From Philodulcilactobacillus myokonensis (lineage in GTDB: Bacteria; Bacillota; Bacilli; Lactobacillales; Lactobacillaceae), in contig NZ_BRPL01000002.1 of the NCBI RefSeq assembly GCF_027923585.1, positions 682,001-746,000 on the forward strand: a stretch of 64,000 nt of DNA. Reading direction: 5' to 3'. The translations under genes were made by a program, and so were the position numbers. Below, one piece after another: positions 1 to 64,000 of this stretch. The notes beneath the pieces are model-generated. The model searched no databases. It worked only from the letters and a program-made list of their open reading frames with translations, and had not been told where the DNA came from. How positions within the stretch are numbered: the first letter of the stretch is position 1; each line of letters begins with the position of its first letter.

Positions 1-1
1 T

Positions 2-301
2 TCCAATCCAGGTCATTTTAATTCTAATGGTCATTGGGCATATACAGGAGGAACTAGCATTGTTGCACCTCAAATGGCTGCCGTTGCTGCTTTAGTTAAT
101 AGTAAAAACAATGTTAGAAGTGGGTTTTGGAATCCCCAAATATATCAAATGGCAACTGGTAATGATTCACCATTTCATCCTTTAGACAGTATTTATAATA
201 ATAATAATCTTTATTACACTGGTCAAAAAGATGCTATTTATAACCAAAGTACCGGTCTAGGAACCGTTGATGTTGCTAAATTAAATCATTTTTTTGACTA
301 A
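2..301 (+). CDS. S53 (sedolisin/kumamolisin-like) serine peptidase, C-terminal fragment
   Basis: The window opens inside this gene; only the last 99 codons are present. The motif GGTSIVAPQMAAVAAL matches the catalytic-Ser segment (GTSxxxP) of the S53 sedolisin family, and the tail YNQSTGLGTVD matches the C-terminal region that carries the calcium site in these enzymes. Family members are usually secreted, acid-active endopeptidases made with a long pro-domain; neither the signal peptide nor the pro-domain can be seen here. A hairpin terminator follows directly. S8 subtilisins share a similar Ser motif, but the TGLG tail favours S53. Confidence 0.7.
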   Translation, partial: SNPGHFNSNGHWAYTGGTSIVAPQMAAVAALVNSKNNVRSGFWNPQIYQMATGNDSPFHPLDSIYNNNNLYYTGQKDAIYNQSTGLGTVDVAKLNHFFD

Positions 302-307
302 AAATAA

Positions 308-341
308 AAAACGCTAGGAAATATATTCCTAACGTTTTTTT
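308..341. terminator. Bidirectional terminator between the S53 gene and tRNA-Leu
   Basis: A roughly 11-bp stem with one mismatch (aacgctaggaa / ttcctaacgtt) has an A-run on one side and a T-run on the other. It can stop the peptidase transcript on + and the tRNA-Leu transcript on -. Confidence 0.75.
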
Positions 342-347
342 ATGAAA

Positions 348-431
348 TGCCCCGAGCAGGGATCGAACCTGTACTTGATTGCTCAAACAGCGACCTGAAC
401 GCTGCGCGTCTGCCAATTCCGCCATCGGGGC
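348..431 (-). tRNA. tRNA-Leu (anticodon CAG)
   Basis: On the minus strand the acceptor stem GCCCCGA pairs with TCGGGGC, the T-loop reads GGTTCGATCC, and the anticodon stem AGCG/CGCT encloses the loop TTCAGGT, giving anticodon CAG. The long variable arm and 84-nt length are typical of class II tRNA-Leu. CCA is not encoded. It is convergent with the S53 gene and shares its terminator. Confidence 0.93.
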
Positions 432-542
432 ATAAAAAACAATTCAATCACCATTTTACACGAAAATATTATAAAATCCAATGAAATTCTAATTTAGGTT
501 CGATATAATCATGATTGATGAAATGATACCAGTTAATAACTA

Positions 543-588
543 TGGTATAAAATATTGATTTTTGGTACAATACATTTGTGTGTATATT
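543..588 (+). promoter_or_regulatory. Candidate promoter region for the asnB cell-wall operon
   Basis: The 200-bp gap before asnB holds an extended -10-like TGGTATAAA at 543-551 and a second -10-like TATATT at 583-588. Neither has a convincing -35, so the exact promoter is unresolved. I see no other feature in 432-635. Confidence 0.3.
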
Positions 589-635
589 AAATATGTAAAG
601 ACTTTTTATTAAAGCATTTAAAGGGGATAAAAGCA

Positions 636-2528
636 ATGTGTGGATTTACTGGATTTGTTAACCAGAAAGATGTTCCAACCGGAACGATTAATAAAATGGC
701 AGACCGGATTAAACATCGAGGCCCTGATGACGAAGTATATTTTGATGATCATAAAGTATCAATTGGCTTTAGAAGATTGTCAATCATTGATTTAGCTCAT
801 GGAGCTCAACCAATTTATAGTGAAGATCATAAAAGCGTTTTAACTTTTAATGGTGAAATTTATAATTATAAAGATATCAGAAAAGAATTAAAAGATTTAG
901 GCTACAAATTTAATACGGATGTAGATTCAGAAGTTATTATTCGTGGATATGAAGCATGGGGTCCAAAGGTTTTAAATAAGCTACGTGGGATGTTTGCTTT
1001 CGTTATCTATGATAGTGCTAAAAAGCAAGTATTTGGTGCCCGTGATCATTTTGGAATTAAGCCATTATACTATTATGATGATGGTAAAACATTCCTTTGG
1101 GGATCAGAAATTAAAGCCTTTTTAGAACATCCTAACTTTAAAAAAGAATTGAATACTAAATTATTACCCATCCATTTAAGTTTCGAATTTATTCCATCAC
1201 GCGAAACAATGTTCAAACATGTTTATAAACTATTGCCAGGACAATATTTTGTTCATAAATTAAATGGTGGAACTGAATTACATCGTTACTTTAAATTTAA
1301 CTATGATCACATTGATAATAGTCAAACGGTTGATGGTGATGCTAAAAAATTAAGAAAAATTGTTCGAGATTCAGTTAAAGAGCACATGGTTTCAGATGTT
1401 GAAGTTGGTAGCTTCCTATCCAGTGGCGTTGATTCTAGTTATGTTTTAACTGAAGCTTCTAAATTGCACCCAATTCACTCATTTTCATTAGGATTTCATC
1501 ATTCTAAATACAGTGAATTGTCATGGTCAACTGATTTTGCAAAGCAACTTCATCAGAAAAATACACCGATTTATATGAACGGTGATGATTACTTTGGTTT
1601 TCTTCCAACAATGATGTATTACATGGATGAACCATTGTCTAATCCGTCTGCACCACAATTATTCTTCCTTTCTAAACGAACAAGGGAAAGTGTTAAAGTT
1701 GCTTTATCTGGTGAAGGAGCAGATGAATTCTTCGGTGGATATAATACTTATCTAGAAGCCATTCCATTTGAACGTTATCAAAAATGGGTTCCTGGATTTA
1801 TCAGAAATGCATTAGCCAAGATGGTTAAAAAAATGCGTCCATTCCATGGCCGTCGTTTCTTAATTCGTGGTGCTGAACCACTTAGTGAACGTTATTACCG
1901 TGTTAATTATGTTTTTGATTATGACCAAAGAAATCAATTGCTTAAAGATCCAAGTATTAATGTTGATTCAGGTAAATATACTAAGCATATTTTCGATGAT
2001 GTTAAAGATAAAGATCCAATGACCCAAGAACAATATTTTGATATTAATACTTGGCTTCCATATGACATTTTACACAAGGCTGATCGAATGAGTATGTGTA
2101 ATTCACTAGAAGTTAGAACGCCATTGGTTGATAAAGTTGTCGGTAAATTTGCTTCTACCATGCCAACTAAAACTAGGATTCTTAAGGATGGAACTACCAA
2201 AGTCTCACTTAGACAAGCAGCTGAAGACGCATTACCTGATAAAGTTGCTAAGAAAGAAAAAATGGGTTTCCCATCACCAATTGCTAAATGGATTAATACT
2301 CCTAAATATCATAAATTAATTGTAAAGGCATTTAATTCCGATATTGCCCATCGATTCTTCAATGTTGATTATTTGATGCATCTTTTAAAGTTACATGCTG
2401 AAGGTCATTCCATTATGCAAAAGATTTTCACCATTTATACATTTATTTTATGGTATGGTGTCTACTTCCCAGAAAATACTAACTTAGATATTATTGACCA
2501 AGTTCATAAGACTAAGACTGATATGTAA
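636..2528 (+). CDS. asnB: Glutamine-dependent asparagine synthetase family amidotransferase (AsnB/AsnH)
   Basis: The 630-residue protein has the full AsnB architecture: an N-terminal class II glutaminase with nucleophile Cys2 (MCGFTGF), then a synthetase domain with the pyrophosphate loop SSGVDSS near residue 262. A good RBS (aagggg) precedes the ATG. The family makes Asn from Asp, but several lactobacillal members instead amidate peptidoglycan carboxyls; AsnH of Lactococcus amidates the D-Asp cross-bridge. Because murE, a D-Asp ligase and aspartate racemase follow without a terminator, a role in converting cross-bridge D-Asp to D-Asn is the likelier reading here. That specific role is inference; the enzyme family is certain. 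Confidence 0.9.
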   Translation: MCGFTGFVNQKDVPTGTINKMADRIKHRGPDDEVYFDDHKVSIGFRRLSIIDLAHGAQPIYSEDHKSVLTFNGEIYNYKDIRKELKDLGYKFNTDVDSEVIIRGYEAWGPKVLNKLRGMFAFVIYDSAKKQVFGARDHFGIKPLYYYDDGKTFLWGSEIKAFLEHPNFKKELNTKLLPIHLSFEFIPSRETMFKHVYKLLPGQYFVHKLNGGTELHRYFKFNYDHIDNSQTVDGDAKKLRKIVRDSVKEHMVSDVEVGSFLSSGVDSSYVLTEASKLHPIHSFSLGFHHSKYSELSWSTDFAKQLHQKNTPIYMNGDDYFGFLPTMMYYMDEPLSNPSAPQLFFLSKRTRESVKVALSGEGADEFFGGYNTYLEAIPFERYQKWVPGFIRNALAKMVKKMRPFHGRRFLIRGAEPLSERYYRVNYVFDYDQRNQLLKDPSINVDSGKYTKHIFDDVKDKDPMTQEQYFDINTWLPYDILHKADRMSMCNSLEVRTPLVDKVVGKFASTMPTKTRILKDGTTKVSLRQAAEDALPDKVAKKEKMGFPSPIAKWINTPKYHKLIVKAFNSDIAHRFFNVDYLMHLLKLHAEGHSIMQKIFTIYTFILWYGVYFPENTNLDIIDQVHKTKTDM

Positions 2529-2536
2529 TGATTTCC

Positions 2537-2562
2537 AATTTATTTTAATTACAAAATAAATT
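2537..2562 (+). repeat. Perfect AT-only inverted repeat between asnB and murE
   Basis: AATTTATTTT and AAAATAAATT form a perfect 10-bp stem with a 6-nt loop. It contains no G or C and is not followed by a T-run, so it is unlikely to be a strong terminator. It sits immediately before the murE Shine-Dalgarno (aggaagg) and could affect mRNA processing or stability. Confidence 0.6.
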
Positions 2563-2584
2563 ATAGGAAGGAAAGATCTTAGTT

Positions 2585-4126
2585 GTGTTAACAGTTAATG
2601 AAATTATAACGTTATTAAATGAACATCATTTGTTAAAATCTTATCATTTGAATAATAATCAAAAAGTATTTAAACATGTTACTTATGATTCAAGAAAGGC
2701 AACTGATCAAACGTTGTTTTTCTGTAAGGGTAATTTTAAACCACAGTATTTAACCTCAGCAATTGAAAAAGGGGCAAGTGGTTATGTTTCCGAAAAACAT
2801 TTTTTAAATCAATTCAATGGATCTGAATTTATTGTTTCTGATGTTCAAAAAGCAATGGCACTTTTGGGCGCTGCTTTTTATGGATACCCTCAAAATCAAA
2901 TGCATGTTATTGGAATTACTGGAACCAAAGGGAAAACAACGACTGGTTATTTTATTCGAAGTATTTTACAGAATACGACCAATCGAAAGACGGCTTTGTT
3001 TTCCACCATTGATACATTTTTAGGTAATCAACCTAATCAAAGGTTTAAATCTCAATTAACCACTCCTGAGTCATTAGATTTATTTAAAAATATGAGAACT
3101 GCCGTTGATAATGGAATGACTAATTTAGTGATGGAAGTTTCATCTCAATCGTATAAAAAGAACCGTGTTTATGGGATGCATTATGATGTCGGAATCTTTT
3201 TGAATATTACCCCAGATCATATTGGACCCAATGAACATCCTAATTTTGCTGATTATTTACATTGCAAAGAACAGTTATTGGTTAATTCCAAAGTATGTTT
3301 AATTAATGCAGAATCTAAACATCTAAAGGATTTATATTTTGCTGCTAAAACGACATCTGAACCCAGCAATATTTATTTCTTCGCGCGTCAAGGAACCAAA
3401 CCAGAATATCCGGTTCGTGTTGATTTTCAATTCAAGAGTTTAAAGGATAATATGAATGCTAATCAAATTCATTTTGTGTCTTCATCTGACCGCATTCCGA
3501 AATTAAAATCCATAAACGGTAATTATAAGTTATCAATGCCGGGTGATTATAATGAATCCAATGCAACTGCAGCAATTGTTGCAGCTGGATTTGCTGGTGC
3601 CAATTCACAAGATATTTATAATGGGCTTTCCAATGTAAATGTTCCTGGAAGAATGGAGCGTCATTTTAGTAAATCGCATGGAACCATTTACGTTGATTAT
3701 GCTCATAACTATGCCAGTATGCATGCTTTACTTGGGTTCTTGAAACGTGAGAATCAAGATTCAAATATTATTGTTGTCCTTGGTAGTACCGGTGATAAAG
3801 GTGAAAATCGTAGAAAAGGTTTTGGGAAAGCGCTAAGTGAATATGCTGACGTTGCTTTCCTAACAACTGATGATCCAGGCGATGAAAATCCAATGGCAAT
3901 TGATCAACAAATTGATTCATACGTTGATCACAATAAAGTCAAAGTTAATTTTGAATTAGACCGAACAAAAGCTATTCAAAAAGCAATTACAATGAGCAAT
4001 AATCATGATATGGTTGTTGTCGCCGGAAAAGGACGCGATCCATACCAAAAGGTAAATGGCAAAAATATTCCTTATGAAACCGATTCTGTAGCGGTTGATA
4101 ACGTTTTGAAAGGACTTGAAAAGTAA
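2585..4126 (+). CDS. murE: MurE, UDP-MurNAc-tripeptide synthetase (probably L-lysine adding)
   Basis: This Mur ligase adds the third residue of the peptidoglycan stem peptide in the cytoplasm. The ATP loop GITGTKGKTTTG lies at residues 109-120, and the central ligase and C-terminal domains follow. At the position of the DNPR motif that marks meso-diaminopimelate enzymes the sequence reads DDPGDENP (about residues 429-436); loss of the Arg argues for lysine. It starts at GTG behind aggaagg. It lies between the AsnB-type amidotransferase and a D-Asp ligase, and D-Asp bridges are built on Lys-type stems, which agrees with the motif. Confidence 0.92.
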   Translation: MLTVNEIITLLNEHHLLKSYHLNNNQKVFKHVTYDSRKATDQTLFFCKGNFKPQYLTSAIEKGASGYVSEKHFLNQFNGSEFIVSDVQKAMALLGAAFYGYPQNQMHVIGITGTKGKTTTGYFIRSILQNTTNRKTALFSTIDTFLGNQPNQRFKSQLTTPESLDLFKNMRTAVDNGMTNLVMEVSSQSYKKNRVYGMHYDVGIFLNITPDHIGPNEHPNFADYLHCKEQLLVNSKVCLINAESKHLKDLYFAAKTTSEPSNIYFFARQGTKPEYPVRVDFQFKSLKDNMNANQIHFVSSSDRIPKLKSINGNYKLSMPGDYNESNATAAIVAAGFAGANSQDIYNGLSNVNVPGRMERHFSKSHGTIYVDYAHNYASMHALLGFLKRENQDSNIIVVLGSTGDKGENRRKGFGKALSEYADVAFLTTDDPGDENPMAIDQQIDSYVDHNKVKVNFELDRTKAIQKAITMSNNHDMVVVAGKGRDPYQKVNGKNIPYETDSVAVDNVLKGLEK

Positions 4127-5362
4127 ATGAATAGTGAAAATTCGAAATCATTTACACCGATTTTGCTAGGAAGTGACTTTAATGTTTATGGGATGGCACG
4201 TTCACTATATGAAAAATATGGTAAACCAGTGAAAGCCTATGCTGAAAAATCGCTTGCCCCAACAAGATATACTAAAATCGTTGATTTAACTTTAATTCCA
4301 GGATTCAGTGAGGATCCAACTTGGATTAATGAAATGATGAAATTAAAACAACAATATGCTAACCATAAAGAACCGGTGATTTTGATTGGTTGTGGTGATG
4401 GTTATGCACAGTTGATTTCTAAGCATCAAGATGAGTTAAAAGATGTTTTCATTTGTCCCTACGTTAATTATCATATGCTACGTCAGTTAAATAGTAAGGA
4501 AAATTTTTATAAAATTTGTGATCAGTATCATCTTCCATATCCTAAAACCATTATTTTAACCAAACAAATGTATAAAAATCATGATTATGAAAATCCGTTT
4601 GGTTATCCGGTGGCATTAAAACCAACTAACAGTGTCGAATGGCTGGACATTCATTTTAAGGGTCGGAAAAAGGCATTTGTGATTAAGAGCAAGAAAGAAT
4701 TTATAACCATCGTTAATAAAATTTATGAAAATGGTTATACGTCTGATTTGATTGTCCAAGAATATGTCGGTGGTGAAGATCGGACGTTGAATGCTTATGT
4801 GGATAAAAATCACCATGTTAAAATGATGTGCCTTGGTTATCCACTATTAGAAGATCCTTCACCATCATCAATTGGTAATTATGTCGCCATTTTACCCGAT
4901 TACAATCAAAAAATTTATCAAGTTGTTCAGAAATTTTTAGAGTCAATTCAGTATACTGGATATGCTAATTTTGATTTGAAATATGATTCGCAAGACCATT
5001 CATTTAAATTTTTTGAAATTAATTTAAGACAGGGAAGAAGTAGCTTCTTTGTTACATTATGTGGATATAATTTAGCTGATTGGGTTATCCAGGATTATGT
5101 ATTTGATAGTCTTAAAGATAAACCAACCCTTCTAGCTAATAGGAGCCATGAAAATTATAATTTATGGTTAGGTGTCGGTGTAAGGACTTTTAAAAAGTAT
5201 ACTAAAGAATCACACAGTAAATCAATTGCATTAGATTTGCTTCGTGAACATCGTTATGGGAGTACTTTTTGGTATTCCAAAGACCGTAATTTCAAACGCT
5301 GGTTGCTTTTAGAATGGATGCAACATATTTATGCTAAAAACTTCAGCAAATATAGTAACTAA
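4127..5362 (+). CDS. ATP-grasp D-aspartate ligase for the peptidoglycan cross-bridge
   Basis: The 411-residue ATP-grasp protein matches the size (about 410-420 aa) and organisation of the D-Asp ligase of Enterococcus faecium (Aslfm), which couples the beta-carboxyl of D-Asp to the Lys side chain of UDP-MurNAc-pentapeptide. The central part carries the ATP-grasp lysine region (GYPVALKPTNS) and the C-terminal metal-site segment FFEINLRQGRSS. Its ATG directly follows the murE stop, so translation is probably coupled. Aspartate racemase begins 18 bp downstream and would supply D-Asp. Another ATP-grasp amide ligase cannot be excluded from sequence alone, but the neighbours make this assignment strong. 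Confidence 0.82.
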   Translation: MNSENSKSFTPILLGSDFNVYGMARSLYEKYGKPVKAYAEKSLAPTRYTKIVDLTLIPGFSEDPTWINEMMKLKQQYANHKEPVILIGCGDGYAQLISKHQDELKDVFICPYVNYHMLRQLNSKENFYKICDQYHLPYPKTIILTKQMYKNHDYENPFGYPVALKPTNSVEWLDIHFKGRKKAFVIKSKKEFITIVNKIYENGYTSDLIVQEYVGGEDRTLNAYVDKNHHVKMMCLGYPLLEDPSPSSIGNYVAILPDYNQKIYQVVQKFLESIQYTGYANFDLKYDSQDHSFKFFEINLRQGRSSFFVTLCGYNLADWVIQDYVFDSLKDKPTLLANRSHENYNLWLGVGVRTFKKYTKESHSKSIALDLLREHRYGSTFWYSKDRNFKRWLLLEWMQHIYAKNFSKYSN

Positions 5363-5380
5363 TAAGGATGGTTTTTAAGA

Positions 5381-6094
5381 ATGAAGAACTATTTTTCCAT
5401 TATTGGTGGGATGGGGACTGAAGCGACTGAAAGTTATATTCATGTTTTGAATCAGCGAACCCCATCAAAAAAAGATCAAGATTATTTAAATTATATATTA
5501 GTTAACCATGCAACCATTCCGGATCGAACCGATTATATCTTGGATCATACTAAACCCAATCCATTACCAGATTTGATTGAGGATATTAAGCAACAAAGTC
5601 AAATTAAACCGGCTCCTAAGTTTTTTGCTTTACCATGTAATACAGCTCATTATTTTTACAAGCAATTGCAAGAAGCCACTAAAATTCCAATTTTAAACAT
5701 GCCTAAAGAAGCAGTTAAGGCAATTAGTAAGTTTTATCCCCATGCAAAAAGGATTGGATTGATTGCAACTCGTGGAACAATTCATGATCATATTTATGAT
5801 GATGAAATTAAACATGCTGGCTATAAATTAATCCATCCATCGCAAAAGATAGAAGATGAAACCATGGAATTAATTTACGATGATATTAAAACTAAGGATA
5901 CCGTCGATGCCCATCTATATCATCATATTTTAAGCGAAATGATTGATTTGAAAAAATGCGACGTTGTTATCTTAGGATGTACTGAATTATCATTAGCTCA
6001 AGAACGAGCCAGCAACCATCATTTTAACATTATTGATGCTCAGTCTGTTTTGGTTGATTGTTCAATTCGAATGGCAATAAAAAATAGAAATTAA
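5381..6094 (+). CDS. racD: Aspartate racemase (Asp/Glu racemase family)
   Basis: This cofactor-independent racemase interconverts L- and D-aspartate using two cysteines. Both are visible, in LPCNTAHYF (about residue 87) and VILGCTELSLA (about residue 199), with the N-terminal GGMGTEAT substrate loop. The 237-residue length is normal. Aspartate rather than glutamate specificity is inferred from the preceding D-Asp ligase gene; the pair racD plus aslA is a known arrangement in Lactobacillales with D-Asp/D-Asn cross-bridges. It is the last gene of the cassette and ends at a strong bidirectional terminator. Confidence 0.88.
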   Translation: MKNYFSIIGGMGTEATESYIHVLNQRTPSKKDQDYLNYILVNHATIPDRTDYILDHTKPNPLPDLIEDIKQQSQIKPAPKFFALPCNTAHYFYKQLQEATKIPILNMPKEAVKAISKFYPHAKRIGLIATRGTIHDHIYDDEIKHAGYKLIHPSQKIEDETMELIYDDIKTKDTVDAHLYHHILSEMIDLKKCDVVILGCTELSLAQERASNHHFNIIDAQSVLVDCSIRMAIKNRN

Positions 6095-6100
6095 TTATAA

Positions 6101-6161
6101 AAAATTCTCCTAATGAAAAATGAAGTTAAAATGCTTCTTTAATATCATTAGGGGAATTTTT
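6101..6161. terminator. Bidirectional terminator after racD
   Basis: AAAATTCTCCTAATGA pairs with TCATTAGGGGAATTTT, and a smaller gaag/cttc hairpin sits inside the loop. A- and T-runs flank the stem, serving racD on + and the convergent membrane-protein gene on -, whose stop codon lies in the T-run. Confidence 0.8.
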
Positions 6162-6501
6162 AATTTAGGATTAAAATTTGTAAAAAAATAAAAACAAAAG
6201 AGCAAATACATAGTAATATTACTGATCCATGATTAATTTTACTTTGTTCTTTAAAACGATAGTTGGTTTCAACCACTGGAATTAAAATTAAAACGATTAG
6301 ATCACATATGATAACTAGCCATGGATGGTGAGCAAACATCCTGATGGTTAAAATCACTTGGCTAATGATTAAAATGCAATAAAATAGCCTTGACCAAATC
6401 ATTGATTGAATCATTCGCTTTTCCGAATGAAGATTTAAACCAATGCCATTTGAAATCATAAGTAAAAACCAACAAGTTAAATTAATTGTAATCCATCGCA
6501 T
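6160..6501 (-). CDS. Small four-helix membrane protein, DUF1516/YisL-like
   Basis: The 113-residue protein has four hydrophobic segments (about 5-22, 36-53, 60-77, 90-111) and very few charges, so it is an integral membrane protein. The order of helices and the SRLFYCILIISQ segment resemble the DUF1516 (UPF0344, B. subtilis YisL) family, which has no established function. It is monocistronic, convergent with racD, and shares that terminator. The family assignment is from memory of the pattern and is tentative. Confidence 0.55.
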   Translation of the reverse strand: MRWITINLTCWFLLMISNGIGLNLHSEKRMIQSMIWSRLFYCILIISQVILTIRMFAHHPWLVIICDLIVLILIPVVETNYRFKEQSKINHGSVILLCICSFVFIFLQILILN

Positions 6502-6560
6502 ACTGTGCCTTCTTTAATATTTCTTATTAAATTAATTTTATCACATTTTAGTGATTGGTA

Positions 6561-6589
6561 TTGACAATTAATAATGAGTAATCTATTAT
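6561..6589 (+). promoter_or_regulatory. Promoter of the L-2-hydroxyacid dehydrogenase gene
   Basis: A consensus -35 TTGACA is followed after 17 bp by TATTAT, about 60 bp before the ATG. Confidence 0.8.
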
Positions 6590-6648
6590 AATTATTAGAA
6601 AGTAGTTAACATATATTTAATTAAAATATAATAAAGGAGACAGTACAT

Positions 6649-7575
6649 ATGAGTAGAAAAATTGGCGTTATTGGAATTGGACATGTTGGTTCAACGGTTG
6701 CCCATTACCTTGTTTCAGGTGGTTTTGTTGACGAATTAGTATTAATTGATAAAAATAAAGCTAAAGTGGTTGCTGATGCTTTAGACTTAAAGGAAGCATT
6801 ACCTAATTTACCTTACCATCCTAAAATTGTGGTAAACGATTATGATGCGTTAAAAGATGCGGACGTCATTATTTCATCGTTAGGTAACACTCGGGTGTTA
6901 AGCTCTAAAACAAGTGATCGCTTTGCTGAGTTACCATTTGTATCGGCACAGGTAAAATTAGTTGCCCCAAAGATTAAAGCATCTGGTTTTAATGGTGTCA
7001 TCGTTGATATTAGTAATCCGTGTGATGTTATCACTTCGATGTATCAAAAATTAACCGGACTCCCTAAGAATCAAGTCATGGGAACTGGAACACTACTTGA
7101 TTCAGCTAGAATGAAGCGAACTGTTGGTGAGGCTTTACATGTCGCTTCTAGTTCTGTATCTGGTTATAATTTGGGTGAGCACGGTAATTCACAATTTACT
7201 GCCTGGTCAACGGTAGTAGTATTAAGTCACCCGATTAGCGAATTGGTTGATAAATATCATCTTGATTTAGATCAATTGGATCAAAATGCTAAAAATGGTG
7301 GATTCACTATTTTTAAAGGAAAGGGATACACTAATTATGGAGTTGCAACCGCTGCAGTTCGTTTAGCTAATGTTGTTATGAACGATGCAAATACTGAATT
7401 GCCAGTTTCTAATTACAGAAAGGAATATGGGGTCTACTTATCATACCCAGCTGTTATTGGTAAACAGGGAATTGTTCATCAGGATCAATTGAATTTATCT
7501 GACGATGAAAAAAAGAAGCTTCAAAAATCTGCCAACTTCATTAAAAGCAAATTTGAACAAGTAATGAATAAATAA
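6649..7575 (+). CDS. L-2-hydroxyisocaproate dehydrogenase (LDH/MDH family)
   Basis: The 308-residue NAD-dependent dehydrogenase reduces branched 2-keto acids such as ketoisocaproate to L-2-hydroxy acids, reoxidising NADH. It has the Rossmann motif GIGHVGS, the substrate-loop segment RFAELPF, the ISNPCDV segment, the GTGTLLDSARM substrate-Arg region and the catalytic-His motif GEHGNSQF. The closest resemblance I recall is L-HicDH of Weissella confusa, which shares KGYTNYGVAT-like and YLSYPA segments. It is a single-gene unit with its own promoter. A broad-specificity L-lactate dehydrogenase role is the main alternative. Confidence 0.85.
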   Translation: MSRKIGVIGIGHVGSTVAHYLVSGGFVDELVLIDKNKAKVVADALDLKEALPNLPYHPKIVVNDYDALKDADVIISSLGNTRVLSSKTSDRFAELPFVSAQVKLVAPKIKASGFNGVIVDISNPCDVITSMYQKLTGLPKNQVMGTGTLLDSARMKRTVGEALHVASSSVSGYNLGEHGNSQFTAWSTVVVLSHPISELVDKYHLDLDQLDQNAKNGGFTIFKGKGYTNYGVATAAVRLANVVMNDANTELPVSNYRKEYGVYLSYPAVIGKQGIVHQDQLNLSDDEKKKLQKSANFIKSKFEQVMNK

Positions 7576-7596
7576 CGAACTACTTTCTAATTAATC

Positions 7597-7625
7597 ATGA
7601 CAAATAGATAATTATGTGTTAAAAT
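7597..7625 (+). promoter_or_regulatory. Promoter for tRNA-Gly and probably argS
   Basis: ATGACA, a 17-bp spacer and TAAAAT place the start about 7 nt before the tRNA. No equally good promoter and no terminator lies between the tRNA and the argS T-box leader, so one transcript may carry both. Confidence 0.7.
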
Positions 7626-7638
7626 TATCTGTTGTTAA

Positions 7639-7709
7639 GCGGGTATAGTTTAGTGGTAAAATATAAGCTTCCCAAGCTTAAGTCGCGGGTCCGATTCCCG
7701 TTACCCGCT
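7639..7709 (+). tRNA. tRNA-Gly (anticodon CCC)
   Basis: The acceptor stem GCGGGTA/TACCCGC with discriminator T, the T-loop GGTCCGATTCC and the anticodon stem TAAGC/GCTTA around the loop TTCCCAA give anticodon CCC. The length is 71 nt and CCA is not encoded. It ends 17 bp before the argS T-box leader. Confidence 0.93.
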
Positions 7710-7726
7710 TATAATGATTCGATTAT

Positions 7727-7918
7727 AAAAGAGTAGTAGTTATGATTAATAATCAAGCGAACCTGGGTTGGTGAGAGCCAGGGTTATGATTTTAACGAAA
7801 GCGTGCTTTTTAGAATCTAAAATTATATATTTAAAGTGGATAATTGATATCAACAAGAGTGGTACCGCGGGCTTGCTCGTCTCTTACAATTATGAATAGT
7901 AATTGTAAGAGTTTTTTT
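7727..7918 (+). promoter_or_regulatory. T-box riboswitch controlling argS (specifier CGU)
   Basis: Stem I is closed by AAAAG (7727-7731) and CTTTT (7806-7810) and has the distal GGTGAGAG loop. Immediately before the closing strand, after one purine, lies CGT (7802-7804), an Arg codon in the specifier position. The T-box AGAGTGGTACCGCGG ends at 7870; its TGGT bulge predicts discriminator A. A terminator hairpin (ctcttacaatt / aattgtaagag plus seven Ts) ends the leader. Uncharged tRNA-Arg should favour the antiterminator and allow argS expression. Confidence 0.9.
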
Positions 7919-7982
7919 ATCCAATCATAAAATGATTGACTTAATCATACTTTGCCATGATGAATTTTAAGGAGGGGTAATA

Positions 7983-9680
7983 TTGGATTATAAACAAACA
8001 ATTGCTGATAATATCAGTTCAGCATTGGATCATAAAATTAATCGTAAGGATATTGAAGCTAAAATTGAAGTTCCCAAAAATTCTAAAATGGGTGATCTAG
8101 CTTTTCCAACATTTATTTTAGCTAAGGAATTACATCAAGCACCACAAATAATTGCTCAAAATTTAGTTAAACAAATTAATACTGAAGGATTTGATAAAGT
8201 TGTTGCAACTGGTCCTTATATTAATTTCTTTCTAAATAAATCTAAATTTAGCAATGATGTTTTGGACTTGATTTTAAAACAGCAACAAAACTATGGCAAT
8301 AATCAACGTGGTAATCAACGAAACGTTACAATTGATATGTCTTCACCTAATATTGCAAAACCAATTTCAATGGGGCATTTAAGATCAACCGTAATTGGAA
8401 ATTCAATTGCGAATATTTTATCTAAAAACGGCTACCATCCAATTAAAGATAATCACCTTGGTGATTGGGGAACCCAATTTGGTAAGTTAATCACGGCTTA
8501 TTTAAAATGGGGGAATGAAAAAGACGTTGAGGCTGACCCAATCAATAAGTTGGTTGAATACTATGTCCATTTTCATAAGGTTGATAAAGAACATCCTGAA
8601 CTTGATGATGAAGCACGTGAATGGTTCAAAAAGCTCGAAAATGGGAACCAAGAAGCAATTAATTTATGGAAATGGTTCAGAGATGTATCTTTAAAATCAT
8701 TTAATAAAACGTATGATAAATTGGGTGTTAAATTTGATACCTATAACGGTGAATCATTCTATAATGATAAAATGGATGAAGTTATCCAAATGTTGAAAGA
8801 TAAACACCTTCTAAAGAAATCACGCGGGGCTGAAATTGTTGATTTACAAAAATATAATTTGAATCCGGCATTAATTTTAAAGAGTGATGGTGCATCCCTT
8901 TATATTACACGTGATTTAGCAACTGCCATTTACCGTGATCGAACTTACCATCCTGCAATGAATCTATACGTTGTTGGTTCTGAACAAATTTTATACTTTA
9001 AACAGTTAAAGGCCGTTTTAAAGGAAATGGGAATTCCATCGGCTGATAATTTACATCACGTTCCATTTGGCTTAATTTTATCTAATGGACAAAAATTATC
9101 AACAAGATCCGGTCGCATCATCCTATTGAACAAGGTATTAGATGATTCTGTTAAACTTGCTAAGGAACAAATTCAAGAAAAGAATCCTGATTTGCCTAAT
9201 AAAGATAATGTTGCTAACGAAGTCGGTGTTGGTGCAATCATATTTGGTGATTTAAAGAATAATCGAATGGATAGCATCAATTTCGTTTTAAAAGATCAAT
9301 TACGGTTTGAAGGTGAAACTGGTCCATATGTTCAATATGCCCATGCTCGCGCTGAAAGTATTCTTAGAAAAGCTCACGTTAGTTCACAATCAATTGTGTC
9401 TGGTTCTAAATCAGTTAGTGATCCAGCAGCTTGGGATGTTTTAAAATTATTGAATGACTTCCCTCGAATTGTAAAAATGGCTTGTGACGAATTTGAACCG
9501 TCAGACATTGCAAAATATTCTTTGAAACTATCGAAAGCATTTAATAAATACTACGCTCATACTAAGGTCTTAGTTAAAGATGATGAATTAGTTGCTCGAT
9601 TATCATTAGTAAAAAGTATTTCAATCGTTTTGAAGGAAGCATTACGCTTATTAGGCGTAAAAGCTCCGGATCAAATGTAA
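7983..9680 (+). CDS. argS: Arginyl-tRNA synthetase
   Basis: The class I synthetase charges tRNA-Arg. The 565-residue protein has the N-terminal additional domain, the HIGH-type motif SMGHLRST near residue 130, a degenerate KMSKS region KLSTRSG near residue 371 and the C-terminal DALR anticodon domain. The start is TTG, chosen for the strong aggaggggt 6 nt upstream. It is preceded by its own T-box and followed by a terminator, so it is monocistronic apart from the leading tRNA-Gly. Confidence 0.97.
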   Translation: MDYKQTIADNISSALDHKINRKDIEAKIEVPKNSKMGDLAFPTFILAKELHQAPQIIAQNLVKQINTEGFDKVVATGPYINFFLNKSKFSNDVLDLILKQQQNYGNNQRGNQRNVTIDMSSPNIAKPISMGHLRSTVIGNSIANILSKNGYHPIKDNHLGDWGTQFGKLITAYLKWGNEKDVEADPINKLVEYYVHFHKVDKEHPELDDEAREWFKKLENGNQEAINLWKWFRDVSLKSFNKTYDKLGVKFDTYNGESFYNDKMDEVIQMLKDKHLLKKSRGAEIVDLQKYNLNPALILKSDGASLYITRDLATAIYRDRTYHPAMNLYVVGSEQILYFKQLKAVLKEMGIPSADNLHHVPFGLILSNGQKLSTRSGRIILLNKVLDDSVKLAKEQIQEKNPDLPNKDNVANEVGVGAIIFGDLKNNRMDSINFVLKDQLRFEGETGPYVQYAHARAESILRKAHVSSQSIVSGSKSVSDPAAWDVLKLLNDFPRIVKMACDEFEPSDIAKYSLKLSKAFNKYYAHTKVLVKDDELVARLSLVKSISIVLKEALRLLGVKAPDQM

Positions 9681-9694
9681 AGTAATTAATGATT

Positions 9695-9736
9695 AAAGTT
9701 TCTGATTATGTTTTAATACATAATTGGGAACTTTTT
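9695..9736 (+). terminator. Terminator of argS
   Basis: AAAGTTTCTGATTATG and CATAATTGGGAACTTT form an imperfect stem followed by a short T-run. Confidence 0.7.
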
Positions 9737-9769
9737 ATTATCTAATTGTAAAATTAGGTAAATTAAATA

Positions 9770-9778
9770 TGATATAAT
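9770..9778 (+). promoter_or_regulatory. Extended -10 promoter of the class A PBP gene
   Basis: TGATATAAT is a perfect extended -10 (TG-N-TATAAT), with no good -35 at normal spacing. The same element precedes ecsA. Confidence 0.6.
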
Positions 9779-9821
9779 TATCATAATTTAATCAATCCAT
9801 AAAAGAGATGCTTTTATTTAT

Positions 9822-11951
9822 ATGAATCAAATGAAATCACATAATCAGGATCGCAAACGTTGGTTTTTACAACTTTTGCATCGAATTAGAAAAAATTGGC
9901 ATAGACTATCTAAACGCTATCATTTAGTTAGAATGATGGTTGCTGCTTTATTATTAGTTGTTTTACTAATGAGTTCATTTTTAACTTTTAAAGCTAAAAC
10001 AATTGGTGTGGGGAATTTACATTCATCATTGAAGCAATCAACGGTAATTTATGATAATTCAAATCAAAATGCAGGTGAACTTTATTCTCAAAAGGGAACT
10101 TACGTTGGATTACAACGTATTTCTCAAAATATTCCCAACGCAATTTTGTCAACAGAAGATCGTAATTTTTATCATGAGTATGGTTTTTCATTTAAAGGAA
10201 TTGGGAGAGCATTTTTACTTGCCATTAAAAATAAAATTCTTCATCGAGATTACATTAGTGGCGGTGGGAGCACAATTACTCAACAGCTGGTAAAAAATGC
10301 TTATCTATCTCAACAGCAGACATTGAGTCGAAAATTAAATGAAATTTTTATTTCAATTCAAGTTGAAAATACTTATTCTAAGAATGCAATTTTAAGCATG
10401 TACATGAATAACGCTTATTTTGGTAATGGTGTTTATGGTGTTCAAGATGCATCTGAACGTTACTTTGGAATGTCAGCTGATCAACTGCCAATTCAGGATG
10501 CTGCCGTTTTGGCAGGAATGTTAACCAACCCAAGTGGATTTAATCCAGTTGATCACCCCAATCGGAGTAAAGCAAGAAGAAATGTTGTTCTAGATCTAAT
10601 GGCTGAAAATCATAAAATTAGTTATAGTCAAGCTAAACAGTATCAAAAAATGCCGATTAAAACGGTTGATAACTACTCTTATAAAAATAAATATAATTAC
10701 CCTTATTATTTTGATGCGGTGATTGATGAAGCAATTAACAAGTACGGACTATCAGAGAATGATATTATGAATCATGGTTACAAAATCTATACGACATTAA
10801 ATCAAAAGCAGCAGCAAAGTATGCAAAATGATTTTAATGATGATAACAATTTTCCACAAAACGCAAGTGATGGAACTAAGGTTCAAGCAGCTTCGGTTGC
10901 GGTAAATCCAAGTGATGGTGGCGTTAGTGCTGTCGTCGGTGGCCGTGGGCAACATGTGTTCAGGGGCTATAACCGTGCAACTGAAATCAAGCGTCAACCT
11001 GGTTCAACGATGAAACCGCTGGCGGTTTATACGCCGGCACTTGAAAATGGTTATAATTATGATTCAACGTTAGTTAATAAAAATCAAACTTATGGTAAAA
11101 ATCATTATCATCCTGAAAATTATGGGAATCAATATACCGGGAAAGTGCCTATGTACCAAGCTCTAGCTCAAAGTATGAATGCACCAGCTGTTTGGCTCTT
11201 AAATCAAATTGGCGTTAATAAGGGATACCATTCTGTTAAGAATTTTGGTTTGCCAATTAACAGTAGTGATAAAAACTTAGCGTTGGCATTAGGAGGATTA
11301 TCTAATGGTGTTTCTCCTCAACAAATGGCAGGGGCGTACACTTCTTTTGCTAACCATGGGGTGATGAATCAACCGCATTACATTCGTAAAATTGTTGATG
11401 CATCTGGACATGTAATTGTTGATAATACGACACCAAACAGCAAACAAGTCATGTCTAATTCGACTGCTAAACAGATGACTAGTATGATGCTTGGCGTATT
11501 TGATAACGGAACTGGTGCTGATGCCAAACCAAGTGGGTACCAAGTTGCAGGTAAAACTGGTAGTACCGAAGCTGATCAAACTGGTGATGCTGATGCTACC
11601 CGTGATAAATGGATTATTGGATATACTCCCAATGTCGTTTTAGTAACTTGGGAAGGATTTGATAATACTAATGCGGCCCATCATTTGGAAAACGTTAGTG
11701 GAACCGGAATTGGCCCATTGTTTAAAAATGAAATGCAATCAATTATTCCGACTACCAAGCAAAATAATTTTGACGTTAGTGATGCTCAAACAATGGCAGA
11801 AGATAAAAATAAAGGTAAGTCATCTAATAATATTTGGAATAATATTGAAAATGGTGCCGACAAGTTTAGTTCTGATGTTGGAAAGGGCGTTAATTCAATT
11901 AAGAATGGTGCCAATAATTTATATCAGAAAGCTAAACAATGGTTTAAATAA
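9822..11951 (+). CDS. Class A penicillin-binding protein (bifunctional glycosyltransferase/transpeptidase)
   Basis: This 709-residue protein polymerises and cross-links peptidoglycan outside the membrane. A cytoplasmic basic tail is followed by one membrane anchor (about 38-57). The GT51 domain shows TEDRNFYHEYG (about 111-121, catalytic Glu) and GGGSTITQQLVKN (about 147-159). The transpeptidase domain shows the active-site SxxK in GSTMKP (about 394), SMN (about 450) and KTGS (about 577). The C-terminus is a low-complexity Lys/Asn/Asp tail. It is monocistronic with its own promoter and terminator. It may be the PBP1A or PBP2A paralogue; I cannot tell which. Confidence 0.93.
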   Translation: MNQMKSHNQDRKRWFLQLLHRIRKNWHRLSKRYHLVRMMVAALLLVVLLMSSFLTFKAKTIGVGNLHSSLKQSTVIYDNSNQNAGELYSQKGTYVGLQRISQNIPNAILSTEDRNFYHEYGFSFKGIGRAFLLAIKNKILHRDYISGGGSTITQQLVKNAYLSQQQTLSRKLNEIFISIQVENTYSKNAILSMYMNNAYFGNGVYGVQDASERYFGMSADQLPIQDAAVLAGMLTNPSGFNPVDHPNRSKARRNVVLDLMAENHKISYSQAKQYQKMPIKTVDNYSYKNKYNYPYYFDAVIDEAINKYGLSENDIMNHGYKIYTTLNQKQQQSMQNDFNDDNNFPQNASDGTKVQAASVAVNPSDGGVSAVVGGRGQHVFRGYNRATEIKRQPGSTMKPLAVYTPALENGYNYDSTLVNKNQTYGKNHYHPENYGNQYTGKVPMYQALAQSMNAPAVWLLNQIGVNKGYHSVKNFGLPINSSDKNLALALGGLSNGVSPQQMAGAYTSFANHGVMNQPHYIRKIVDASGHVIVDNTTPNSKQVMSNSTAKQMTSMMLGVFDNGTGADAKPSGYQVAGKTGSTEADQTGDADATRDKWIIGYTPNVVLVTWEGFDNTNAAHHLENVSGTGIGPLFKNEMQSIIPTTKQNNFDVSDAQTMAEDKNKGKSSNNIWNNIENGADKFSSDVGKGVNSIKNGANNLYQKAKQWFK

Positions 11952-11959
11952 TTAGATTA

Positions 11960-11998
11960 AAAAAGGATTAACAAATTATAATTTGTTAATCCTTTTTA
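11960..11998 (+). terminator. Terminator of the class A PBP gene
   Basis: AAGGATTAACAAAT and ATTTGTTAATCCTT form a perfect 14-bp stem with loop tata and a T-run. Confidence 0.9.
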
Positions 11999-12041
11999 TT
12001 TGTTAACTGTTATAAGTTACTTTAACTAAAAAACATTAAAT

Positions 12042-12066
12042 AAAAAAGGTAACTAAATACCTTTTC
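12042..12066 (-). terminator. Terminator of prsA
   Basis: On the minus strand AAAGGTA and TTACCTTT form a short stem followed by six Ts, just past the prsA stop. Confidence 0.6.
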
Positions 12067-12080
12067 TATTAATAAATTAT

Positions 12081-12980
12081 TTACTTACTACTTGATGAAG
12101 ATTGCATGTAACCAGCTAAAACATTCTTCAAATCGTTATCTTGAATCTGAACGCCACCATTTTTAAGAACCTTAGAAATAACTTGTTGTCTAAATGATTG
12201 GTTATTCATTTCGCTATTAACGATTTGGTCTTTTAGTTCACTAATATGATTGTTATATGATCCTTTATTAGGGTGGTTGACCATTTGAATAACTTGGTAA
12301 CCAAATTGAGTTTTAACAGGGGCCTTAGTATATTCACCATTCTTCAAATTAAATGCAGCCTTCTTGAAATTAGCATCTAATGAACTATCAGTATTATCGA
12401 ATGGTGTTAAACGGCCACCCTTGTCCTTGTTAGATGTGTCTTGTGAATACTGTTTAGCAAGGCTTTCAAAGTTCTTACCATTTTTACTATTTAATTTATT
12501 AATAACATTATTGGCTTGGCTCTTACTCTTGAATAACATTTCATTAACAGTGACTTTAGGTTGGAAACTCTTGAATTGATTCTTTAACTTAGCAGTTGTA
12601 AAGGTAGTATTAGCTTTAACAGCCTGCTTAATTAATAATTGGGTTTTGATGTTATCTTTAAGGGTAGATGTTGTCATCCCTTGTTGTTGTAACATTGCAT
12701 CCAATTGAGAACCATATTGTTGTTTGTATTGATTAAACTGTGCATTAACATCTGATTCTTTAACTTGGCTTCCATATTCTTTTTGTAAGACTTTCTTAAT
12801 GATCATTTCTTGTAAAACGGCTTTACCGTTAGAAGTATTTTTCATGCTGCTATAGTATTCACTTTGGGTAATGCGACCTCCGTTAGTGATAGCAACGCTC
12901 TTGCTTCCACAGGCAACTAATGAGGTACTCATTAAGACACCTGCTAAACCAATTAGGATTTTTTTAGTGTTTTTATGCAT
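12081..12980 (-). CDS. prsA: PrsA, extracytoplasmic foldase lipoprotein (parvulin-type peptidyl-prolyl isomerase)
   Basis: PrsA helps exported proteins, including PBPs, fold at the membrane-wall interface. A lipoprotein signal ends in LVACG, so Cys24 should be lipidated. The N-terminal chaperone region is followed by a parvulin domain (about 135-230; VNEMLFKSKSQA, GGRLTPF, QFGYQVIQM). The C-terminus is Gln/Asn/Ser-rich. The 299-residue length is typical. It lies downstream of hit and the YtxH-like gene, the same company it keeps in Bacillus. All of the visible parvulin core motifs are intact. Confidence 0.95.
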   Translation of the reverse strand: MHKNTKKILIGLAGVLMSTSLVACGSKSVAITNGGRITQSEYYSSMKNTSNGKAVLQEMIIKKVLQKEYGSQVKESDVNAQFNQYKQQYGSQLDAMLQQQGMTTSTLKDNIKTQLLIKQAVKANTTFTTAKLKNQFKSFQPKVTVNEMLFKSKSQANNVINKLNSKNGKNFESLAKQYSQDTSNKDKGGRLTPFDNTDSSLDANFKKAAFNLKNGEYTKAPVKTQFGYQVIQMVNHPNKGSYNNHISELKDQIVNSEMNNQSFRQQVISKVLKNGGVQIQDNDLKNVLAGYMQSSSSSK

Positions 12981-13063
12981 GTTAAATAACAGATCCTTTC
13001 AATCATAATATTTTACACACCCTTAAATATAACATATTTCAGCCTATAATCATCAAAAAAATT

Positions 13064-13360
13064 TTAATTCTTCATATTTTCTAATGTATGATTGATTTTA
13101 TTAATTTTAGGTTTAATTTTAAATTGGAAATCATTCAATTCCGTTTGAAAATCATTTAATGCTTTTTTAGCAGTGGGAATTGTCTTTTTAAATTGATTCA
13201 ATTGCTTTGAAACATTTTTAGAATTTTTTTGAACCCGTTTAGCATCATTCATTTTTTCTTTGCTAATTTGGACTAATTCTTTAAAATGATTTGAATTAAA
13301 GAATAGATAACCAACTAACATGGAACTTGCACCAATTGTAATGCTAATCGATTTTTTCAT
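13064..13360 (-). CDS. YtxH/YhaH-like membrane-anchored coiled-coil protein
   Basis: This 98-residue protein has one N-terminal hydrophobic segment (about 5-22) followed by a long Lys/Asn/Gln-rich helical stretch with heptad-like spacing, giving a single-span membrane protein with a coiled-coil tail. The start ATG overlaps the hit stop by one base, implying coupling. Its position between hit and prsA is that of B. subtilis yhaH, which has a YtxH domain; the similarity is in layout more than in residues. No function is established. Confidence 0.6.
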   Translation of the reverse strand: MKKSISITIGASSMLVGYLFFNSNHFKELVQISKEKMNDAKRVQKNSKNVSKQLNQFKKTIPTAKKALNDFQTELNDFQFKIKPKINKINHTLENMKN

Positions 13361-13791
13361 TATTTATCCTCCAATTGGCTGGAAATTTTTTGTTGAAGTT
13401 TTTTAAAATCATCTTTACTATATTTTTTAGAATTATCAACAAATTTCATACTGAATCCATCGTGATCACTATATCTTGGAATTAAATGAAAATGGGAGTG
13501 AAATACAGATTGTGAGGCAATTTTTCCATTATTATTAATAATGTTCATTCCCTTGATTTTAGGATTGGATTTTTTAATTGCTCTCGCGATTTTAGGAATT
13601 CTCGAGAAGACATCACTAGCAAATTTAGCATCATATTCATAAATATTTGGAACATGTTTTTTCGGAATTACAAGTGTATGGCCAGGAGTTGCCTGTGAAA
13701 TATCTAAAAATGCTTTAACGACGTTGTCTTCATAGATAGTGTAACTTGGTATTTCGTTTCTTATGATTTTACAGAAAATACAATCTTTCAT
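13360..13791 (-). CDS. hit: HIT-family nucleotide hydrolase
   Basis: The 143-residue protein has the zinc-site opening CIFCKII and the histidine triad SVFHSHFHLIPRY near residues 96-108. HIT proteins hydrolyse dinucleoside polyphosphates or nucleoside phosphoramidates. It starts the hit-(YtxH-like)-prsA transcript and is divergent from ecsA, as in Bacillus. The substrate is not predictable. Confidence 0.93.
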   Translation of the reverse strand: MKDCIFCKIIRNEIPSYTIYEDNVVKAFLDISQATPGHTLVIPKKHVPNIYEYDAKFASDVFSRIPKIARAIKKSNPKIKGMNIINNNGKIASQSVFHSHFHLIPRYSDHDGFSMKFVDNSKKYSKDDFKKLQQKISSQLEDK

Positions 13792-13856
13792 AATGAAAAT
13801 CTCCTTTAACTATTATTATGTTTATTATACACTACAAAAATATTGCCTTAAAATTA

Positions 13857-13865
13857 TGATATAAT
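13857..13865 (+). promoter_or_regulatory. Extended -10 promoter of ecsAB
   Basis: TGATATAAT matches the extended -10 consensus and lies 36 bp before the ecsA start. The flanks attatgatataatta resemble those before the class A PBP gene. Confidence 0.6.
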
Positions 13866-13900
13866 TAAATTATATTAAATTAAGTTGAGGAAGTGAATTA

Positions 13901-14635
13901 ATGGCTTTAAATGTATCACACGTTGTTGGTGGTTATTCTCAAATCCCAGTATTAAAGGATATTTCCTTTGACGTTAAGGATGGCGAATTAGTAGGATTAA
14001 TTGGCCTAAACGGTGCTGGGAAATCAACGACAATTAATCATATTATTGGAATCTTAAAACCATTCTCTGGGACAATTATGATTAATGGAAAAACAATCGA
14101 AAATGATAATCGCGATTATAAAAAGCAAATTGCGTATATCCCAGAAATTCCAGTTCTTTATCCAGAATTAACTTTAAAAGAACATCTTGAAATGACGATG
14201 ATGGCTTACCATTTAAATCATACTCAAGCTTGGAAAGAGGCAAAGCGCTTGCTTCGAATTTTCAGACTAGATAATAAATTAAATTGGTTCCCTGCAAATT
14301 TTTCTAAGGGTATGAAACAAAAAGTAATGATTGTTTGTGCTTTTATAACTAATGCTAAATTATTTATTATTGATGAGCCGTTTTTAGGGTTAGATCCATT
14401 AGCTGTATCTGATCTAATTGATTTGATTAAGCAACAAAAACAAAAGGGGAGTAGTATTTTAATGTCTACCCATGTATTAGATACAGCCGAACGTTTTTGT
14501 GACCGTTTTGTGCTTATTCATGGTGGCAAAATTAGAACTGAAGGAACATTAGAACAGTTAAGAAAAAAATTTCCACATGCTGGTTCATCATTAAATGATA
14601 TTTATTTAAGCCTTGCTAGGGATGATCGACAATGA
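13901..14635 (+). CDS. ecsA: EcsA, ABC transporter ATP-binding subunit
   Basis: The 244-residue ATPase has Walker A GLNGAGKST (about 38-46), signature FSKGMKQK (about 137), Walker B LFIIDEPFLGLD (about 157) and the switch His in STHVLD. With the permease encoded 4 bp inside its end it forms the Ecs exporter, which in Bacillus and Staphylococcus affects protein secretion and envelope protease function. The divergent hit-prsA unit is the conserved partner neighbourhood and supports EcsA over other ABC ATPases. Confidence 0.9.
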   Translation: MALNVSHVVGGYSQIPVLKDISFDVKDGELVGLIGLNGAGKSTTINHIIGILKPFSGTIMINGKTIENDNRDYKKQIAYIPEIPVLYPELTLKEHLEMTMMAYHLNHTQAWKEAKRLLRIFRLDNKLNWFPANFSKGMKQKVMIVCAFITNAKLFIIDEPFLGLDPLAVSDLIDLIKQQKQKGSSILMSTHVLDTAERFCDRFVLIHGGKIRTEGTLEQLRKKFPHAGSSLNDIYLSLARDDRQ

Positions 14636-15840
14636 AAACACTTTTTAAGACAAGATTGAGTCACCATTTGATGGAATTAGCTAAATACTTACGTTATGTT
14701 TTAAATGACTTCTTTGTAATTGCAATGATGTTTTTTGTTGGTGGATTAGGTTATGAGTATTCTAATTTATTAAAAACACTCCATCCCGGTTTAGCCTGGA
14801 CTAATTGGGTAATCTTGATTGTCCTTTTTTTATCTGTTCAAATAGGGCGTTACGCAACGTTTTTAAAACAACCTGATTATGTATTTTTATTACCTGAAGA
14901 ATATAGTTTACATCAATATTTAAAACAATCATTTAATTATAGTTTATTAATGGCTGGGATAATTCAAATTTTAGTTTGGTTTATTTTATTGCCATTTATT
15001 GAGGTAACCAATCACGCTAATAATATTGATTTAATTAGTTATTTAATTATGATTTTAGTGATTAAATTTATTTGGTTATCCAGTAATTTAATGGGTGGAT
15101 ATCGAATTAATATTTATAAATTCAATCGAACGTTTCTATTAAAGTGGTTATTACCATTTATTACTATTTCCGTTGCTGTTTTTGTAAATCCGTTATTGGG
15201 ATGCTTAATCTCAATTATTTTCGCAATTGCAGTTCAATTTAAATTGAACCAGTGGTCACATTCATCATTGGATTGGTTGTTTTTGATTAATAATGAGGAA
15301 AAAAGGATGCACGATCTTTATCAATTTTTTAATTTGTTTACAGATGTTCCTAAAGTTAATCCGAAACCAAAACGAAGAAAGTATTTGGATCGAATTTTAA
15401 ATCAAATTCACCCAACTCAAAAAAACATATACCTATACTTGTATTCAAGAGGAATTTCACGTGATTCAAAATTCAGTAATTTATATTTAAGATTGACAAT
15501 TATTGGAATGGTATTGTTATTATTCATCCATGGAGAGGCTTTACCATTGTTTTTAAACGTTCTTTTTATTTATATGATTGGATTTCAGCTAATTCCATTT
15601 TATTTTCACTTCGATGATAATGTATTTATGCATATCTATCCGTTAGATCAAACTAATCAAATCCAGAGTTTTGAAAGAATAATCACGGGATTGCTTTTAT
15701 TTTCTTCTATTTTATTCTGGATTGTATCGTTTATTGCCAACTTATCAGTTATCACTTCTATCTTAATTTTGATTATTGACTTAGTTGAAATTTATATTTT
15801 TAAACGATTTTATATTCGAAAACGAATTCAAAAAAATTAA
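14632..15840 (+). CDS. ecsB: EcsB, ABC transporter permease subunit
   Basis: The 402-residue membrane protein has about eight hydrophobic segments in two groups (about 25-190 and 285-390) separated by a basic cytoplasmic region (about 195-280), as in EcsB. Its ATG overlaps the ecsA stop (ATGA), so the two subunits are translationally coupled. The transported substrate is unknown in the family. Confidence 0.88.
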   Translation: MKTLFKTRLSHHLMELAKYLRYVLNDFFVIAMMFFVGGLGYEYSNLLKTLHPGLAWTNWVILIVLFLSVQIGRYATFLKQPDYVFLLPEEYSLHQYLKQSFNYSLLMAGIIQILVWFILLPFIEVTNHANNIDLISYLIMILVIKFIWLSSNLMGGYRINIYKFNRTFLLKWLLPFITISVAVFVNPLLGCLISIIFAIAVQFKLNQWSHSSLDWLFLINNEEKRMHDLYQFFNLFTDVPKVNPKPKRRKYLDRILNQIHPTQKNIYLYLYSRGISRDSKFSNLYLRLTIIGMVLLLFIHGEALPLFLNVLFIYMIGFQLIPFYFHFDDNVFMHIYPLDQTNQIQSFERIITGLLLFSSILFWIVSFIANLSVITSILILIIDLVEIYIFKRFYIRKRIQKN

Positions 15841-15847
15841 AAACAGC

Positions 15848-15878
15848 TTGACGGTAAAGTAGTCTAAACTGTTAAAAT
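15848..15878 (+). promoter_or_regulatory. Candidate promoter of trmB
   Basis: TTGACG and TAAAAT are separated by 19 bp; the spacing is long, so activity is uncertain. Confidence 0.5.
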
Positions 15879-15911
15879 AAAATTAAAGGTGAATGAAGGA
15901 GAATAAATCGT

Positions 15912-16562
15912 ATGCGGGTTAGAAATAAACCGTGGGCAGAACCGTATATTACTGCTCATCCAAATTGGATTGTTACCAATCCAGATCGATGGATTGGAAA
16001 ATGGAAAGAACGTTTTCCGAATCCTAACCAGCCATTACAATTAGAAATTGGGACTGGAAAAGGTCAGTTTATCGTTGAAATGGCCAAAAAATATCCCCAA
16101 ATTAATTTCTTGGGGATTGAGATTCAAACATCAGTGATTGCGATGGCATTAAGAAAAGCGGTTAATAACGAATTAACAAACATTCAGTTTCTACATACTG
16201 ATGGAATTATGGTTGATCGATTATTTAACCAGAATGAAGTTGATGCCATTTACTTAAATTTTTCTGATCCATGGCCTAAAAAGAGGCATGAAAAACGGCG
16301 CTTAACTTCACCACGTTTTTTAAATAGTTATTCTAAAGTATTAAGTCCAGATGCACCAATTAAATTTAAAACTGATAATCGCGGCTTATTTGAATATTCA
16401 CTTAAAACATTTAACAATCAAGGATTGGTATTTGACGATATTAGTCTTAATTTGCATAATAGTCCTGAAAATAAAAATAATGTTCAAACTGAATATGAAG
16501 AAAAATTTAGTCAAAATGGACCCATTTATCAGGCAGTCGTTCATTTTAATCGAAAAAACTGA
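15912..16562 (+). CDS. trmB: tRNA (guanine-46-N7)-methyltransferase TrmB
   Basis: TrmB adds m7G46 to tRNA using SAM. The 216-residue protein shows the SAM-binding motif EIGTGKGQF (about 43-51), FLGIEIQ, and the family signature FSDPWPKKRHEKRRL (about 117-131). Its 3' end overlaps a convergent small gene by 22 bp with no terminator between them. It precedes ytpP, as in Bacillus relatives. Confidence 0.96.
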   Translation: MRVRNKPWAEPYITAHPNWIVTNPDRWIGKWKERFPNPNQPLQLEIGTGKGQFIVEMAKKYPQINFLGIEIQTSVIAMALRKAVNNELTNIQFLHTDGIMVDRLFNQNEVDAIYLNFSDPWPKKRHEKRRLTSPRFLNSYSKVLSPDAPIKFKTDNRGLFEYSLKTFNNQGLVFDDISLNLHNSPENKNNVQTEYEEKFSQNGPIYQAVVHFNRKN

Positions 16563-16837
16563 GTAATTTTACCATTGTTATTAGCAATGAATTTAAATTG
16601 ATTAATCTCATGACCAGATTGGATGTTAATTCCGCCAATGAATGCCTTTTGTTTCTTATAATAATGGATCCATGTTCCATAAATGGCTTTATTTCTAAAT
16701 TTAGATTTAATTGTCTTGATAATTTGATTTTCAATTTGATCATGATGCTTTTTTATGATCATATTTACGTTGACACTAGTTATAATTGATATAATACTTA
16801 ATCCAACAATCAAGGCTTCTAATTGATGCTTTTTCAT
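16541..16837 (-). CDS. Unrecognised small membrane-anchored protein
   Basis: I do not recognise this 98-residue protein. It has one N-terminal membrane segment (about 8-29), a Lys-rich stretch, and a C-terminal segment with alternating hydrophobic residues that could form a small beta-rich extracytoplasmic domain. The start was placed at 16837 because ggaggt lies 7 nt upstream; a more upstream ATG at 16852 would leave the RBS inside the gene. The 3' end overlaps trmB in convergent orientation. The good RBS and a reading frame maintained across the overlap suggest it is real. Confidence 0.6.
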   Translation of the reverse strand: MKKHQLEALIVGLSIISIITSVNVNMIIKKHHDQIENQIIKTIKSKFRNKAIYGTWIHYYKKQKAFIGGINIQSGHEINQFKFIANNNGKITQFFRLK

Positions 16838-16960
16838 TATTAATACCTCCAAATTAACATTAATTACTTTTAGTATAAATCAAACTATAATTAAGCACAC
16901 TTACATTGTTTTTAGTATAATGAATTAATGGAGAGTTAATGAAATGGGGGGGCTTTATTT

Positions 16961-17281
16961 ATGGAAAAGATTGAAAATGCAACTAAAAAGACACTTGATA
17001 AGCGAATTAAAAATGGAAAGTATGTTCTATTTTTTAATGCAACCTGGTGCTCTGATTGTAATTTTATTAAACCAGCAATGCCTGATATTGTAAAAGATTA
17101 TCCAAATTATCATTTTATTTCTGTTGATCGTGATCATAATATGGATTTAGCTCGTGATATGAATATTTTTGGAATTCCAAGTTTTGTTGTATTCAATAAT
17201 GGTAAAGAAATTGGTAGATTAGTTAATAAAGATCGTAAAACAAAAGATGAAATTGAAAAATTTCTTGATTCATTAAAATAA
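16961..17281 (+). CDS. ytpP: Thioredoxin-like protein YtpP
   Basis: The 106-residue thioredoxin-fold protein has a redox motif WCSDC (about residues 28-32) in place of the usual WCGPC, and the cis-Pro loop GIPSFVVF. There is no signal peptide, so it is cytosolic. ytpR begins within about 20 bp. The position in a ytpP-ytpR-sftA-murC order matches Bacillus. The WCSDC motif suggests a redox potential different from the main thioredoxin. Confidence 0.88.
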   Translation: MEKIENATKKTLDKRIKNGKYVLFFNATWCSDCNFIKPAMPDIVKDYPNYHFISVDRDHNMDLARDMNIFGIPSFVVFNNGKEIGRLVNKDRKTKDEIEKFLDSLK

Positions 17282-17301
17282 AAACGAGGGTGTTAAATAG
17301 A

Positions 17302-17940
17302 ATGTTAATTTCAAGCTATAGTTTAAAAGGAACGGACGATATTTTAATTGTAATGATTCATCCTAATGTTAGTGAACAATCATTTGAAATTAAGAATGGC
17401 ATTGTTCATATTTATGATGCTAAAAATAACACAACACTAGGTTATAACTTCTTATCAGCAAGTAAAATTATTCCTGATTTAGTTAAACATAATGGTCCTT
17501 TCGAATTAAGTCAAAAAGAAATTGATACTTTAAATCAGGTATTAAATCAAAATGGCTTTAGTGATCAGATTAAATTTGATCCGGATCCTAAATTTGTTGT
17601 TGGTTATGTTGAATCAACAAAGCCGCATCCAGATTCAGATCATTTACAAATTACTCAAACTAAAATTAATAATGGAAAGACAGTGCAAATTGTCAGTGGT
17701 TCACCCAACATGCGAGAACATATTAAAGTTGTTGTTGCTAAGGTTGGTGCAATCATGCCTAGTGGAATGATCATTGAACCTGGTAAGTTACGCGGCGTTG
17801 AAAGTGATGGAATGATTTGTGCTGGATATGAATTAAATTTAAAAAATGCCCCTCAAAAACCGGGAGCATTGATTTTACCTGATGAATATCAAGTTGGATC
17901 TAAATTTGATTTTAATAAAGCTAATCATCTATTCGACTAG
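17302..17940 (+). CDS. ytpR: YtpR-like tRNA-binding (EMAP/OB-fold) domain protein
   Basis: The C-terminal half (about 95-205) is an OB-fold tRNA-binding domain with PHPDSDHLQI, SGSPNMRE and RGVESDGMICAGYEL, closely parallel to the N-terminal domain of the PheT protein encoded in this same window. The N-terminal 90 residues are a YtpR-specific domain. The start is set at ATG 17302, with gagggtg 9 nt upstream, instead of the GTG at 17290 that lies within that RBS. The family role is not firmly established. Confidence 0.88.
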   Translation: MLISSYSLKGTDDILIVMIHPNVSEQSFEIKNGIVHIYDAKNNTTLGYNFLSASKIIPDLVKHNGPFELSQKEIDTLNQVLNQNGFSDQIKFDPDPKFVVGYVESTKPHPDSDHLQITQTKINNGKTVQIVSGSPNMREHIKVVVAKVGAIMPSGMIIEPGKLRGVESDGMICAGYELNLKNAPQKPGALILPDEYQVGSKFDFNKANHLFD

Positions 17941-18013
17941 CTTTAATATAAAAAGGGGAAAAGGAAAATCCCCTGTACATATATTATTAATAAATAATTA
18001 AGGATGACAGAAT

Positions 18014-20446
18014 ATGAACCATTACGATGGCCCAGCTTTTTATCGCCGTTTTTTAAATCGAGCGATGGGTAAAAAACCATTTAATAACCAATCTTCAAAA
18101 CGGCACATTAGACATAAACAGATACATTTAAAAAAGGATGATATTCAAACTAGTAATCCAATTGCTGAAATGACGAAGGCTTTTAAGCCTAATCAGAATT
18201 ATCATTATCATTCTCAGCTAAAAGTATATCATCACAGTGATCATGGTATAAATTATAACCGATTAAAGTCTGAATTACAGAAAAATAATGATTCATATAT
18301 TGTAATTGCGTCTAATTATGATAATGATTCCACTTTTGGACAACAAACAAATCAATTTTCAATTAACCGCTCCGAATTATCTAACCTTGATGAACATCAA
18401 AATAATAATGATCAAGGAAGTAATTTTGATCATAAGACGACACCAATTTCTAACGTTTCTGTTCATGAAACGAATTCTGATGATATAAGCAATTCGAATA
18501 ATCCAAATGATGATCAGAAGATAACATCTAAAAAAGCTTCCGAGAATGTTAAACCAAGTAATCGAAACTATGGTTTAGAATCAAGCCACATTTCGTCACA
18601 AAATAATAGTAATAATTCTGAATTACAATCTGACGTTATTTCAAATTCAAGTAATCAAGCATCCAAGAGTAGCTCTTCTGATGAAGATTTATCTGAATCT
18701 AGTAATTATCAATCTAGCTCTGATAATGTTAAATCTAAATCTGCATCTAAATATGGACTTGGGAACACGTTATCTTCCATCTTGAATGATGAAGATAGTG
18801 GTGATCATCATTCTAAATTATTTGATCAGGATCAACAAAAGAAACAAAATACCGAACAACAAATGAATGATAATCAAAATCATGGGAAAAATTTATCATC
18901 AGAAAAAAATACTACCCACTTAAATAACGAAAGGGCAGCTGAACAACCATCTTCTGATACAGTGATAGGTAATAATTCCAACTCAAACGTTGCTCATCCG
19001 AAAGTCACACAAATTAATCCGACAGATCGTGGCTACCACTATCCAAGTCCTAAATTGCTTAATCAACCAAAGCATTTTAAAGATGAACATTTAAATGAAT
19101 GGATTAAGAGACAAGCCAAAATTTTAAATAAAACTTTAGATGCATTTAACGTTGATGCTGAAGTGGTTGATTGGACAAATGGACCAACCGTTACTCAATT
19201 TCAAGTTAAATTAAAATTAGGTGTTAAGGTAAGTAAAATCACGAACTTAACGGATGATTTGAAATTAGCATTAGCTGCTAAGGATATTAGAATCGAAGCA
19301 CCAATTCCAGGTCGAACTACCGTTGGAATTGAAATTCCGAATCCAAAACCGCGTCCGGTATTATTATCTGAGGTTATTAATTCTGATAAATTTCAAAATA
19401 GTAATAAGGCGTTGACAGTTGCATTGGGAGTTGATCTAACCGGTCAACCGCAAGTTACTGATATTAGAAAAATGCCCCATGGGTTAATTGCTGGAGCAAC
19501 TGGGTCTGGTAAAAGTGTATTTATCAATAGTTTGTTGATGTCATTGTTGTATAAAGATAATCCATCAGAACTGAGATTAATTTTAATTGATCCAAAAGCG
19601 GTCGAACTAGCTCCTTATAATGGAATTCCGCATTTGCTTTCACCAGTTATTTCTGATCCTAAACAAGCTTCCGCAGCATTAAAATGGGCTGTAAAGGAAA
19701 TGGATCAGCGTTATGAACGGTTAGCTGCCGGTGGTGTTAGAAATATTGAGCAATTTAATAAAGAAGCCGAAAAGCGTAATGAACCAGGATTAAAGATGCC
19801 ATATATTGTCATTGTAATTGATGAATTAGCTGATCTAATGATGGTTGCTTCGACTGAGGTTGAGGATTATATCGTTAGAATTACTCAGAAGGCTCGTGCG
19901 GCTGGGATTCACTTGATTGTTGCAACGCAGCGACCAAGTGTAGATATCATTACTGGAACGATTAAGAATAATATTCCAACTAGGGTTGCATTTATGGTTT
20001 CAAGTCAAGTTGATTCAAGAACCATTATTGATTCATCTGGAGCCGAGCGTTTGCTAGGAAAAGGTGATATGCTATATGTTGGTAGTGGATCTAGCCAGCC
20101 AATAAGATTACAGGGAACATTTGTTGGAAATAATGAAATTGAAAAAGTTACTGATTTCATAAGACAACAGGGCCATCCTAACTATGCTTTTCAACCTAAG
20201 TCGTTGCTAAAACACGTTGATCAGGTTGAAAATCAAGATAAATTAATGCCCCAAGTTTTGAAATACATTTCAAATGAAAAAACGATTTCAACTTCTAAAC
20301 TCCAACGTGTATTCTCAATTGGTTACAATCGTGCTGCAAGTTTAATTGATGATTTGGAACAGAATAATTATGTTTCTTCTCAGCATGGTTCCAAACCAAG
20401 GGATGTTTATCTTACTAAAGAAGATTATCAAAAATTAAATCAATAA
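18014..20446 (+). CDS. sftA: SftA-type soluble FtsK/SpoIIIE DNA translocase
   Basis: The 810-residue protein ends in an FtsK motor: Walker [13 protein letters not shown] (about 493-504), Walker [12 protein letters not shown] (about 606), [14 protein letters not shown], and a C-terminal gamma winged helix (about 745-808) that reads oriented DNA motifs. No membrane helices are present, which distinguishes it from SpoIIIE/FtsK and fits SftA, which clears DNA from the division septum. Residues about 100-340 are a Ser/Asn/Asp/Gln-rich disordered linker. The neighbours ytpR and murC match Bacillus ytpS/sftA. Confidence 0.9.
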
Positions 20447-20462
20447 TCAGGAGAGGTTAGTC

Positions 20463-21779
20463 ATGAACAAAAATACAATTTATCATTTTGTTGGAATTAA
20501 AGGAACTGGGATGAGTGCAATGGCTCTTATTCTTCATGCTCGTGGTTGTAAAGTTCAAGGATCAGATATTGAACAACGGACTTTTACCCAGAAGGGATTA
20601 GAAAATGCCCACATTAAGCTTTTACCGTTTGATCCTAAAAATATTCATGAAGGTTTAACGGTAATTGCTGGAAATTCATTTACTAATGATCATCCAGAAA
20701 TTGCCAAGGCTTTGAAAATGAAGTTGCCTGTTTATCGATATCATCAATTCTTAGGAAAAATGATTGAAGGGCATACTAGTATTGGAATTTCCGGAACCCA
20801 TGGTAAAACCAGCACAACTGGATTGCTTTCGCATGTTTTGAGTAATATTGCACCAACAGACTATTTAATTGGTGATGGGACAGGAAATGGTGTCCCCAAT
20901 GCTAGATTCTTTGTTTACGAAGCTGATGAATATAGAAGGCATTTCCTTGCTACTAAACCTGATTACTCAATTATGACCAATGTTGATTTTGATCATCCTG
21001 ATTATTATGCAGACATTAATGATGTTTTTAGTGCATTTCAGTCTTTTGCGGATCAAACTCAAAAGGGTGTTTTCGTTTGGGGTGAAGATCCAAGGTTGAA
21101 ACATTTAAAAACTCATGTCCCAGTTTACACTTACGGTACTGGATTAGATGATGATTTTAGAGCTGTTAATGTTAAAAGGAATACTGACGGATCAGAATTT
21201 GACGTTGTTCACGATGGTAAGAATTTAGGACGTTTTGTTATTCATCTTTTTGGTGAACACAGTATTTTGAATTCACTTGCTGTCATTGCTGTCTCTTACT
21301 TTGAAGATGTTGATTTAAAAGAAATCAAACGTGAATTAGCTAATTTCATGGGTGTTAAACGTCGCTTCTCAAGATCTAAAGTTTCAGATATGACGATTGT
21401 TGATGATTATGCTCATCATCCATCAGAAATTAATGCAACTTTAGATGCAACAAGGCAAGAATTCCCCGATAAAAAAGTTGTTGTTGTTTTTCAGCCTCAT
21501 ACTTATAGCAGAACTTTAGCATATTTAGATCAATTTGCCCAAAGCTTAAGTAAAGCTGATGAAGTTTACGTTACAAAAATTTATAGTTCACCACGTGAAA
21601 AATCTGGAAAAGTATCTAGCCAAGATTTGGTAAATAAAATTACTAAAAATAGTCATTTGATTAAGGGCGAAGATATGAAACCACTGCTTCAATACCATAA
21701 TGAAGTCGTTGTATTTATGGGTGCTGGTGATATTCAGAAGTACGAAAAGAAATATAAAGATTTATTACAAAAAAGATAA
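20463..21779 (+). CDS. murC: MurC, UDP-N-acetylmuramate--L-alanine ligase
   Basis: MurC adds L-Ala to UDP-MurNAc, the first stem-peptide step. The 438-residue protein has the N-terminal nucleotide-binding fold ([13 protein letters not shown]), ATP loop [13 protein letters not shown] (about 108-120), the EADEYRRHF segment and the [11 protein letters not shown] motif (about 317). It begins 16 bp after sftA with an aggagag RBS, so the two are probably co-transcribed, as in Bacillus. Confidence 0.97.
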
Positions 21780-21840
21780 ATTAATTGATAATTAACGATG
21801 ATTTATTTAAGATAATGGTAAACATAAAGAGGTGTTTTGA

Positions 21841-22563
21841 ATGAACAATTTTAATATTAATCCAGATACTGAACGAAAAACAATTAGCGACGCAACTGGT
21901 TTAAACCGTTTTTTAGGTAAAACTTATGGTTGGATGGCATTTGCAATCTTGCTTTCCGGATTGGTTTCATATTTATGCGGAACTGTATATGCAAGTACAA
22001 CTTTTAGTATTTTATATGGAAATCGATGGATGTCATGGATATTGATATTTGTATGGTTTGGTGTTGCAATGGCAACCCAAAGACAAGCATTAAAGAGTCC
22101 TACAGTTGGAATTGTGATGCTTTCAATTTTTGCGGCATTAACGGGCTTAACTTTTTCAAGTATTTTTGCAGTATATACAAAAGCAACCATTACGGCAGCT
22201 TTTGTTGCAAGTGCTAGTGACTTTATTGCAATGAGTTTTATGGGATTAACAACTAAGAAAGATTTAACTAACATTGGTCGTCAAGCATTTGCAGCATTAT
22301 TTGGTATTATTGTTGCAGGTTTTATTAATATATTTTTACGAATGAGCATTGCTACTTTAATTATTTCAATTGTTTCAGTTGTTGTTTTCTCAATTTTAAC
22401 CGCTTTTGATACTCAAAAGAATAAGGAATTATACTTAAGATATGGTAATGATTTTTCATCAACAGGATTAGCAATTAACGGTGCATTAATTTTATATTTA
22501 GATTTCATTAACCTATTTATTGATTTATTATCAATTTTTGGATTTTCTAGTGATAATCGTTAA
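21841..22563 (+). CDS. Bax inhibitor-1 (BI-1/YccA/YetJ) family membrane protein
   Basis: The 240-residue protein has seven hydrophobic segments, including GLTFSSIFAVY in the middle and a C-terminal AFDTQKNKELYLRY to GALILYLDFINLFIDLLSIF stretch, the hallmark of the BI-1 family. Bacterial members such as YetJ act as pH-sensitive calcium leak channels. The conserved Asp of the C-terminal region is present (FDTQ; YLDFINLF). It is a separate unit with a strong terminator. Confidence 0.88.
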   Translation: MNNFNINPDTERKTISDATGLNRFLGKTYGWMAFAILLSGLVSYLCGTVYASTTFSILYGNRWMSWILIFVWFGVAMATQRQALKSPTVGIVMLSIFAALTGLTFSSIFAVYTKATITAAFVASASDFIAMSFMGLTTKKDLTNIGRQAFAALFGIIVAGFINIFLRMSIATLIISIVSVVVFSILTAFDTQKNKELYLRYGNDFSSTGLAINGALILYLDFINLFIDLLSIFGFSSDNR

Positions 22564-22576
22564 AATTATCAATCTA

Positions 22577-22610
22577 AAATAACGGTACTTAGTTGTGCCG
22601 TTATTTTTTT
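22577..22610 (+). terminator. Terminator of the BI-1 family gene
   Basis: AAAATAACGGTAC pairs with GTGCCGTTATTTT, followed by a T-run. Confidence 0.9.
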
Positions 22611-22660
22611 CGTTATCGGTGTTAAAATAATAATAGTAAAAAATAGCAAGGGAGATTTAT

Positions 22661-25309
22661 ATGGCCGAAAAGAAGCAACGATTATTATTAATTGATGGGA
22701 ATAGTATTATCTATAAAGCATTTTTTGCTTTGCCAGCTAATCGTTTTACTAATGATAAAGGCATCCATACCAATGCAACATATGGATTTAATCGAATGTT
22801 AGATACAATGTTAGACATTGTTAAACCAACCTTAGCGTTAGCTGCCTTTGATGCAGGAAAAATAACATTTCGAACTAAAATGTATTCTGATTATAAGGGC
22901 GGTAGGAAGCCGACCCCTGATGAATTAATTCAACAGTTTCCCTATGTTAAACGATTATTAAAGGCACGTGGTATTAAAAGTTATCAACTTAATAATTATG
23001 AAGCTGATGATATTATTGGGACGTTGTCTAAACGTGCTGAAAAATTGGGATATGAAACAACAATTGTTACTGGTGATCGTGATCTAACGCAACTTTGTTC
23101 TAATTTAACGACGGTTTCCTTATCTAAAACCGGTGTAAGTAGCGTTGAACATTTTACAACTGAACACGTCATTGATAAATTTGGCATCAAGCCGAGTCAA
23201 ATTGTTGATGTAAAGGCACTGCGCGGTGATAATTCAGATAATTATCCCGGGGTCACTTTAATTGGCCATAAAAAAGCAATTAAATTAATTCAAAAATACG
23301 GTTCAATGGAAAATGTTTATCAGCATTTAGACGATTTTTCTGGCAAAAAGATGCAGCAACATTTAATTGAAGATAAAGATAAGGCATACTTAGCTAAAAA
23401 ACTTGCTACTATTGACCGTCAATCACCAGTTACAATTAAGTTATCACAAGTTCCATATTTAGGTGATCAAATCGATCAATTAATTTCATTTTATAAAGAC
23501 GTTGGCTTCCATAGTTATTTAATGCAGTTAAATAATAGTGGAAAAATAAGTTCACCCAAAATTAAATATACACAGTTGGATTCAAAACATTTAAAATTAA
23601 TCGATCATTTAAATCTGGACAAACCAGTAACATTTTATTTAGCAATGCCTGAACCTAATTATCATCTTTCACCATTTGCTGGTTTTGTAATCGGTCAAGA
23701 AGATAAATGGTTTGTTTCTAAAGATATTGACTTGCTTAATTCAAATCCGATTAAACATATTTTAGAAAGTAATCAAATTTTTAAGAATGTTTTCGACGCT
23801 AAAAGAACTTATGTGGGATTAAATCGATTAGGGATAAAGTTGGCACACATTAATTTTGACATGCTACTTGTTTCCTACTTGTTGAATACTAATGATAATA
23901 GTAATGATTTAGGGAAAGTTGCCGCTAAACATGGTGATTTTAATATTAAATCTGATGAACAAGTTTATGGCAAGGGTGCAAAAAGATCGATTCCGGATGA
24001 TGAAATACTACTGAAACATTTGGTTTCAAAGGCAATGGCAATTAATAATCTTCAAGATCAAATGTTTAGTCAATTAAAGACAAATAATCAAGAAAAACTC
24101 TATCGACAAATTGAATTACCAGTTGCATTTACACTCGCTAGAATGGAAATTGCTGGGATTACTGTCGACACCAACGTGCTTAACCAAATGAAAAATAAAT
24201 ATACAGAACGTTTAAGTCAAGTTGAAAGTGATATTTATAATCAAGCCGGTGAGAAATTCAACATTGGGTCACCAAAACAATTGGGAAAAATTTTGTTTGA
24301 AAAATTACAATTACCGGTGATTAAAAGAACTAAAACGGGTTATTCAACATCGGTTGACGTTTTAGAAAAATTAGCGGGCGAATCTAAAATTGTTCAAAAT
24401 GTTCTTGAATATCGAAAAATTGCTAAAATATTATCAACCTATATCGATGGACTATTAAAGGTCGTTCATTCTACTGATCATAAAGTTCACACGAGATATT
24501 TGCAGACCCTGACCCAAACGGGACGATTATCTTCCGTTGATCCTAATTTACAGAATATTCCCGTTAGGACGCCTGAAGGGAAGAAAATTAGGAAAGCGTT
24601 CATCCCAAGTCATAAGGGTTGGGAAATCTTTTCATTTGATTATTCTCAAATTGAATTGAGGGTCTTAGCTGCAATTTCTGGTGACCGAAATATGCAAAAA
24701 GAATTTGCTGAGAATGACGATATTCATGCATCAACTGCTAGAAGAATTTTTAATTTAAAGTCAAATGCTGATGTAACACCTAATTTAAGAAGACAAGCTA
24801 AAGCAGTTAATTTTGGAATTGTTTATGGGATTAGTGCATTTGGTTTATCAAGAAATACTGGCATTAGTAGAGCTAGGGCAAAATCATTTATTGAAAAGTA
24901 TTTTCAAGAATATCCAAATGTAAAAAAATATATGAATGGTGAAGTCGACAAAGCTCATAAATTGGGGTATGTTGAAACCATTTCACACCGCAGAAGATAC
25001 TTGCCAGATATTCATTCTAAAAATTTCCACCAAAGGTCTTTTGCTGAACGAACAGCCATGAATACACCCATTCAAGGTAGCGCTGCTGATATTATTAAAA
25101 TTGCGATGATTAAAATGGAACGGGCAATTCAAAATATGAGCGCCACCATGCTTTTACAAATTCATGATGAATTAATTTTTGAAGCACCTGATAGCGAAAT
25201 TGAGGAGCTAACTAAATTAGTCCCGAAAACAATGGACAGTGCTGTTAAATTAGATGTACCATTAAAAGTTTCTGTTAATTATGGAAAATCATGGTATGAT
25301 GCAAAATAA
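22661..25309 (+). CDS. polA: DNA polymerase I
   Basis: The 882-residue PolA has an N-terminal 5'-3' exonuclease (LLLIDGNSIIYKAFFALP, NNYEADDIIGT, VTGDRDLTQL), a middle 3'-5' exonuclease-like region, and the polymerase with motif A FSFDYSQIELR (about 660), motif B RRQAKAVNFGIVYG and motif C QIHDELIFE (about 831). In the middle domain the first exonuclease motif (usually DTET-like) reads YLAMPEPNY, so proofreading is probably absent, as in many Firmicute PolA proteins. It heads a polA-mutM-coaE-nrdR-dnaB-dnaI run joining repair and replication initiation. Confidence 0.97.
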   Translation: MAEKKQRLLLIDGNSIIYKAFFALPANRFTNDKGIHTNATYGFNRMLDTMLDIVKPTLALAAFDAGKITFRTKMYSDYKGGRKPTPDELIQQFPYVKRLLKARGIKSYQLNNYEADDIIGTLSKRAEKLGYETTIVTGDRDLTQLCSNLTTVSLSKTGVSSVEHFTTEHVIDKFGIKPSQIVDVKALRGDNSDNYPGVTLIGHKKAIKLIQKYGSMENVYQHLDDFSGKKMQQHLIEDKDKAYLAKKLATIDRQSPVTIKLSQVPYLGDQIDQLISFYKDVGFHSYLMQLNNSGKISSPKIKYTQLDSKHLKLIDHLNLDKPVTFYLAMPEPNYHLSPFAGFVIGQEDKWFVSKDIDLLNSNPIKHILESNQIFKNVFDAKRTYVGLNRLGIKLAHINFDMLLVSYLLNTNDNSNDLGKVAAKHGDFNIKSDEQVYGKGAKRSIPDDEILLKHLVSKAMAINNLQDQMFSQLKTNNQEKLYRQIELPVAFTLARMEIAGITVDTNVLNQMKNKYTERLSQVESDIYNQAGEKFNIGSPKQLGKILFEKLQLPVIKRTKTGYSTSVDVLEKLAGESKIVQNVLEYRKIAKILSTYIDGLLKVVHSTDHKVHTRYLQTLTQTGRLSSVDPNLQNIPVRTPEGKKIRKAFIPSHKGWEIFSFDYSQIELRVLAAISGDRNMQKEFAENDDIHASTARRIFNLKSNADVTPNLRRQAKAVNFGIVYGISAFGLSRNTGISRARAKSFIEKYFQEYPNVKKYMNGEVDKAHKLGYVETISHRRRYLPDIHSKNFHQRSFAERTAMNTPIQGSAADIIKIAMIKMERAIQNMSATMLLQIHDELIFEAPDSEIEELTKLVPKTMDSAVKLDVPLKVSVNYGKSWYDAK

Positions 25310-25332
25310 ACAAATTAAAAGAGGTTATTAAA

Positions 25333-26178
25333 ATGCCTGAATTGCCAGAAGTTGAAACTGTTAAAAAAGGTTTAAATGAATTAGTTAAGGGATGTCAGAT
25401 TAGACGAGTTGAGGTCTTATATTCTAAAATGATTGATAATGTTACTGCGGATACTTTTAAACGTGCATTAACAAATAAAAAAATTTTAAGAATTGACCGA
25501 CGCGGTAAATATTTATTATTTAGGTTTAATGGTCAAATTACAATGGTTTCACATTTAAGAATGGAAGGAAAATATGATGTTGAAACTGAAGGGGCAGAAC
25601 CTGGTAAGCATACCCATGTTATTTTTCATTTAACTGATGGTCGGGAACTTCGTTATAATGACAGTCGTAAATTCGGTCGAATGTACTTAATTCATAATGG
25701 TGAAGAGCATACTCTGTCTGGATTAGGAACATTGGGACCTGAACCAACGTCTGATGATTTAACTTTTAGTTATATGAAGAAAATAATGAATAAAAGTCGT
25801 GGTAAAATTAAGCCGTTTTTATTAAACCAAAGTCATATTGCAGGGCTTGGTAATATTTATACCGATGAAGTTTTGTGGATGTCTAAAATTCATCCTGAAC
25901 AGCAAACTAATTTGATTAGTGATGATAAAATTAAACTTCTTAGAAAAAATATTATTAAAGAAATTAAAGAAGCAATTAAGGGCCATGGGACCACGGTGTT
26001 TTCTTATAAGAATGCTTTTGGGGAATCCGGAAGTTTTCAGAATCATTTACACGTTTATCATCGCGATGGTCAACCATGTGAGCGATGTGGAACTTTAATT
26101 AAAAAAATTAGAGTAGCTCAACGTGGGACTCATTTTTGCCCTCAATGCCAAAAGGTTGTGAAAGTAGATAATGACTAG
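25333..26178 (+). CDS. mutM: Formamidopyrimidine-DNA glycosylase (Fpg/MutM)
   Basis: MutM excises 8-oxoguanine and FaPy and cleaves the abasic site. The mature N-terminus PELPEVETV has catalytic Pro1 and Glu2. Lys in HLRMEGKY (about 60) and the C-terminal zinc finger CERCGTLIKKIRVAQRGTHFCPQC (a split Cys4 finger) are intact. The start is ATG with agaggtt. The 3' end overlaps coaE by 8 bp. Confidence 0.97.
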   Translation: MPELPEVETVKKGLNELVKGCQIRRVEVLYSKMIDNVTADTFKRALTNKKILRIDRRGKYLLFRFNGQITMVSHLRMEGKYDVETEGAEPGKHTHVIFHLTDGRELRYNDSRKFGRMYLIHNGEEHTLSGLGTLGPEPTSDDLTFSYMKKIMNKSRGKIKPFLLNQSHIAGLGNIYTDEVLWMSKIHPEQQTNLISDDKIKLLRKNIIKEIKEAIKGHGTTVFSYKNAFGESGSFQNHLHVYHRDGQPCERCGTLIKKIRVAQRGTHFCPQCQKVVKVDND

Positions 26179-26764
26179 AGTAATTGGAATTACTGGTGGA
26201 ATCGCTACTGGTAAATCTAATGTTAGTAGGGTGATTAAAGAATCATTGCACCTACCAATTATTGATGCGGATCAAATCACCCATGATATTCAATTTAATA
26301 ATGTTAAATGTCAGCGGAAAATTATTTCTTATTTTGGCCTTAAAATTTTAGATGACACAAAAAATATTGATCGTCAAAAATTGGGAAAAATCGTTTTTAG
26401 TGACCGTTTCCAATTAAATCAATTGGTTAGAATCATGGATCCATTTATTAGACAACAAGTGATATCTGAAATTAAGCAATTGAGTTCCAGACATGAATTA
26501 ATTATTTTAGATGCACCGACATTGTTCGAAAATGGGTACCAATATTTAACCGATCAAATCATTGTTGTAAAATGTAACTATATTTATCAGATGAAGCGTT
26601 TGATTAAAAGAAATCATTTATCAATTGCGGATGCGTCTGCTAGAATTAATAGTCAGTGGCCACTTGATATTAAGGAACAGTTATCTGATTTTATGATCGA
26701 TACGTCTGGTACGTTCAAGCAAACGAAAAATCAAGTAATTCAATTATTTAGTAATTATTTTTAA
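26171..26764 (+). CDS. coaE: Dephospho-CoA kinase
   Basis: CoaE phosphorylates dephospho-CoA in the last step of CoA synthesis. The 197-residue protein has the P-loop GITGGIATGKS (about 6-16), the DADQITH segment, and the DAPTLFENGYQ segment. It overlaps mutM by 8 bp and is followed by nrdR after 18 bp, the usual Gram-positive order. Confidence 0.95.
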   Translation: MTRVIGITGGIATGKSNVSRVIKESLHLPIIDADQITHDIQFNNVKCQRKIISYFGLKILDDTKNIDRQKLGKIVFSDRFQLNQLVRIMDPFIRQQVISEIKQLSSRHELIILDAPTLFENGYQYLTDQIIVVKCNYIYQMKRLIKRNHLSIADASARINSQWPLDIKEQLSDFMIDTSGTFKQTKNQVIQLFSNYF

Positions 26765-26782
26765 ATCGTTGGGGTGATATAA

Positions 26783-27301
26783 ATGCGATGTCCACATTGC
26801 CATCATAATTCTTCTAGGGTTGTGGATAGTCGGCCGACTGATGACGGCAGAGTCATTAGAAGACGCCGTGAATGTGAAAATTGTGGTTATCGATATACCA
26901 CTTTTGAAAGAATTGAAAAGAATCCATTATTAGTAGTTAAGAATAATGGGAACCGAGAAGAGTTTAACCGCAGTAAAATTTTAAAGGGTATCATTCGTTC
27001 CGCTGAAAAACGACCTGTTTCAATGGATCAAATGACACATATTGTTGATAAAGTAGAAAATAAAATTAGATCTTTAGGGGAAAATGAAATTTCCAGTCAA
27101 TTAATTGGCAAATATGTTATGGAAGAATTATCTTCTGTTGATGAAATTTCCTATATTAGATTTGCTAGTGTTTATAGACAATTCAAAGATATGACCGTTT
27201 TCTATAATGAGCTTAAAGAGGTAATGGATAAGGATAAAAAGCAACATCATGATCATAATGAAAATGATAATCATAATGGAACAAACAGTAATGAGGAATG
27301 A
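26783..27301 (+). CDS. nrdR: NrdR, ribonucleotide reductase transcriptional repressor
   Basis: The 172-residue regulator has an N-terminal zinc ribbon (CPHCH to CENCGYRY) with the basic VIRRRRECENC stretch, then an ATP-cone domain (about 49-139) that senses ATP/dATP. The C-terminus adds an Asp/His/Asn-rich tail (KKQHHDHNENDNHN) that looks disordered and could bind metal. No NrdR box is obvious nearby, and nrd genes are outside the window. dnaB starts across its stop codon. Confidence 0.95.
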   Translation: MRCPHCHHNSSRVVDSRPTDDGRVIRRRRECENCGYRYTTFERIEKNPLLVVKNNGNREEFNRSKILKGIIRSAEKRPVSMDQMTHIVDKVENKIRSLGENEISSQLIGKYVMEELSSVDEISYIRFASVYRQFKDMTVFYNELKEVMDKDKKQHHDHNENDNHNGTNSNEE

Positions 27302-27303
27302 TT

Positions 27304-28668
27304 ATGGAAGATTCATGGCGTCAAATTATGCCACAAACTAAATTTGGCTTGATATCTAATGATGAGCTTTATACTAATCAAAGAAGGTCGTTAGATTTAT
27401 TATATCAGCCAATTTTGGGTAGTAATGCGTATACGTTGATTAATATTTTATGGGAAATTAATGATCATCATGATATGAAATTAAAATACCACACTCATTT
27501 TGAAATATTGAATCTGTTAGGAATCGGAATGAAAGCATTTTGTGATGCAAGAAAGAAATTAGAGGGTGCTGGATTATTAAAGACGTTATTAAAAAAGAAG
27601 CCTGATGTTTCTGATAATCTTTATATTTATGAATTAATTTCGCCTGTTTCTGTTAATGATTTTTTTAATGATGATTTATTAAGCTTGGCACTACTTGAAA
27701 TTGTAGGAGAAAACTACTATCAAAATTTAATTCATAGATTATTTCATCAATTTCCTAAATATGATGGGTTTAAGGATATTAGCCATAATTTTTTGGAAGC
27801 TTATCAAGTGAGTCATAATAAAATTACTCATCACCCTAAAATTAGTCATCATCATGAAGGAACATTCGTTAATGATCAATCCATTCAAGCGCCCAATTTT
27901 GATTTTAAAATGCTATTGAATATTTTATCTTCATCATATGTTGATACAGCATCAATTAAAAGGGCTCATCAATTAATTGTGGATATTAATCGAATGTATG
28001 GAATCGATGAAATTGATATGGCAAAATTGATTGAAAGATCGACTAATATAACGACCAACCGATTTGATACTAAAAAGCTCAAAATATTAATTGCTAGAAT
28101 TTATCAGTCTAAACAATCGAACGTTGATATTGACCCTGATTCTAAAATTTCTAATCAATCTAGCTCAGGTGATTTTTCTAAGGATGAGCAGGAATTGATT
28201 AATGCTACTAAGGAGTACGCTCCCATGGAATTTTTGCAATCATTAAAAGGTATGAAACATGGGATGATTAGCTCAAATGAACGCTGGACAATTAAGGAAA
28301 TTATGAACCAGAGTTCGTTGAAGACAAGTGTGATTAATATGTTGATTTATCATATTTTAATTGATGAACAGCGAACAAATTTAAAACGAAGTTATTTTGA
28401 TACGATTGCTGATAATTGGAGTCAAAAACAAATCAACACTCCTGAACAAGCAATTCAATATATTAAGCTCCGTGATAATAATGCTAATGAAAAGCATTAT
28501 CAAAAGAACGCTTATCACAGAAATGGGAAACCAAAGATCAAGGAGACTTTGCCTGAATGGGCTAAGGAAGATTATCATCCTAAATATAAAAAAGCTAGTT
28601 TAGCAACTAGAAAACGGGTTAAAGAAAAATTAAAACGTTTGAATCATGATATGAAGGAAGGTAGATAA
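27304..28668 (+). CDS. dnaB: DnaB-type replication initiation/membrane attachment protein (Firmicute DnaB)
   Basis: This is the Firmicute DnaB, not the replicative helicase: a 454-residue helicase-loading protein with two DnaB/DnaD-like domains. The N-terminal NQRRSLDLLYQPILGSNAY segment and the C-terminal DDBH2-like region followed by a basic tail (KLKRLNHDMKEGR) match the family. The ATG at 27304 was preferred to 27298, which sits only two bases after gagga. It is coupled with dnaI, with which it loads DnaC helicase. Confidence 0.88.
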   Translation: MEDSWRQIMPQTKFGLISNDELYTNQRRSLDLLYQPILGSNAYTLINILWEINDHHDMKLKYHTHFEILNLLGIGMKAFCDARKKLEGAGLLKTLLKKKPDVSDNLYIYELISPVSVNDFFNDDLLSLALLEIVGENYYQNLIHRLFHQFPKYDGFKDISHNFLEAYQVSHNKITHHPKISHHHEGTFVNDQSIQAPNFDFKMLLNILSSSYVDTASIKRAHQLIVDINRMYGIDEIDMAKLIERSTNITTNRFDTKKLKILIARIYQSKQSNVDIDPDSKISNQSSSGDFSKDEQELINATKEYAPMEFLQSLKGMKHGMISSNERWTIKEIMNQSSLKTSVINMLIYHILIDEQRTNLKRSYFDTIADNWSQKQINTPEQAIQYIKLRDNNANEKHYQKNAYHRNGKPKIKETLPEWAKEDYHPKYKKASLATRKRVKEKLKRLNHDMKEGR

Positions 28669-28671
28669 CCA

Positions 28672-29622
28672 GTGAAAAGTTTGAAATTAACGATGCAAGA
28701 TATTATGAATAAGCATCATATTAGCGATGACTATCATCATTTAATGCATAATGCCATTCATGATCCTGAAGTCAATTCATTTATTAAGAAAAATCATGTT
28801 TCTAATCAAACAATTATTAATTCTGCTTCCAAATTATATGAGTATTTTGATGAAAAAAAGAAATTAGTAAACGGCAAGCAGACTTTAATTCCTGGTTATG
28901 TGCCTAAATTGGTCATGAATGATAACTTGATTGATATAACTTATGTTCCTACCCGTGATACAGTTGAAAAACAGCATACGGATCAATTACAAAATCGGGT
29001 TCAATCAATTTCAATGCCTAAAATGATTAGGAATGCAAATTTGGACGATTTTGATAGTGATTCAACAACTGAAAGAACAATGGCACTGGGACTAGCTGTT
29101 GATTTTATTTCTAACTATACTAAACGTCCAAAGCATTTTCATCGTGGATTATATTTATATGGAAAATTTGGAATTGGGAAAACATATTTGTTAGCGGCGA
29201 TTGCAAATCGTTTGGCTAGTAAAGGATATCGAACGATGTTAGTTCATTTTCCAAGTTTTGCAGCTGATATGAAAAATTCAATTGCAAATAATGATGTTGG
29301 AGCTAAATTGGATCGTGTTAAAACCGCACCAATTTTAATGTTAGATGATCTAGGGGCAGATTCGATTTCATCTTGGATTCGTGATGACATTTTAGCAGTT
29401 ATTTTAGAATACCGGATGCAAAATGAATTGCCGACTTTTTTCAGTTCGAATGATTCAATGAAAAAATTGGAGACAGACCATTTAAGAATTGATAAAGCAG
29501 GTAACGATGAGCCCTTAAAGGCAAAGCGAATCATGCAGAGGATTCATTTTCTATCTAGAGAATTTTTACTTACTGGTAAAAATCGACGTTTAGGAAATAA
29601 AGATCATTTATCTAAAAAGTAA
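28672..29622 (+). CDS. dnaI: Primosomal protein DnaI (helicase loader)
   Basis: The 316-residue AAA+ helicase loader has an N-terminal DnaI-specific domain (about 1-105) and an ATPase domain with Walker A GKFGIGKTYLLAA (about 160-172) and Walker B ILMLDDLGAD (about 221). The start is GTG, 3 nt after the dnaB stop, with aaggaagg upstream. It is the last gene before the thrS leader. Confidence 0.95.
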   Translation: MKSLKLTMQDIMNKHHISDDYHHLMHNAIHDPEVNSFIKKNHVSNQTIINSASKLYEYFDEKKKLVNGKQTLIPGYVPKLVMNDNLIDITYVPTRDTVEKQHTDQLQNRVQSISMPKMIRNANLDDFDSDSTTERTMALGLAVDFISNYTKRPKHFHRGLYLYGKFGIGKTYLLAAIANRLASKGYRTMLVHFPSFAADMKNSIANNDVGAKLDRVKTAPILMLDDLGADSISSWIRDDILAVILEYRMQNELPTFFSSNDSMKKLETDHLRIDKAGNDEPLKAKRIMQRIHFLSREFLLTGKNRRLGNKDHLSKK

Positions 29623-29650
29623 TTTTATGATAATATTTTAATTTTTTAAC

Positions 29651-29679
29651 TTGACAATTAAACTGAATTAAGTTTTAAT
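29651..29679 (+). promoter_or_regulatory. Promoter of thrS
   Basis: TTGACA, 17 bp and TTTAAT lie about 22 bp before stem I of the T-box leader. Confidence 0.82.
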
Positions 29680-29700
29680 GTAGACATAGTTTAAATGATA

Positions 29701-29936
29701 TTGAAAGACATGGTTTATAATTTTTAATATTCAGGGAGAAAAAACATTTACTGGAAGTTTTTTATATTAAATTATGAATTACCACTTTCTTTATGTTCGG
29801 AGGAAAATTCCGGAACGGATGGTTACCGTTATCAACCAAATTGAGTATTCATTAGGCTTTTTGTCTATGGATTGAATTTGGGTGGAACCACGGTAATTGA
29901 CGTCCCTGACACATTATGTGTTGGGGACGTTTTTTA
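29701..29936 (+). promoter_or_regulatory. T-box riboswitch controlling thrS (specifier ACC)
   Basis: Stem I is closed by GAAAG (29703-29707) and CTTTC (29785-29789). One purine before the closing strand is ACC (29781-29783), a Thr codon in the specifier position. The T-box GGGTGGAACCACGG ends at 29893; its TGGA bulge predicts discriminator T, usual for Gram-positive tRNA-Thr. The terminator ACGTCCC/GGGACGT plus six Ts follows. The leader fills the gap between dnaI and thrS. Confidence 0.93.
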
Positions 29937-29976
29937 TTTACAATGGTTTTCACCAAATATAAAGGAGATATTTATT

Positions 29977-31929
29977 ATGACTCAACTTTCATTTGAATTT
30001 CCAGATGGTAAAGTTAAACAGTTTGATGCTGGTGTAGATATTAAATCGATTGCAAAATCAATTGCAATTAGTTTAGCTAAAAAAGCCGTTGCCGGTAAGG
30101 TTGACGGCCAAATGGTTGGTGTTAATACTCCTCTTAATAAGGGTGGTAAAGTTGAAGTAATTACTTCAGATTCTAAGGATGGTTTAAGTGTTCTTAGAAA
30201 TACTGCTGCTCAATTATTAAAGGCTGCCTTACATGATACTTATCATGATGATATTAAATTTGGTACTAATGGTGCCTATGACGATGGCTTTTATGTTGAT
30301 ACTGATAAAAAAGAAAATCAAGTTAGTGCCGATGAATTACAACCATTATCCGATAAAATGAATAAAATGATTAAACATAACGTTCCCTTGAAACGGGTTA
30401 TTTTATCTAAAGCAGATGCATTGAACCAAGTTGATGGTGATCCTTATCAAGCAAAATTAGTTAATAAATTTGCTTCTAATGATCAAGTTGCATTTTATCA
30501 AATCAATGATTATATGAGTTTAGCAAACGGTGTTGTTTTACCTTCTGCTGGATCAGTTAAGTACTTTAAATTATTGTCAGTTGCTGGTGCTTACTGGGAA
30601 GGTAAATCATCTAACCCAATGCTACAAAGAATTTATGCAACTGCCTTTGTTAAAAAGGTTGATTTAGATGCTGATGTTAAAAAGCGTCAAGAAGCTAGAG
30701 AACGTGACCACCGAGTTATTGGTAATAAGCTAGACTTATTCTTCGTTGATCCAAAAGTCGGGCAAGGTCTTCCTTACTGGATGCCAAATGGTGCTACTAT
30801 TCGTCGTGTGATTGAACGATACATTGTTGATAAGGAAGTTGCTGCTGGTTATGAACATGTATATACACCGGTATTAATGAATTTGAATGCTTATAAGACT
30901 TCTGGCCACTGGGCTCACTACCGAGATGATATGTTCCCACCAATGAAAATGAAAGATGGTGAAGAACTTGAATTACGTCCAATGAATTGCCCAAGTCATA
31001 TTCAAATCTATAACAGACATATTCGTTCATACCGTGAATTACCATTAAGAATTGCTGAATTAGGGATGATGCACAGATATGAAAAGGCCGGTGCACTTTC
31101 AGGTCTCCAACGTGTTCGTGAAATGACTTTAAATGATGGTCATACTTTTGTTGCCCCTGATCAAATTCAAGATGAATTTAAGCGCATTTTAAACTTAATG
31201 GTAGATGTTTACCATGATTTTGATATTAGTAATTATCACTTTAGATTGAGTTACCGTGATCCAAAGAACACCACTAAGTACTTCCAAAATGATGCTTTGT
31301 GGAATAAATCACAGAAAATGCTTAAGGGTGCCATGGACGACTTAGGTTTAGATTATGTTGAAGCTGAAGGTGAAGCAGCATTCTATGGTCCAAAATTAGA
31401 TGTCCAGACTTACACTGCTTTAGGTAACGAAGAAACATTATCTACCATTCAATTAGACTTTATGTTGCCAAAACGTTTTGATTTACATTATGTTGGTAAG
31501 GATGGTAAAGATCATCAACCAGTTATGATTCACCGTGGAATTGTTTCAACGATGGAACGTTTTGTTGCTTACTTAATTGAAATGTACAAGGGTGCTTTTC
31601 CAACTTGGTTAGCTCCAAAACAAGTAAAAATTATTCCAGTTAGTTTAGATAAACATGGTGATTATGCTAAGAAAATTAACGCCAAATTAAGAAAATTACA
31701 CATTCGTTCTGAAGTAGAAAACAGAAGTGAAAAGATGGGTTACTTAATTCGTGATGCTCAAACCCATAAGATTCCATACACATTAGTTGTTGGTGATGAT
31801 GAAATGAGTAATAATCAAGTTTCAGTCAGACAGTATGGACATAAGGATAGTAAGGATGAATCAATCGATGAATTTGTAAAGCAAATTCAAAAAGATATTC
31901 AAAGTTACTCAAGACATTACGGTGAATAA
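29977..31929 (+). CDS. thrS: Threonyl-tRNA synthetase with a degenerate editing site
   Basis: The class II synthetase (650 aa) has the TGS domain (1-62), the editing domain (about 63-225), the catalytic core and the anticodon domain (about 545-650). Zinc ligands are retained in MNCPSH, NDGH and MIHR, and motif 2 [16 protein letters not shown] is normal. The editing site is not: the usual HxxxH reads N75-TAA-Q79 and the CRGPH motif reads A183-NGV-V187, so all four key residues are lost while the fold's flanks ([11 protein letters not shown]) persist. Mischarged Ser-tRNA-Thr would probably not be cleared in cis. The ATG with aaaggagat is the start; earlier in-frame TTG codons lie inside the T-box. 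Confidence 0.96.
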
Positions 31930-31936
31930 ATGTCAT

Positions 31937-31965
31937 TTGACTTTTTAATTTAAATCAAGTAAAAT
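31937..31965 (+). promoter_or_regulatory. Promoter of infC-rpmI-rplT
   Basis: TTGACT, 17 bp and TAAAAT, directly before the structured leader. Confidence 0.85.
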
Positions 31966-31972
31966 ACTAATT

Positions 31973-32094
31973 GTAATAAAAGCAGAGGCTTCCCGCTTCT
32001 CGCCTAAGTGATTTTAATTGCTGGGCTTGATAAGAGATTAATTGTGACAATTTATCACAAATGATGGCGGGTGCATTCTGCATCCGCCATTTTT
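31973..32094 (+). promoter_or_regulatory. L20-type leader of the infC-rpmI-rplT operon with attenuator
   Basis: The leader carries AGAGGCTTCCCGCTTCTCG, typical of the Bacilli L20 leader in which ribosomal protein L20 binds its own mRNA and promotes premature termination. It ends in a strong terminator, ATGGCGGGTGCA/TGCATCCGCCAT with a T-run (32064-32094). A GTGA/TCAC hairpin precedes it. Confidence 0.85.
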
Positions 32095-32125
32095 CTGCTT
32101 CAAAAGATTTTGGAGGTGAATCGCT

Positions 32126-32653
32126 ATAGCAAGAAATGTATTGATTAACGAAAGAATACGGGCAAATAAGGTTCGATTGATTGATGATCAAGGAAATCAA
32201 TTAGGAATTAAGAGCCGAAATGAAGCTTTGAAGACTGCACAAGATCGTGATTTAGATTTAATGTTAGTTTCACCAAATGCTAAACCACCAGTTGCTAGAA
32301 TCTTGAATTATGGTAAATACCATTTTCAACAACAAAAGCGAGCTCGTAAATCTCGTCAGCGTCAAAAAGTTGTTAGTTCAAAGGAAGTTCGTTTGAGCCC
32401 AACTATTGATACAAATGATTTTAATACTAAATTGAATCGTGTTAAACGCTTTATTAAAAAAGGTGCTAAAGTACGAGTTTCAATTCGTTTTAAGGGCCGT
32501 GCAATTACTCATAAGGGAATTGGTCGTGATGTTTTAGAAAAAATGGCCAATGAAGTATCAGATGTTGCCAATGTTATTAATCACCCTAAAATGGATGGAA
32601 GAAGTATGTTTTTAGTTTTATCACCGATTGATAAAAACAATAAAAACAAATAA
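32126..32653 (+). CDS. infC: Translation initiation factor IF-3 (probable AUA start)
   Basis: IF3 (175 residues with this start) checks start codons on the 30S subunit. The N-domain NERIRANKVRLIDDQGNQLG and the C-domain are complete. The frame is closed by TGA at 32117. The only canonical start after it is TTG at 32141, 24 nt from ggagg (32112-32116), too far. ATA at 32126 is 9 nt from it and begins IARNVLINE, matching the N-terminus of relatives that start at AUU. A non-canonical start allows IF3 to repress itself. The choice of AUA is strong inference. Confidence 0.93.
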   Translation: MARNVLINERIRANKVRLIDDQGNQLGIKSRNEALKTAQDRDLDLMLVSPNAKPPVARILNYGKYHFQQQKRARKSRQRQKVVSSKEVRLSPTIDTNDFNTKLNRVKRFIKKGAKVRVSIRFKGRAITHKGIGRDVLEKMANEVSDVANVINHPKMDGRSMFLVLSPIDKNNKNK

Positions 32654-32674
32654 TAGTTAAGGAGAATTATTATT

Positions 32675-32866
32675 ATGCCTAAGACAAAAACAAATAGAGC
32701 CATTGCAAAACGTTTTAAGAAAACCGCTAAGGGTGGCTTAAAGAGTGGTCACGCACGTACTAGTCACCGTTTCCACGGAAAAACTAAGAAGCAACGTAGA
32801 CATTTACGTGGTACTAGAATGGTTTATAAGACTAGTGCTAAGAAATATAATCATTTATTACACTAA
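32675..32866 (+). CDS. rpmI: 50S ribosomal protein L35
   Basis: The 63-residue basic protein begins [17 protein letters not shown] and has the [16 protein letters not shown] core of L35. It lies 21 bp after infC with an aaggag RBS, in the invariant infC-rpmI-rplT order. Confidence 0.97.
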
Positions 32867-32899
32867 TTTATCGTTATTTAATTTTAGGAGGAATTCAAT

Positions 32900-33256
32900 A
32901 TGCCAAGAGTTAAAGGCGGATCAGTAACACGTAGACGTCGTAAGCGTGTTCTAAAGGCTGCTAAAGGTTACCGTTTATCTAAACATTCATTATTTAAGAC
33001 TGCTAAAGATCAAGTTATGAAGTCACGAGAATATGCATTCCGTGATCGTCATGCTAATAAAATTCATTTCAGAAAGCTCTGGATTACACGAATTAACGCA
33101 GCAGCTCGTATGAATGGTTTAAGTTATAGTAAATTAATGCACGGCTTAAAAGTTGCTAACATTGAAATGAACCGTAAGATGTTAGCTGACTTAGCTGTTA
33201 ATGATAGCAAGGCATTTACAGAATTAGCTGATAAAGCTAAAAAAGCCTTAGCATAA
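32900..33256 (+). CDS. rplT: 50S ribosomal protein L20
   Basis: The 118-residue protein begins [19 protein letters not shown] and contains the [19 protein letters not shown] segment. L20 is an early assembly protein and the likely autogenous repressor acting on the leader upstream of infC. It ends the operon before two tandem hairpins. Confidence 0.97.
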
Positions 33257-33264
33257 AAATTAAT

Positions 33265-33302
33265 AAAACTTTCACCTATGTTTTTATGGTGAGAGTTTTT
33301 TA
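33265..33302 (+). terminator. Terminator of the infC operon
   Basis: AAAACTTTCACC pairs with GGTGAGAGTTTT, followed by a T-run. Confidence 0.85.
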
Positions 33303-33316
33303 TTATAATAAAGAGT

Positions 33317-33343
33317 AAAAAAATGGATTTTTCCATTTTTTAT
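33317..33343. terminator. Second hairpin after rplT
   Basis: AAAAAATGGA and TCCATTTTTT form a symmetrical hairpin that could act as a back-up terminator. Confidence 0.6.
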
Positions 33344-33383
33344 ACATATAATATTTTTATTTAATAATTTGATGGAGGAAGTA

Positions 33384-33920
33384 ATGTTAGCAAAGTTTAA
33401 ACCAACGTGGATGATTAATAGTATCTATAATATTTCTCCTAACCGATTAAAACAATTGGGGGTAAAAGCTGTTTTGTCTGATTTAGACAATACCATTGTT
33501 CCATGGAACAATAAAAATGCCACCCCTCAATTAATTAATTGGCTTAATCAATTAAAACATGAACATATTATTTTTATTATTATTTCTAATAATAAAGGAA
33601 AACGAATTGCAAGAGTGGTTCAAGATTTAAAATTGCCATTTATTGGCCGAGCATTGAAACCACTTCCGTTTGGCATTTTACGGGCGTTAAAATCTTTTCA
33701 TTTAGATAAAGATAACGTTATTATGGTTGGCGACCAGTTATTGACTGATATTCCCGCAGCCAATTTTTGTCACGTAAGAAGTGTGCTTGTAAAACCATTG
33801 GTGGCAACTGATCCTTGGAACACTAGAATCAATCGTTTCTTTGAAAAAAAACTTAAGAAAAGACTATTAAAGATTTATCCCGAATTACATTGGCAGGAGG
33901 ATATAAATGGACACAAATAA
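33384..33920 (+). CDS. yqeG: YqeG family HAD-IIIA phosphatase
   Basis: The 178-residue HAD protein has motif I SDLDNTIVPW (catalytic Asp pair), motif II ISNN, a Lys in KPLPFG and the acidic motif GDQLLTDIPAAN. The start is ATG 33384, 5 nt after ggagg; earlier in-frame starts would include that RBS. It leads a run of ribosome-related genes (yqeH, yhbY, rsfS) and its end overlaps yqeH by 14 bp. The substrate is unknown. Confidence 0.9.
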   Translation: MLAKFKPTWMINSIYNISPNRLKQLGVKAVLSDLDNTIVPWNNKNATPQLINWLNQLKHEHIIFIIISNNKGKRIARVVQDLKLPFIGRALKPLPFGILRALKSFHLDKDNVIMVGDQLLTDIPAANFCHVRSVLVKPLVATDPWNTRINRFFEKKLKKRLLKIYPELHWQEDINGHK

Positions 33921-35025
33921 TGAATTACGTTGTATTGGTTGTGGAGCTGTGATTCAGACTGATAACCCTAAAGAAGCTGGTTATACGCCTAAATCAGCAT
34001 ATGAAAAGGGTGTTAAAACGAATCAATTATATTGTCAACGTTGCTTTAGACTAAGACATTACAGTCAAATTGAACCAGTTAACATTTCTGATGATCAATT
34101 TTTAAAACTATTGAATCAGATTCAAGATACGAATGCTTTAATTGTCTATGTCGTTGATATTTTTAATTTTAATGGAAGCATCATTCCTGGAATTCAGCGA
34201 TTTGTAGGTAAGAATCCGTTTCTATTGGTTGGTAATAAAGCAGATTTGATCCCACGATCCATCAATCGTAGTAAAATTAAAGATTGGTTAAGACAAAGAA
34301 GTAATGAAATTGGAATTAAACCACTTGGGATTCAATTAATTTCTGCTAAAACAAATCAATATGTTGACCAATTATTTAAAACAATTGATCAATTGAGAGG
34401 TCATCGTGATGTCTATATTGTCGGGGTTACTAATGTTGGTAAATCAACTTTGATGAACCAACTAATTAGGCAAAATACTGGCATTAGAGAATTGATTACA
34501 ACATCACGCTTTCCTGGGACGACATTGGATCAAATTAAAATTGATTTAAATGATGGACATCAATTAGTGGATACTCCTGGGATTGTTCATCATTCTGAAA
34601 TGGCACATTATTTAAATGGAAAAGATTTAAAAATAGCAACCCCACAAAAGCCAATTAAACCGCGTGAATACCAATTGAATAGTGGTCAAACATTATTTTT
34701 AGGTGGCTTAGCAAGATTTGATTATGTAAATGGCCATTTTAAGAAGGGATTTACCATTTATGTTAATAATGATTTATTGATTCATCGAACTAAATTGGCT
34801 AATGCAGATGATGTTTATAAACGACAGTTTGGTAAATTGTTAACGCCACCAAGTGAAGAGTATCAGGATTCATTTCCCAAGTTGGTTCGTTATGAATTTA
34901 AAACATCATATAAATCTGACTTGGTTTTTGAAGGTTTAGGTTGGATTACTGTTCCAAGCAATGTTGTTATTGCCGGATGGGCACCTAAAGGAATGGATGT
35001 ATTAATCCGTCGATCAATGATTTAA
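33907..35025 (+). CDS. yqeH: YqeH, circularly permuted ribosome-assembly GTPase
   Basis: The 372-residue GTPase has an N-terminal zinc finger (CIGCG, then YCQRCFRLRHY) and a permuted G domain in which NKAD (G4) precedes the P-loop GVTNVGKSTL (about 179-188) and DTPG (G3). In Bacillus YqeH is needed for 30S subunit biogenesis. It overlaps yqeG and is 10 bp before yhbY. Confidence 0.95.
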   Translation: MDTNNELRCIGCGAVIQTDNPKEAGYTPKSAYEKGVKTNQLYCQRCFRLRHYSQIEPVNISDDQFLKLLNQIQDTNALIVYVVDIFNFNGSIIPGIQRFVGKNPFLLVGNKADLIPRSINRSKIKDWLRQRSNEIGIKPLGIQLISAKTNQYVDQLFKTIDQLRGHRDVYIVGVTNVGKSTLMNQLIRQNTGIRELITTSRFPGTTLDQIKIDLNDGHQLVDTPGIVHHSEMAHYLNGKDLKIATPQKPIKPREYQLNSGQTLFLGGLARFDYVNGHFKKGFTIYVNNDLLIHRTKLANADDVYKRQFGKLLTPPSEEYQDSFPKLVRYEFKTSYKSDLVFEGLGWITVPSNVVIAGWAPKGMDVLIRRSMI

Positions 35026-35035
35026 GGAGTTTAAA

Positions 35036-35347
35036 ATGAATTTAAGAGGTAAACAAAAAAGATATTTAAGAGCACAAGCTAATCGAATGAAGCCAATTTT
35101 TTCAATTGGTAAGAATGGATTAAATCAGCAATGGTTAGATGAAGTTAACGGCGCTTTAGAAAAACGTGAATTAATTAAAGTTAATATTCAACAAAGTGCT
35201 GGAATTGATGTACCAACCGCCAGGGATTTTATTATTAACCACAGTTCAATTAATGTTGTTCAAACCATTGGAAAGACGTTATTACTATTTAAAAGGGCAC
35301 AAAAACCGACCCATCGACATTTTTCAAACGAAGTTGAAGATATTTAG
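35036..35347 (+). CDS. yhbY: YhbY, CRM-domain RNA-binding protein
   Basis: The 103-residue protein is a single CRM domain, with LRGKQKRYLRAQANRMKPIFSIGKNGLN and the KVNIQQSAG segment. YhbY associates with pre-ribosomal particles. It lies in the yqeH-yhbY-nadD order. Confidence 0.93.
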   Translation: MNLRGKQKRYLRAQANRMKPIFSIGKNGLNQQWLDEVNGALEKRELIKVNIQQSAGIDVPTARDFIINHSSINVVQTIGKTLLLFKRAQKPTHRHFSNEVEDI

Positions 35348-35359
35348 AGGTGAATTGAA

Positions 35360-35989
35360 TTGGACAATCGTTTTGGCAAAGCAGATGTTCAGACAGTTAC
35401 CCAATTAAATCATGGTATTAAAAGAAAGAAGATTGGTATTTTAGGTGGGACATTTAATCCAATTCATAATGGTCACTTATTAATTGCTGATCAAGTTCAA
35501 AATCAATTAGGATTAGATCAAGTTTTATTTATGCCAGATAATATTCCGCCACATATTGACCCTAAATTGGCGATTGACGCTAAAGATCGGATTAACATGA
35601 TTAATTTAGCAATTAATAATAATCCTAAATTTTCAATTGAAAAAGCTGAAATTAAACGTGGTGGGAAAAGTTATTCGTATGATACGATGCTACAATTAAC
35701 TAGGATGCACCCATATAATGAATATTACTTTATTATTGGTGGTGACATGGTAGAATATTTACCAAAGTGGTATAAAATTAATCAGTTAATTAACTTAGTC
35801 CATTTTGTTGGTGTCAGAAGATCTGGATATCCTACCTCTTCTAAATATCCGGTGATATGGGTGGATGTTCCTTATTTTAATGTTTCATCGACTCTGGTCC
35901 GACGTAAAATTAAACAAAGAGCCTCCATTCGCTATTTAGTCCCAGATCAAGTCATTAAATATATAAAGGAGTATCATCTTTATGAGTAA
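35360..35989 (+). CDS. nadD: Nicotinate-nucleotide adenylyltransferase
   Basis: NadD makes nicotinate adenine dinucleotide in NAD synthesis. The 209-residue protein has GILGGTFNPIHNGHL (about 29-43) and the C-terminal SSTLVRRKIKQ motif. The N-terminus is about 25 residues longer than the core domain. The TTG start is supported by agaggtg 7 nt upstream. Its end overlaps yqeK by 8 bp. Confidence 0.94.
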   Translation: MDNRFGKADVQTVTQLNHGIKRKKIGILGGTFNPIHNGHLLIADQVQNQLGLDQVLFMPDNIPPHIDPKLAIDAKDRINMINLAINNNPKFSIEKAEIKRGGKSYSYDTMLQLTRMHPYNEYYFIIGGDMVEYLPKWYKINQLINLVHFVGVRRSGYPTSSKYPVIWVDVPYFNVSSTLVRRKIKQRASIRYLVPDQVIKYIKEYHLYE

Positions 35990-36593
35990 TGTTGAACTAA
36001 CTTATCATGAGAATATCGTACCATATGATCGAAACGAACTATTGAATCGTCTAAACCATGCACTTAGAAAACCCAGATATGAACACGTTGTAAGAGTTGA
36101 ACAGATGGCAATTAAATTGGCTAAATTAAACGATGTTGATGTTGAAAAAGCTAGTATTGGCGGATTAGTCCATGATTATGCTAAGCAAAGGCCAGCTCAA
36201 GATTTTATTGATGCAATTAAGAAGTATCATCTTGATAAAACTTTATTGGATTATGGTAATGCAATTTGGCATGGTTATGTTGGTTGGATTTTTGTTAAAA
36301 AAGAACTTGGAATCCAAGATATTGATGTTTTGAACGCCGTTAAACATCATACAATTGGTGCTAAACATATGACTAAACTAGAACAAATTGTTTACATGGC
36401 TGATTATATTGAAATGGGCAGACAATTTCCTAATGTTGATAAAGCCAGAAAAGTAACATTTGATAATCTACAAAATGGAGTTGCTTACCAAACTAAGCAT
36501 ACTTTGGATTATTTAATTCAAAACAATAAACAGGTATTTCCAAAAATGATTGATACTTATAATGCCTGGGTACCTAAATCTAATATTAAATAA
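35982..36593 (+). CDS. yqeK: YqeK-type HD-domain Ap4A hydrolase
   Basis: The 203-residue HD-domain protein shows RYEHVVRVEQMA (metal His), GGLVHDYAKQ (HD pair), WHGYVGW and HHTIGA in the expected order. The family symmetrically hydrolyses Ap4A to two ADP using iron. The overlap with nadD suggests coupling. Confidence 0.92.
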   Translation: MSNVELTYHENIVPYDRNELLNRLNHALRKPRYEHVVRVEQMAIKLAKLNDVDVEKASIGGLVHDYAKQRPAQDFIDAIKKYHLDKTLLDYGNAIWHGYVGWIFVKKELGIQDIDVLNAVKHHTIGAKHMTKLEQIVYMADYIEMGRQFPNVDKARKVTFDNLQNGVAYQTKHTLDYLIQNNKQVFPKMIDTYNAWVPKSNIK

Positions 36594-36611
36594 GAGGTGT
36601 ATTTTTAATTT

Positions 36612-36971
36612 ATGAATACAATTGACATTCTAAAAACGGTTGTAAAATCTGCCGACTTTAAACAAGCTCGTAATATTGTTGCACTAGATATGCGCGGAAT
36701 TAGTTTAATGTCTGATTACTATGTAATTATGGATGCTAGTTCAAGTCGTCAAGTAAAAGCAATTGCTAATGCTATCATTGAATCAAGTGAAGAACATCAC
36801 ATTGACGTTGAAGAAGTCGAAGGAAGAAAAGAAGGCCAATGGATTTTGATTGATTTAGATGGCGTTATTGTTCACGTTTTTGAATCTGAAAAACGTAGCT
36901 TCTATAATCTAGAAAAACTCTGGTCAGATGCTCCGGATGTTGATGTTTCTAAGTGGGAAGATCCAGAATGA
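36612..36971 (+). CDS. rsfS: Ribosomal silencing factor RsfS
   Basis: The 119-residue protein binds L14 and blocks 30S-50S joining in starvation. Typical segments are RNIVALDMRGIS, SDYYVIMDASSSRQV and GQWILIDLDGVIVHVF. Its stop overlaps the next gene's ATG (ATGA). Confidence 0.95.
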   Translation: MNTIDILKTVVKSADFKQARNIVALDMRGISLMSDYYVIMDASSSRQVKAIANAIIESSEEHHIDVEEVEGRKEGQWILIDLDGVIVHVFESEKRSFYNLEKLWSDAPDVDVSKWEDPE

Positions 36972-37702
36972 TTTTTTCAAAATTTGCTCAATTTTATGAT
37001 GAGTTATTTGATCCAGCCATGTATCAAAAATGGCTGGATTTTGTTCTAACTAATTCTAAACCGGAAGATCGTTTAATTGATTTAGCATGTGGGACGGGTA
37101 GATTAATTGTCTCATTGGCTAAATTAGGCTATCATACAACCGGGTTGGATTTTTCTGATGATATGTTATCAATTGCAGAACAGCATGCGATTGATAATAA
37201 TGTTAGCCCGTTTTTAATTCAAGGAAATATGCTAGATTTATCGAATTTAGATCAATATAGCATCATTACTTGTTTTGATGATTCACTATGTTATTTAAAA
37301 AATCAAAAAGAACTGTTGAGGGCCTTTTTAGAAGTTTATCAACATTTATCTGATCATGGAGTATATCTATTTGACGTCATTTCACCTTATCAAACTGATG
37401 TTGTCTATCCTGGATATATGTATAATTATCATGATAAAAATCGCGCTTTTATGTGGCAAAGTTATGAAGGGGATAAACCCCATTCAGTTGAACATGACTT
37501 AACTTTCTTTTATTATAATTACGAAAAAGATGCTTATGATGAATACAGTGAGCTACACCATGAAAGAACGTATGATTTAAATATTTACATTCAATTATTA
37601 AAAAAAGCTGGGTTTAATCAAATTAGTGCGACTGCTGATTTTGGAAAAAGTAAAATTAACAAAACGACCACTCGCTATTTCTTTAAATGTAAGAAGGATT
37701 AA
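36968..37702 (+). CDS. yqeM: YqeM-like class I SAM-dependent methyltransferase
   Basis: The 244-residue methyltransferase has motif I LIDLACGTGRLI (about 38-49), TGLDFSDDML and the ITCFDDSLCYL segment. The start is the ATG overlapping the rsfS stop; a GTG at 36953 would lie deep in rsfS. The position after rsfS matches Bacillus yqeM. The substrate is unknown. Confidence 0.85.
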   Translation: MIFSKFAQFYDELFDPAMYQKWLDFVLTNSKPEDRLIDLACGTGRLIVSLAKLGYHTTGLDFSDDMLSIAEQHAIDNNVSPFLIQGNMLDLSNLDQYSIITCFDDSLCYLKNQKELLRAFLEVYQHLSDHGVYLFDVISPYQTDVVYPGYMYNYHDKNRAFMWQSYEGDKPHSVEHDLTFFYYNYEKDAYDEYSELHHERTYDLNIYIQLLKKAGFNQISATADFGKSKINKTTTRYFFKCKKD

Positions 37703-37707
37703 TAAAA

Positions 37708-38841
37708 ATGTTACATGCTGTTGGAATAATTGCAGAATATAATCCATTTCATAACGGTCATGAGTATCAGTTAAAAATGGCAAAAAAAAAGACTAATGCA
37801 GATGTTTGTATAGTTGTCATGAGTGGTGACTGGGTTCAACGTGGGGATCCAGCAATTTTAGATAAATGGTTGAGAGCCAACTTTGCACTCCAACATGGGG
37901 CGGATTTAGTAGTCGAACTACCCGCCCAATTTGCCGTTCAACCAGTTAATATTTTTGCGGCTGGCGGAGTTAAAATTTTAAATCAATTAAATTGTGACGC
38001 ATTATCATTTGGATGCAAAACGCCTGGTTTGAATTTTAATCAATTAGCAAATGTTAATTTAGATGATATGAATGATTATTTTCATAATTATTTCCAACCA
38101 TATCCAAAATTGTTTCAAGGTGCATTTTATAAGCAAACGGGACAAAAGATTCATGATCCTAATGATATTTTAGGGATTAATTATGCTCATTTTAATTCTA
38201 AATTTAATTCACCAATGAAAATTATTCCAATCAAGCGTCAAGGGACTCTGCATAACGAAGGAAACATTAAACAACGGTTTGCAAGTTCATCTACAATTAG
38301 AGAAATGCTAGTTAATCATATTGATTCTAAATCAAAGTTGTTAAAAATTGTTGATTCAAATATTATTGAAGGAATATTAAAACAGCGGTTAGTGACGTGG
38401 AATGATTTTTGGCCAATGCTTAAATTTGAATTAGTTACTAGCTCTTTATCAGATTTGAAAAATATTTATCAAATGAATGAGGGGATTGAATATCGCCTGA
38501 AACGGTTTGCAATTACTTCTAAATCTTTTAATGAATTTATTGATAAAGTTAAGACAAAACGCTATACTTATTCAAGGTTAAAACGTTTATTTGGATATAT
38601 TCTATTTCATTTGAAACGGGATGATTACATTCAAAATGAATATTTAAGAATTTTAGGTTTTAATCAAATCGGTAGAAAGTATTTAAACCAGGAGAAGAAG
38701 AAAATCCAAATTCCAATTATTTCAAGAGCAAGTCAAAAAATGTTAAACTCTGTTTTACAATTAGACTTTAAAGCTGGGATGCTATATGAAATGATTACAG
38801 GTCAATCTCAAGATCTATATCGTCACCCCATTATTAAATAA
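37708..38841 (+). CDS. tmcAL: TmcAL, tRNA(Met) cytidine acetate ligase (YlbM family)
   Basis: The 377-residue nucleotidyltransferase-fold protein begins GIIAEYNPFHNGHEYQL, with the HxGH ATP site, then VVMSGDWVQRGDPAILDKW. TmcAL activates acetate with ATP to form ac4C34 in elongator tRNA-Met in Bacillus. It starts 5 bp after yqeM and closes the yqeG-to-tmcAL run. Confidence 0.9.
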   Translation: MLHAVGIIAEYNPFHNGHEYQLKMAKKKTNADVCIVVMSGDWVQRGDPAILDKWLRANFALQHGADLVVELPAQFAVQPVNIFAAGGVKILNQLNCDALSFGCKTPGLNFNQLANVNLDDMNDYFHNYFQPYPKLFQGAFYKQTGQKIHDPNDILGINYAHFNSKFNSPMKIIPIKRQGTLHNEGNIKQRFASSSTIREMLVNHIDSKSKLLKIVDSNIIEGILKQRLVTWNDFWPMLKFELVTSSLSDLKNIYQMNEGIEYRLKRFAITSKSFNEFIDKVKTKRYTYSRLKRLFGYILFHLKRDDYIQNEYLRILGFNQIGRKYLNQEKKKIQIPIISRASQKMLNSVLQLDFKAGMLYEMITGQSQDLYRHPIIK

Positions 38842-38854
38842 TTATTATAGGCTA

Positions 38855-38881
38855 TCAAGGGAAACACCTTGACATCTTTTT
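38855..38881 (+). terminator. Short hairpin with T-run, overlapping the next promoter
   Basis: TCAAGG and CCTTGA form a 6-bp stem followed by catcttttt. The 3' arm shares bases with the -35 element of the yceD promoter. It may terminate the tmcAL transcript. Confidence 0.5.
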
Positions 38882-38897
38882 AGTGAGTATGTATAAT
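38869..38897 (+). promoter_or_regulatory. Promoter of yceD-rpmF
   Basis: Perfect TTGACA, 17 bp and perfect TATAAT: the strongest consensus promoter in the window. Confidence 0.92.
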
Positions 38898-38925
38898 TAC
38901 GATTGTTGCATTAGGAGGAATTATC

Positions 38926-39468
38926 ATGAAATGGGCCTTGCAAGATTTAAAAGAATATAATACAAAGCCACTTTCTGTCGATGAAACATTGAATGTTGAA
39001 TCTGATTTATTAAATCGATATAGTGATGGTATTTTATCATCAACACCTTTTCAAGTTCATGCCGATGTTTTATATGATCGTGGCAATGCAGTCGTTAATG
39101 CGAGGGCAACTGGAGAAATCACAGTTCCTTCTTCAAGGTCACTTACGCCAGTAAAAATGCCATTAGATTTTCATATTGATGAAATTTATGTTCCGGATCG
39201 TGAAGCAATAAAACTATATGATAAAGATGATGTTGTCATGGTTTTAGGAAAAAAACAAATTATTAATTTTGATAAATCTGTGGCTGATAATATTATTTTA
39301 CAAATTCCAATGCATATTCTGTCTCCAAAGGAAGATAAATATCATATCATGCCCAAGGGACACGATTGGGAAGTTATGACTGAAGATGAATTTTATCATC
39401 CTAAGGCAGATCATAAACATGTTGATCCACGTCTTGCTAAGTTAAAGGATTACTTTAAAAACAAGTAA
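38926..39468 (+). CDS. yceD: YceD/YlbN family protein (DUF177)
   Basis: The 180-residue protein begins [11 protein letters not shown] and ends in [10 protein letters not shown], typical of DUF177. It is encoded just before rpmF, as in most bacteria; family members are linked to 23S rRNA metabolism. The cysteines seen in some homologues are absent here. Confidence 0.88.
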
Positions 39469-39518
39469 GGCATAATAATTTCACTAGTGGATATTTCAAA
39501 TTAAAGGAGGCGTTGATT

Positions 39519-39701
39519 GTGGCAGTTCCTAAGAGAAAGACTTCTAAGGCTAGAAAAAATATGCGTCGTTCTCATATTAATTTATCTATGCCTGGTTTAA
39601 CACCTTGTCCAAATTGTGGTGAATTACGTAAACCACATTATGTATGCCCAAATTGTGGTTATTACGATGGCAAGGAAATCGTAAATGTTAAAAAGAATTA
39701 A
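39519..39701 (+). CDS. rpmF: 50S ribosomal protein L32
   Basis: The 60-residue protein [19 protein letters not shown] has the zinc ribbon [18 protein letters not shown]. The start is GTG 39519, giving the conserved N-terminus with aaaggagg 8 nt upstream; an earlier TTG would add two residues. It is co-transcribed with yceD. Confidence 0.96.
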
Positions 39702-39716
39702 TAATTTTTATACTTT

Positions 39717-39756
39717 GAAAGCTTTCAGGGCACCATGGGTTCTGAAAGCTTTTTTA
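39717..39756 (+). terminator. Terminator of yceD-rpmF
   Basis: AAAGCTTTCAG pairs perfectly with CTGAAAGCTTT, followed by a T-run. Confidence 0.9.
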
Positions 39757-39862
39757 ATATAACAATTACATAATAATTAGATTATTAATCATTAATGAGT
39801 TAACTATGATAAAATAAGTTTGAATTGATATTATAGTTATAATTAAAGGGGTGTTTTACATC

Positions 39863-40555
39863 ATGAGTAGTCGTATACTGATTATTGAAGATGAAAAAAA
39901 CTTAGCAAGATTTGTTGAATTAGAATTAAAACACGAGGGCTATCAAACTCAAGTAGAATTAAATGGACGAACTGGCCTTCAAGCAGCTTTAAATAAAAAA
40001 TTTGATGCTATTTTACTAGATTTAATGCTTCCTGAATTAAATGGAATGGAAGTTGCCAGAAGAATCAGAGAGAAGAAAAATACACCAATTATTATGATGA
40101 CCGCCAGAGATTCAGTTATTGACCGGGTATCTGGATTTGATCATGGTGCTGATGATTATATTGTTAAACCATTTGCAATTGAAGAATTATTAGCAAGATT
40201 GCGTGCATTACTACGTCGAATTAAGATTGAAAAACATCAACAGAATAAGAATCAAAAGATTGTTAAATATAAAGATTTAACGATTGAAAAGGAAGGCCGG
40301 ATTGTCCGTCGTGGCAACGAAGTCATTGATTTAACTAAGCGAGAATATGAATTATTACTTGCTTTAATGGAAAACGTTAACGTTGTTTTGGCCAGGGACG
40401 TTCTTTTAAATAAAGTTTGGGGATATGATTCTGATGCTGAAACTAACGTTGTTGATGTCTATATTCGATATTTACGTAATAAAATTGATCGACCAAATCA
40501 AGAAAATAGTTATATTCAAACAGTTCGTGGTACTGGTTATGTGATGAGATCATGA
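39863..40555 (+). CDS. arlR: OmpR-family response regulator, ArlR-like
   Basis: The 230-residue regulator has a receiver domain with acidic pair EDE, phospho-acceptor Asp in ILLDLMLPELNG (about 51), and Lys in DDYIVKPFAIEELLAR, then a winged-helix DNA-binding domain (TKREYELL, YIRYLRNKID, RGTGYVM). The EDEKNLARFVELELKHEGY opening closely resembles staphylococcal ArlR. ATG 39863 was chosen over a GTG at 39851 lying directly on the RBS. The kinase gene overlaps by 4 bp. Confidence 0.88.
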   Translation: MSSRILIIEDEKNLARFVELELKHEGYQTQVELNGRTGLQAALNKKFDAILLDLMLPELNGMEVARRIREKKNTPIIMMTARDSVIDRVSGFDHGADDYIVKPFAIEELLARLRALLRRIKIEKHQQNKNQKIVKYKDLTIEKEGRIVRRGNEVIDLTKREYELLLALMENVNVVLARDVLLNKVWGYDSDAETNVVDVYIRYLRNKIDRPNQENSYIQTVRGTGYVMRS

Positions 40556-42108
40556 AATTAATGAAAGATTCTGATCATGATCAGAAAAAAGTAAAACGAA
40601 GGATATCTTTAAAATGGAAATGGTCAATTGGAACCGCAATTGTCGTTTTTATTATGTTTTCAATTTTTGCGTTCTTAATTTATCATCAATTTAGTGAAGT
40701 CCTCTTGTCTCAAGAAAAAAGCAGGATTCAAAATGTTTCCGAAACAGTTGCCGATAATTTAAGTCAAAATCGAAAACCTTTAAATCAGGATATGTTTAAT
40801 AATCCATCACAGGAATTAGTTTCACCTAATCTATCAGATGTGCATAATTCAAATCGTAATAATCAAACTTATTCTGACCCCATTTTTTCTAATTTATTTG
40901 GTAATAACATTGCTGCCAATGTTTTTAATGATAATGGGCAACTATTGATGTCATCTAAACAATTGGTTAATTATAAATTTAATCGTCGTGATTTTTTGAA
41001 TCATCAGGGGATAAAATTCCGTCGAATAAATCATAAAATGATTGTTGTGAACAATATGATGATTTTTTCTAATAAAAATCACCAGCATATTGGATATCTT
41101 CAAATTATTAATAATTTGAAAAATTATCGAACATCAATGGATCAATTATTCATTATTTTATTCATTTTGTCACTAATTTCTATTTTTGTTTCATCAATTC
41201 TTGCTTATATTTTAGCTGATTATCTTTTAAGACCAATTAATGAAATAAGAAGAACAATGAATGTAATTACATCTTCTCCTAAATCTAACCGAAGGGTTCC
41301 AGAATTGAACCAAAATGATGAGCTTTCGGACCTAGGTAATTTGTTTAATGATATGTTAGATCAAATGCAACGTTATATTAATCAACAGGAGCAATTTGTT
41401 GGGGATGTATCCCATGAATTACGAACCCCAGTTGCTATTATTCAAGGTCATTTGAGTATGCTATCAAGATGGGGGAAGGATGATCCTCAAATTCTTCAGG
41501 AATCCATTAATGCATCTTTGGATGAAATTAAGCGGATGCGTGGATTAGTTAAAGAAATGCTTGATTTATCCAGAGCTGAAGAGGGTAATATTTACTTTAA
41601 AGATAAAACGACAGAAGTTAAGGGCATTGTTTACCAAGTTTTTAATGATTTTAAGATGATTCATCCTGATTTTCATTTTGTATTAGATGATGATATTAAA
41701 AGGAAAACAATTATTAAGATGTATCGTGATCATTTAGAACAAGTATTGATAATTTTATTGGATAATGCAATTAAGTATTCTACTAAGCGTAAAGAAATTG
41801 ATATGTCGATGTCTTTAACTGCTAATAATATTAGAATTTCTGTTCAGGATTTTGGCGAAGGAATTTCGCAAAAGAATATGAAATTGATTTTTAACCGTTT
41901 TTATCGGGTTGATAAAGCCAGAAGTCGAAAAAAGGGTGGCAATGGTTTAGGATTATCAATTGCTAAGCGATTGGTTGAAGTATATCATGGTCATATTTCA
42001 GTTGAGAGTTCACTTGGCTCTGGTTCTATTTTCACAATTTCATTTCCAATTGACCACGAGATAAAACCAGATAAAAAAAGCAAACCCAAACAAAAAGAAG
42101 CTAAATGA
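40552..42108 (+). CDS. arlS: ArlS-like membrane sensor histidine kinase
   Basis: The 518-residue kinase has two membrane helices (about 24-46 and 199-223) enclosing a roughly 150-residue extracytoplasmic sensor region, then HAMP, the HisKA box DVSHELRTPVAIIQGH (phospho-His about 290), and an ATPase domain with DNAIKYS, DFGEGI and NGLGLSIAK. The tail is a Lys-rich string. It is coupled to the regulator gene by ATGA overlap. The signal is unknown; ArlS relatives respond to envelope and metabolic cues. Confidence 0.87.
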   Translation: MKLMKDSDHDQKKVKRRISLKWKWSIGTAIVVFIMFSIFAFLIYHQFSEVLLSQEKSRIQNVSETVADNLSQNRKPLNQDMFNNPSQELVSPNLSDVHNSNRNNQTYSDPIFSNLFGNNIAANVFNDNGQLLMSSKQLVNYKFNRRDFLNHQGIKFRRINHKMIVVNNMMIFSNKNHQHIGYLQIINNLKNYRTSMDQLFIILFILSLISIFVSSILAYILADYLLRPINEIRRTMNVITSSPKSNRRVPELNQNDELSDLGNLFNDMLDQMQRYINQQEQFVGDVSHELRTPVAIIQGHLSMLSRWGKDDPQILQESINASLDEIKRMRGLVKEMLDLSRAEEGNIYFKDKTTEVKGIVYQVFNDFKMIHPDFHFVLDDDIKRKTIIKMYRDHLEQVLIILLDNAIKYSTKRKEIDMSMSLTANNIRISVQDFGEGISQKNMKLIFNRFYRVDKARSRKKGGNGLGLSIAKRLVEVYHGHISVESSLGSGSIFTISFPIDHEIKPDKKSKPKQKEAK

Positions 42109-42148
42109 TATTAAAATCATTTAACTCCTTTTTAATTTAGTCTACTTT

Positions 42149-43072
42149 TTAATGATGGTTCTGTTTACCCTTATTTCTTTCCCGATTTAATTTATGAATA
42201 TCAACCTTTTCTGATGATTGATTTTCACTTGAATTCTTTTCCGATTCACTATTAAAATCAGGAATCTTGACTTTGTTTGTAGGATGATTTTTACTATTTT
42301 TAGCAACTTCTGCTCTAATTTTTGGACGGTATAAATTAATGATTAAAGTTTGAATACATGCAAAAATACCACCAATGAAGAAGTAAATTCCTAGTCCAGC
42401 TGGAGACTTGATTGTAAAAATAAAAATCATTAGGGGACTAAGAAATAGCATCATTTTCATTTGTTTTCTTTGATCCTTAGGAACACCAATTAACATTAGG
42501 TATCCTTGCAATAAATACGAAAGAAAAGCTAGGATTGCTAGCAGGATATTTGATTTTCCTAGGCTAATTCCCATAAAAATTGTATGTGAAACTTCCGGGG
42601 AAAATCTGATGGCATTATATAAAGCAACAAAAACTGGGATTTGAATAATAATTGGTAAACAACCAATGCCGCCAGTCATACTAATACCATTTTGACGATA
42701 CAATTGCATCATGCTTTGACTTAATTGCATTTGTTCTTGTTGGTTCTTAGCTTGTTTTTGCTTCTTTTGAATCTCATTTAACTGTGGTTTAATCAAACTA
42801 ATTTTTTCTTGCTGAGTTGTTGATTGTTTCATTTGCTTGACCATGATTGGCAAAAGGATCATTCTAACGATTACCGTTAAAACAATCAATGCCCAGCCAT
42901 ATCCACCAACAAATTTAGCTAACCAATCCATGATATTTTGTCCGGGAACGGCTAGATAATGATATGTAAATCCATATGGCTTCCCTGATGCATCTGTTCT
43001 GACACATCCACTAAGAATGAGGGCTAAACTACCCAATAGGGTAATAATCCCTAAATGTTTAATTTTTTTCAT
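42149..43072 (-). CDS. yidC: YidC/OxaA membrane protein insertase (lipoprotein type)
   Basis: The 307-residue insertase has a lipoprotein signal (LALILSGC, Cys about 23) and five hydrophobic segments: GWALIVLTVIVRMILLPIM with the conserved hydrophilic-groove Arg, then MTGGIGCLPIIIQIPVF and further helices. The C-terminal tail (about 250-307) is basic and Asn/Ser-rich, typical of ribosome-contacting Gram-positive YidC2-like proteins. It lies 81 bp after the acylphosphatase gene, a common lactobacillal pairing. Confidence 0.93.
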   Translation of the reverse strand: MKKIKHLGIITLLGSLALILSGCVRTDASGKPYGFTYHYLAVPGQNIMDWLAKFVGGYGWALIVLTVIVRMILLPIMVKQMKQSTTQQEKISLIKPQLNEIQKKQKQAKNQQEQMQLSQSMMQLYRQNGISMTGGIGCLPIIIQIPVFVALYNAIRFSPEVSHTIFMGISLGKSNILLAILAFLSYLLQGYLMLIGVPKDQRKQMKMMLFLSPLMIFIFTIKSPAGLGIYFFIGGIFACIQTLIINLYRPKIRAEVAKNSKNHPTNKVKIPDFNSESEKNSSENQSSEKVDIHKLNRERNKGKQNHH

Positions 43073-43153
43073 GTATTTTAAAATCCTTTCTACATTTAAA
43101 ATAGCCTAAAATTAAGGATAATTGATTTAGCTGCTTTTTTCAAACTAATTTGT

Positions 43154-43441
43154 TTATGATTTAATTTGAAATGAATTTAATTTTGAAATTTGAATCGTTT
43201 TTACCTTTAAATTGTTAACTTTTCCAAATGGTGTTGGTGATTTTCTAATTTTGATTATAAATTGATTCAGTTTACTGGGCTGACCTTGTGCAATAATTTT
43301 AACGCTGCCTTCGGGCAAATTTTGAACTGATCCCTTGATATTAAAATGTTTGGCCACTTTTGCTGTGCAGTATCTAAATCCAACTCCTTGAACAAGACCG
43401 CTTACAATTAATTTTTTTGAATCAATTGAATTAGATTTCAT
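43154..43441 (-). CDS. acyP: Acylphosphatase
   Basis: The 95-residue enzyme hydrolyses acyl phosphates. The catalytic-Arg loop GLVQGVGFRYC (about 15-25) and the catalytic Asn in GSVQNLPEGSV (about 42) are present. It is upstream of yidC on the same strand and divergent from the rRNA methyltransferase gene. Confidence 0.93.
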   Translation of the reverse strand: MKSNSIDSKKLIVSGLVQGVGFRYCTAKVAKHFNIKGSVQNLPEGSVKIIAQGQPSKLNQFIIKIRKSPTPFGKVNNLKVKTIQISKLNSFQIKS

Positions 43442-43471
43442 TTTGTTTCCTCCTAAACTACATGTTAATAT

Positions 43472-43495
43472 TACTATACATAAATATAGTATAAT
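43472..43495. promoter_or_regulatory. Divergent promoter region with overlapping palindrome
   Basis: TACTATA-cataaa-TATAGTA is a perfect 7-bp inverted repeat that overlaps TATAAT (43490-43495) on + and TATACT on -. It could be back-to-back -10 elements for the methyltransferase gene and acyP-yidC, or an operator. Confidence 0.45.
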
Positions 43496-43529
43496 AAAGA
43501 TGAAAAATAAAAGTTGGGGATCAATTATT

Positions 43530-44297
43530 ATGGAAAAAATTACTTCTTCTAAGAATGAACAGATTAAACAAATTATAAAATTAAAACGTAAGCATGATCG
43601 AATAAAGTTTAATTCTTATCTATTAGAAAGTTGGCATTTAGTTTATGAAGCGTTAAAATCTAACGCAAGGATTAAAAAAATATTAACAACCCCTAAGCAA
43701 TTTCAACTTCATTCAGATCAATTAGATCATTTTCAAGACATTGTTTTAATATCAGATGAAGTTTCTAAAAAATTAGGGTCAACTTTAACCCCTCAAGGGA
43801 TATTTGCAATTGTTCAATTGCCCAAGACACAGCATATTAATCCAAATGCAACCAGTGGTGGATGGTTATTGCTTGACCAAATTCAAGATCCTGGTAATAT
43901 TGGAACAATGGTAAGGACCGCCGATGCAATCGGCCTTTCCGGTGTTGTTTTTGGCAGTGGAACTGCCAGTCGTTTTAATCCTAAGGTTTTAAGAGCCATG
44001 CAGGGAAGTCAGTTTCATCTTCATCTAATTGAAGCTGATTTAGAACAATGGATTGATGGATTTAAGAATCAACAAGTGCCTGTTTATGGAACCGAACTTA
44101 ATCCGAATGCGGTTGATTTTAGAGATGTTCATCCAAAATCAAACTATGCTCTGATAATGGGTAATGAAGGCAATGGCATTCAAAAACAATATTTAAGTCA
44201 AACTAATCTAAATTTATATATCCCAATTAAGGGACAGGCTGAGTCTTTTAACGTTGCGATTGCAGCTGGTATTTTAATGTTTCAATTACAAAAGTAA
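43530..44297 (+). CDS. SpoU/TrmH-family rRNA methyltransferase (YsgA-like)
   Basis: The 255-residue SPOUT methyltransferase has an N-terminal substrate domain (ITSSKNEQIKQIIKLKRK) and the knot motifs QDPGNIGTMVRTADA (about 118), LIMGNEGNGI (about 209) and YIPIKGQAESFNVAIAAGI (about 229). The start ATG is the first with a plausible RBS (ttgggga). Proximity to pheST mirrors Bacillus ysgA. The exact rRNA or tRNA target is not predictable. Confidence 0.88.
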   Translation: MEKITSSKNEQIKQIIKLKRKHDRIKFNSYLLESWHLVYEALKSNARIKKILTTPKQFQLHSDQLDHFQDIVLISDEVSKKLGSTLTPQGIFAIVQLPKTQHINPNATSGGWLLLDQIQDPGNIGTMVRTADAIGLSGVVFGSGTASRFNPKVLRAMQGSQFHLHLIEADLEQWIDGFKNQQVPVYGTELNPNAVDFRDVHPKSNYALIMGNEGNGIQKQYLSQTNLNLYIPIKGQAESFNVAIAAGILMFQLQK

Positions 44298-44310
44298 AGG
44301 GGTTTTATCA

Positions 44311-44799
44311 ATGAAACAGAATGCATGGGAAAAAGATCAAAAATATATTTCGATCGTTGCTGATTTATTAAATACTAAAGAGGTTCAAAAATTGGCTCTA
44401 TTTACCCATCATCACCACTCAACGCGCTTGAAACACTGTATTGCCGTTTCATACATGAGTTATTTAATTGCAAAAAAAATGCATTTAGATTACCGTGCAG
44501 CAGCTCGTGGCGGTTTATTGCATGATTTGTTTTATTATAACTGGCGTACAACTAAGTTTAATTTGGGTTCGCACGCTTTTATTCACCCACGAGTTGCTTT
44601 ACGTAATGCCGAACGCATTACTGTATTAACCCCCAAAGAAAAGGATATTATTTTAAAGCACATGTGGGGATTTACCCTTGCTTGTCCTAAGTACCCTGAA
44701 AGTGTGATTGTTTCATTAGTAGATGACTATTCAGCTATTTATGAATTTTTAAGACCAGTTCGACAAAATTTTAAATCAATTTTTAGCAAGTTAAATTAA
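44311..44799 (+). CDS. HD-domain phosphohydrolase
   Basis: The 162-residue protein has the HD signature RLKHCIAVSYMSY (metal His), GGLLHDLFYY (HD) and a C-terminal VDDYSAIYEF Asp. The family cleaves phosphoester bonds; the substrate cannot be told. It begins 13 bp after the methyltransferase gene and probably shares its transcript with the HxlR regulator. Confidence 0.83.
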   Translation: MKQNAWEKDQKYISIVADLLNTKEVQKLALFTHHHHSTRLKHCIAVSYMSYLIAKKMHLDYRAAARGGLLHDLFYYNWRTTKFNLGSHAFIHPRVALRNAERITVLTPKEKDIILKHMWGFTLACPKYPESVIVSLVDDYSAIYEFLRPVRQNFKSIFSKLN

Positions 44800-44821
44800 T
44801 AAATAAAAGAGAGTGATCTAA

Positions 44822-45157
44822 ATGGCTAATGGAAGTGTCATGACTAAGAAAACAAATAATTCAATTTGTCCACATTTTGAAAAAACATTTTCAATTTTAG
44901 GTAAAAAATGGAACGGATTGATTATTGAGACGTTATTAAGTGCTGGCGCACAGAGGTTTAAAGATATTTCTGGTGCAATTCAAAAATGTAGTGATCGTGT
45001 GCTAGTAGAAAGATTAAAAGAATTAGAAAATGAAGGAATTGTGATCAGAAGAACCTTTTCAGATTCTTCATTAATTCAATATGAATTAACCCAAAAGGGG
45101 AAGGAATTAAAACCAGTTATGCATACCGTCCATGATTGGGCTGATAAATGGTGCTAA
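44822..45157 (+). CDS. HxlR-family winged-helix transcriptional regulator
   Basis: The 111-residue protein matches HxlR/DUF24: ICPHFEKTFSILGKKWN with an N-terminal Cys that is a thiol sensor in some relatives, then the winged helix (RFKDISGAIQ, DRVLVERLKELENEGIV). It would act as a dimer. HxlR targets are usually adjacent; here the HD gene lies upstream and pheST downstream under its own control, so the target is unknown. Confidence 0.87.
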   Translation: MANGSVMTKKTNNSICPHFEKTFSILGKKWNGLIIETLLSAGAQRFKDISGAIQKCSDRVLVERLKELENEGIVIRRTFSDSSLIQYELTQKGKELKPVMHTVHDWADKWC

Positions 45158-45174
45158 TTATCTTCTGAAATAAT

Positions 45175-45203
45175 TTGACCAAGCTGAAAAACTATTATAT
45201 TAT
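45175..45203 (+). promoter_or_regulatory. Promoter of pheST
   Basis: TTGACC, 17 bp and TATTAT, about 33 bp before the T-box leader. Confidence 0.8.
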
Positions 45204-45235
45204 TAATAATATATTATGAATTTAAAAAGCAATGA

Positions 45236-45453
45236 TGAAAAAGTAGTAGATTGTTTAATACAGAGAGGTTATATTTAGTTGAGAGTAGCCATTTGCAATT
45301 GAATTCATTTTCTAGCTGATATTGGGAGTTATTAACAAAAAATATTCCGGCTAATCACCGTTATTTAAATTAAGTGCACATTTTATATTGATAGAATGTG
45401 AATTAGGGTGGTACCGCGATGCTTCGTCCCCTTTCTGGGATGGAGCTTTTTTT
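45236..45453 (+). promoter_or_regulatory. T-box riboswitch controlling pheST (specifier UUC)
   Basis: Stem I closes with GAAAA (45237-45241) and TTTTC (45308-45312). One purine before the closing strand is TTC (45304-45306), a Phe codon. The T-box AGGGTGGTACCGCG ends at 45418 and its TGGT bulge predicts discriminator A, as in tRNA-Phe. The terminator GCTTCGTCCC/GGGATGGAGC with a T-run follows. This accounts for the gap before pheS. Confidence 0.94.
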
Positions 45454-45479
45454 ATGCTTTCATATAGGGAGGAATAGTT

Positions 45480-46520
45480 ATGTCTTTAAAAGATGATTTA
45501 GCTAATATTCGTGATCAAGCATTATCTGAGATTAAAAATGTTAGTGATGTTAGTACTCTAAATCAAAAAATTAGGGTATCATTTTTAGGTAAAAGGGGTA
45601 AAATTACTAAAGTTCTGAGGGACATTAAGAATTTAGATCCAAAGGAACGACCTGAAGTTGGTAAATACTCTAATATTGTAAGAAATAAGATTCAGGATGC
45701 GGTTGCTAAAAAGAATCAAGAATTAAAACAAGCACTTCTAAATCAAAAATTAAAGGATGAAAAGATTGATGTTACACTTCCAGGATCACCAGTACCAAAG
45801 GGTAGTCCTCATGTTATTCAATCTATCATTGATCATATCTGTGATATTTTTCTTGGAATGGGATACCAAGTTTTATCAGGTCCTGAAGTTGAAGAAGAAA
45901 AATATAATTTTGAAAGAATGAATCTACCTAAATATCATCCTGCTAGGGACATGCAAGCGACTTTTTATATTACAAATGATATTTTAATGAGAACTCAAAC
46001 GTCCCCGATGCAGGCTCGGGTTCTAGAAAAATATGATTTTAGCAAGGGCCCATTAAAAATGATTTCACCTGGAATTGTTTTTAGGCGTGATAATGATGAT
46101 CCAACTCATTCTCATCAATTCCATCAAGTTGAAGGGCTAGTTATTGATAAAAATATTAAAATGTCTGATTTAAAGGGAACTTTAGAATATTTAATTCATC
46201 AATTATTCGGTGATAAATTTGATATTAGATTGAGACCTAGTTACTTTCCATTCACTGAACCCTCAGTTGAAGTCGATATGACGTGCTTTAATTGTATGGG
46301 AAAAGGATGCAATATTTGTAAGAATACCGGCTGGATTGAGGTCCTTGGTGCCGGAATGGTCCATCCAAATGTATTGAAAATGGCTGGTATTGATCCAAAA
46401 GAATACGGTGGATTTGCATTTGGCTTAGGACCCGATCGATTTGCCATGTTAAGATATGGCGTTAAAGATATCAGAGATTTCTATTTAGACGATGTTAGAT
46501 TCCTATCTCAATTTGACTAG
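45480..46520 (+). CDS. pheS: Phenylalanyl-tRNA synthetase alpha subunit
   Basis: The catalytic subunit (346 aa) has an N-terminal coiled coil (1-90), motif 2 region PGIVFRRDNDDPTHSHQFHQVEG and motif 3 GLGPDRFAML, and also FTEPSVEVD. The Cys-rich insert CFNCMGKGCNICKNTGW (about 263-279) has four cysteines. It is transcribed with pheT from the T-box-controlled promoter. Confidence 0.97.
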   Translation: MSLKDDLANIRDQALSEIKNVSDVSTLNQKIRVSFLGKRGKITKVLRDIKNLDPKERPEVGKYSNIVRNKIQDAVAKKNQELKQALLNQKLKDEKIDVTLPGSPVPKGSPHVIQSIIDHICDIFLGMGYQVLSGPEVEEEKYNFERMNLPKYHPARDMQATFYITNDILMRTQTSPMQARVLEKYDFSKGPLKMISPGIVFRRDNDDPTHSHQFHQVEGLVIDKNIKMSDLKGTLEYLIHQLFGDKFDIRLRPSYFPFTEPSVEVDMTCFNCMGKGCNICKNTGWIEVLGAGMVHPNVLKMAGIDPKEYGGFAFGLGPDRFAMLRYGVKDIRDFYLDDVRFLSQFD

Positions 46521-46546
46521 TCGAATTAAAAAGGAGCGTTAAAAAT

Positions 46547-48961
46547 ATGAAAGTATCATATAATTGGTTAAAGGAATACTTAAACTTAAATGTTCCTGCT
46601 GATCAATTGGGTGAAAAAATCGAAAGAACAGCCGTTGAAGTTGACTCAGTTACTAAGCATCAAGATGGCCTTAAAAAATTAGTTGTTGGTAAAGTTGTCT
46701 CTTGTGAAAAACATCCCAATTCTGATCATTTACACGTTTGCCAAGTCGATGTTAATCAAGATGATTTACTACAAATCGTTTGTGGAGCACCTAATGTTGC
46801 AGCCGGTGAAAAGGTAATTGTTGCATTACCCGGATCAAGAATTGGTAACAACGTTAAAATTAAGCGTGCTAAAATGCGTGGAGTCAAATCAAATGGTATG
46901 CTATGTGGATTAGATGAAGTTGGTTTTGATCGTAGTGTGGTTCCTGAAAAATGGCTAAATGGAATTTATGTTTTTCCAGATGATGCCAAGGTTGGAAAAC
47001 CAATCTATCATTATCTAGGGATGGATGATGATTTGATTGATTTAGATGTAACTCCTAATCGAGGCGATATGCTAAGCATTTATGGGACTGTTCATGAATT
47101 AGCTGCCATTTATGATTTAAAACCGGATTTAAATCATCCAAAAGTTGAAGAAAATCCAAAATTAAATGCTTCGGATGATATTAGTGCAGATGTTGATAAG
47201 AAAATTGCGCCGATTTACAAACTTCGTGTTTTAAAGAATGTTAAAATTCAACCAAGTCCACTTTGGATGCAAATCAGGCTTTGGAATGCTGATATTAGGC
47301 CAGTTAACAATGTTGTTGATATTACTAATTATATTATGTTGAAGTATGGACAACCAATTCAGGTTTATGATTTGGATAAAATTAATAATCAAAAATTATT
47401 GGTCAGAAATGCCCGATTGAATGAAAAAGTTGAAACAACTGATGGTGATAAAGTAACGTTAACTGATGATGATATTGTAGTTGCAGATGATCAAAAACCA
47501 GTTGCGCTTGCTGGACTAACCGGTTTAAAAGGTGCTGAAGTTGATCAAAATACAAAGAATATTATTTTTGAAGCTGGTGTTTTCAGTTTCGTTAAGGTTA
47601 GAAAAATGGCCCAACGTCATTCAATTCATACTGGTTCATCCCAACGTTTTGAACGTGGTGTTAACCATGCAGGGGTTAATGAAGCTTTAGACGCAGCTTG
47701 TGAAATTGAGCATCGTTTTACAGATGCTGACATTGAGCAGGGAACTGTTACAGCTAGCGATATTGATGCTAAACCAGTTAATGTTGATATCACTTTAACC
47801 AGAATTAATCGAGTATTAGGGCTTAGCTTAACAATGCCTGAGGCTAGTAATATCTTTAAACGTTTAGGATTTGGTGTTGAAATTAATGATGATCAAATGT
47901 CTGTATCAATTCCGCCACGACGATGGGATATTCATATTGAAGCTGATTTATTTGAAGAAATTGCCAGAATTTATGGGTACGATAATATGCCTTCAACGTT
48001 ACCATCAGGCCCAACTACGATTGGCAAATTAACTAACAAACAAAAGTTAATAAGACGCTCTAGAAGAATTTTACAGGATTCTGGATTAACACATGCCATT
48101 TCATATTCATTAACCACCGCTAAAAAAGCTAATATGTTTATGATGAGAAAAAGCTATGAAACAAAACTTAAAATGCCAATGACAATTGATCGCTCGACGT
48201 TAAGAATGAATTTGTTAAGTGGATTATTGGATGATGTCGCATATAATCAGGCCAGAGGTGTTGATGATGTTGCTTTATATGAATTAGGGCGTGTTTTTTA
48301 TAAGGATGATGAAAAACAGGTTCGTCCTAATGAAGTTGAACACATTGCAGGAGTTATTTCTGGATCGTTAAGTATAGATACTTGGAATCATAAATCTAAA
48401 CCAGTTGATTTTTACCAGTTAAAGGGAATTGTTGATAATTATTTAGATGATTTAAATCTCAACGGTGACATTGATTATGAAGCAACTAGTGACTACCCAG
48501 AAATGCATCCTGGAAGAACTGCCAATATTTATATTCATGGTCATAAAATTGGTTTTATTGGCCAAATTCATCCGGTCATTGCTGATAAATTCAATATTAA
48601 ACCAACATATGCCTTTGAGTTAGACTTAAAGACGTTAATTGAAATGCCAAAACGGGAACAAACAGCTGATAGTGTTTCTAAATATCCTTCAATTAGCCGG
48701 GACATTGCAATATTAGTAGATAAAAATGTTACTAATAAAGAAATTGTTAGTGCCATTCAAAAACGTGGTGGTGCATTCTTGAATCAAGTTCATTTGTTTG
48801 ATCTATATGATGGTGCTCATATTCCTAGCGGCAAGAAATCAATGGCTTATACTTTAACTTATCAAGATCAGCATGATACTTTACAGAATGAAGTGGTTGA
48901 TAAGTCAATGAAGAAAATCCAAAGGGACTTAAAGCAACAATTTAATGTTACAATCCGTTAA
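46547..48961 (+). CDS. pheT: Phenylalanyl-tRNA synthetase beta subunit with altered editing pocket
   Basis: The 804-residue subunit has an N-terminal tRNA-binding OB fold (HPNSDHLHVCQVD), the B3/B4 editing domain (about 210-390), B5, the catalytic-like core and a C-terminal anticodon-binding fold (YPSISRDIAILVD). In the editing domain the usual GQPLHAFD reads GQPIQVYD, so the conserved His is Gln272; the usual GVMGG loop reads GLTGL (323-327); the TDAS-type motif reads TGSS. Hydrolysis of Tyr-tRNA-Phe may therefore be weakened. The Thr of the latter motif and the Glu in IIFEAGVF remain. Confidence 0.96.
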   Translation: MKVSYNWLKEYLNLNVPADQLGEKIERTAVEVDSVTKHQDGLKKLVVGKVVSCEKHPNSDHLHVCQVDVNQDDLLQIVCGAPNVAAGEKVIVALPGSRIGNNVKIKRAKMRGVKSNGMLCGLDEVGFDRSVVPEKWLNGIYVFPDDAKVGKPIYHYLGMDDDLIDLDVTPNRGDMLSIYGTVHELAAIYDLKPDLNHPKVEENPKLNASDDISADVDKKIAPIYKLRVLKNVKIQPSPLWMQIRLWNADIRPVNNVVDITNYIMLKYGQPIQVYDLDKINNQKLLVRNARLNEKVETTDGDKVTLTDDDIVVADDQKPVALAGLTGLKGAEVDQNTKNIIFEAGVFSFVKVRKMAQRHSIHTGSSQRFERGVNHAGVNEALDAACEIEHRFTDADIEQGTVTASDIDAKPVNVDITLTRINRVLGLSLTMPEASNIFKRLGFGVEINDDQMSVSIPPRRWDIHIEADLFEEIARIYGYDNMPSTLPSGPTTIGKLTNKQKLIRRSRRILQDSGLTHAISYSLTTAKKANMFMMRKSYETKLKMPMTIDRSTLRMNLLSGLLDDVAYNQARGVDDVALYELGRVFYKDDEKQVRPNEVEHIAGVISGSLSIDTWNHKSKPVDFYQLKGIVDNYLDDLNLNGDIDYEATSDYPEMHPGRTANIYIHGHKIGFIGQIHPVIADKFNIKPTYAFELDLKTLIEMPKREQTADSVSKYPSISRDIAILVDKNVTNKEIVSAIQKRGGAFLNQVHLFDLYDGAHIPSGKKSMAYTLTYQDQHDTLQNEVVDKSMKKIQRDLKQQFNVTIR

Positions 48962-49009
48962 TTATAATCTTTGCCCAAATATTAAATATGTAGAACGGGG
49001 GGATTCTCA

Positions 49010-50119
49010 TTGAATGGGATGAAAAAATCTGGGCGGAAAACTAGTTCCTTTGGACGTAAAATTATTATTTCAATCATTGTGATTTTAATTGTATTGATTT
49101 TTTGTGTTTTATTTATGGGACATAGTTATTTAAAGGCATCTTTAAAACCATTAAACTCTAATAACCATAGTAAAATTCAAATTGATGTTCCAATGGGTGC
49201 TTCGGATCGTAAAATTGGTTCAATTTTACAAAATCAAAATATTGTTAGAAGTGGGATGGTATTCAATTACTATGTTAAAGCCCACAATATTTCTGATTTT
49301 CGGGCTGGATACTATGAATTATCTCCATCAATGAGCTTACAACAAATTGCCAATATTTTAAGAAGGGGTGGATCCAGTCTGCCACTGAAGACTTCTTATG
49401 GTAAAATAGTTGTTAGTGAAGGAAGCAGTATTAACCAATTGGCTAATAATGTCCAAAATAATAGTCGTTTTTCATCGACTAATTTTATTGATTTAATGAA
49501 AAATCGTAATTTTGCTAACCAATTAAAGAAAAAATATCCAGAATTGCTTACTTCTTCAATGAAATCAAAACGCACACGTTATCCACTTGAAGGTTATTTA
49601 TATCCGGCCGTTTATAGTGCTGATAATGGTATTTCAATGGAACAAATGGTTGAATCAATGGTTTCAAAGGAAAATGGTGCTTTAAAACCATATTATTCTA
49701 GAATGAAGAAGGAACATTTGTCTGTTCAACAAACGTTAACATTAGCTTCTTTAATTGAGAAACAGAATTTAAATTCAGAAAGGAATCGTGAATTAGTTGC
49801 TGGAATTTTGTTAAATCGAATTGATAATAAAATGCATTTAAATTCTGACACATCTGTTTTATATGCACTTAATAAATTTAAACGTAAATTAAATCAAAAA
49901 GATTTAAAGAATAATTCTCCGTATAATTTGTATAAATATATTGGATATGGACCAGGTCCATTTAATAATCCTGGCTTGAATTCAATTAAGGCTGTTTTAT
50001 ATCCTAAGAAACGGGATCAGGGTTATTTATACTTTATTGTTAATCCTAAAAATGGTAAATTGTTACTGGCTAAGAACAGTTTAGAACAACAAAATAATGC
50101 CAAAAAAGTTTCTAAGTAG
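49010..50119 (+). CDS. mltG: MltG, endolytic murein transglycosylase
   Basis: The 369-residue protein has one N-terminal membrane helix (about 18-38), a LysM-like domain (VPMGASDRKIGSILQNQNIV) and the MltG/YceG catalytic domain with LEGYLYPAVY, the catalytic Glu in LASLIEKQN (about 248) and GYGPGPFNNPGL. It cuts nascent glycan strands to set chain length. The TTG start has ggggggatt 7 nt upstream. It precedes udk and greA, the usual order in lactobacilli and Bacillus. Confidence 0.93.
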   Translation: MNGMKKSGRKTSSFGRKIIISIIVILIVLIFCVLFMGHSYLKASLKPLNSNNHSKIQIDVPMGASDRKIGSILQNQNIVRSGMVFNYYVKAHNISDFRAGYYELSPSMSLQQIANILRRGGSSLPLKTSYGKIVVSEGSSINQLANNVQNNSRFSSTNFIDLMKNRNFANQLKKKYPELLTSSMKSKRTRYPLEGYLYPAVYSADNGISMEQMVESMVSKENGALKPYYSRMKKEHLSVQQTLTLASLIEKQNLNSERNRELVAGILLNRIDNKMHLNSDTSVLYALNKFKRKLNQKDLKNNSPYNLYKYIGYGPGPFNNPGLNSIKAVLYPKKRDQGYLYFIVNPKNGKLLLAKNSLEQQNNAKKVSK

Positions 50120-50152
50120 ATGGTGTTTTAATTTTAAGGGGTGTTTACAATT

Positions 50153-50827
50153 TTGAAAAAAGGTCGAAAACGTCCAGTTGTAATTGGCGTTAGTGGTGGA
50201 TCTGGAAGTGGAAAAACCACCGTTAGTAGAGCTATTTTTCACCGATTATTAGGTAATTCGTTGACAATTTTACAACAAGATTCTTATTATAAAGATCAAT
50301 CTAATAAGACGATGGCAGAAAGGGAAAAGACTAACTATGATCACCCGCTTGCTTTTGACACTGATCGTTTAATTAGCGATATTAAACGTTTATTGGATTA
50401 TAAGCCGATTCATAAGCCAGTTTATGATTATAAAAAGTTAAACCGAAGTAAAAAAACCATTCTTCAGGAACCACGTGATGTTATTATTCTAGAAGGAATT
50501 TTAGTTTTAGATGATGAAAGATTGCGTGATTTAATGGATATTAAGATATTTGTTGATACTGATGATGATATCCGATTAATTAGAAGAATTCGGCGTGATA
50601 CCCAGGAACGTGGCAGAACTTTAGATGAAGTTATTCAACAATATTTAAAGACTGTTCGTCCGATGTATAATCAATTTATTGAACCAACTAAAAGATATGC
50701 TGATATAATTGTCCCAGAGGGTGGCAAAAATCAAGTTGCAATCGATTTATTAACCACTAAAATTAAACAAATTTTAAAAGAACATGGTGATCATCAAATT
50801 TTAAATAATATTGATACCACCATTTAA
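50153..50827 (+). CDS. udk: Uridine kinase
   Basis: The 224-residue kinase phosphorylates uridine and cytidine for pyrimidine salvage. The P-loop [13 protein letters not shown] (about 12-24), the QQDSYYKDQ segment, NYDHPLAFD and ILEGILVL are family hallmarks. TTG 50153 is chosen over GTG 50141, which is inside the aaggggtg RBS. Confidence 0.93.
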
Positions 50828-50855
50828 ATCATGATTTAGTTAAGGAGTGTTGTTA

Positions 50856-51332
50856 ATGGCTGACGAAAAAAGCTATCCAATGACTGCAGAAGGTAAGGAA
50901 AAATTACAAAGAGAACTTGAAGATTTAAGATTAAATAAACGTCCACAAATCATTAAGCGAATTAAGATTGCATTAGGTTATGGAGATTTATCCGAAAACT
51001 CTGAATATACTTCTGCCAAAAATGAACAAAGTTTACTTGAAGGCCGAATTTCCACAATTGAACATATGCTTCAATATTCAGTAGTTGTAGATAATACCGA
51101 TACTGATAAAAATATGGTTAATGTTGGTAAGAAGGTAACTTTTAAAGAACTACCAGATGAAGATCCGGAAACATATGAAATTGTTGGTCAATCAGAGGCT
51201 GATCCAATGAAAGGCAAAATTGCTAATGATTCACCAATTGCAAAGGGTCTTTTAGGTCATAAGGTTGACGATCAAGTAACGATTAAGATTCCTGCTGGGG
51301 ATATGAAAGTTAAAATTATTAAGGTTGAATAA
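50856..51332 (+). CDS. greA: Transcription elongation factor GreA
   Basis: The 158-residue factor has an N-terminal coiled coil with the acidic tip GDLSENSEYTSAKNEQ (Asp and Glu that activate RNA polymerase cleavage) and a C-terminal domain with SPIAKGLLGHKVDDQV. The ATG follows aaggagtg by 6 nt. It is the last gene of the mltG-udk-greA run. Confidence 0.95.
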   Translation: MADEKSYPMTAEGKEKLQRELEDLRLNKRPQIIKRIKIALGYGDLSENSEYTSAKNEQSLLEGRISTIEHMLQYSVVVDNTDTDKNMVNVGKKVTFKELPDEDPETYEIVGQSEADPMKGKIANDSPIAKGLLGHKVDDQVTIKIPAGDMKVKIIKVE

Positions 51333-51349
51333 ATCTATTTCTAACTAAT

Positions 51350-51381
51350 AAAAGCTTAGGATATTATCCTAAGCTTTTTTA
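51350..51381. terminator. Bidirectional terminator between greA and the YfhO-family gene
   Basis: AAAAGCTTAGGAT pairs with ATCCTAAGCTTTT around a short loop, with A- and T-runs on each side. The stop codon of the convergent YfhO gene lies inside the stem. Confidence 0.9.
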
Positions 51382-53975
51382 TTATATTTTTTAATTTTGT
51401 TAATAACCATCATGAAAATAACTGTTAAAATTGAAATGCAAATTCCAAGCGTTAAATATGGTGGCCAGTAATAAAGTTTAATTGAATGTTTACCTGGGCT
51501 TAATTTACTACCGATGAACATATTTGACCATTTAGAGATTGAATGTGGTTTATTATCAACAATTAAATGCCAGCCTTTAGAATAAGGAATCGTTGTGATT
51601 AATGAATTCTTAGATTTGGTTGTTCGAATGGTTCCAATGAATTTACGATTACTATTATTATGAATTTTAAATTGATTTTGTTTTAAATTGCTAGTATCAT
51701 TTTGAAATAGTTTAGAATTAAAATGGTATAAAATGAAATTTTGTAAAAACATATTATCTTTTATTAATTTGAGATGAATGTGAATTGGTTTATTCTTATT
51801 ATTAGTTGCAACATTAATTATCGTTGTATTTTGATAATTAGCTGGTTTTATTATTTGAGATCCGTTAATACTTAATTTAATTGATTTATCATTGAATGCA
51901 TTTCCTAAGGTTAAGTAATATGGATCATTTGTTTTTGGAGTGAACGTAAGATTAATAATTGCGGGTTTAATTAAATTATTTTTACTGATCAATGCATTCG
52001 TTAAACGGGTCTGCTTATTTGTATTATTAAATGTGACTTGGTCAAAGTTTTTCGGATCAAAGAATCGCTGATTTTGATGATTGGTAAGGTAATTCATAAT
52101 ATTAGATTGGTAAACAGTTGGTAAATCATTTGAGTGGTGTTTTAGATTAAATATTTTAGAATTGGCAGCAAATCCAATTGGCAACCAGTGTGAATTTTTA
52201 AAAGTGATTGTTTGGTGATTTTCATTATAATAGCTGTACTGCTTGAAATCAGGACGGGGTGTAAAATTGCTTAAAACCGGATTACCATTATCTTTTAGGA
52301 AATATTTGAATGATAAAAGTGAATCTGATAATAATGTTCCATTTGAGTACTCAATATACCCTTCACCCGTGGGTTGGCCAATATTGTCCATGAATTGTGT
52401 TGACCGATAATTAATGGTTGATGAAAAATTATCACCGCCATTATAATTAGCATTTAGTGGGTCATCTTTACTTCTAAAAAATGTTTTACCAATTCGATAC
52501 CATTTATGATCGTGATTCTGGATTACTTTGGTATTGTCTTTTAAATTAGTTGTGTACTTCATATAACTATTGTTCGGAATGTATGAAATATTATTAAGCG
52601 AATTAAATGCATTAATTCCCATTTCAGCGATTATTATAATAATAAAAGCAACTTGAAATGTTTTAAATGATGAGGGAATAAACATGATTAAAATATAGCT
52701 TATTGTTAAAAAAATAATACTTGTAATTAAATTATTAATTGTCAAGAACGAAAATTGTTTTAAATTAAAACTCACGTATAAAACTGCTAAAATTAAAATT
52801 AATAGAATATTTAATTTGGTTTTCCAATTGTTAATCTGGAATTTTGGTGTGCTTTGGCTGGCAATGAAAATAATCCAAAAACAGAATATAAATGAAAATC
52901 GGTAGGGGTACCAAACTGGAAATTGCATGGCATGCCAAATTAAATCTAACGGCTCAAAACACATTGATAATAATAAAAAAACGGTGACAATGAAAATACT
53001 GATTTTTATTTTTAATTTAATTTCATGGTTAAAGAATAATGCTAAAAAATAAATGATGGGGATTGCCCCAATGAAAATATTGGGGGTTCCGCTTGGCATT
53101 TGATTAAAATTAAACGTGCCATTAAAAAATTTAGCAATCATTTTAATTGGAAGATATTCAAATTTAAGATTAACTGTATGAAGTGAATATTGGGCTTTTC
53201 CTTGTAATAGATCATAAAAAGTTGGAATCAATAACCATGCAGACAATCCTAAACTAATTAATGAACAGAATAAGAAATTTTTTATGTGATGAATCCAATC
53301 TTTCCATTTATGATTGTAAATTACATTTACAAAAACAAAATAAATTCCAACAAAAATAATTATCATATATGCAATATAATAATTAATGATGAGCATTGCT
53401 GTGAGTGAAATAATATATAATTTTATTTGCTGTTTAAAAAATAATTTGCGCATTCCCATAATAATAAGTGGTAAAAAAATCATTCCATCTAACCAAATGA
53501 TATTTAATTGATTAGCAATGATCCACCCATTTAATGCATAGATTGTTGCCCATGCAGGAATAAAAATTTTTTTAATTGATTTATTATCAAGTAGTAGTAT
53601 GCTAAAACACATACCGGATAAACCGTATTTAAGCAGGGTGATTAATAAGATGGCTGCATTAATGAATTTAGCTTTAAACAGCAATAATATGAGATTGAGC
53701 GGGCTCATAAGATAATAAGCCCAATTACCGATCATTCCACCACCCAATCCATTTGAAAATGAATATATGATGCTACTGGGATGATTTAAAATTGCATTTC
53801 GGTAGTATGAAAATAAATCAATATATTGTTGTCCCAGGTCAACTGTTGAAATACTGTTATTTCCAAATGGAAACATATTGCGATATGCAAAATAACATGC
53901 CATAATAACAAATGGTATTATAAAACTAAGCAATATGGGCCAATATTTTTTAATGCTTTTTTTAATTCTATTCAT
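51369..53975 (-). CDS. YfhO-family polytopic membrane protein (GT-C-like)
   Basis: The 868-residue protein has about a dozen membrane helices in the first 480 residues, the signature NGLGGGMIGNWAYYLMSPLNLI, then a large extracytoplasmic beta-rich domain (about 490-830) and a last C-terminal helix. The YfhO family resembles GT-C glycosyltransferases; a Listeria member glycosylates lipoteichoic acid. The start ATG 53975 follows aaggcg by 9 nt; a longer N-terminus from 54017 is possible but lacks an RBS. It is divergent from a class B PBP gene, in an envelope-related setting. Confidence 0.88.
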   Translation of the reverse strand: MNRIKKSIKKYWPILLSFIIPFVIMACYFAYRNMFPFGNNSISTVDLGQQYIDLFSYYRNAILNHPSSIIYSFSNGLGGGMIGNWAYYLMSPLNLILLLFKAKFINAAILLITLLKYGLSGMCFSILLLDNKSIKKIFIPAWATIYALNGWIIANQLNIIWLDGMIFLPLIIMGMRKLFFKQQIKLYIISLTAMLIINYYIAYMIIIFVGIYFVFVNVIYNHKWKDWIHHIKNFLFCSLISLGLSAWLLIPTFYDLLQGKAQYSLHTVNLKFEYLPIKMIAKFFNGTFNFNQMPSGTPNIFIGAIPIIYFLALFFNHEIKLKIKISIFIVTVFLLLSMCFEPLDLIWHAMQFPVWYPYRFSFIFCFWIIFIASQSTPKFQINNWKTKLNILLILILAVLYVSFNLKQFSFLTINNLITSIIFLTISYILIMFIPSSFKTFQVAFIIIIIAEMGINAFNSLNNISYIPNNSYMKYTTNLKDNTKVIQNHDHKWYRIGKTFFRSKDDPLNANYNGGDNFSSTINYRSTQFMDNIGQPTGEGYIEYSNGTLLSDSLLSFKYFLKDNGNPVLSNFTPRPDFKQYSYYNENHQTITFKNSHWLPIGFAANSKIFNLKHHSNDLPTVYQSNIMNYLTNHQNQRFFDPKNFDQVTFNNTNKQTRLTNALISKNNLIKPAIINLTFTPKTNDPYYLTLGNAFNDKSIKLSINGSQIIKPANYQNTTIINVATNNKNKPIHIHLKLIKDNMFLQNFILYHFNSKLFQNDTSNLKQNQFKIHNNSNRKFIGTIRTTKSKNSLITTIPYSKGWHLIVDNKPHSISKWSNMFIGSKLSPGKHSIKLYYWPPYLTLGICISILTVIFMMVINKIKKYNKKA

Positions 53976-54076
53976 AATGATTTTCGCCTTCATACCGTAA
54001 ATTAATATTATTTTCATGTTACCATAAATATAATAAATATAAATATAATGTAAATTATTAAGGAGCTTTAATTACT

Positions 54077-56125
54077 TTGAATAATTTTTTAAAGAAAATT
54101 TTTCACCATTCAAATCAGGGCTTTAGTTCTAGTATTCCATTTCGCTTGAATTTTATTTTTATAAGCGTTGGAATTCTGTTTATTGTCTTAATTGGACAAC
54201 TTGTTTATCTGCAAATTTTATATGGTTCTCAATTTAAAGCGGAAGTAAATGAGTCTAGTAATAATATTAAATATGGAAATGTTCAACGTGGGATGGTTTA
54301 TGATTCTACTGGAAAGTTATTAGTTGGTAATAAGAATCATCGTGCAATTACATATACCAAGGGAATTTCAACTTCAAATGAAATTTACCAAACGGCTACC
54401 AAACTCGCTAAGTATGTTAGTGTTCCTACGGATACGTTAACCAAGAATCAAAAAATTGAATACTATTTAGCAAGTACGAATAACGCTAGTAATGTTGCTA
54501 AAAAAATTAAAAATATTTATTCTTATGCACCAGATGCAAGAGCTGGCGCTGAAAAGGATTATGTATCAAGTCATTTTTCATCATTTCCATTTAATAAACA
54601 GGCTTTAAATGCTGCTGAAATTTTTACTGAGATGAATGATACCACTCAATTCGGGACAACTTACATTAAATCATCTAATGTTTCTAATCGCGAATATGCT
54701 GAAGTGGGTGAACGTCAATCTGAAATGCCTGGTGTAGAAACTGGAACTAGTTATAGTCAGTACTATCCAGGTGGTAAGTCAATTTCTAGCATTATTGGAA
54801 CGGTCTCATCAGAAAAATCAGGTTTACCTAGTGATCAAGTTAATCAATTACTTGCAAAGGGATATTCTAGAAATGATAGTGTTGGTCAAAGCTATTTAGA
54901 ACAACGTTATGAACCCGTTTTGCGGGGAAGTAAATCCCAAACCAAAATTGATTTGATTCATAATGATCAAATTGGAAAAGAAATTAAAAAATATGGTGGC
55001 CAACGTGGGGATAATCTTCAATTGACTGTCAATAGTAAATTTCAATACCAACTTCAACAGGATATTAATGAAGCTGAACATGGAAGTGTTGGTAATTCAA
55101 CTGGCGCATATGCAGTTGTTATGAATCCTCATACTGGTGCTGTTTTAGGAATGGCTGGTGTTAATCGTAATCCATCAAGTGGTAAATTGACTGCTAATGA
55201 TCTGGGTGCGATTAATAACGATATCGTTATGGGATCAGTTGTTAAAGGTGCCACCGTTTCAGGTGCTCTAATGGATCATGTTATTACACCTGATGACAGT
55301 ACAATGGTTGATAAACCAATTCTAGTTGGTGGAACCAAGCAAACATCCTGGTTTAACAAAAACGGCAGTGCTAATATGGCTGTTGATGCTTCAACTGCAC
55401 TGGAGGTTTCTTCTAACTCGTATATGATGCAATTAGCAATGAAGGAAGCTAATTTCCATTATTATGAAAATGCCCCAGCAACCATCAACCCAGACATCTT
55501 CACTAAACTAAGGGGATACTTTAATCAATTTGGTTTGGGAATTAAAACTGGAATTGATTTGCCAGGTGAAACAACTGGATTGCAAGGATCAACATCTGAC
55601 GTTATTCATGGTTTGAATTTAGCTTATGGTAACTATGATGAATATACAACCTTGCAAGTTGCACAATATATGTCAACCATCGCTAACGGTGGTTATCGAA
55701 TCCAACCACATATTGTTCAATCAATTCGTGGAACCAATAGTAAGGGTGGACTTGGTAGTGTTAAGTATTCAGTTACACCTAAGGTCTTAAATGAAATTAA
55801 CATGACACCTTCCGAAAGAAATGTTGTTACCCAGGGATTATATGATGTTGTTCATGGAACTAATCAGTATAAAACCGGAATTAATTTGAATACAATTCAT
55901 CCATCTGTTTCAGCTAAGACTGGAACTGCTGAAACAACTACTAATGGTAATTCAACCGTTACTTTGAGTTTAGCTTCGTATGCTCCATCTAGTGATCCAC
56001 AAGTGGTTGTTGCATTAGCAATGCCAGGCTTACCGGAAAATGCTGAGGATAACAATACTAATTTAGCTAAGCAGATATATTCTGATTATTGGAAAGATGT
56101 TCAGTCTACAAGCACAATTAAATAA
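54077..56125 (+). CDS. Class B penicillin-binding protein (PBP2-type transpeptidase)
   Basis: The 682-residue monofunctional transpeptidase has one membrane anchor (about 25-47), a PBP dimerisation domain starting RGMVYDSTGKLL, and a transpeptidase domain with SxxK in MGSVVKGAT (about 386), SSN in EVSSNSYM (about 454) and KTGTAET (about 615). The start is TTG with aggag 11 nt upstream, a long spacing. Placement before rpmG, fthC and gluP matches the elongation PBP (PBP2A/PBP2b) of Bacillus and lactobacilli. Confidence 0.92.
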   Translation: MNNFLKKIFHHSNQGFSSSIPFRLNFIFISVGILFIVLIGQLVYLQILYGSQFKAEVNESSNNIKYGNVQRGMVYDSTGKLLVGNKNHRAITYTKGISTSNEIYQTATKLAKYVSVPTDTLTKNQKIEYYLASTNNASNVAKKIKNIYSYAPDARAGAEKDYVSSHFSSFPFNKQALNAAEIFTEMNDTTQFGTTYIKSSNVSNREYAEVGERQSEMPGVETGTSYSQYYPGGKSISSIIGTVSSEKSGLPSDQVNQLLAKGYSRNDSVGQSYLEQRYEPVLRGSKSQTKIDLIHNDQIGKEIKKYGGQRGDNLQLTVNSKFQYQLQQDINEAEHGSVGNSTGAYAVVMNPHTGAVLGMAGVNRNPSSGKLTANDLGAINNDIVMGSVVKGATVSGALMDHVITPDDSTMVDKPILVGGTKQTSWFNKNGSANMAVDASTALEVSSNSYMMQLAMKEANFHYYENAPATINPDIFTKLRGYFNQFGLGIKTGIDLPGETTGLQGSTSDVIHGLNLAYGNYDEYTTLQVAQYMSTIANGGYRIQPHIVQSIRGTNSKGGLGSVKYSVTPKVLNEINMTPSERNVVTQGLYDVVHGTNQYKTGINLNTIHPSVSAKTGTAETTTNGNSTVTLSLASYAPSSDPQVVVALAMPGLPENAEDNNTNLAKQIYSDYWKDVQSTSTIK

Positions 56126-56188
56126 AATTGCTGTTAAGTAATTTTCCTTAACAATCTTCCAATAAAACTGGCAAAAAATAATAAAAAA

Positions 56189-56197
56189 TGATATTAT
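56189..56197 (+). promoter_or_regulatory. Extended -10 promoter of rpmG
   Basis: TGATATTAT fits the TG-N-TATAAT type extended -10 and lies about 65 bp before rpmG; no strong -35 is seen. Confidence 0.5.
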
Positions 56198-56260
56198 ATA
56201 GAGGTTAATGTTGTTAATCATAAATAATTAACTTTGATGAATAAAGGAGTGTAATAAATT

Positions 56261-56410
56261 ATGCGTGTTCACATTACATTAGAATGTACAGAATGTCACG
56301 AACGTAACTATTTATCAACTAAGAATCGTCGTAACAACCCCGATCGCTTAGAATTAAAGAAATATTGCCCACGACAAAGAAAAGTTACATTACATCGTGA
56401 AACAAAATAA
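56261..56410 (+). CDS. rpmG: 50S ribosomal protein L33
   Basis: The 49-residue protein begins [20 protein letters not shown] and ends KVTLHRETK. It keeps the first CxxC but the second pair is reduced to one Cys (KYCPRQRK), the same pattern as B. subtilis RpmGA, so it is probably a zinc-free or weak-zinc L33 form rather than damaged. It starts with aaggagtg upstream and ends at a terminator. Confidence 0.94.
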
Positions 56411-56440
56411 GGATTTGGGTTATTTACCCAAACCTTTTTT
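56411..56440 (+). terminator. Terminator of rpmG
   Basis: GGATTTGGGT and ACCCAAACC form the stem, followed by six Ts. Confidence 0.85.
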
Positions 56441-56442
56441 GT

Positions 56443-56456
56443 TATCTAATTAGATA
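56443..56456. repeat. 14-bp perfect palindrome before fthC
   Basis: TATCTAATTAGATA lies between the rpmG terminator and the fthC start, 6 bp before the ATG and in the place where a Shine-Dalgarno would be expected. It may be an operator or simply AT-rich chance. Confidence 0.4.
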
Positions 56457-56462
56457 GTAATT

Positions 56463-56990
56463 ATGAAATCCAAAAAAGATATTAGAAAATTAATGATTCA
56501 GAAATTAAAAAAGGACAATCTGGTTAATGGAAGTGTATACCATCGTTTGTATACGGATCCGTTTTGGATTCATGCAAAAGTGATAGCGCTAACATTGAGC
56601 ACTAAGGTTGAAATTGATACCAATCCGATTATAAAGATGGGAATTGCTAATAATAAGACAATTGTTGTGCCTAAAGTATATCCTGATCGTCAAATGAAAT
56701 TTATTAGATTATCCAATCAATCAAGATTTAAGAGTGATATATTTGGAATTCCTGAACCGGTTAATGGTAAAATAATTAATAAAGCTCAAATTGATTTAGT
56801 AATTGTTCCAGGATTAGCTTTTGCAATTAACACCGGCGATCGGATTGGATTTGGTGGTGGGTATTACGATCGATATCTTAATCAATATCATGGTAATAAA
56901 ATTGCATTGGCTAAATCCTTTCAAGTTTTTGAAAATCCTTTATGGAAAATTAATCAATTTGATATAAAAGTGAATCGAATTATTTTTTAG
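56463..56990 (+). CDS. fthC: 5-formyltetrahydrofolate cyclo-ligase
   Basis: The 175-residue enzyme converts 5-formyl-THF to 5,10-methenyl-THF with ATP. The signature DRIGFGGGYYDRYL (about 133-146) and the PKVYPDRQMKF segment are clear. No convincing RBS precedes the ATG; the region holds a palindrome instead, so expression may rely on read-through or leaderless-like initiation. It precedes the rhomboid gene. Confidence 0.93.
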   Translation: MKSKKDIRKLMIQKLKKDNLVNGSVYHRLYTDPFWIHAKVIALTLSTKVEIDTNPIIKMGIANNKTIVVPKVYPDRQMKFIRLSNQSRFKSDIFGIPEPVNGKIINKAQIDLVIVPGLAFAINTGDRIGFGGGYYDRYLNQYHGNKIALAKSFQVFENPLWKINQFDIKVNRIIF

Positions 56991-57005
56991 AATAGGAAGT
57001 TTTTA

Positions 57006-57668
57006 TTGAGATTTTTGAAAAGAATGCCATATGTAACCTATTTACTACTATTTATTATTATTGCTGTTTATATTGCAATGACTTTCAGTGGTGGAACTGA
57101 TAATTCTAATGTACTATTGGAATATGGTGCAATTTTTAATCCCCTAGTAAGAGCTGGTGAATGGTGGCGGCTAATAACTGCTATTTTTTTGCATATGAAT
57201 TTTACCCATATACTGTTTAACGGATTAGTGCTTTATTTTATGGGAATTCAAATTGAAAAATTATTTGGCCATTTACGTTTTGCCATTATTTTCTTTGGAT
57301 CTGGAATAGTTGGCAACTTATTTGGCTTTGCATTCACCGATGGGATATCTGCAGGAGCTAGTACTGCTATTTTTGGTTTATTTGGAGCATTTATGATGCT
57401 TGGTGAATCATTTAATGGCAATCAAGAAATTCGTCGATTAAGTAAGTCGTTTATTATTTTTATTGTTATGAATTTACTATTGGATTTGATAACACCAAAT
57501 GTTGATATTGCTGGACACATTGGTGGTTTGATTAGTGGATTCTTAATTGCTTACATTGTTAGTGTTCCACATTATTCTCTAAGTCGAAAGAAACGAATGA
57601 TTGCTTTAATTGTAATGATTATTGTCATTCTGATATTGTTTTATGTTGGAATGAATGGAAATTACTAA
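57006..57668 (+). CDS. gluP: Rhomboid-family intramembrane serine protease (GluP/YqgP-like)
   Basis: The 220-residue protein has six to seven membrane helices. The catalytic Ser is in GASTAIFG (about 120) and the catalytic His in AGHIGGLISGF (about 170); the HMNFTHILFN loop is typical. It lacks the N-terminal cytosolic domain of Bacillus GluP. The start is TTG with aggaag upstream. Confidence 0.92.
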   Translation: MRFLKRMPYVTYLLLFIIIAVYIAMTFSGGTDNSNVLLEYGAIFNPLVRAGEWWRLITAIFLHMNFTHILFNGLVLYFMGIQIEKLFGHLRFAIIFFGSGIVGNLFGFAFTDGISAGASTAIFGLFGAFMMLGESFNGNQEIRRLSKSFIIFIVMNLLLDLITPNVDIAGHIGGLISGFLIAYIVSVPHYSLSRKKRMIALIVMIIVILILFYVGMNGNY

Positions 57669-57703
57669 AGAAGATAGTGCATTTCGATGAAGGATGTGGG
57701 ACA

Positions 57704-57922
57704 ATGAAGACGTTGTATGATGTACAGCAATTATTAGAAAAATTTGGAATCGTTGTCTATGTTGGTAAACGGATTTGGGATATTGAAGTGATGGCAATGG
57801 AACTTGATCATTTGCATGAAGCTCGCTTAGTATCTGACAAGCAGTTTATTAATGCCAAATTAATTTTAACGAAAGAACATCGTTATGAGGAACATAGACA
57901 AAATAATAATCATAGGGCATAG
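57704..57922 (+). CDS. yqgQ: YqgQ family protein (DUF910)
   Basis: The 72-residue helical protein contains MKTLYDVQQLLEKFGIVVY and GKRIWDIEVMAMELDHL, characteristic of YqgQ. It may bind nucleic acid, but the role is unknown. ATG 57704 has aaggatg 7 nt upstream. It is sandwiched between gluP and glcK as in Bacillus. Confidence 0.9.
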   Translation: MKTLYDVQQLLEKFGIVVYVGKRIWDIEVMAMELDHLHEARLVSDKQFINAKLILTKEHRYEEHRQNNNHRA

Positions 57923-57934
57923 GAGGAATTACAA

Positions 57935-58915
57935 ATGTCAAAAAATGTAATTGGAATTGATTTAGGAGGTACTACCACTAAAATTGCTTTTTTAAGTAAA
58001 GATGGTACTTTTTTAGATAAATGGAAAATTGATACAAATGACTCTGAACATGGAAGCCATATTGTTCCTAATATTATTAAATCAATTAGTGTACATATGA
58101 ATGATGCTAATTATACTAAAAATGATTTTATTGGAATTGGAATGGGTACTCCAGGAACCGTTGATTATAAGGCTGGCACCGTTACGGGTGCTTATAATTT
58201 AAATTGGCGCTCACCACAACCTGTAAGAGAACAGATTGAAAATGCGCTTGGATTACCATTTACAATGGATAATGATGCCAATGTTGCATCATTAGGTGAA
58301 TACTGGCAAGGAGCTGGCAGTAAGGATTCAGATATCATTTTCGTAACCCTTGGCACTGGAGTTGGTGGTGGTGTCATCGCTAACGGACATTTAGTTCGTG
58401 GTGTTAATGGTGCTGCTGGTGAAATTGGACATATTACTGTTAAACCAGGTGGTTATATGTGTACATGTGGCAAACGTGGTTGCTTAGAACAATATGCATC
58501 AGCTACTGGGGTTGTTCATGTCGCTCGCGATATGTCAGTTAAATTTACAGGAACTTCAAGATTAAAAGAACTTGAAGATGCTAATGAAGAAGTTACTTCA
58601 AAAATTGTTTTCTATCTAGCTGATAATGGTGATATTCTAGCTAACCAAGTTGTTGATAAGGTTTGTTCTTACCTTGGTTTAGCACTTGCAGATGTTGGTA
58701 ATACTTTTAATCCTGATAATATCATTATTGGTGGTGGTGTTTCTAATGCTGGAAATACTTTGTTACAGCCAACGACTAGGTATTTCCAACAAAATGCATT
58801 TAAACCAGTTCAAGATTCAACTAGAATCAAATTAGCACAATTAGGTAACGATGCTGGTGCTATGGGTGCCGGATCATTAGCATTTAGAGCATTTGACAAG
58901 CAAAATAATAAATAA
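57935..58915 (+). CDS. glcK: Glucokinase (ROK family)
   Basis: The 326-residue kinase phosphorylates glucose with ATP. It has the phosphate loop GIDLGGTTTKIAF, catalytic Asp in DNDANVASLGEY (about 110), and the ROK zinc motif CTCGKRGCLEQYASATG. It follows yqgQ by 12 bp with an aggagg RBS. No helix-turn-helix is present, so it is an enzyme and not a ROK repressor. Confidence 0.95.
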   Translation: MSKNVIGIDLGGTTTKIAFLSKDGTFLDKWKIDTNDSEHGSHIVPNIIKSISVHMNDANYTKNDFIGIGMGTPGTVDYKAGTVTGAYNLNWRSPQPVREQIENALGLPFTMDNDANVASLGEYWQGAGSKDSDIIFVTLGTGVGGGVIANGHLVRGVNGAAGEIGHITVKPGGYMCTCGKRGCLEQYASATGVVHVARDMSVKFTGTSRLKELEDANEEVTSKIVFYLADNGDILANQVVDKVCSYLGLALADVGNTFNPDNIIIGGGVSNAGNTLLQPTTRYFQQNAFKPVQDSTRIKLAQLGNDAGAMGAGSLAFRAFDKQNNK

Positions 58916-58927
58916 GGGGTCCTTTAC

Positions 58928-59308
58928 TTGCAAGTTATCATTATCATTATAATTTTACTTGTTTTATGGGGGTTGTGGACTTTAATTACACGGATGAGAG
59001 TTAATCGGATTGCCAAATTTTTAAGTCAAAATGATTTTGAAGCTGGCAAACGAAAAGCTCAAATTATTGATTTAAGAGAAGAAAAAACGTTTAAAGCCGG
59101 TCATATTTTAGGAGCACGAAATATGCCTTATTCCACGCTCCGGACATTTTATAGTGGGATCAGAAATGATTTACCAGTATATTTATATGATCAGGGTAAG
59201 GCAATTAGTATGCGTGCTGCCTTGCTTCTCCATAAAAAAGGTTATCATAAATTGTTCATTCTAAAAGACGGATACCGTAATTGGGATGGCAAGACAAAGA
59301 AAAACTAA
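58928..59308 (+). CDS. Membrane-anchored rhodanese-like protein without catalytic Cys
   Basis: The 126-residue protein has an N-terminal membrane helix (about 2-22) and a rhodanese fold with IIDLREEKTFKAGHILGARNMPY. The active-site loop, normally with Cys (such as VYCxxGxRS), reads LYDQGKAISMRAA, so Asp replaces the sulfur-carrying Cys and sulfurtransfer is unlikely. A binding role is possible. The start is TTG behind aagggg, and it is probably co-transcribed with glcK. Confidence 0.85.
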   Translation: MQVIIIIIILLVLWGLWTLITRMRVNRIAKFLSQNDFEAGKRKAQIIDLREEKTFKAGHILGARNMPYSTLRTFYSGIRNDLPVYLYDQGKAISMRAALLLHKKGYHKLFILKDGYRNWDGKTKKN

Positions 59309-59342
59309 AAAATAGCTAGTCAATATTGGCTAGCTATTTTTA
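59309..59342. terminator. Terminator after the rhodanese-like gene
   Basis: AAATAGCTAG and CTAGCTATTT form a stable stem with a T-run; the A-run on the other side may also serve the convergent small gene. Confidence 0.9.
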
Positions 59343-59364
59343 TAACAAATTTATTAATAATTTA

Positions 59365-59541
59365 CTATCCGTGGTGGACGGAACGGCTTTTTCGCATTGC
59401 ACGTTTGTGATTTTGCTTAAATTTGTCCTTTTTGTCTTCGATTGGGTTAACAACTGCTTTTTTAAATGATAAGAAAGCACCAGTTACAGCACCTAATGTA
59501 GCAACAACACCAGCAGCAAATCCTTTTCCAAAATTCTTCAT
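59365..59541 (-). CDS. Small membrane-associated protein, DUF3042 family
   Basis: The 58-residue protein MKNFGKGFAAGVVATLGAVT has an N-terminal Gly/Ala-rich hydrophobic helix and a basic C-terminal tail (HKRAMRKSRS). This matches DUF3042, found mainly in lactobacilli and relatives. The RBS agggaggac lies 7-8 nt upstream of the ATG. It occupies the gap between the rhodanese and glycerophosphodiesterase genes. No function is known. Confidence 0.82.
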   Translation of the reverse strand: MKNFGKGFAAGVVATLGAVTGAFLSFKKAVVNPIEDKKDKFKQNHKRAMRKSRSVHHG

Positions 59542-59583
59542 ATTAAAGTCCTCCCTTAACTATTTATAAAGTATTCATTTTCT

Positions 59584-59612
59584 ATTATGCTTTATTTGAA
59601 ATTAATTGTCGA
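59584..59612 (-). promoter_or_regulatory. Promoter of the DUF3042 gene
   Basis: On the minus strand TCGACA, 17 bp and CATAAT, each one base from consensus, lie about 43 bp before the start. Confidence 0.6.
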
Positions 59613-59655
59613 GAAATTGTCTTTTAGTATTTTATTAAACTAAGGAAGTTAAAAA

Positions 59656-60369
59656 ATGTTAACCAAAATTATCGCTCATCGTGGCAACAATGTTTTATGC
59701 CCCGAAAATACACTCAAAGCTTTTCAAAGTGCAATCGATGTTGGAACCGACGGAATTGAAACTGACGTTCATTTATCAAAAGATCATCATTTAATCATTA
59801 TGCATGACGAAAAGGTTGATCGAACAACTAATAGGAATGGGTTGATTAAAGACTTAACACTGAATCAATTAAAAAAATTAGATGATGGGCGAGGCGAAAA
59901 AATTCCAACATTGAATGAGTTAATTCAATTATTAATTCATAATCAATTTAAAGGAATTTTAAATTTGGAACTAAAAACTAATAAAATTGAATATCCTAAT
60001 ATTGAAAAAATGGTCGTTGAATGTTTTCAAAAATATCATTTTGAATTTCATTTAGTTTATTCCAGTTTCAATGCTAATTCAATTTATCGAATTAGAAAAT
60101 ATGATCAAAAAACGGAATGTGCAAAACTTTTTAGTACTAACTACCGTGAAGCTAAACAAATGAATAAAGAAAATGTAATTGAAACTTATCATCCAGACAT
60201 CAGATTGTTAAAAGCACATCCGATTTTTGATCATCAAACCAACATTCGACCATGGACGGTTGATGCAGGTAAAGATATGGATTTCTGTTTTAAAAAACAT
60301 TACATCGGATTGATTACTAATGATCCTAAAAAGGGACTAAAGCGAAGAAAAATGACTCAAGGAGAATAA
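59656..60369 (+). CDS. Glycerophosphodiester phosphodiesterase
   Basis: The 237-residue TIM-barrel enzyme cleaves glycerophosphodiesters to glycerol-3-phosphate and an alcohol. The catalytic and metal motif IIAHRGNNVLCPENTLKAF, DGIETDVHLSKD and MHDEKVDRTTN are intact, and ELKTNK supplies another acidic residue. No signal peptide is present, so it acts in the cytosol. It is followed by miaA after 4 bp. Confidence 0.93.
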   Translation: MLTKIIAHRGNNVLCPENTLKAFQSAIDVGTDGIETDVHLSKDHHLIIMHDEKVDRTTNRNGLIKDLTLNQLKKLDDGRGEKIPTLNELIQLLIHNQFKGILNLELKTNKIEYPNIEKMVVECFQKYHFEFHLVYSSFNANSIYRIRKYDQKTECAKLFSTNYREAKQMNKENVIETYHPDIRLLKAHPIFDHQTNIRPWTVDAGKDMDFCFKKHYIGLITNDPKKGLKRRKMTQGE

Positions 60370-60373
60370 GAAC

Positions 60374-61291
60374 ATGCAAAAAGTTCTAGCAATTGTTGGA
60401 CCGACAGCAGTTGGTAAAACTGCATTATCATTGAATTTGGCACATCAATTTAATGGTGAAATCATTTCTGGTGATTCAATGCAGGTGTATCGTCATCTAA
60501 ATGTTGGAACTGCTAAAATCATGAAAAATGAAATGCAGGGAATTCCGCATCATTTAATTAATATAAGAGATGTTTACGAACGTTATTCGGCAGCTAATTT
60601 TGTAAATGATGCTAAAAGAGAAATTAATGAGATTAAGAGTAGGAACCGATTACCAATTATTGTTGGAGGGACCGGTTTTTATTTACAAGCACTTTTAAAT
60701 GATTTGGAATTAGGTGGCAATCACTATTCAAATAGTGATGATAGAGTTCGATTAAAACAGTATGCGGAAAAAAATGGCAAACAAAAATTATGGCAGCGCT
60801 TATATCAAATTGATCCCAAATCAGCAAAAATTATTCCAGTTAATAATAAGCGGCGTGTAATTAGAGCTTTAGAAGTTTGCAAGCAAACTGATCATTTATT
60901 TTCTGATCAAAAACAGCATAAGCCGCTTTTTAATTCTTTTTTGATTGGATTAAATACTGATCGCCAATTATTATACCAAAGGATTAACTATCGTGTTGAT
61001 GTGATGGTAAAAAGTGGATTACTTGATGAAGCCAAATGGCTTTATCAACAGGGTGGTGTAAATCTACCAGCCGGAAAAGGAATTGGTTATCGTGAATTGG
61101 ATAGTTATTTTAATCATTCAAATGAATTAAACCGTTCAATTGATTTAATTAAACGTGATTCTAGACACTATGCTAAACGACAACTGACTTGGTTTCGTAA
61201 TAAAATGAACGTTAATTGGTACGATTTAATTAAAAATCCGAAGGAAATTAATCAGATTCAAAATGATGTAAAAAAATGGCTATCAGAATAA
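60374..61291 (+). CDS. miaA: tRNA dimethylallyltransferase MiaA
   Basis: MiaA prenylates A37 of tRNAs reading UNN codons. The 305-residue enzyme has the P-loop GPTAVGKTAL (about 8-17), SGDSMQVYRHLNVGTAK, the VGGTGFYLQALL segment and the C-terminal RHYAKRQLTWF motif. It lies next to the glnRA operon, the usual order in Bacilli. Confidence 0.96.
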   Translation: MQKVLAIVGPTAVGKTALSLNLAHQFNGEIISGDSMQVYRHLNVGTAKIMKNEMQGIPHHLINIRDVYERYSAANFVNDAKREINEIKSRNRLPIIVGGTGFYLQALLNDLELGGNHYSNSDDRVRLKQYAEKNGKQKLWQRLYQIDPKSAKIIPVNNKRRVIRALEVCKQTDHLFSDQKQHKPLFNSFLIGLNTDRQLLYQRINYRVDVMVKSGLLDEAKWLYQQGGVNLPAGKGIGYRELDSYFNHSNELNRSIDLIKRDSRHYAKRQLTWFRNKMNVNWYDLIKNPKEINQIQNDVKKWLSE

Positions 61292-61294
61292 TCA

Positions 61295-61311
61295 TGTTAT
61301 AAAATGTTACA
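61295..61311 (+). promoter_or_regulatory. GlnR operator of glnRA
   Basis: TGTTA-N7-TTACA matches the GlnR/TnrA consensus TGTNA-N7-TNACA perfectly. It begins 3 bp after the miaA stop and ends 7 bp before the -35 of the glnRA promoter, a placement suited to GlnR control under nitrogen excess. Confidence 0.9.
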
Positions 61312-61318
61312 TATGAAC

Positions 61319-61346
61319 TTGACATTTTATTTTTTAATGATAATAT
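61319..61346 (+). promoter_or_regulatory. Promoter of glnRA
   Basis: TTGACA and TAATAT are separated by 16 bp, directly after the GlnR operator. Confidence 0.8.
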
Positions 61347-61373
61347 TAATTATGTTCAAAGGAGAAGTTCGAT

Positions 61374-61751
61374 ATGGAGAAAACAGATTTACATCGTTCA
61401 TTATCTGTTCTTCCAATGGGAACCGTTATGAAGTTAACAGATTTATCTGCTAGGCAAATTAGGTATTATGAACAACAGCAGTTAATCTTTCCCAAGCGGA
61501 ATAAAGGTAATCAAAGGTTATTTTCATTAAACGATGTTGATAAAATTATTGAAATTAAAAATTTCTTATCAAATGGCATGAATATTGCTGATATTAAGCA
61601 TGTTTACAAAAAATACCAATTGCAAAAGAAAGAAAAGCAACACCGTTATTCTAAAAGATTGACTGATAATGAAACCCGTCGATTATTGATTGATGATATT
61701 TTAACGGCAGGTGGTTTTAAATCTAAAAATCCGAAGGACCAATCTTTTTGA
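61374..61751 (+). CDS. glnR: GlnR, MerR-family nitrogen regulator
   Basis: The 125-residue regulator has the MerR helix-turn-helix and wing (MKLTDLSARQIRYYEQQQLI, NQRLFSLNDVDKIIEIK) and the short GlnR C-terminal tail, which in Bacillus is an autoinhibitory segment relieved by feedback-inhibited glutamine synthetase. It is encoded 27 bp before glnA and downstream of a perfect GlnR box, so it should regulate its own operon. Confidence 0.95.
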   Translation: MEKTDLHRSLSVLPMGTVMKLTDLSARQIRYYEQQQLIFPKRNKGNQRLFSLNDVDKIIEIKNFLSNGMNIADIKHVYKKYQLQKKEKQHRYSKRLTDNETRRLLIDDILTAGGFKSKNPKDQSF

Positions 61752-61778
61752 ATAATTTAATCAAAGGGGAAATTCAAT

Positions 61779-63122
61779 ATGGCAACTAAGCATAACTATA
61801 CCAAAGATGATGTTCGTAAATTAGTTAAAAGCGAACATGTTAACTTCCTTCGCTTAATGTTTTCTGATTTATTTGGGACCCTTAAAAATGTTGAAGTTCC
61901 AGTTAGCAAATTAGATACATTGTTAGACAATCAAATCATGTTTGATGGTTCTTCAATTGAAGGCTTTGTACGAATCCAAGAAAGTGATATGTACCTTCAT
62001 CCAGATCTATCAACATTTGAAGTTTTTCCATGGTCTCCAAAGGATGGAAGAACTGCACGTGTAATTTGTGATGTTTATAAACCAGATGGTGAACCGTTCG
62101 ATGGTGATCCAAGAAATAATTTAAAACGTGTTTTAAAAGATATGAAAAAAGAAGGATACACATCATTTGATATAGGTCCTGAACCTGAATTCTTCTTGTT
62201 CAAGATGGATGAAAATGGTCAACCAACATTAAACTTAAATGATAAAGGAAGTTACTTTGACTTAGCTCCTAATGATATGGGCGAAGATTGTCGTCGTGAT
62301 ATCGTCTTAACCCTTGAAAAAATGGGATTTGATGTGGAAGCTGCTCATCATGAAGTTGCCCCTGGTCAACATGAAATTGATTTTAAATATTCAGATGCGG
62401 TTAATACTGCTGATAATATTCAAACATTCAAATTGGTTGTTAAGACAATTGCTAGAAAACATGGATTGTATGCAACGTTTATGCCAAAGCCACTAAGTGG
62501 AATTAATGGATCTGGGATGCATATTAACATGTCATTATTTCATGATAAGGGAAATGCATTCTATGATAAGAATGGTAAATTTGAATTATCTAAAGATGCA
62601 TTTTACTTCTTAGGTGGAATTTTGAAACATGCAAGAGGCTTTACAGCAATTGGTGATCCGATCGTTAATTCATATAAACGTTTAGTTCCAGGTTATGAAG
62701 CCCCAACTTATATTGCTTGGTCTCCATCTAATCGTTCCCCATTAGTTAGAGTTCCAAGTGCTAGGGGATTAACCACTAGATTAGAACTAAGAAGTGCTGA
62801 TCCAACTGCTAATCCTTACATGGCAATTGCTTGTGTTCTTGAAGCTGGATTAGATGGCTTAAGGAACAAAATTAAGGCTCCTAAGAATATTGATGCCAAC
62901 ATTTACCAAATGAATGCACAACAATTGAAAGAAAATCATATTTACAGTTTACCTGATAACTTACACAATGCGGTTGTTGCTTTAGAACAAGATCCAACCA
63001 TGAAGTATGCTTTAGGTGAAAAATTATACAGTAGTTTTATTGCTGCTAAACATTTTGAATTTAATTCATATCGTACCCAGGTTTCTGAATGGGAACGTGA
63101 GCACTATATGAAGAAATACTAA
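61779..63122 (+). CDS. glnA: Glutamine synthetase, type I-alpha
   Basis: The 447-residue enzyme makes glutamine from glutamate, ammonia and ATP. Visible segments are FDGSSIEGF, the metal-binding [31 protein letters not shown] and the [10 protein letters not shown] region near residue 340. The short alpha form lacks the adenylylation loop Tyr, so control is by feedback and GlnR. It ends the glnRA operon. Confidence 0.97.
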
Positions 63123-63138
63123 TTAAAAAAATAATATT

Positions 63139-63190
63139 TAAACCCATGGGATGAATTAACGATTTGTTAATTGATTTCATGGGTTTTATT
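63139..63190 (+). terminator. Terminator of glnRA
   Basis: AAACCCATG pairs with CATGGGTTT, with an inner AATTAAC/GTTAATT hairpin in the loop and a short T-run. Confidence 0.8.
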
Positions 63191-63201
63191 ATCTTATAAT
63201 G

Positions 63202-63210
63202 TGATATAGT
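63202..63210 (+). promoter_or_regulatory. Candidate extended -10 promoter of the last gene
   Basis: TGATATAGT resembles the extended -10 used elsewhere in the window; TATAAT at 63195 is an alternative. Confidence 0.45.
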
Positions 63211-63250
63211 GTGATTTATAAATATAAATCTAAAACGAGGTAAAATTAAG

Positions 63251-64000
63251 ATGGATAATAATCAAGCAAGGAACAGTGAACGGAATCACAATGATAATCA
63301 ACTAGAAATTAATTTAGATCATAAAATTAAAGCGTTAAAAGTTATTCAAAGGGCAATTAAAACTAATCATGATCTAGATTTGTACCGGATGATTGATTCA
63401 TCTAAATATAAACAAATAACACGTGACCAAAACATTCCCGATGTTAATCTTTCATTAATTAATGATTTAAATGATGAATTGAGTCATCATTTAAGTTTTC
63501 AATTGATTGATTATTTGGGAAAAGAATTCCCATTCTTTTATTATGATGAATATCAATTAGGGCATTTTAATATTTACTTTGGTAATTGGTGGGATCATAA
63601 ACTTTTTGGGACGCTGGATGTTTTAAATGTTGCCTTTAATTTTGATCCAAAGGAATTAGATAAATTGAAACGCTCTTTTCAACTTGAATCTGAACATAAA
63701 ATGTATAATTCAGATCAGATTGAAGCAATTAGTAAAAAGAATGTTGGTTTACAACAACTACAAGAATCACAACATAAGAGACAGGCACGTGAATATTCTT
63801 TACGTGAAGAAGTGAAAAATTTAGATTCTAAAAATGCATTACCTTGGGATGCTAATAAATTAAAGAGTCAAAAACAAAAATTATTAGCTGAATTAAGTCA
63901 TCTTGCTAATTTGGATGATCAAGCGATTAAAGCTCATCATGCGATTGAAGCAAATGATCATCATGTTCTTGAATTATCGAAAGAAAATACAATTTTGGAA
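63251..64000 (+). CDS. Unrecognised coiled-coil protein, N-terminal part
   Basis: The frame is open for 250 codons from ATG 63251 (gaggt 10 nt upstream) to the window end, so the gene is truncated by the window edge. I do not recognise it. Residues 1-20 are Asn-rich and polar; about 20-130 look globular with aromatic FPFFYYDEY and YFGNWWDHKLFG; about 150-250 are charged and Gln/Lys/Glu-rich with heptad-like Leu spacing, suggesting a coiled coil. No signal peptide or membrane helix is seen. The codon use resembles its neighbours. Confidence 0.75.
   Translation, partial: MDNNQARNSERNHNDNQLEINLDHKIKALKVIQRAIKTNHDLDLYRMIDSSKYKQITRDQNIPDVNLSLINDLNDELSHHLSFQLIDYLGKEFPFFYYDEYQLGHFNIYFGNWWDHKLFGTLDVLNVAFNFDPKELDKLKRSFQLESEHKMYNSDQIEAISKKNVGLQQLQESQHKRQAREYSLREEVKNLDSKNALPWDANKLKSQKQKLLAELSHLANLDDQAIKAHHAIEANDHHVLELSKENTILE

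Follow-up and report, generated by a model that had tools for sequence, protein, structure and literature searches.

The threonyl-tRNA synthetase (ThrRS) of Philodulcilactobacillus myokonensis has lost the four catalytic residues of its N2 editing domain, and this loss is spread over the Lactobacillaceae and accompanied by relaxed constraint on the domain. The explanation that we favour, and consider quite probable, is that charging is intact, editing in cis is dead and N2 is kept as a scaffold, the loss being ancestral to large parts of the family.

The editing-site residues of ThrRS are erased

The stretch of DNA analysed here (the window; 64,000 nt, positions 682,001 to 746,000 of contig NZ_BRPL01000002.1) carries a thrS gene whose product scores 652.1 bits against the TIGR00418 profile (cut-off 383.65), as a bacterial ThrRS does. 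The domain order TGS (N1), N2, catalytic and anticodon-binding is present, and the phmmer alignment with the S. aureus enzyme (1nyq) spans residues 1-641. Alignment with E. coli K-12 ThrRS (from NC_000913) puts N75 (30199-30201) and Q79 (30211-30213) at the places of H73 and H77, and A183 (30523-30525) and V187 (30535-30537) at those of C182 and H186; in the phmmer alignment, HSTAH and CRGVH of 1nyq stand opposite the same replaced residues. These are exactly the replacements named in the original prediction, whose interval 30181-30543 spans both motifs, and its further statements, that the editing domain is still there and that the synthetic site is intact, are borne out by an N2 that aligns and is folded in an AlphaFold2 model and by retention of C338, H389 and H519. 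The window ThrRS has neither the HxxxH nor the C-x3-H of editing-competent bacterial ThrRS, and its gene is a natural, otherwise intact one with erased editing-site residues, as in an editing-deficient synthetase. Other N2 residues that differ from E. coli are S181 (for D180), N184 (R183), Q158 (K156, which we take to be an editing-pocket residue), E208 (R207) and N98-G99 (G95-P96). In the features below and throughout, intact rows have all four catalytic residues (HHCH), HHDL rows keep HxxxH and carry C182D/H186L, and site-less rows keep at most one of the four.

29692..29910, + strand: candidate T-box leader preceding thrS (59.8 bits to RF00230 in cmscan, E 1.1e-12, under the curated 93 bits)
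29977..31929, + strand: thrS, threonyl-tRNA synthetase, 650 aa (ATG at 29977, stop at 31929)
30169..30651, + strand: N2 (editing) domain, E. coli residues 63-224, site lost, modelled fold retained (alignment, AlphaFold2 model, structural matches)
30199..30213, + strand: former HxxxH, now NTAAQ (N75, Q79; alignment)
30448..30450, + strand: former K156, now Q158 (K in 36/36 intact rows and 31% of 52 site-less rows)
30523..30537, + strand: former C-x3-H (CRGPH), now ANGVV (A183, V187; alignment)
30565..30651, + strand: conserved N2 end, E. coli 196-224 (mean identity 0.86-0.87 in two site-less clades vs 0.88 in the intact outgroup)
30598..30600, + strand: former R207, now E208 (R in 36/36 intact, 8/8 HHDL and 0/52 site-less rows)
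30988..30990, + strand: synthetic-site Zn ligand C338 (E. coli C334), intact (alignment)
31141..31143, + strand: synthetic-site Zn ligand H389 (E. coli H385), intact (alignment)
31531..31533, + strand: synthetic-site Zn ligand H519 (E. coli H511), intact (alignment)
31974-32101: L20 leader

Profile searches place polA (22661) and dnaB (27298) near thrS; nrdR, dnaI, infC and rplT are presumably further neighbours.

N2 keeps its modelled fold, with no sign of relocated metal ligands

The AlphaFold2 model of residues 1-241, made with a 52-row alignment, has a pLDDT of 95.9 and a pTM of 0.92. Its best structural matches are the ThrRS structures 6vu9, 1nyq and 1qf6 (Z 29.4-29.6), with 236 residues of E. 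coli ThrRS (1qf6) superposed at Z 29.4 and rmsd 2.4. The next matches are mitoribosomal chains (Z 20.2-22.6), followed by AlaRS/AlaX. The best match outside ThrRS, chain 7 of the human mitoribosome, which we take to be mL39, likewise has the TGS and N2 fold outside proofreading, but it belongs to the ribosome and carries no synthetase part. Compared with active bacterial ThrRS (E. coli, S. aureus; 1qf6, 1nyq, 1tje), the window enzyme is alike in domain order, fold, zinc site and N2 end, but lacks HxxxH, C-x3-H, K156 and R207.

A shift of the ligands to elsewhere in the domain, raised with the original prediction as the finding that would speak against it, has no support: among the 52 site-less rows, no N2 column has His or Cys in 40% or more, and we therefore consider that the ligands have not been relocated within N2. 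A new metal site at HDTYH, a few residues on in the window, was dismissed, because this motif is private to the window among the 52 site-less rows. At the same time, some N2 residues have become newly uniform in the site-less rows, namely T74 (47/52, between the former histidines), Q111 (51/52) and K194 (51/52), and the replacement set of one site-less clade (clade A, see below) is fairly uniform, with F or L at position 77 in 19/19 and G at position 182 in 15/19. This uniformity suggests that N2 may face a new constraint rather than mere drift. Together with the presence of N2 in every row and the intact modelled fold, it could even point to an N2 that still edits, through a rebuilt site; we regard this as very improbable, given the missing conserved His or Cys, the private HDTYH and the fast divergence of the pocket part of the domain (see below).

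N2 was found in every row, and TGS is lost in two site-less sister genera, g3 and g6. At these loci (L175 in G002 of g3 and L181 in G005 of g6) a short remnant stands instead of TGS, the ThrRS frames are 600 and 618 residues long, and neither dnaI nor infC was seen near thrS.

Loss of the site is common to most Lactobacillaceae examined

The original prediction had presented the loss as the trait of a single species; it is real in the window, but it is common to most Lactobacillaceae examined. None of 80 named Lactobacillaceae loci is intact, 76 keeping none of the four catalytic residues and four keeping one; the set (Apilactobacillus, Lentilactobacillus, Levilactobacillus, Lactiplantibacillus, Pediococcus, Ligilactobacillus, Companilactobacillus and others) comprises the 80 nearest among at least 591 confirmed relatives and is therefore tilted to site-less genera near the window. 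A second set of 42 rows from 40 Lactobacillaceae genera (window included; one genome per genus, except g14 and g17 with two each) contains 30 rows with none of the four residues, three with one, eight with two (HHDL) and one with all four (genus g20). Counted by genus (n=40), one is intact, seven combine HxxxH with C182D/H186L, and the other 32 have one residue of the four or none. Two extra g20 genomes are likewise intact (LRHSAAHLL and DLCRGGH). The outgroup, 36 ThrRS rows from 35 genomes in eight further Lactobacillales families, is HHCH throughout, and the synthetic-site zinc ligands are CHH in every named-locus, 40-genus and outgroup row. A single long ThrRS match per genome was found in the P. 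myokonensis genome and in 39 other Lactobacillaceae genomes. In family f8, one genome (G611, 5% contamination) carries on contig C43 a second intact ThrRS (L198), 39% identical, which is either a paralogue or a stray contig.

A survey with the pattern D-x-C-[R/S]-G-P-H on DNA, which matched 2 of 397 Lactobacillaceae and 78 of 295 Lactobacillales genomes, was discarded as a measure because the intact forms CRGVH, CRGIH and CRGGH escape it; both Lactobacillaceae matches sit in frames of 40 and 12 residues outside ThrRS.

Constraint on the editing domain is relaxed where the site is lost

At comparable identity of the catalytic domain (0.85 in site-less, 0.84 in intact and 0.86 in HHDL rows), mean N2 identity is 0.47, 0.72 and 0.76, respectively, and the median ratio of ln(identity) between N2 and catalytic domain is 4.83, 1.93 and 1.85. 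Relative to the catalytic domain, N2 thus diverges about 2.5 times faster in site-less rows, with no acceleration in the C182D/H186L clade. These counts come from a 97-row set that uses 19 of the 80 named loci, and are made without pairs above 98.5% catalytic identity and without the second G611 ThrRS. The drift is confined to residues 63-195 (identity 0.41-0.43 vs 0.69 in the outgroup); residues 196-224 are spared (0.86-0.87 vs 0.88).

As a group, the four catalytic positions have been lost more often than expected by chance. Of the N2 positions, 51 do not vary among 35 intact outgroup rows; their median retention in the 52 site-less rows is 54%, compared with a mean of 2.4% for the four catalytic positions (permutation p=0.0004), although position 73 taken alone is only ninth in the ranking. 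Positions 77, 96, 182, 183, 186 and 207 are kept by none of the 52 rows. For 154 outgroup-invariant positions of the catalytic domain, mean retention in the same rows is 95%.

An old loss, probably with more than one origin

Alignment with other Lactobacillaceae ThrRS had been proposed with the original prediction as a way to date the loss. We find that the loss goes far back and probably had more than one origin. All trees come from quick IQ-TREE searches. In a ThrRS tree built without the editing domain and without the second G611 ThrRS, the Lactobacillaceae form one group (support 98), in which the 52 site-less rows are one clade (94) with HHDL+g20 (95) beside it. PolA (support 89-91), AlaRS (97) and their concatenation (99) instead place HHDL+g20 inside the site-less genomes. 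The concatenation, from which G009 (long branch) and G007 (broken AlaRS frame) were left out, rejects a single clade of site-less genomes (lnL -43, p-AU 0.0027; 34/48 rows, LG+G4) in a test whose group was defined only after the trees had been seen. This rejection implies at least two losses under vertical inheritance, or one loss and a re-gain. The residues at position 77, F or L throughout clade A and Q in 21 of the 33 rows of clade B, agree with at least two losses. We conclude that loss of the editing site was probably ancestral to large parts of the Lactobacillaceae and, if thrS was inherited vertically, probably occurred at least twice.

The ThrRS tree, with its single site-less clade next to HHDL+g20, would also fit one basal loss in the Lactobacillaceae, after which the ancestor of HHDL+g20 had its thrS replaced by an intact one. 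The surroundings of the gene keep this course of events in play: dnaI and/or infC (by homology to the window) lie near thrS at 27 of 30 site-less loci (20 with both) and at several outgroup loci of families f2 and f7, but neither was found within 1.5 kb of thrS at the two HHDL+g20 loci tested (L124 and L178). We nevertheless think it rather unlikely, as a species-like arrangement gives the ThrRS data a slightly higher likelihood (lnL +2.96, p-AU 0.536), HHDL+g20 is not nested within a sampled donor family, and the two site-less clades differ in their substituted residues.

Charging without editing in cis, and possible compensation

Under the reading that we favour, tRNA-Thr would be charged at the intact zinc site, and hydrolysis of Ser-tRNA-Thr in cis would be absent because N2 is without the known catalytic residues; judging from its sequence, the window ThrRS has very likely lost this activity. 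N2 would be retained as a scaffold for docking of the tRNA acceptor arm, a role known from the E. coli complex, and for cohesion of the enzyme, which would let the pocket drift while fold and last strands are conserved. The newly uniform N2 residues, with their hint of a new constraint, weigh against this reading, as does the lack of a scar at threonine columns: in PolA and AlaRS, we saw no avoidance of threonine in 38 columns (Thr in at least 7/8 outgroup rows), where site-less genomes retain Thr at 95.5%, more than for any other of the 16 residue kinds counted, although this is a weak proxy. A standalone YbaK-type deacylase could, moreover, clear some Ser-tRNA. That Ser-tRNA-Thr reaches the ribosome at some level is plausible, if somewhat short of an even chance.

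The original prediction had suggested a second thrS or a free-standing ThrRS editing domain as compensation. Neither turned up in the P. myokonensis genome (99.7% complete), which has one long ThrRS match and in which PF07973 (SAD) matches only AlaRS and ThrRS; short free-standing SAD frames occur in at least 4 of 101 Lactobacillaceae genomes, this one not among them. Clearance in trans by a general deacylase, such as one of the YbaK/ProXp (INS) family, is an unlikely substitute on the present evidence. ProXp-ST members do remove Ser and Thr from a number of different tRNAs, and in this genome PF04073 matches a single standalone protein of 167 aa, in addition to a 572-residue frame that we take for ProRS; but by profile the 167-aa protein falls in YbaK_EbsC, a family of Cys-tRNA(Pro) deacylases (155.9 bits, cut-off 153.25), it also matches ybaK in the PDB, and the distribution of such proteins is unlinked to the loss, with one to three copies in 7/8 intact outgroup genomes, at least one in 10/10 HHDL/g20 genomes and one (28) or two (4) in 32/32 site-less genomes. 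The PF07973 and PF04073 searches thus gave no trans-editor candidate tied to loss of the ThrRS site.

Serine might instead be rejected at the synthetic site, or by pre-transfer hydrolysis there, making N2 editing dispensable. Two substitutions follow the loss, 488 L to M (45/52 site-less rows, L in 8/8 HHDL), at a position that we believe to be near the synthetic pocket, and 267 L to M (49/52, L in 7/8 HHDL). However, of 28 listed synthetic-pocket or near-pocket positions, 21 (zinc ligands included) have the same single residue in 36 intact and 52 site-less rows, and 336S and 509M, being common to the HHDL clade as well (8/8 and 7/8), mark descent. There is precedent in some ProRS and mitochondrial PheRS that lost editing and gained specificity (PMC11415595), and even so a selective synthetic site seems improbable here. 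Taken together, the compensation searches and the threonine columns reveal no clear compensation and no visible scar in the proteome.

Cysteine-to-aspartate replacements in the HHDL clade

The HHDL form, mostly with ELD[KR]GGLVPST, is found in seven genera (L124, L182, L184-L188 and L190), which we assume to be Leuconostoc/Weissella/Oenococcus/Fructobacillus-like; g20, from its place in the tree, is presumably Periweissella. The N2 of the HHDL form evolves at the rate of intact enzymes, and HHDL ThrRS possibly has a working but altered editing site. A bolder reading, which we find doubtful, is that most Lactobacillaceae, after at least two independent losses, leave Ser-tRNA-Thr uncleared and live with a standing fraction of serine at Thr codons, and that the HHDL site, under normal constraint, was rebuilt around D182 with HxxxH and made oxidation-proof or re-specified.

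The editing cysteine of AlaRS (presumably C666 of E. coli) is replaced by Asp in 14 of 43 Lactobacillaceae rows and in none of 8 outgroup rows. Carriers are all six HHDL genomes tested and all five g20 genomes (L262, L267, L276, L278, L279, L289, L298, L300, L301, L305 and L306) and three other genera (L271, L293 and L297). A Cys-to-Asp swap thus recurs in two synthetases, ThrRS and AlaRS, of one clade. The three AlaRS histidines are retained in 51/51 rows, and the AlaRS of P. myokonensis itself has HTATH and CGGTH.

Relation to known cases of editing loss

Lactobacillaceae include many free-living and food bacteria, and so fit poorly with editing loss known mainly from host-restricted organisms. 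Natural loss has been described in Mycoplasma and other host-restricted organisms (PMC7373986, PMC11415595, PMC10057733). Degenerate editing-domain residues are common to those synthetases and the one studied here, but here the loss covers most of one family, with genomes of 1.2-3.3 Mb (40 genera), and affects chiefly one synthetase. The yeast mitochondrial ThrRS, which we take to be MST1, also functions without N2 editing. Its whole editing domain is absent (PMC4267643), whereas the domain is kept here.

The family offers a natural comparison between one intact genus, the seven genera with C182D/H186L and the two site-less clades. In bacteria that are safe and easy to culture, it can be tested directly if the cell puts up with serine in place of threonine, prevents it by stricter selection or removes it through some further factor. 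If the bolder reading above is right, serine would stand at Thr codons in bacteria that are among the most common in food and gut. To our knowledge, the most relevant earlier papers are Li 2011 and Melnikov 2018 (both PNAS). Among the papers listed in literature searches, judged by title and start of abstract, none deals with a lost ThrRS editing site in lactobacilli, bacteria that the Melnikov 2018 survey may have scored; what seems new is the breadth of the loss in Lactobacillaceae, its probable repetition and the HHDL clade.

Peroxide as a driver of site loss is only an idea, and the ThrRS of genus g43 (family f4), probably Streptococcus, counts against it by retaining C182. The idea draws on the oxidation of ThrRS C182 by H2O2 (PMC4041444), which makes peroxide-producing lactic acid bacteria a plausible setting for the loss.

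Other observations in the window

An 882-aa protein (51369-54017, - strand) matches PgfM1 and PgfM2 (streptococcal glycosyltransferases) far below cut-off (438.7 of 1400 and 413.3 of 1500 bits). In PheT (46547-48961), the His of GQP[MLI]H, which we take to correspond to the E. coli editing residue H265, is replaced by Gln (GQPIQ), as it also is in G003; E334, T354 and G318 are retained. This His is kept in 7 of 9 Lactobacillaceae rows, PheT having been matched in 8 of 20 sequence stretches. GQPIQ is a possible second eroded editing site in this genome.
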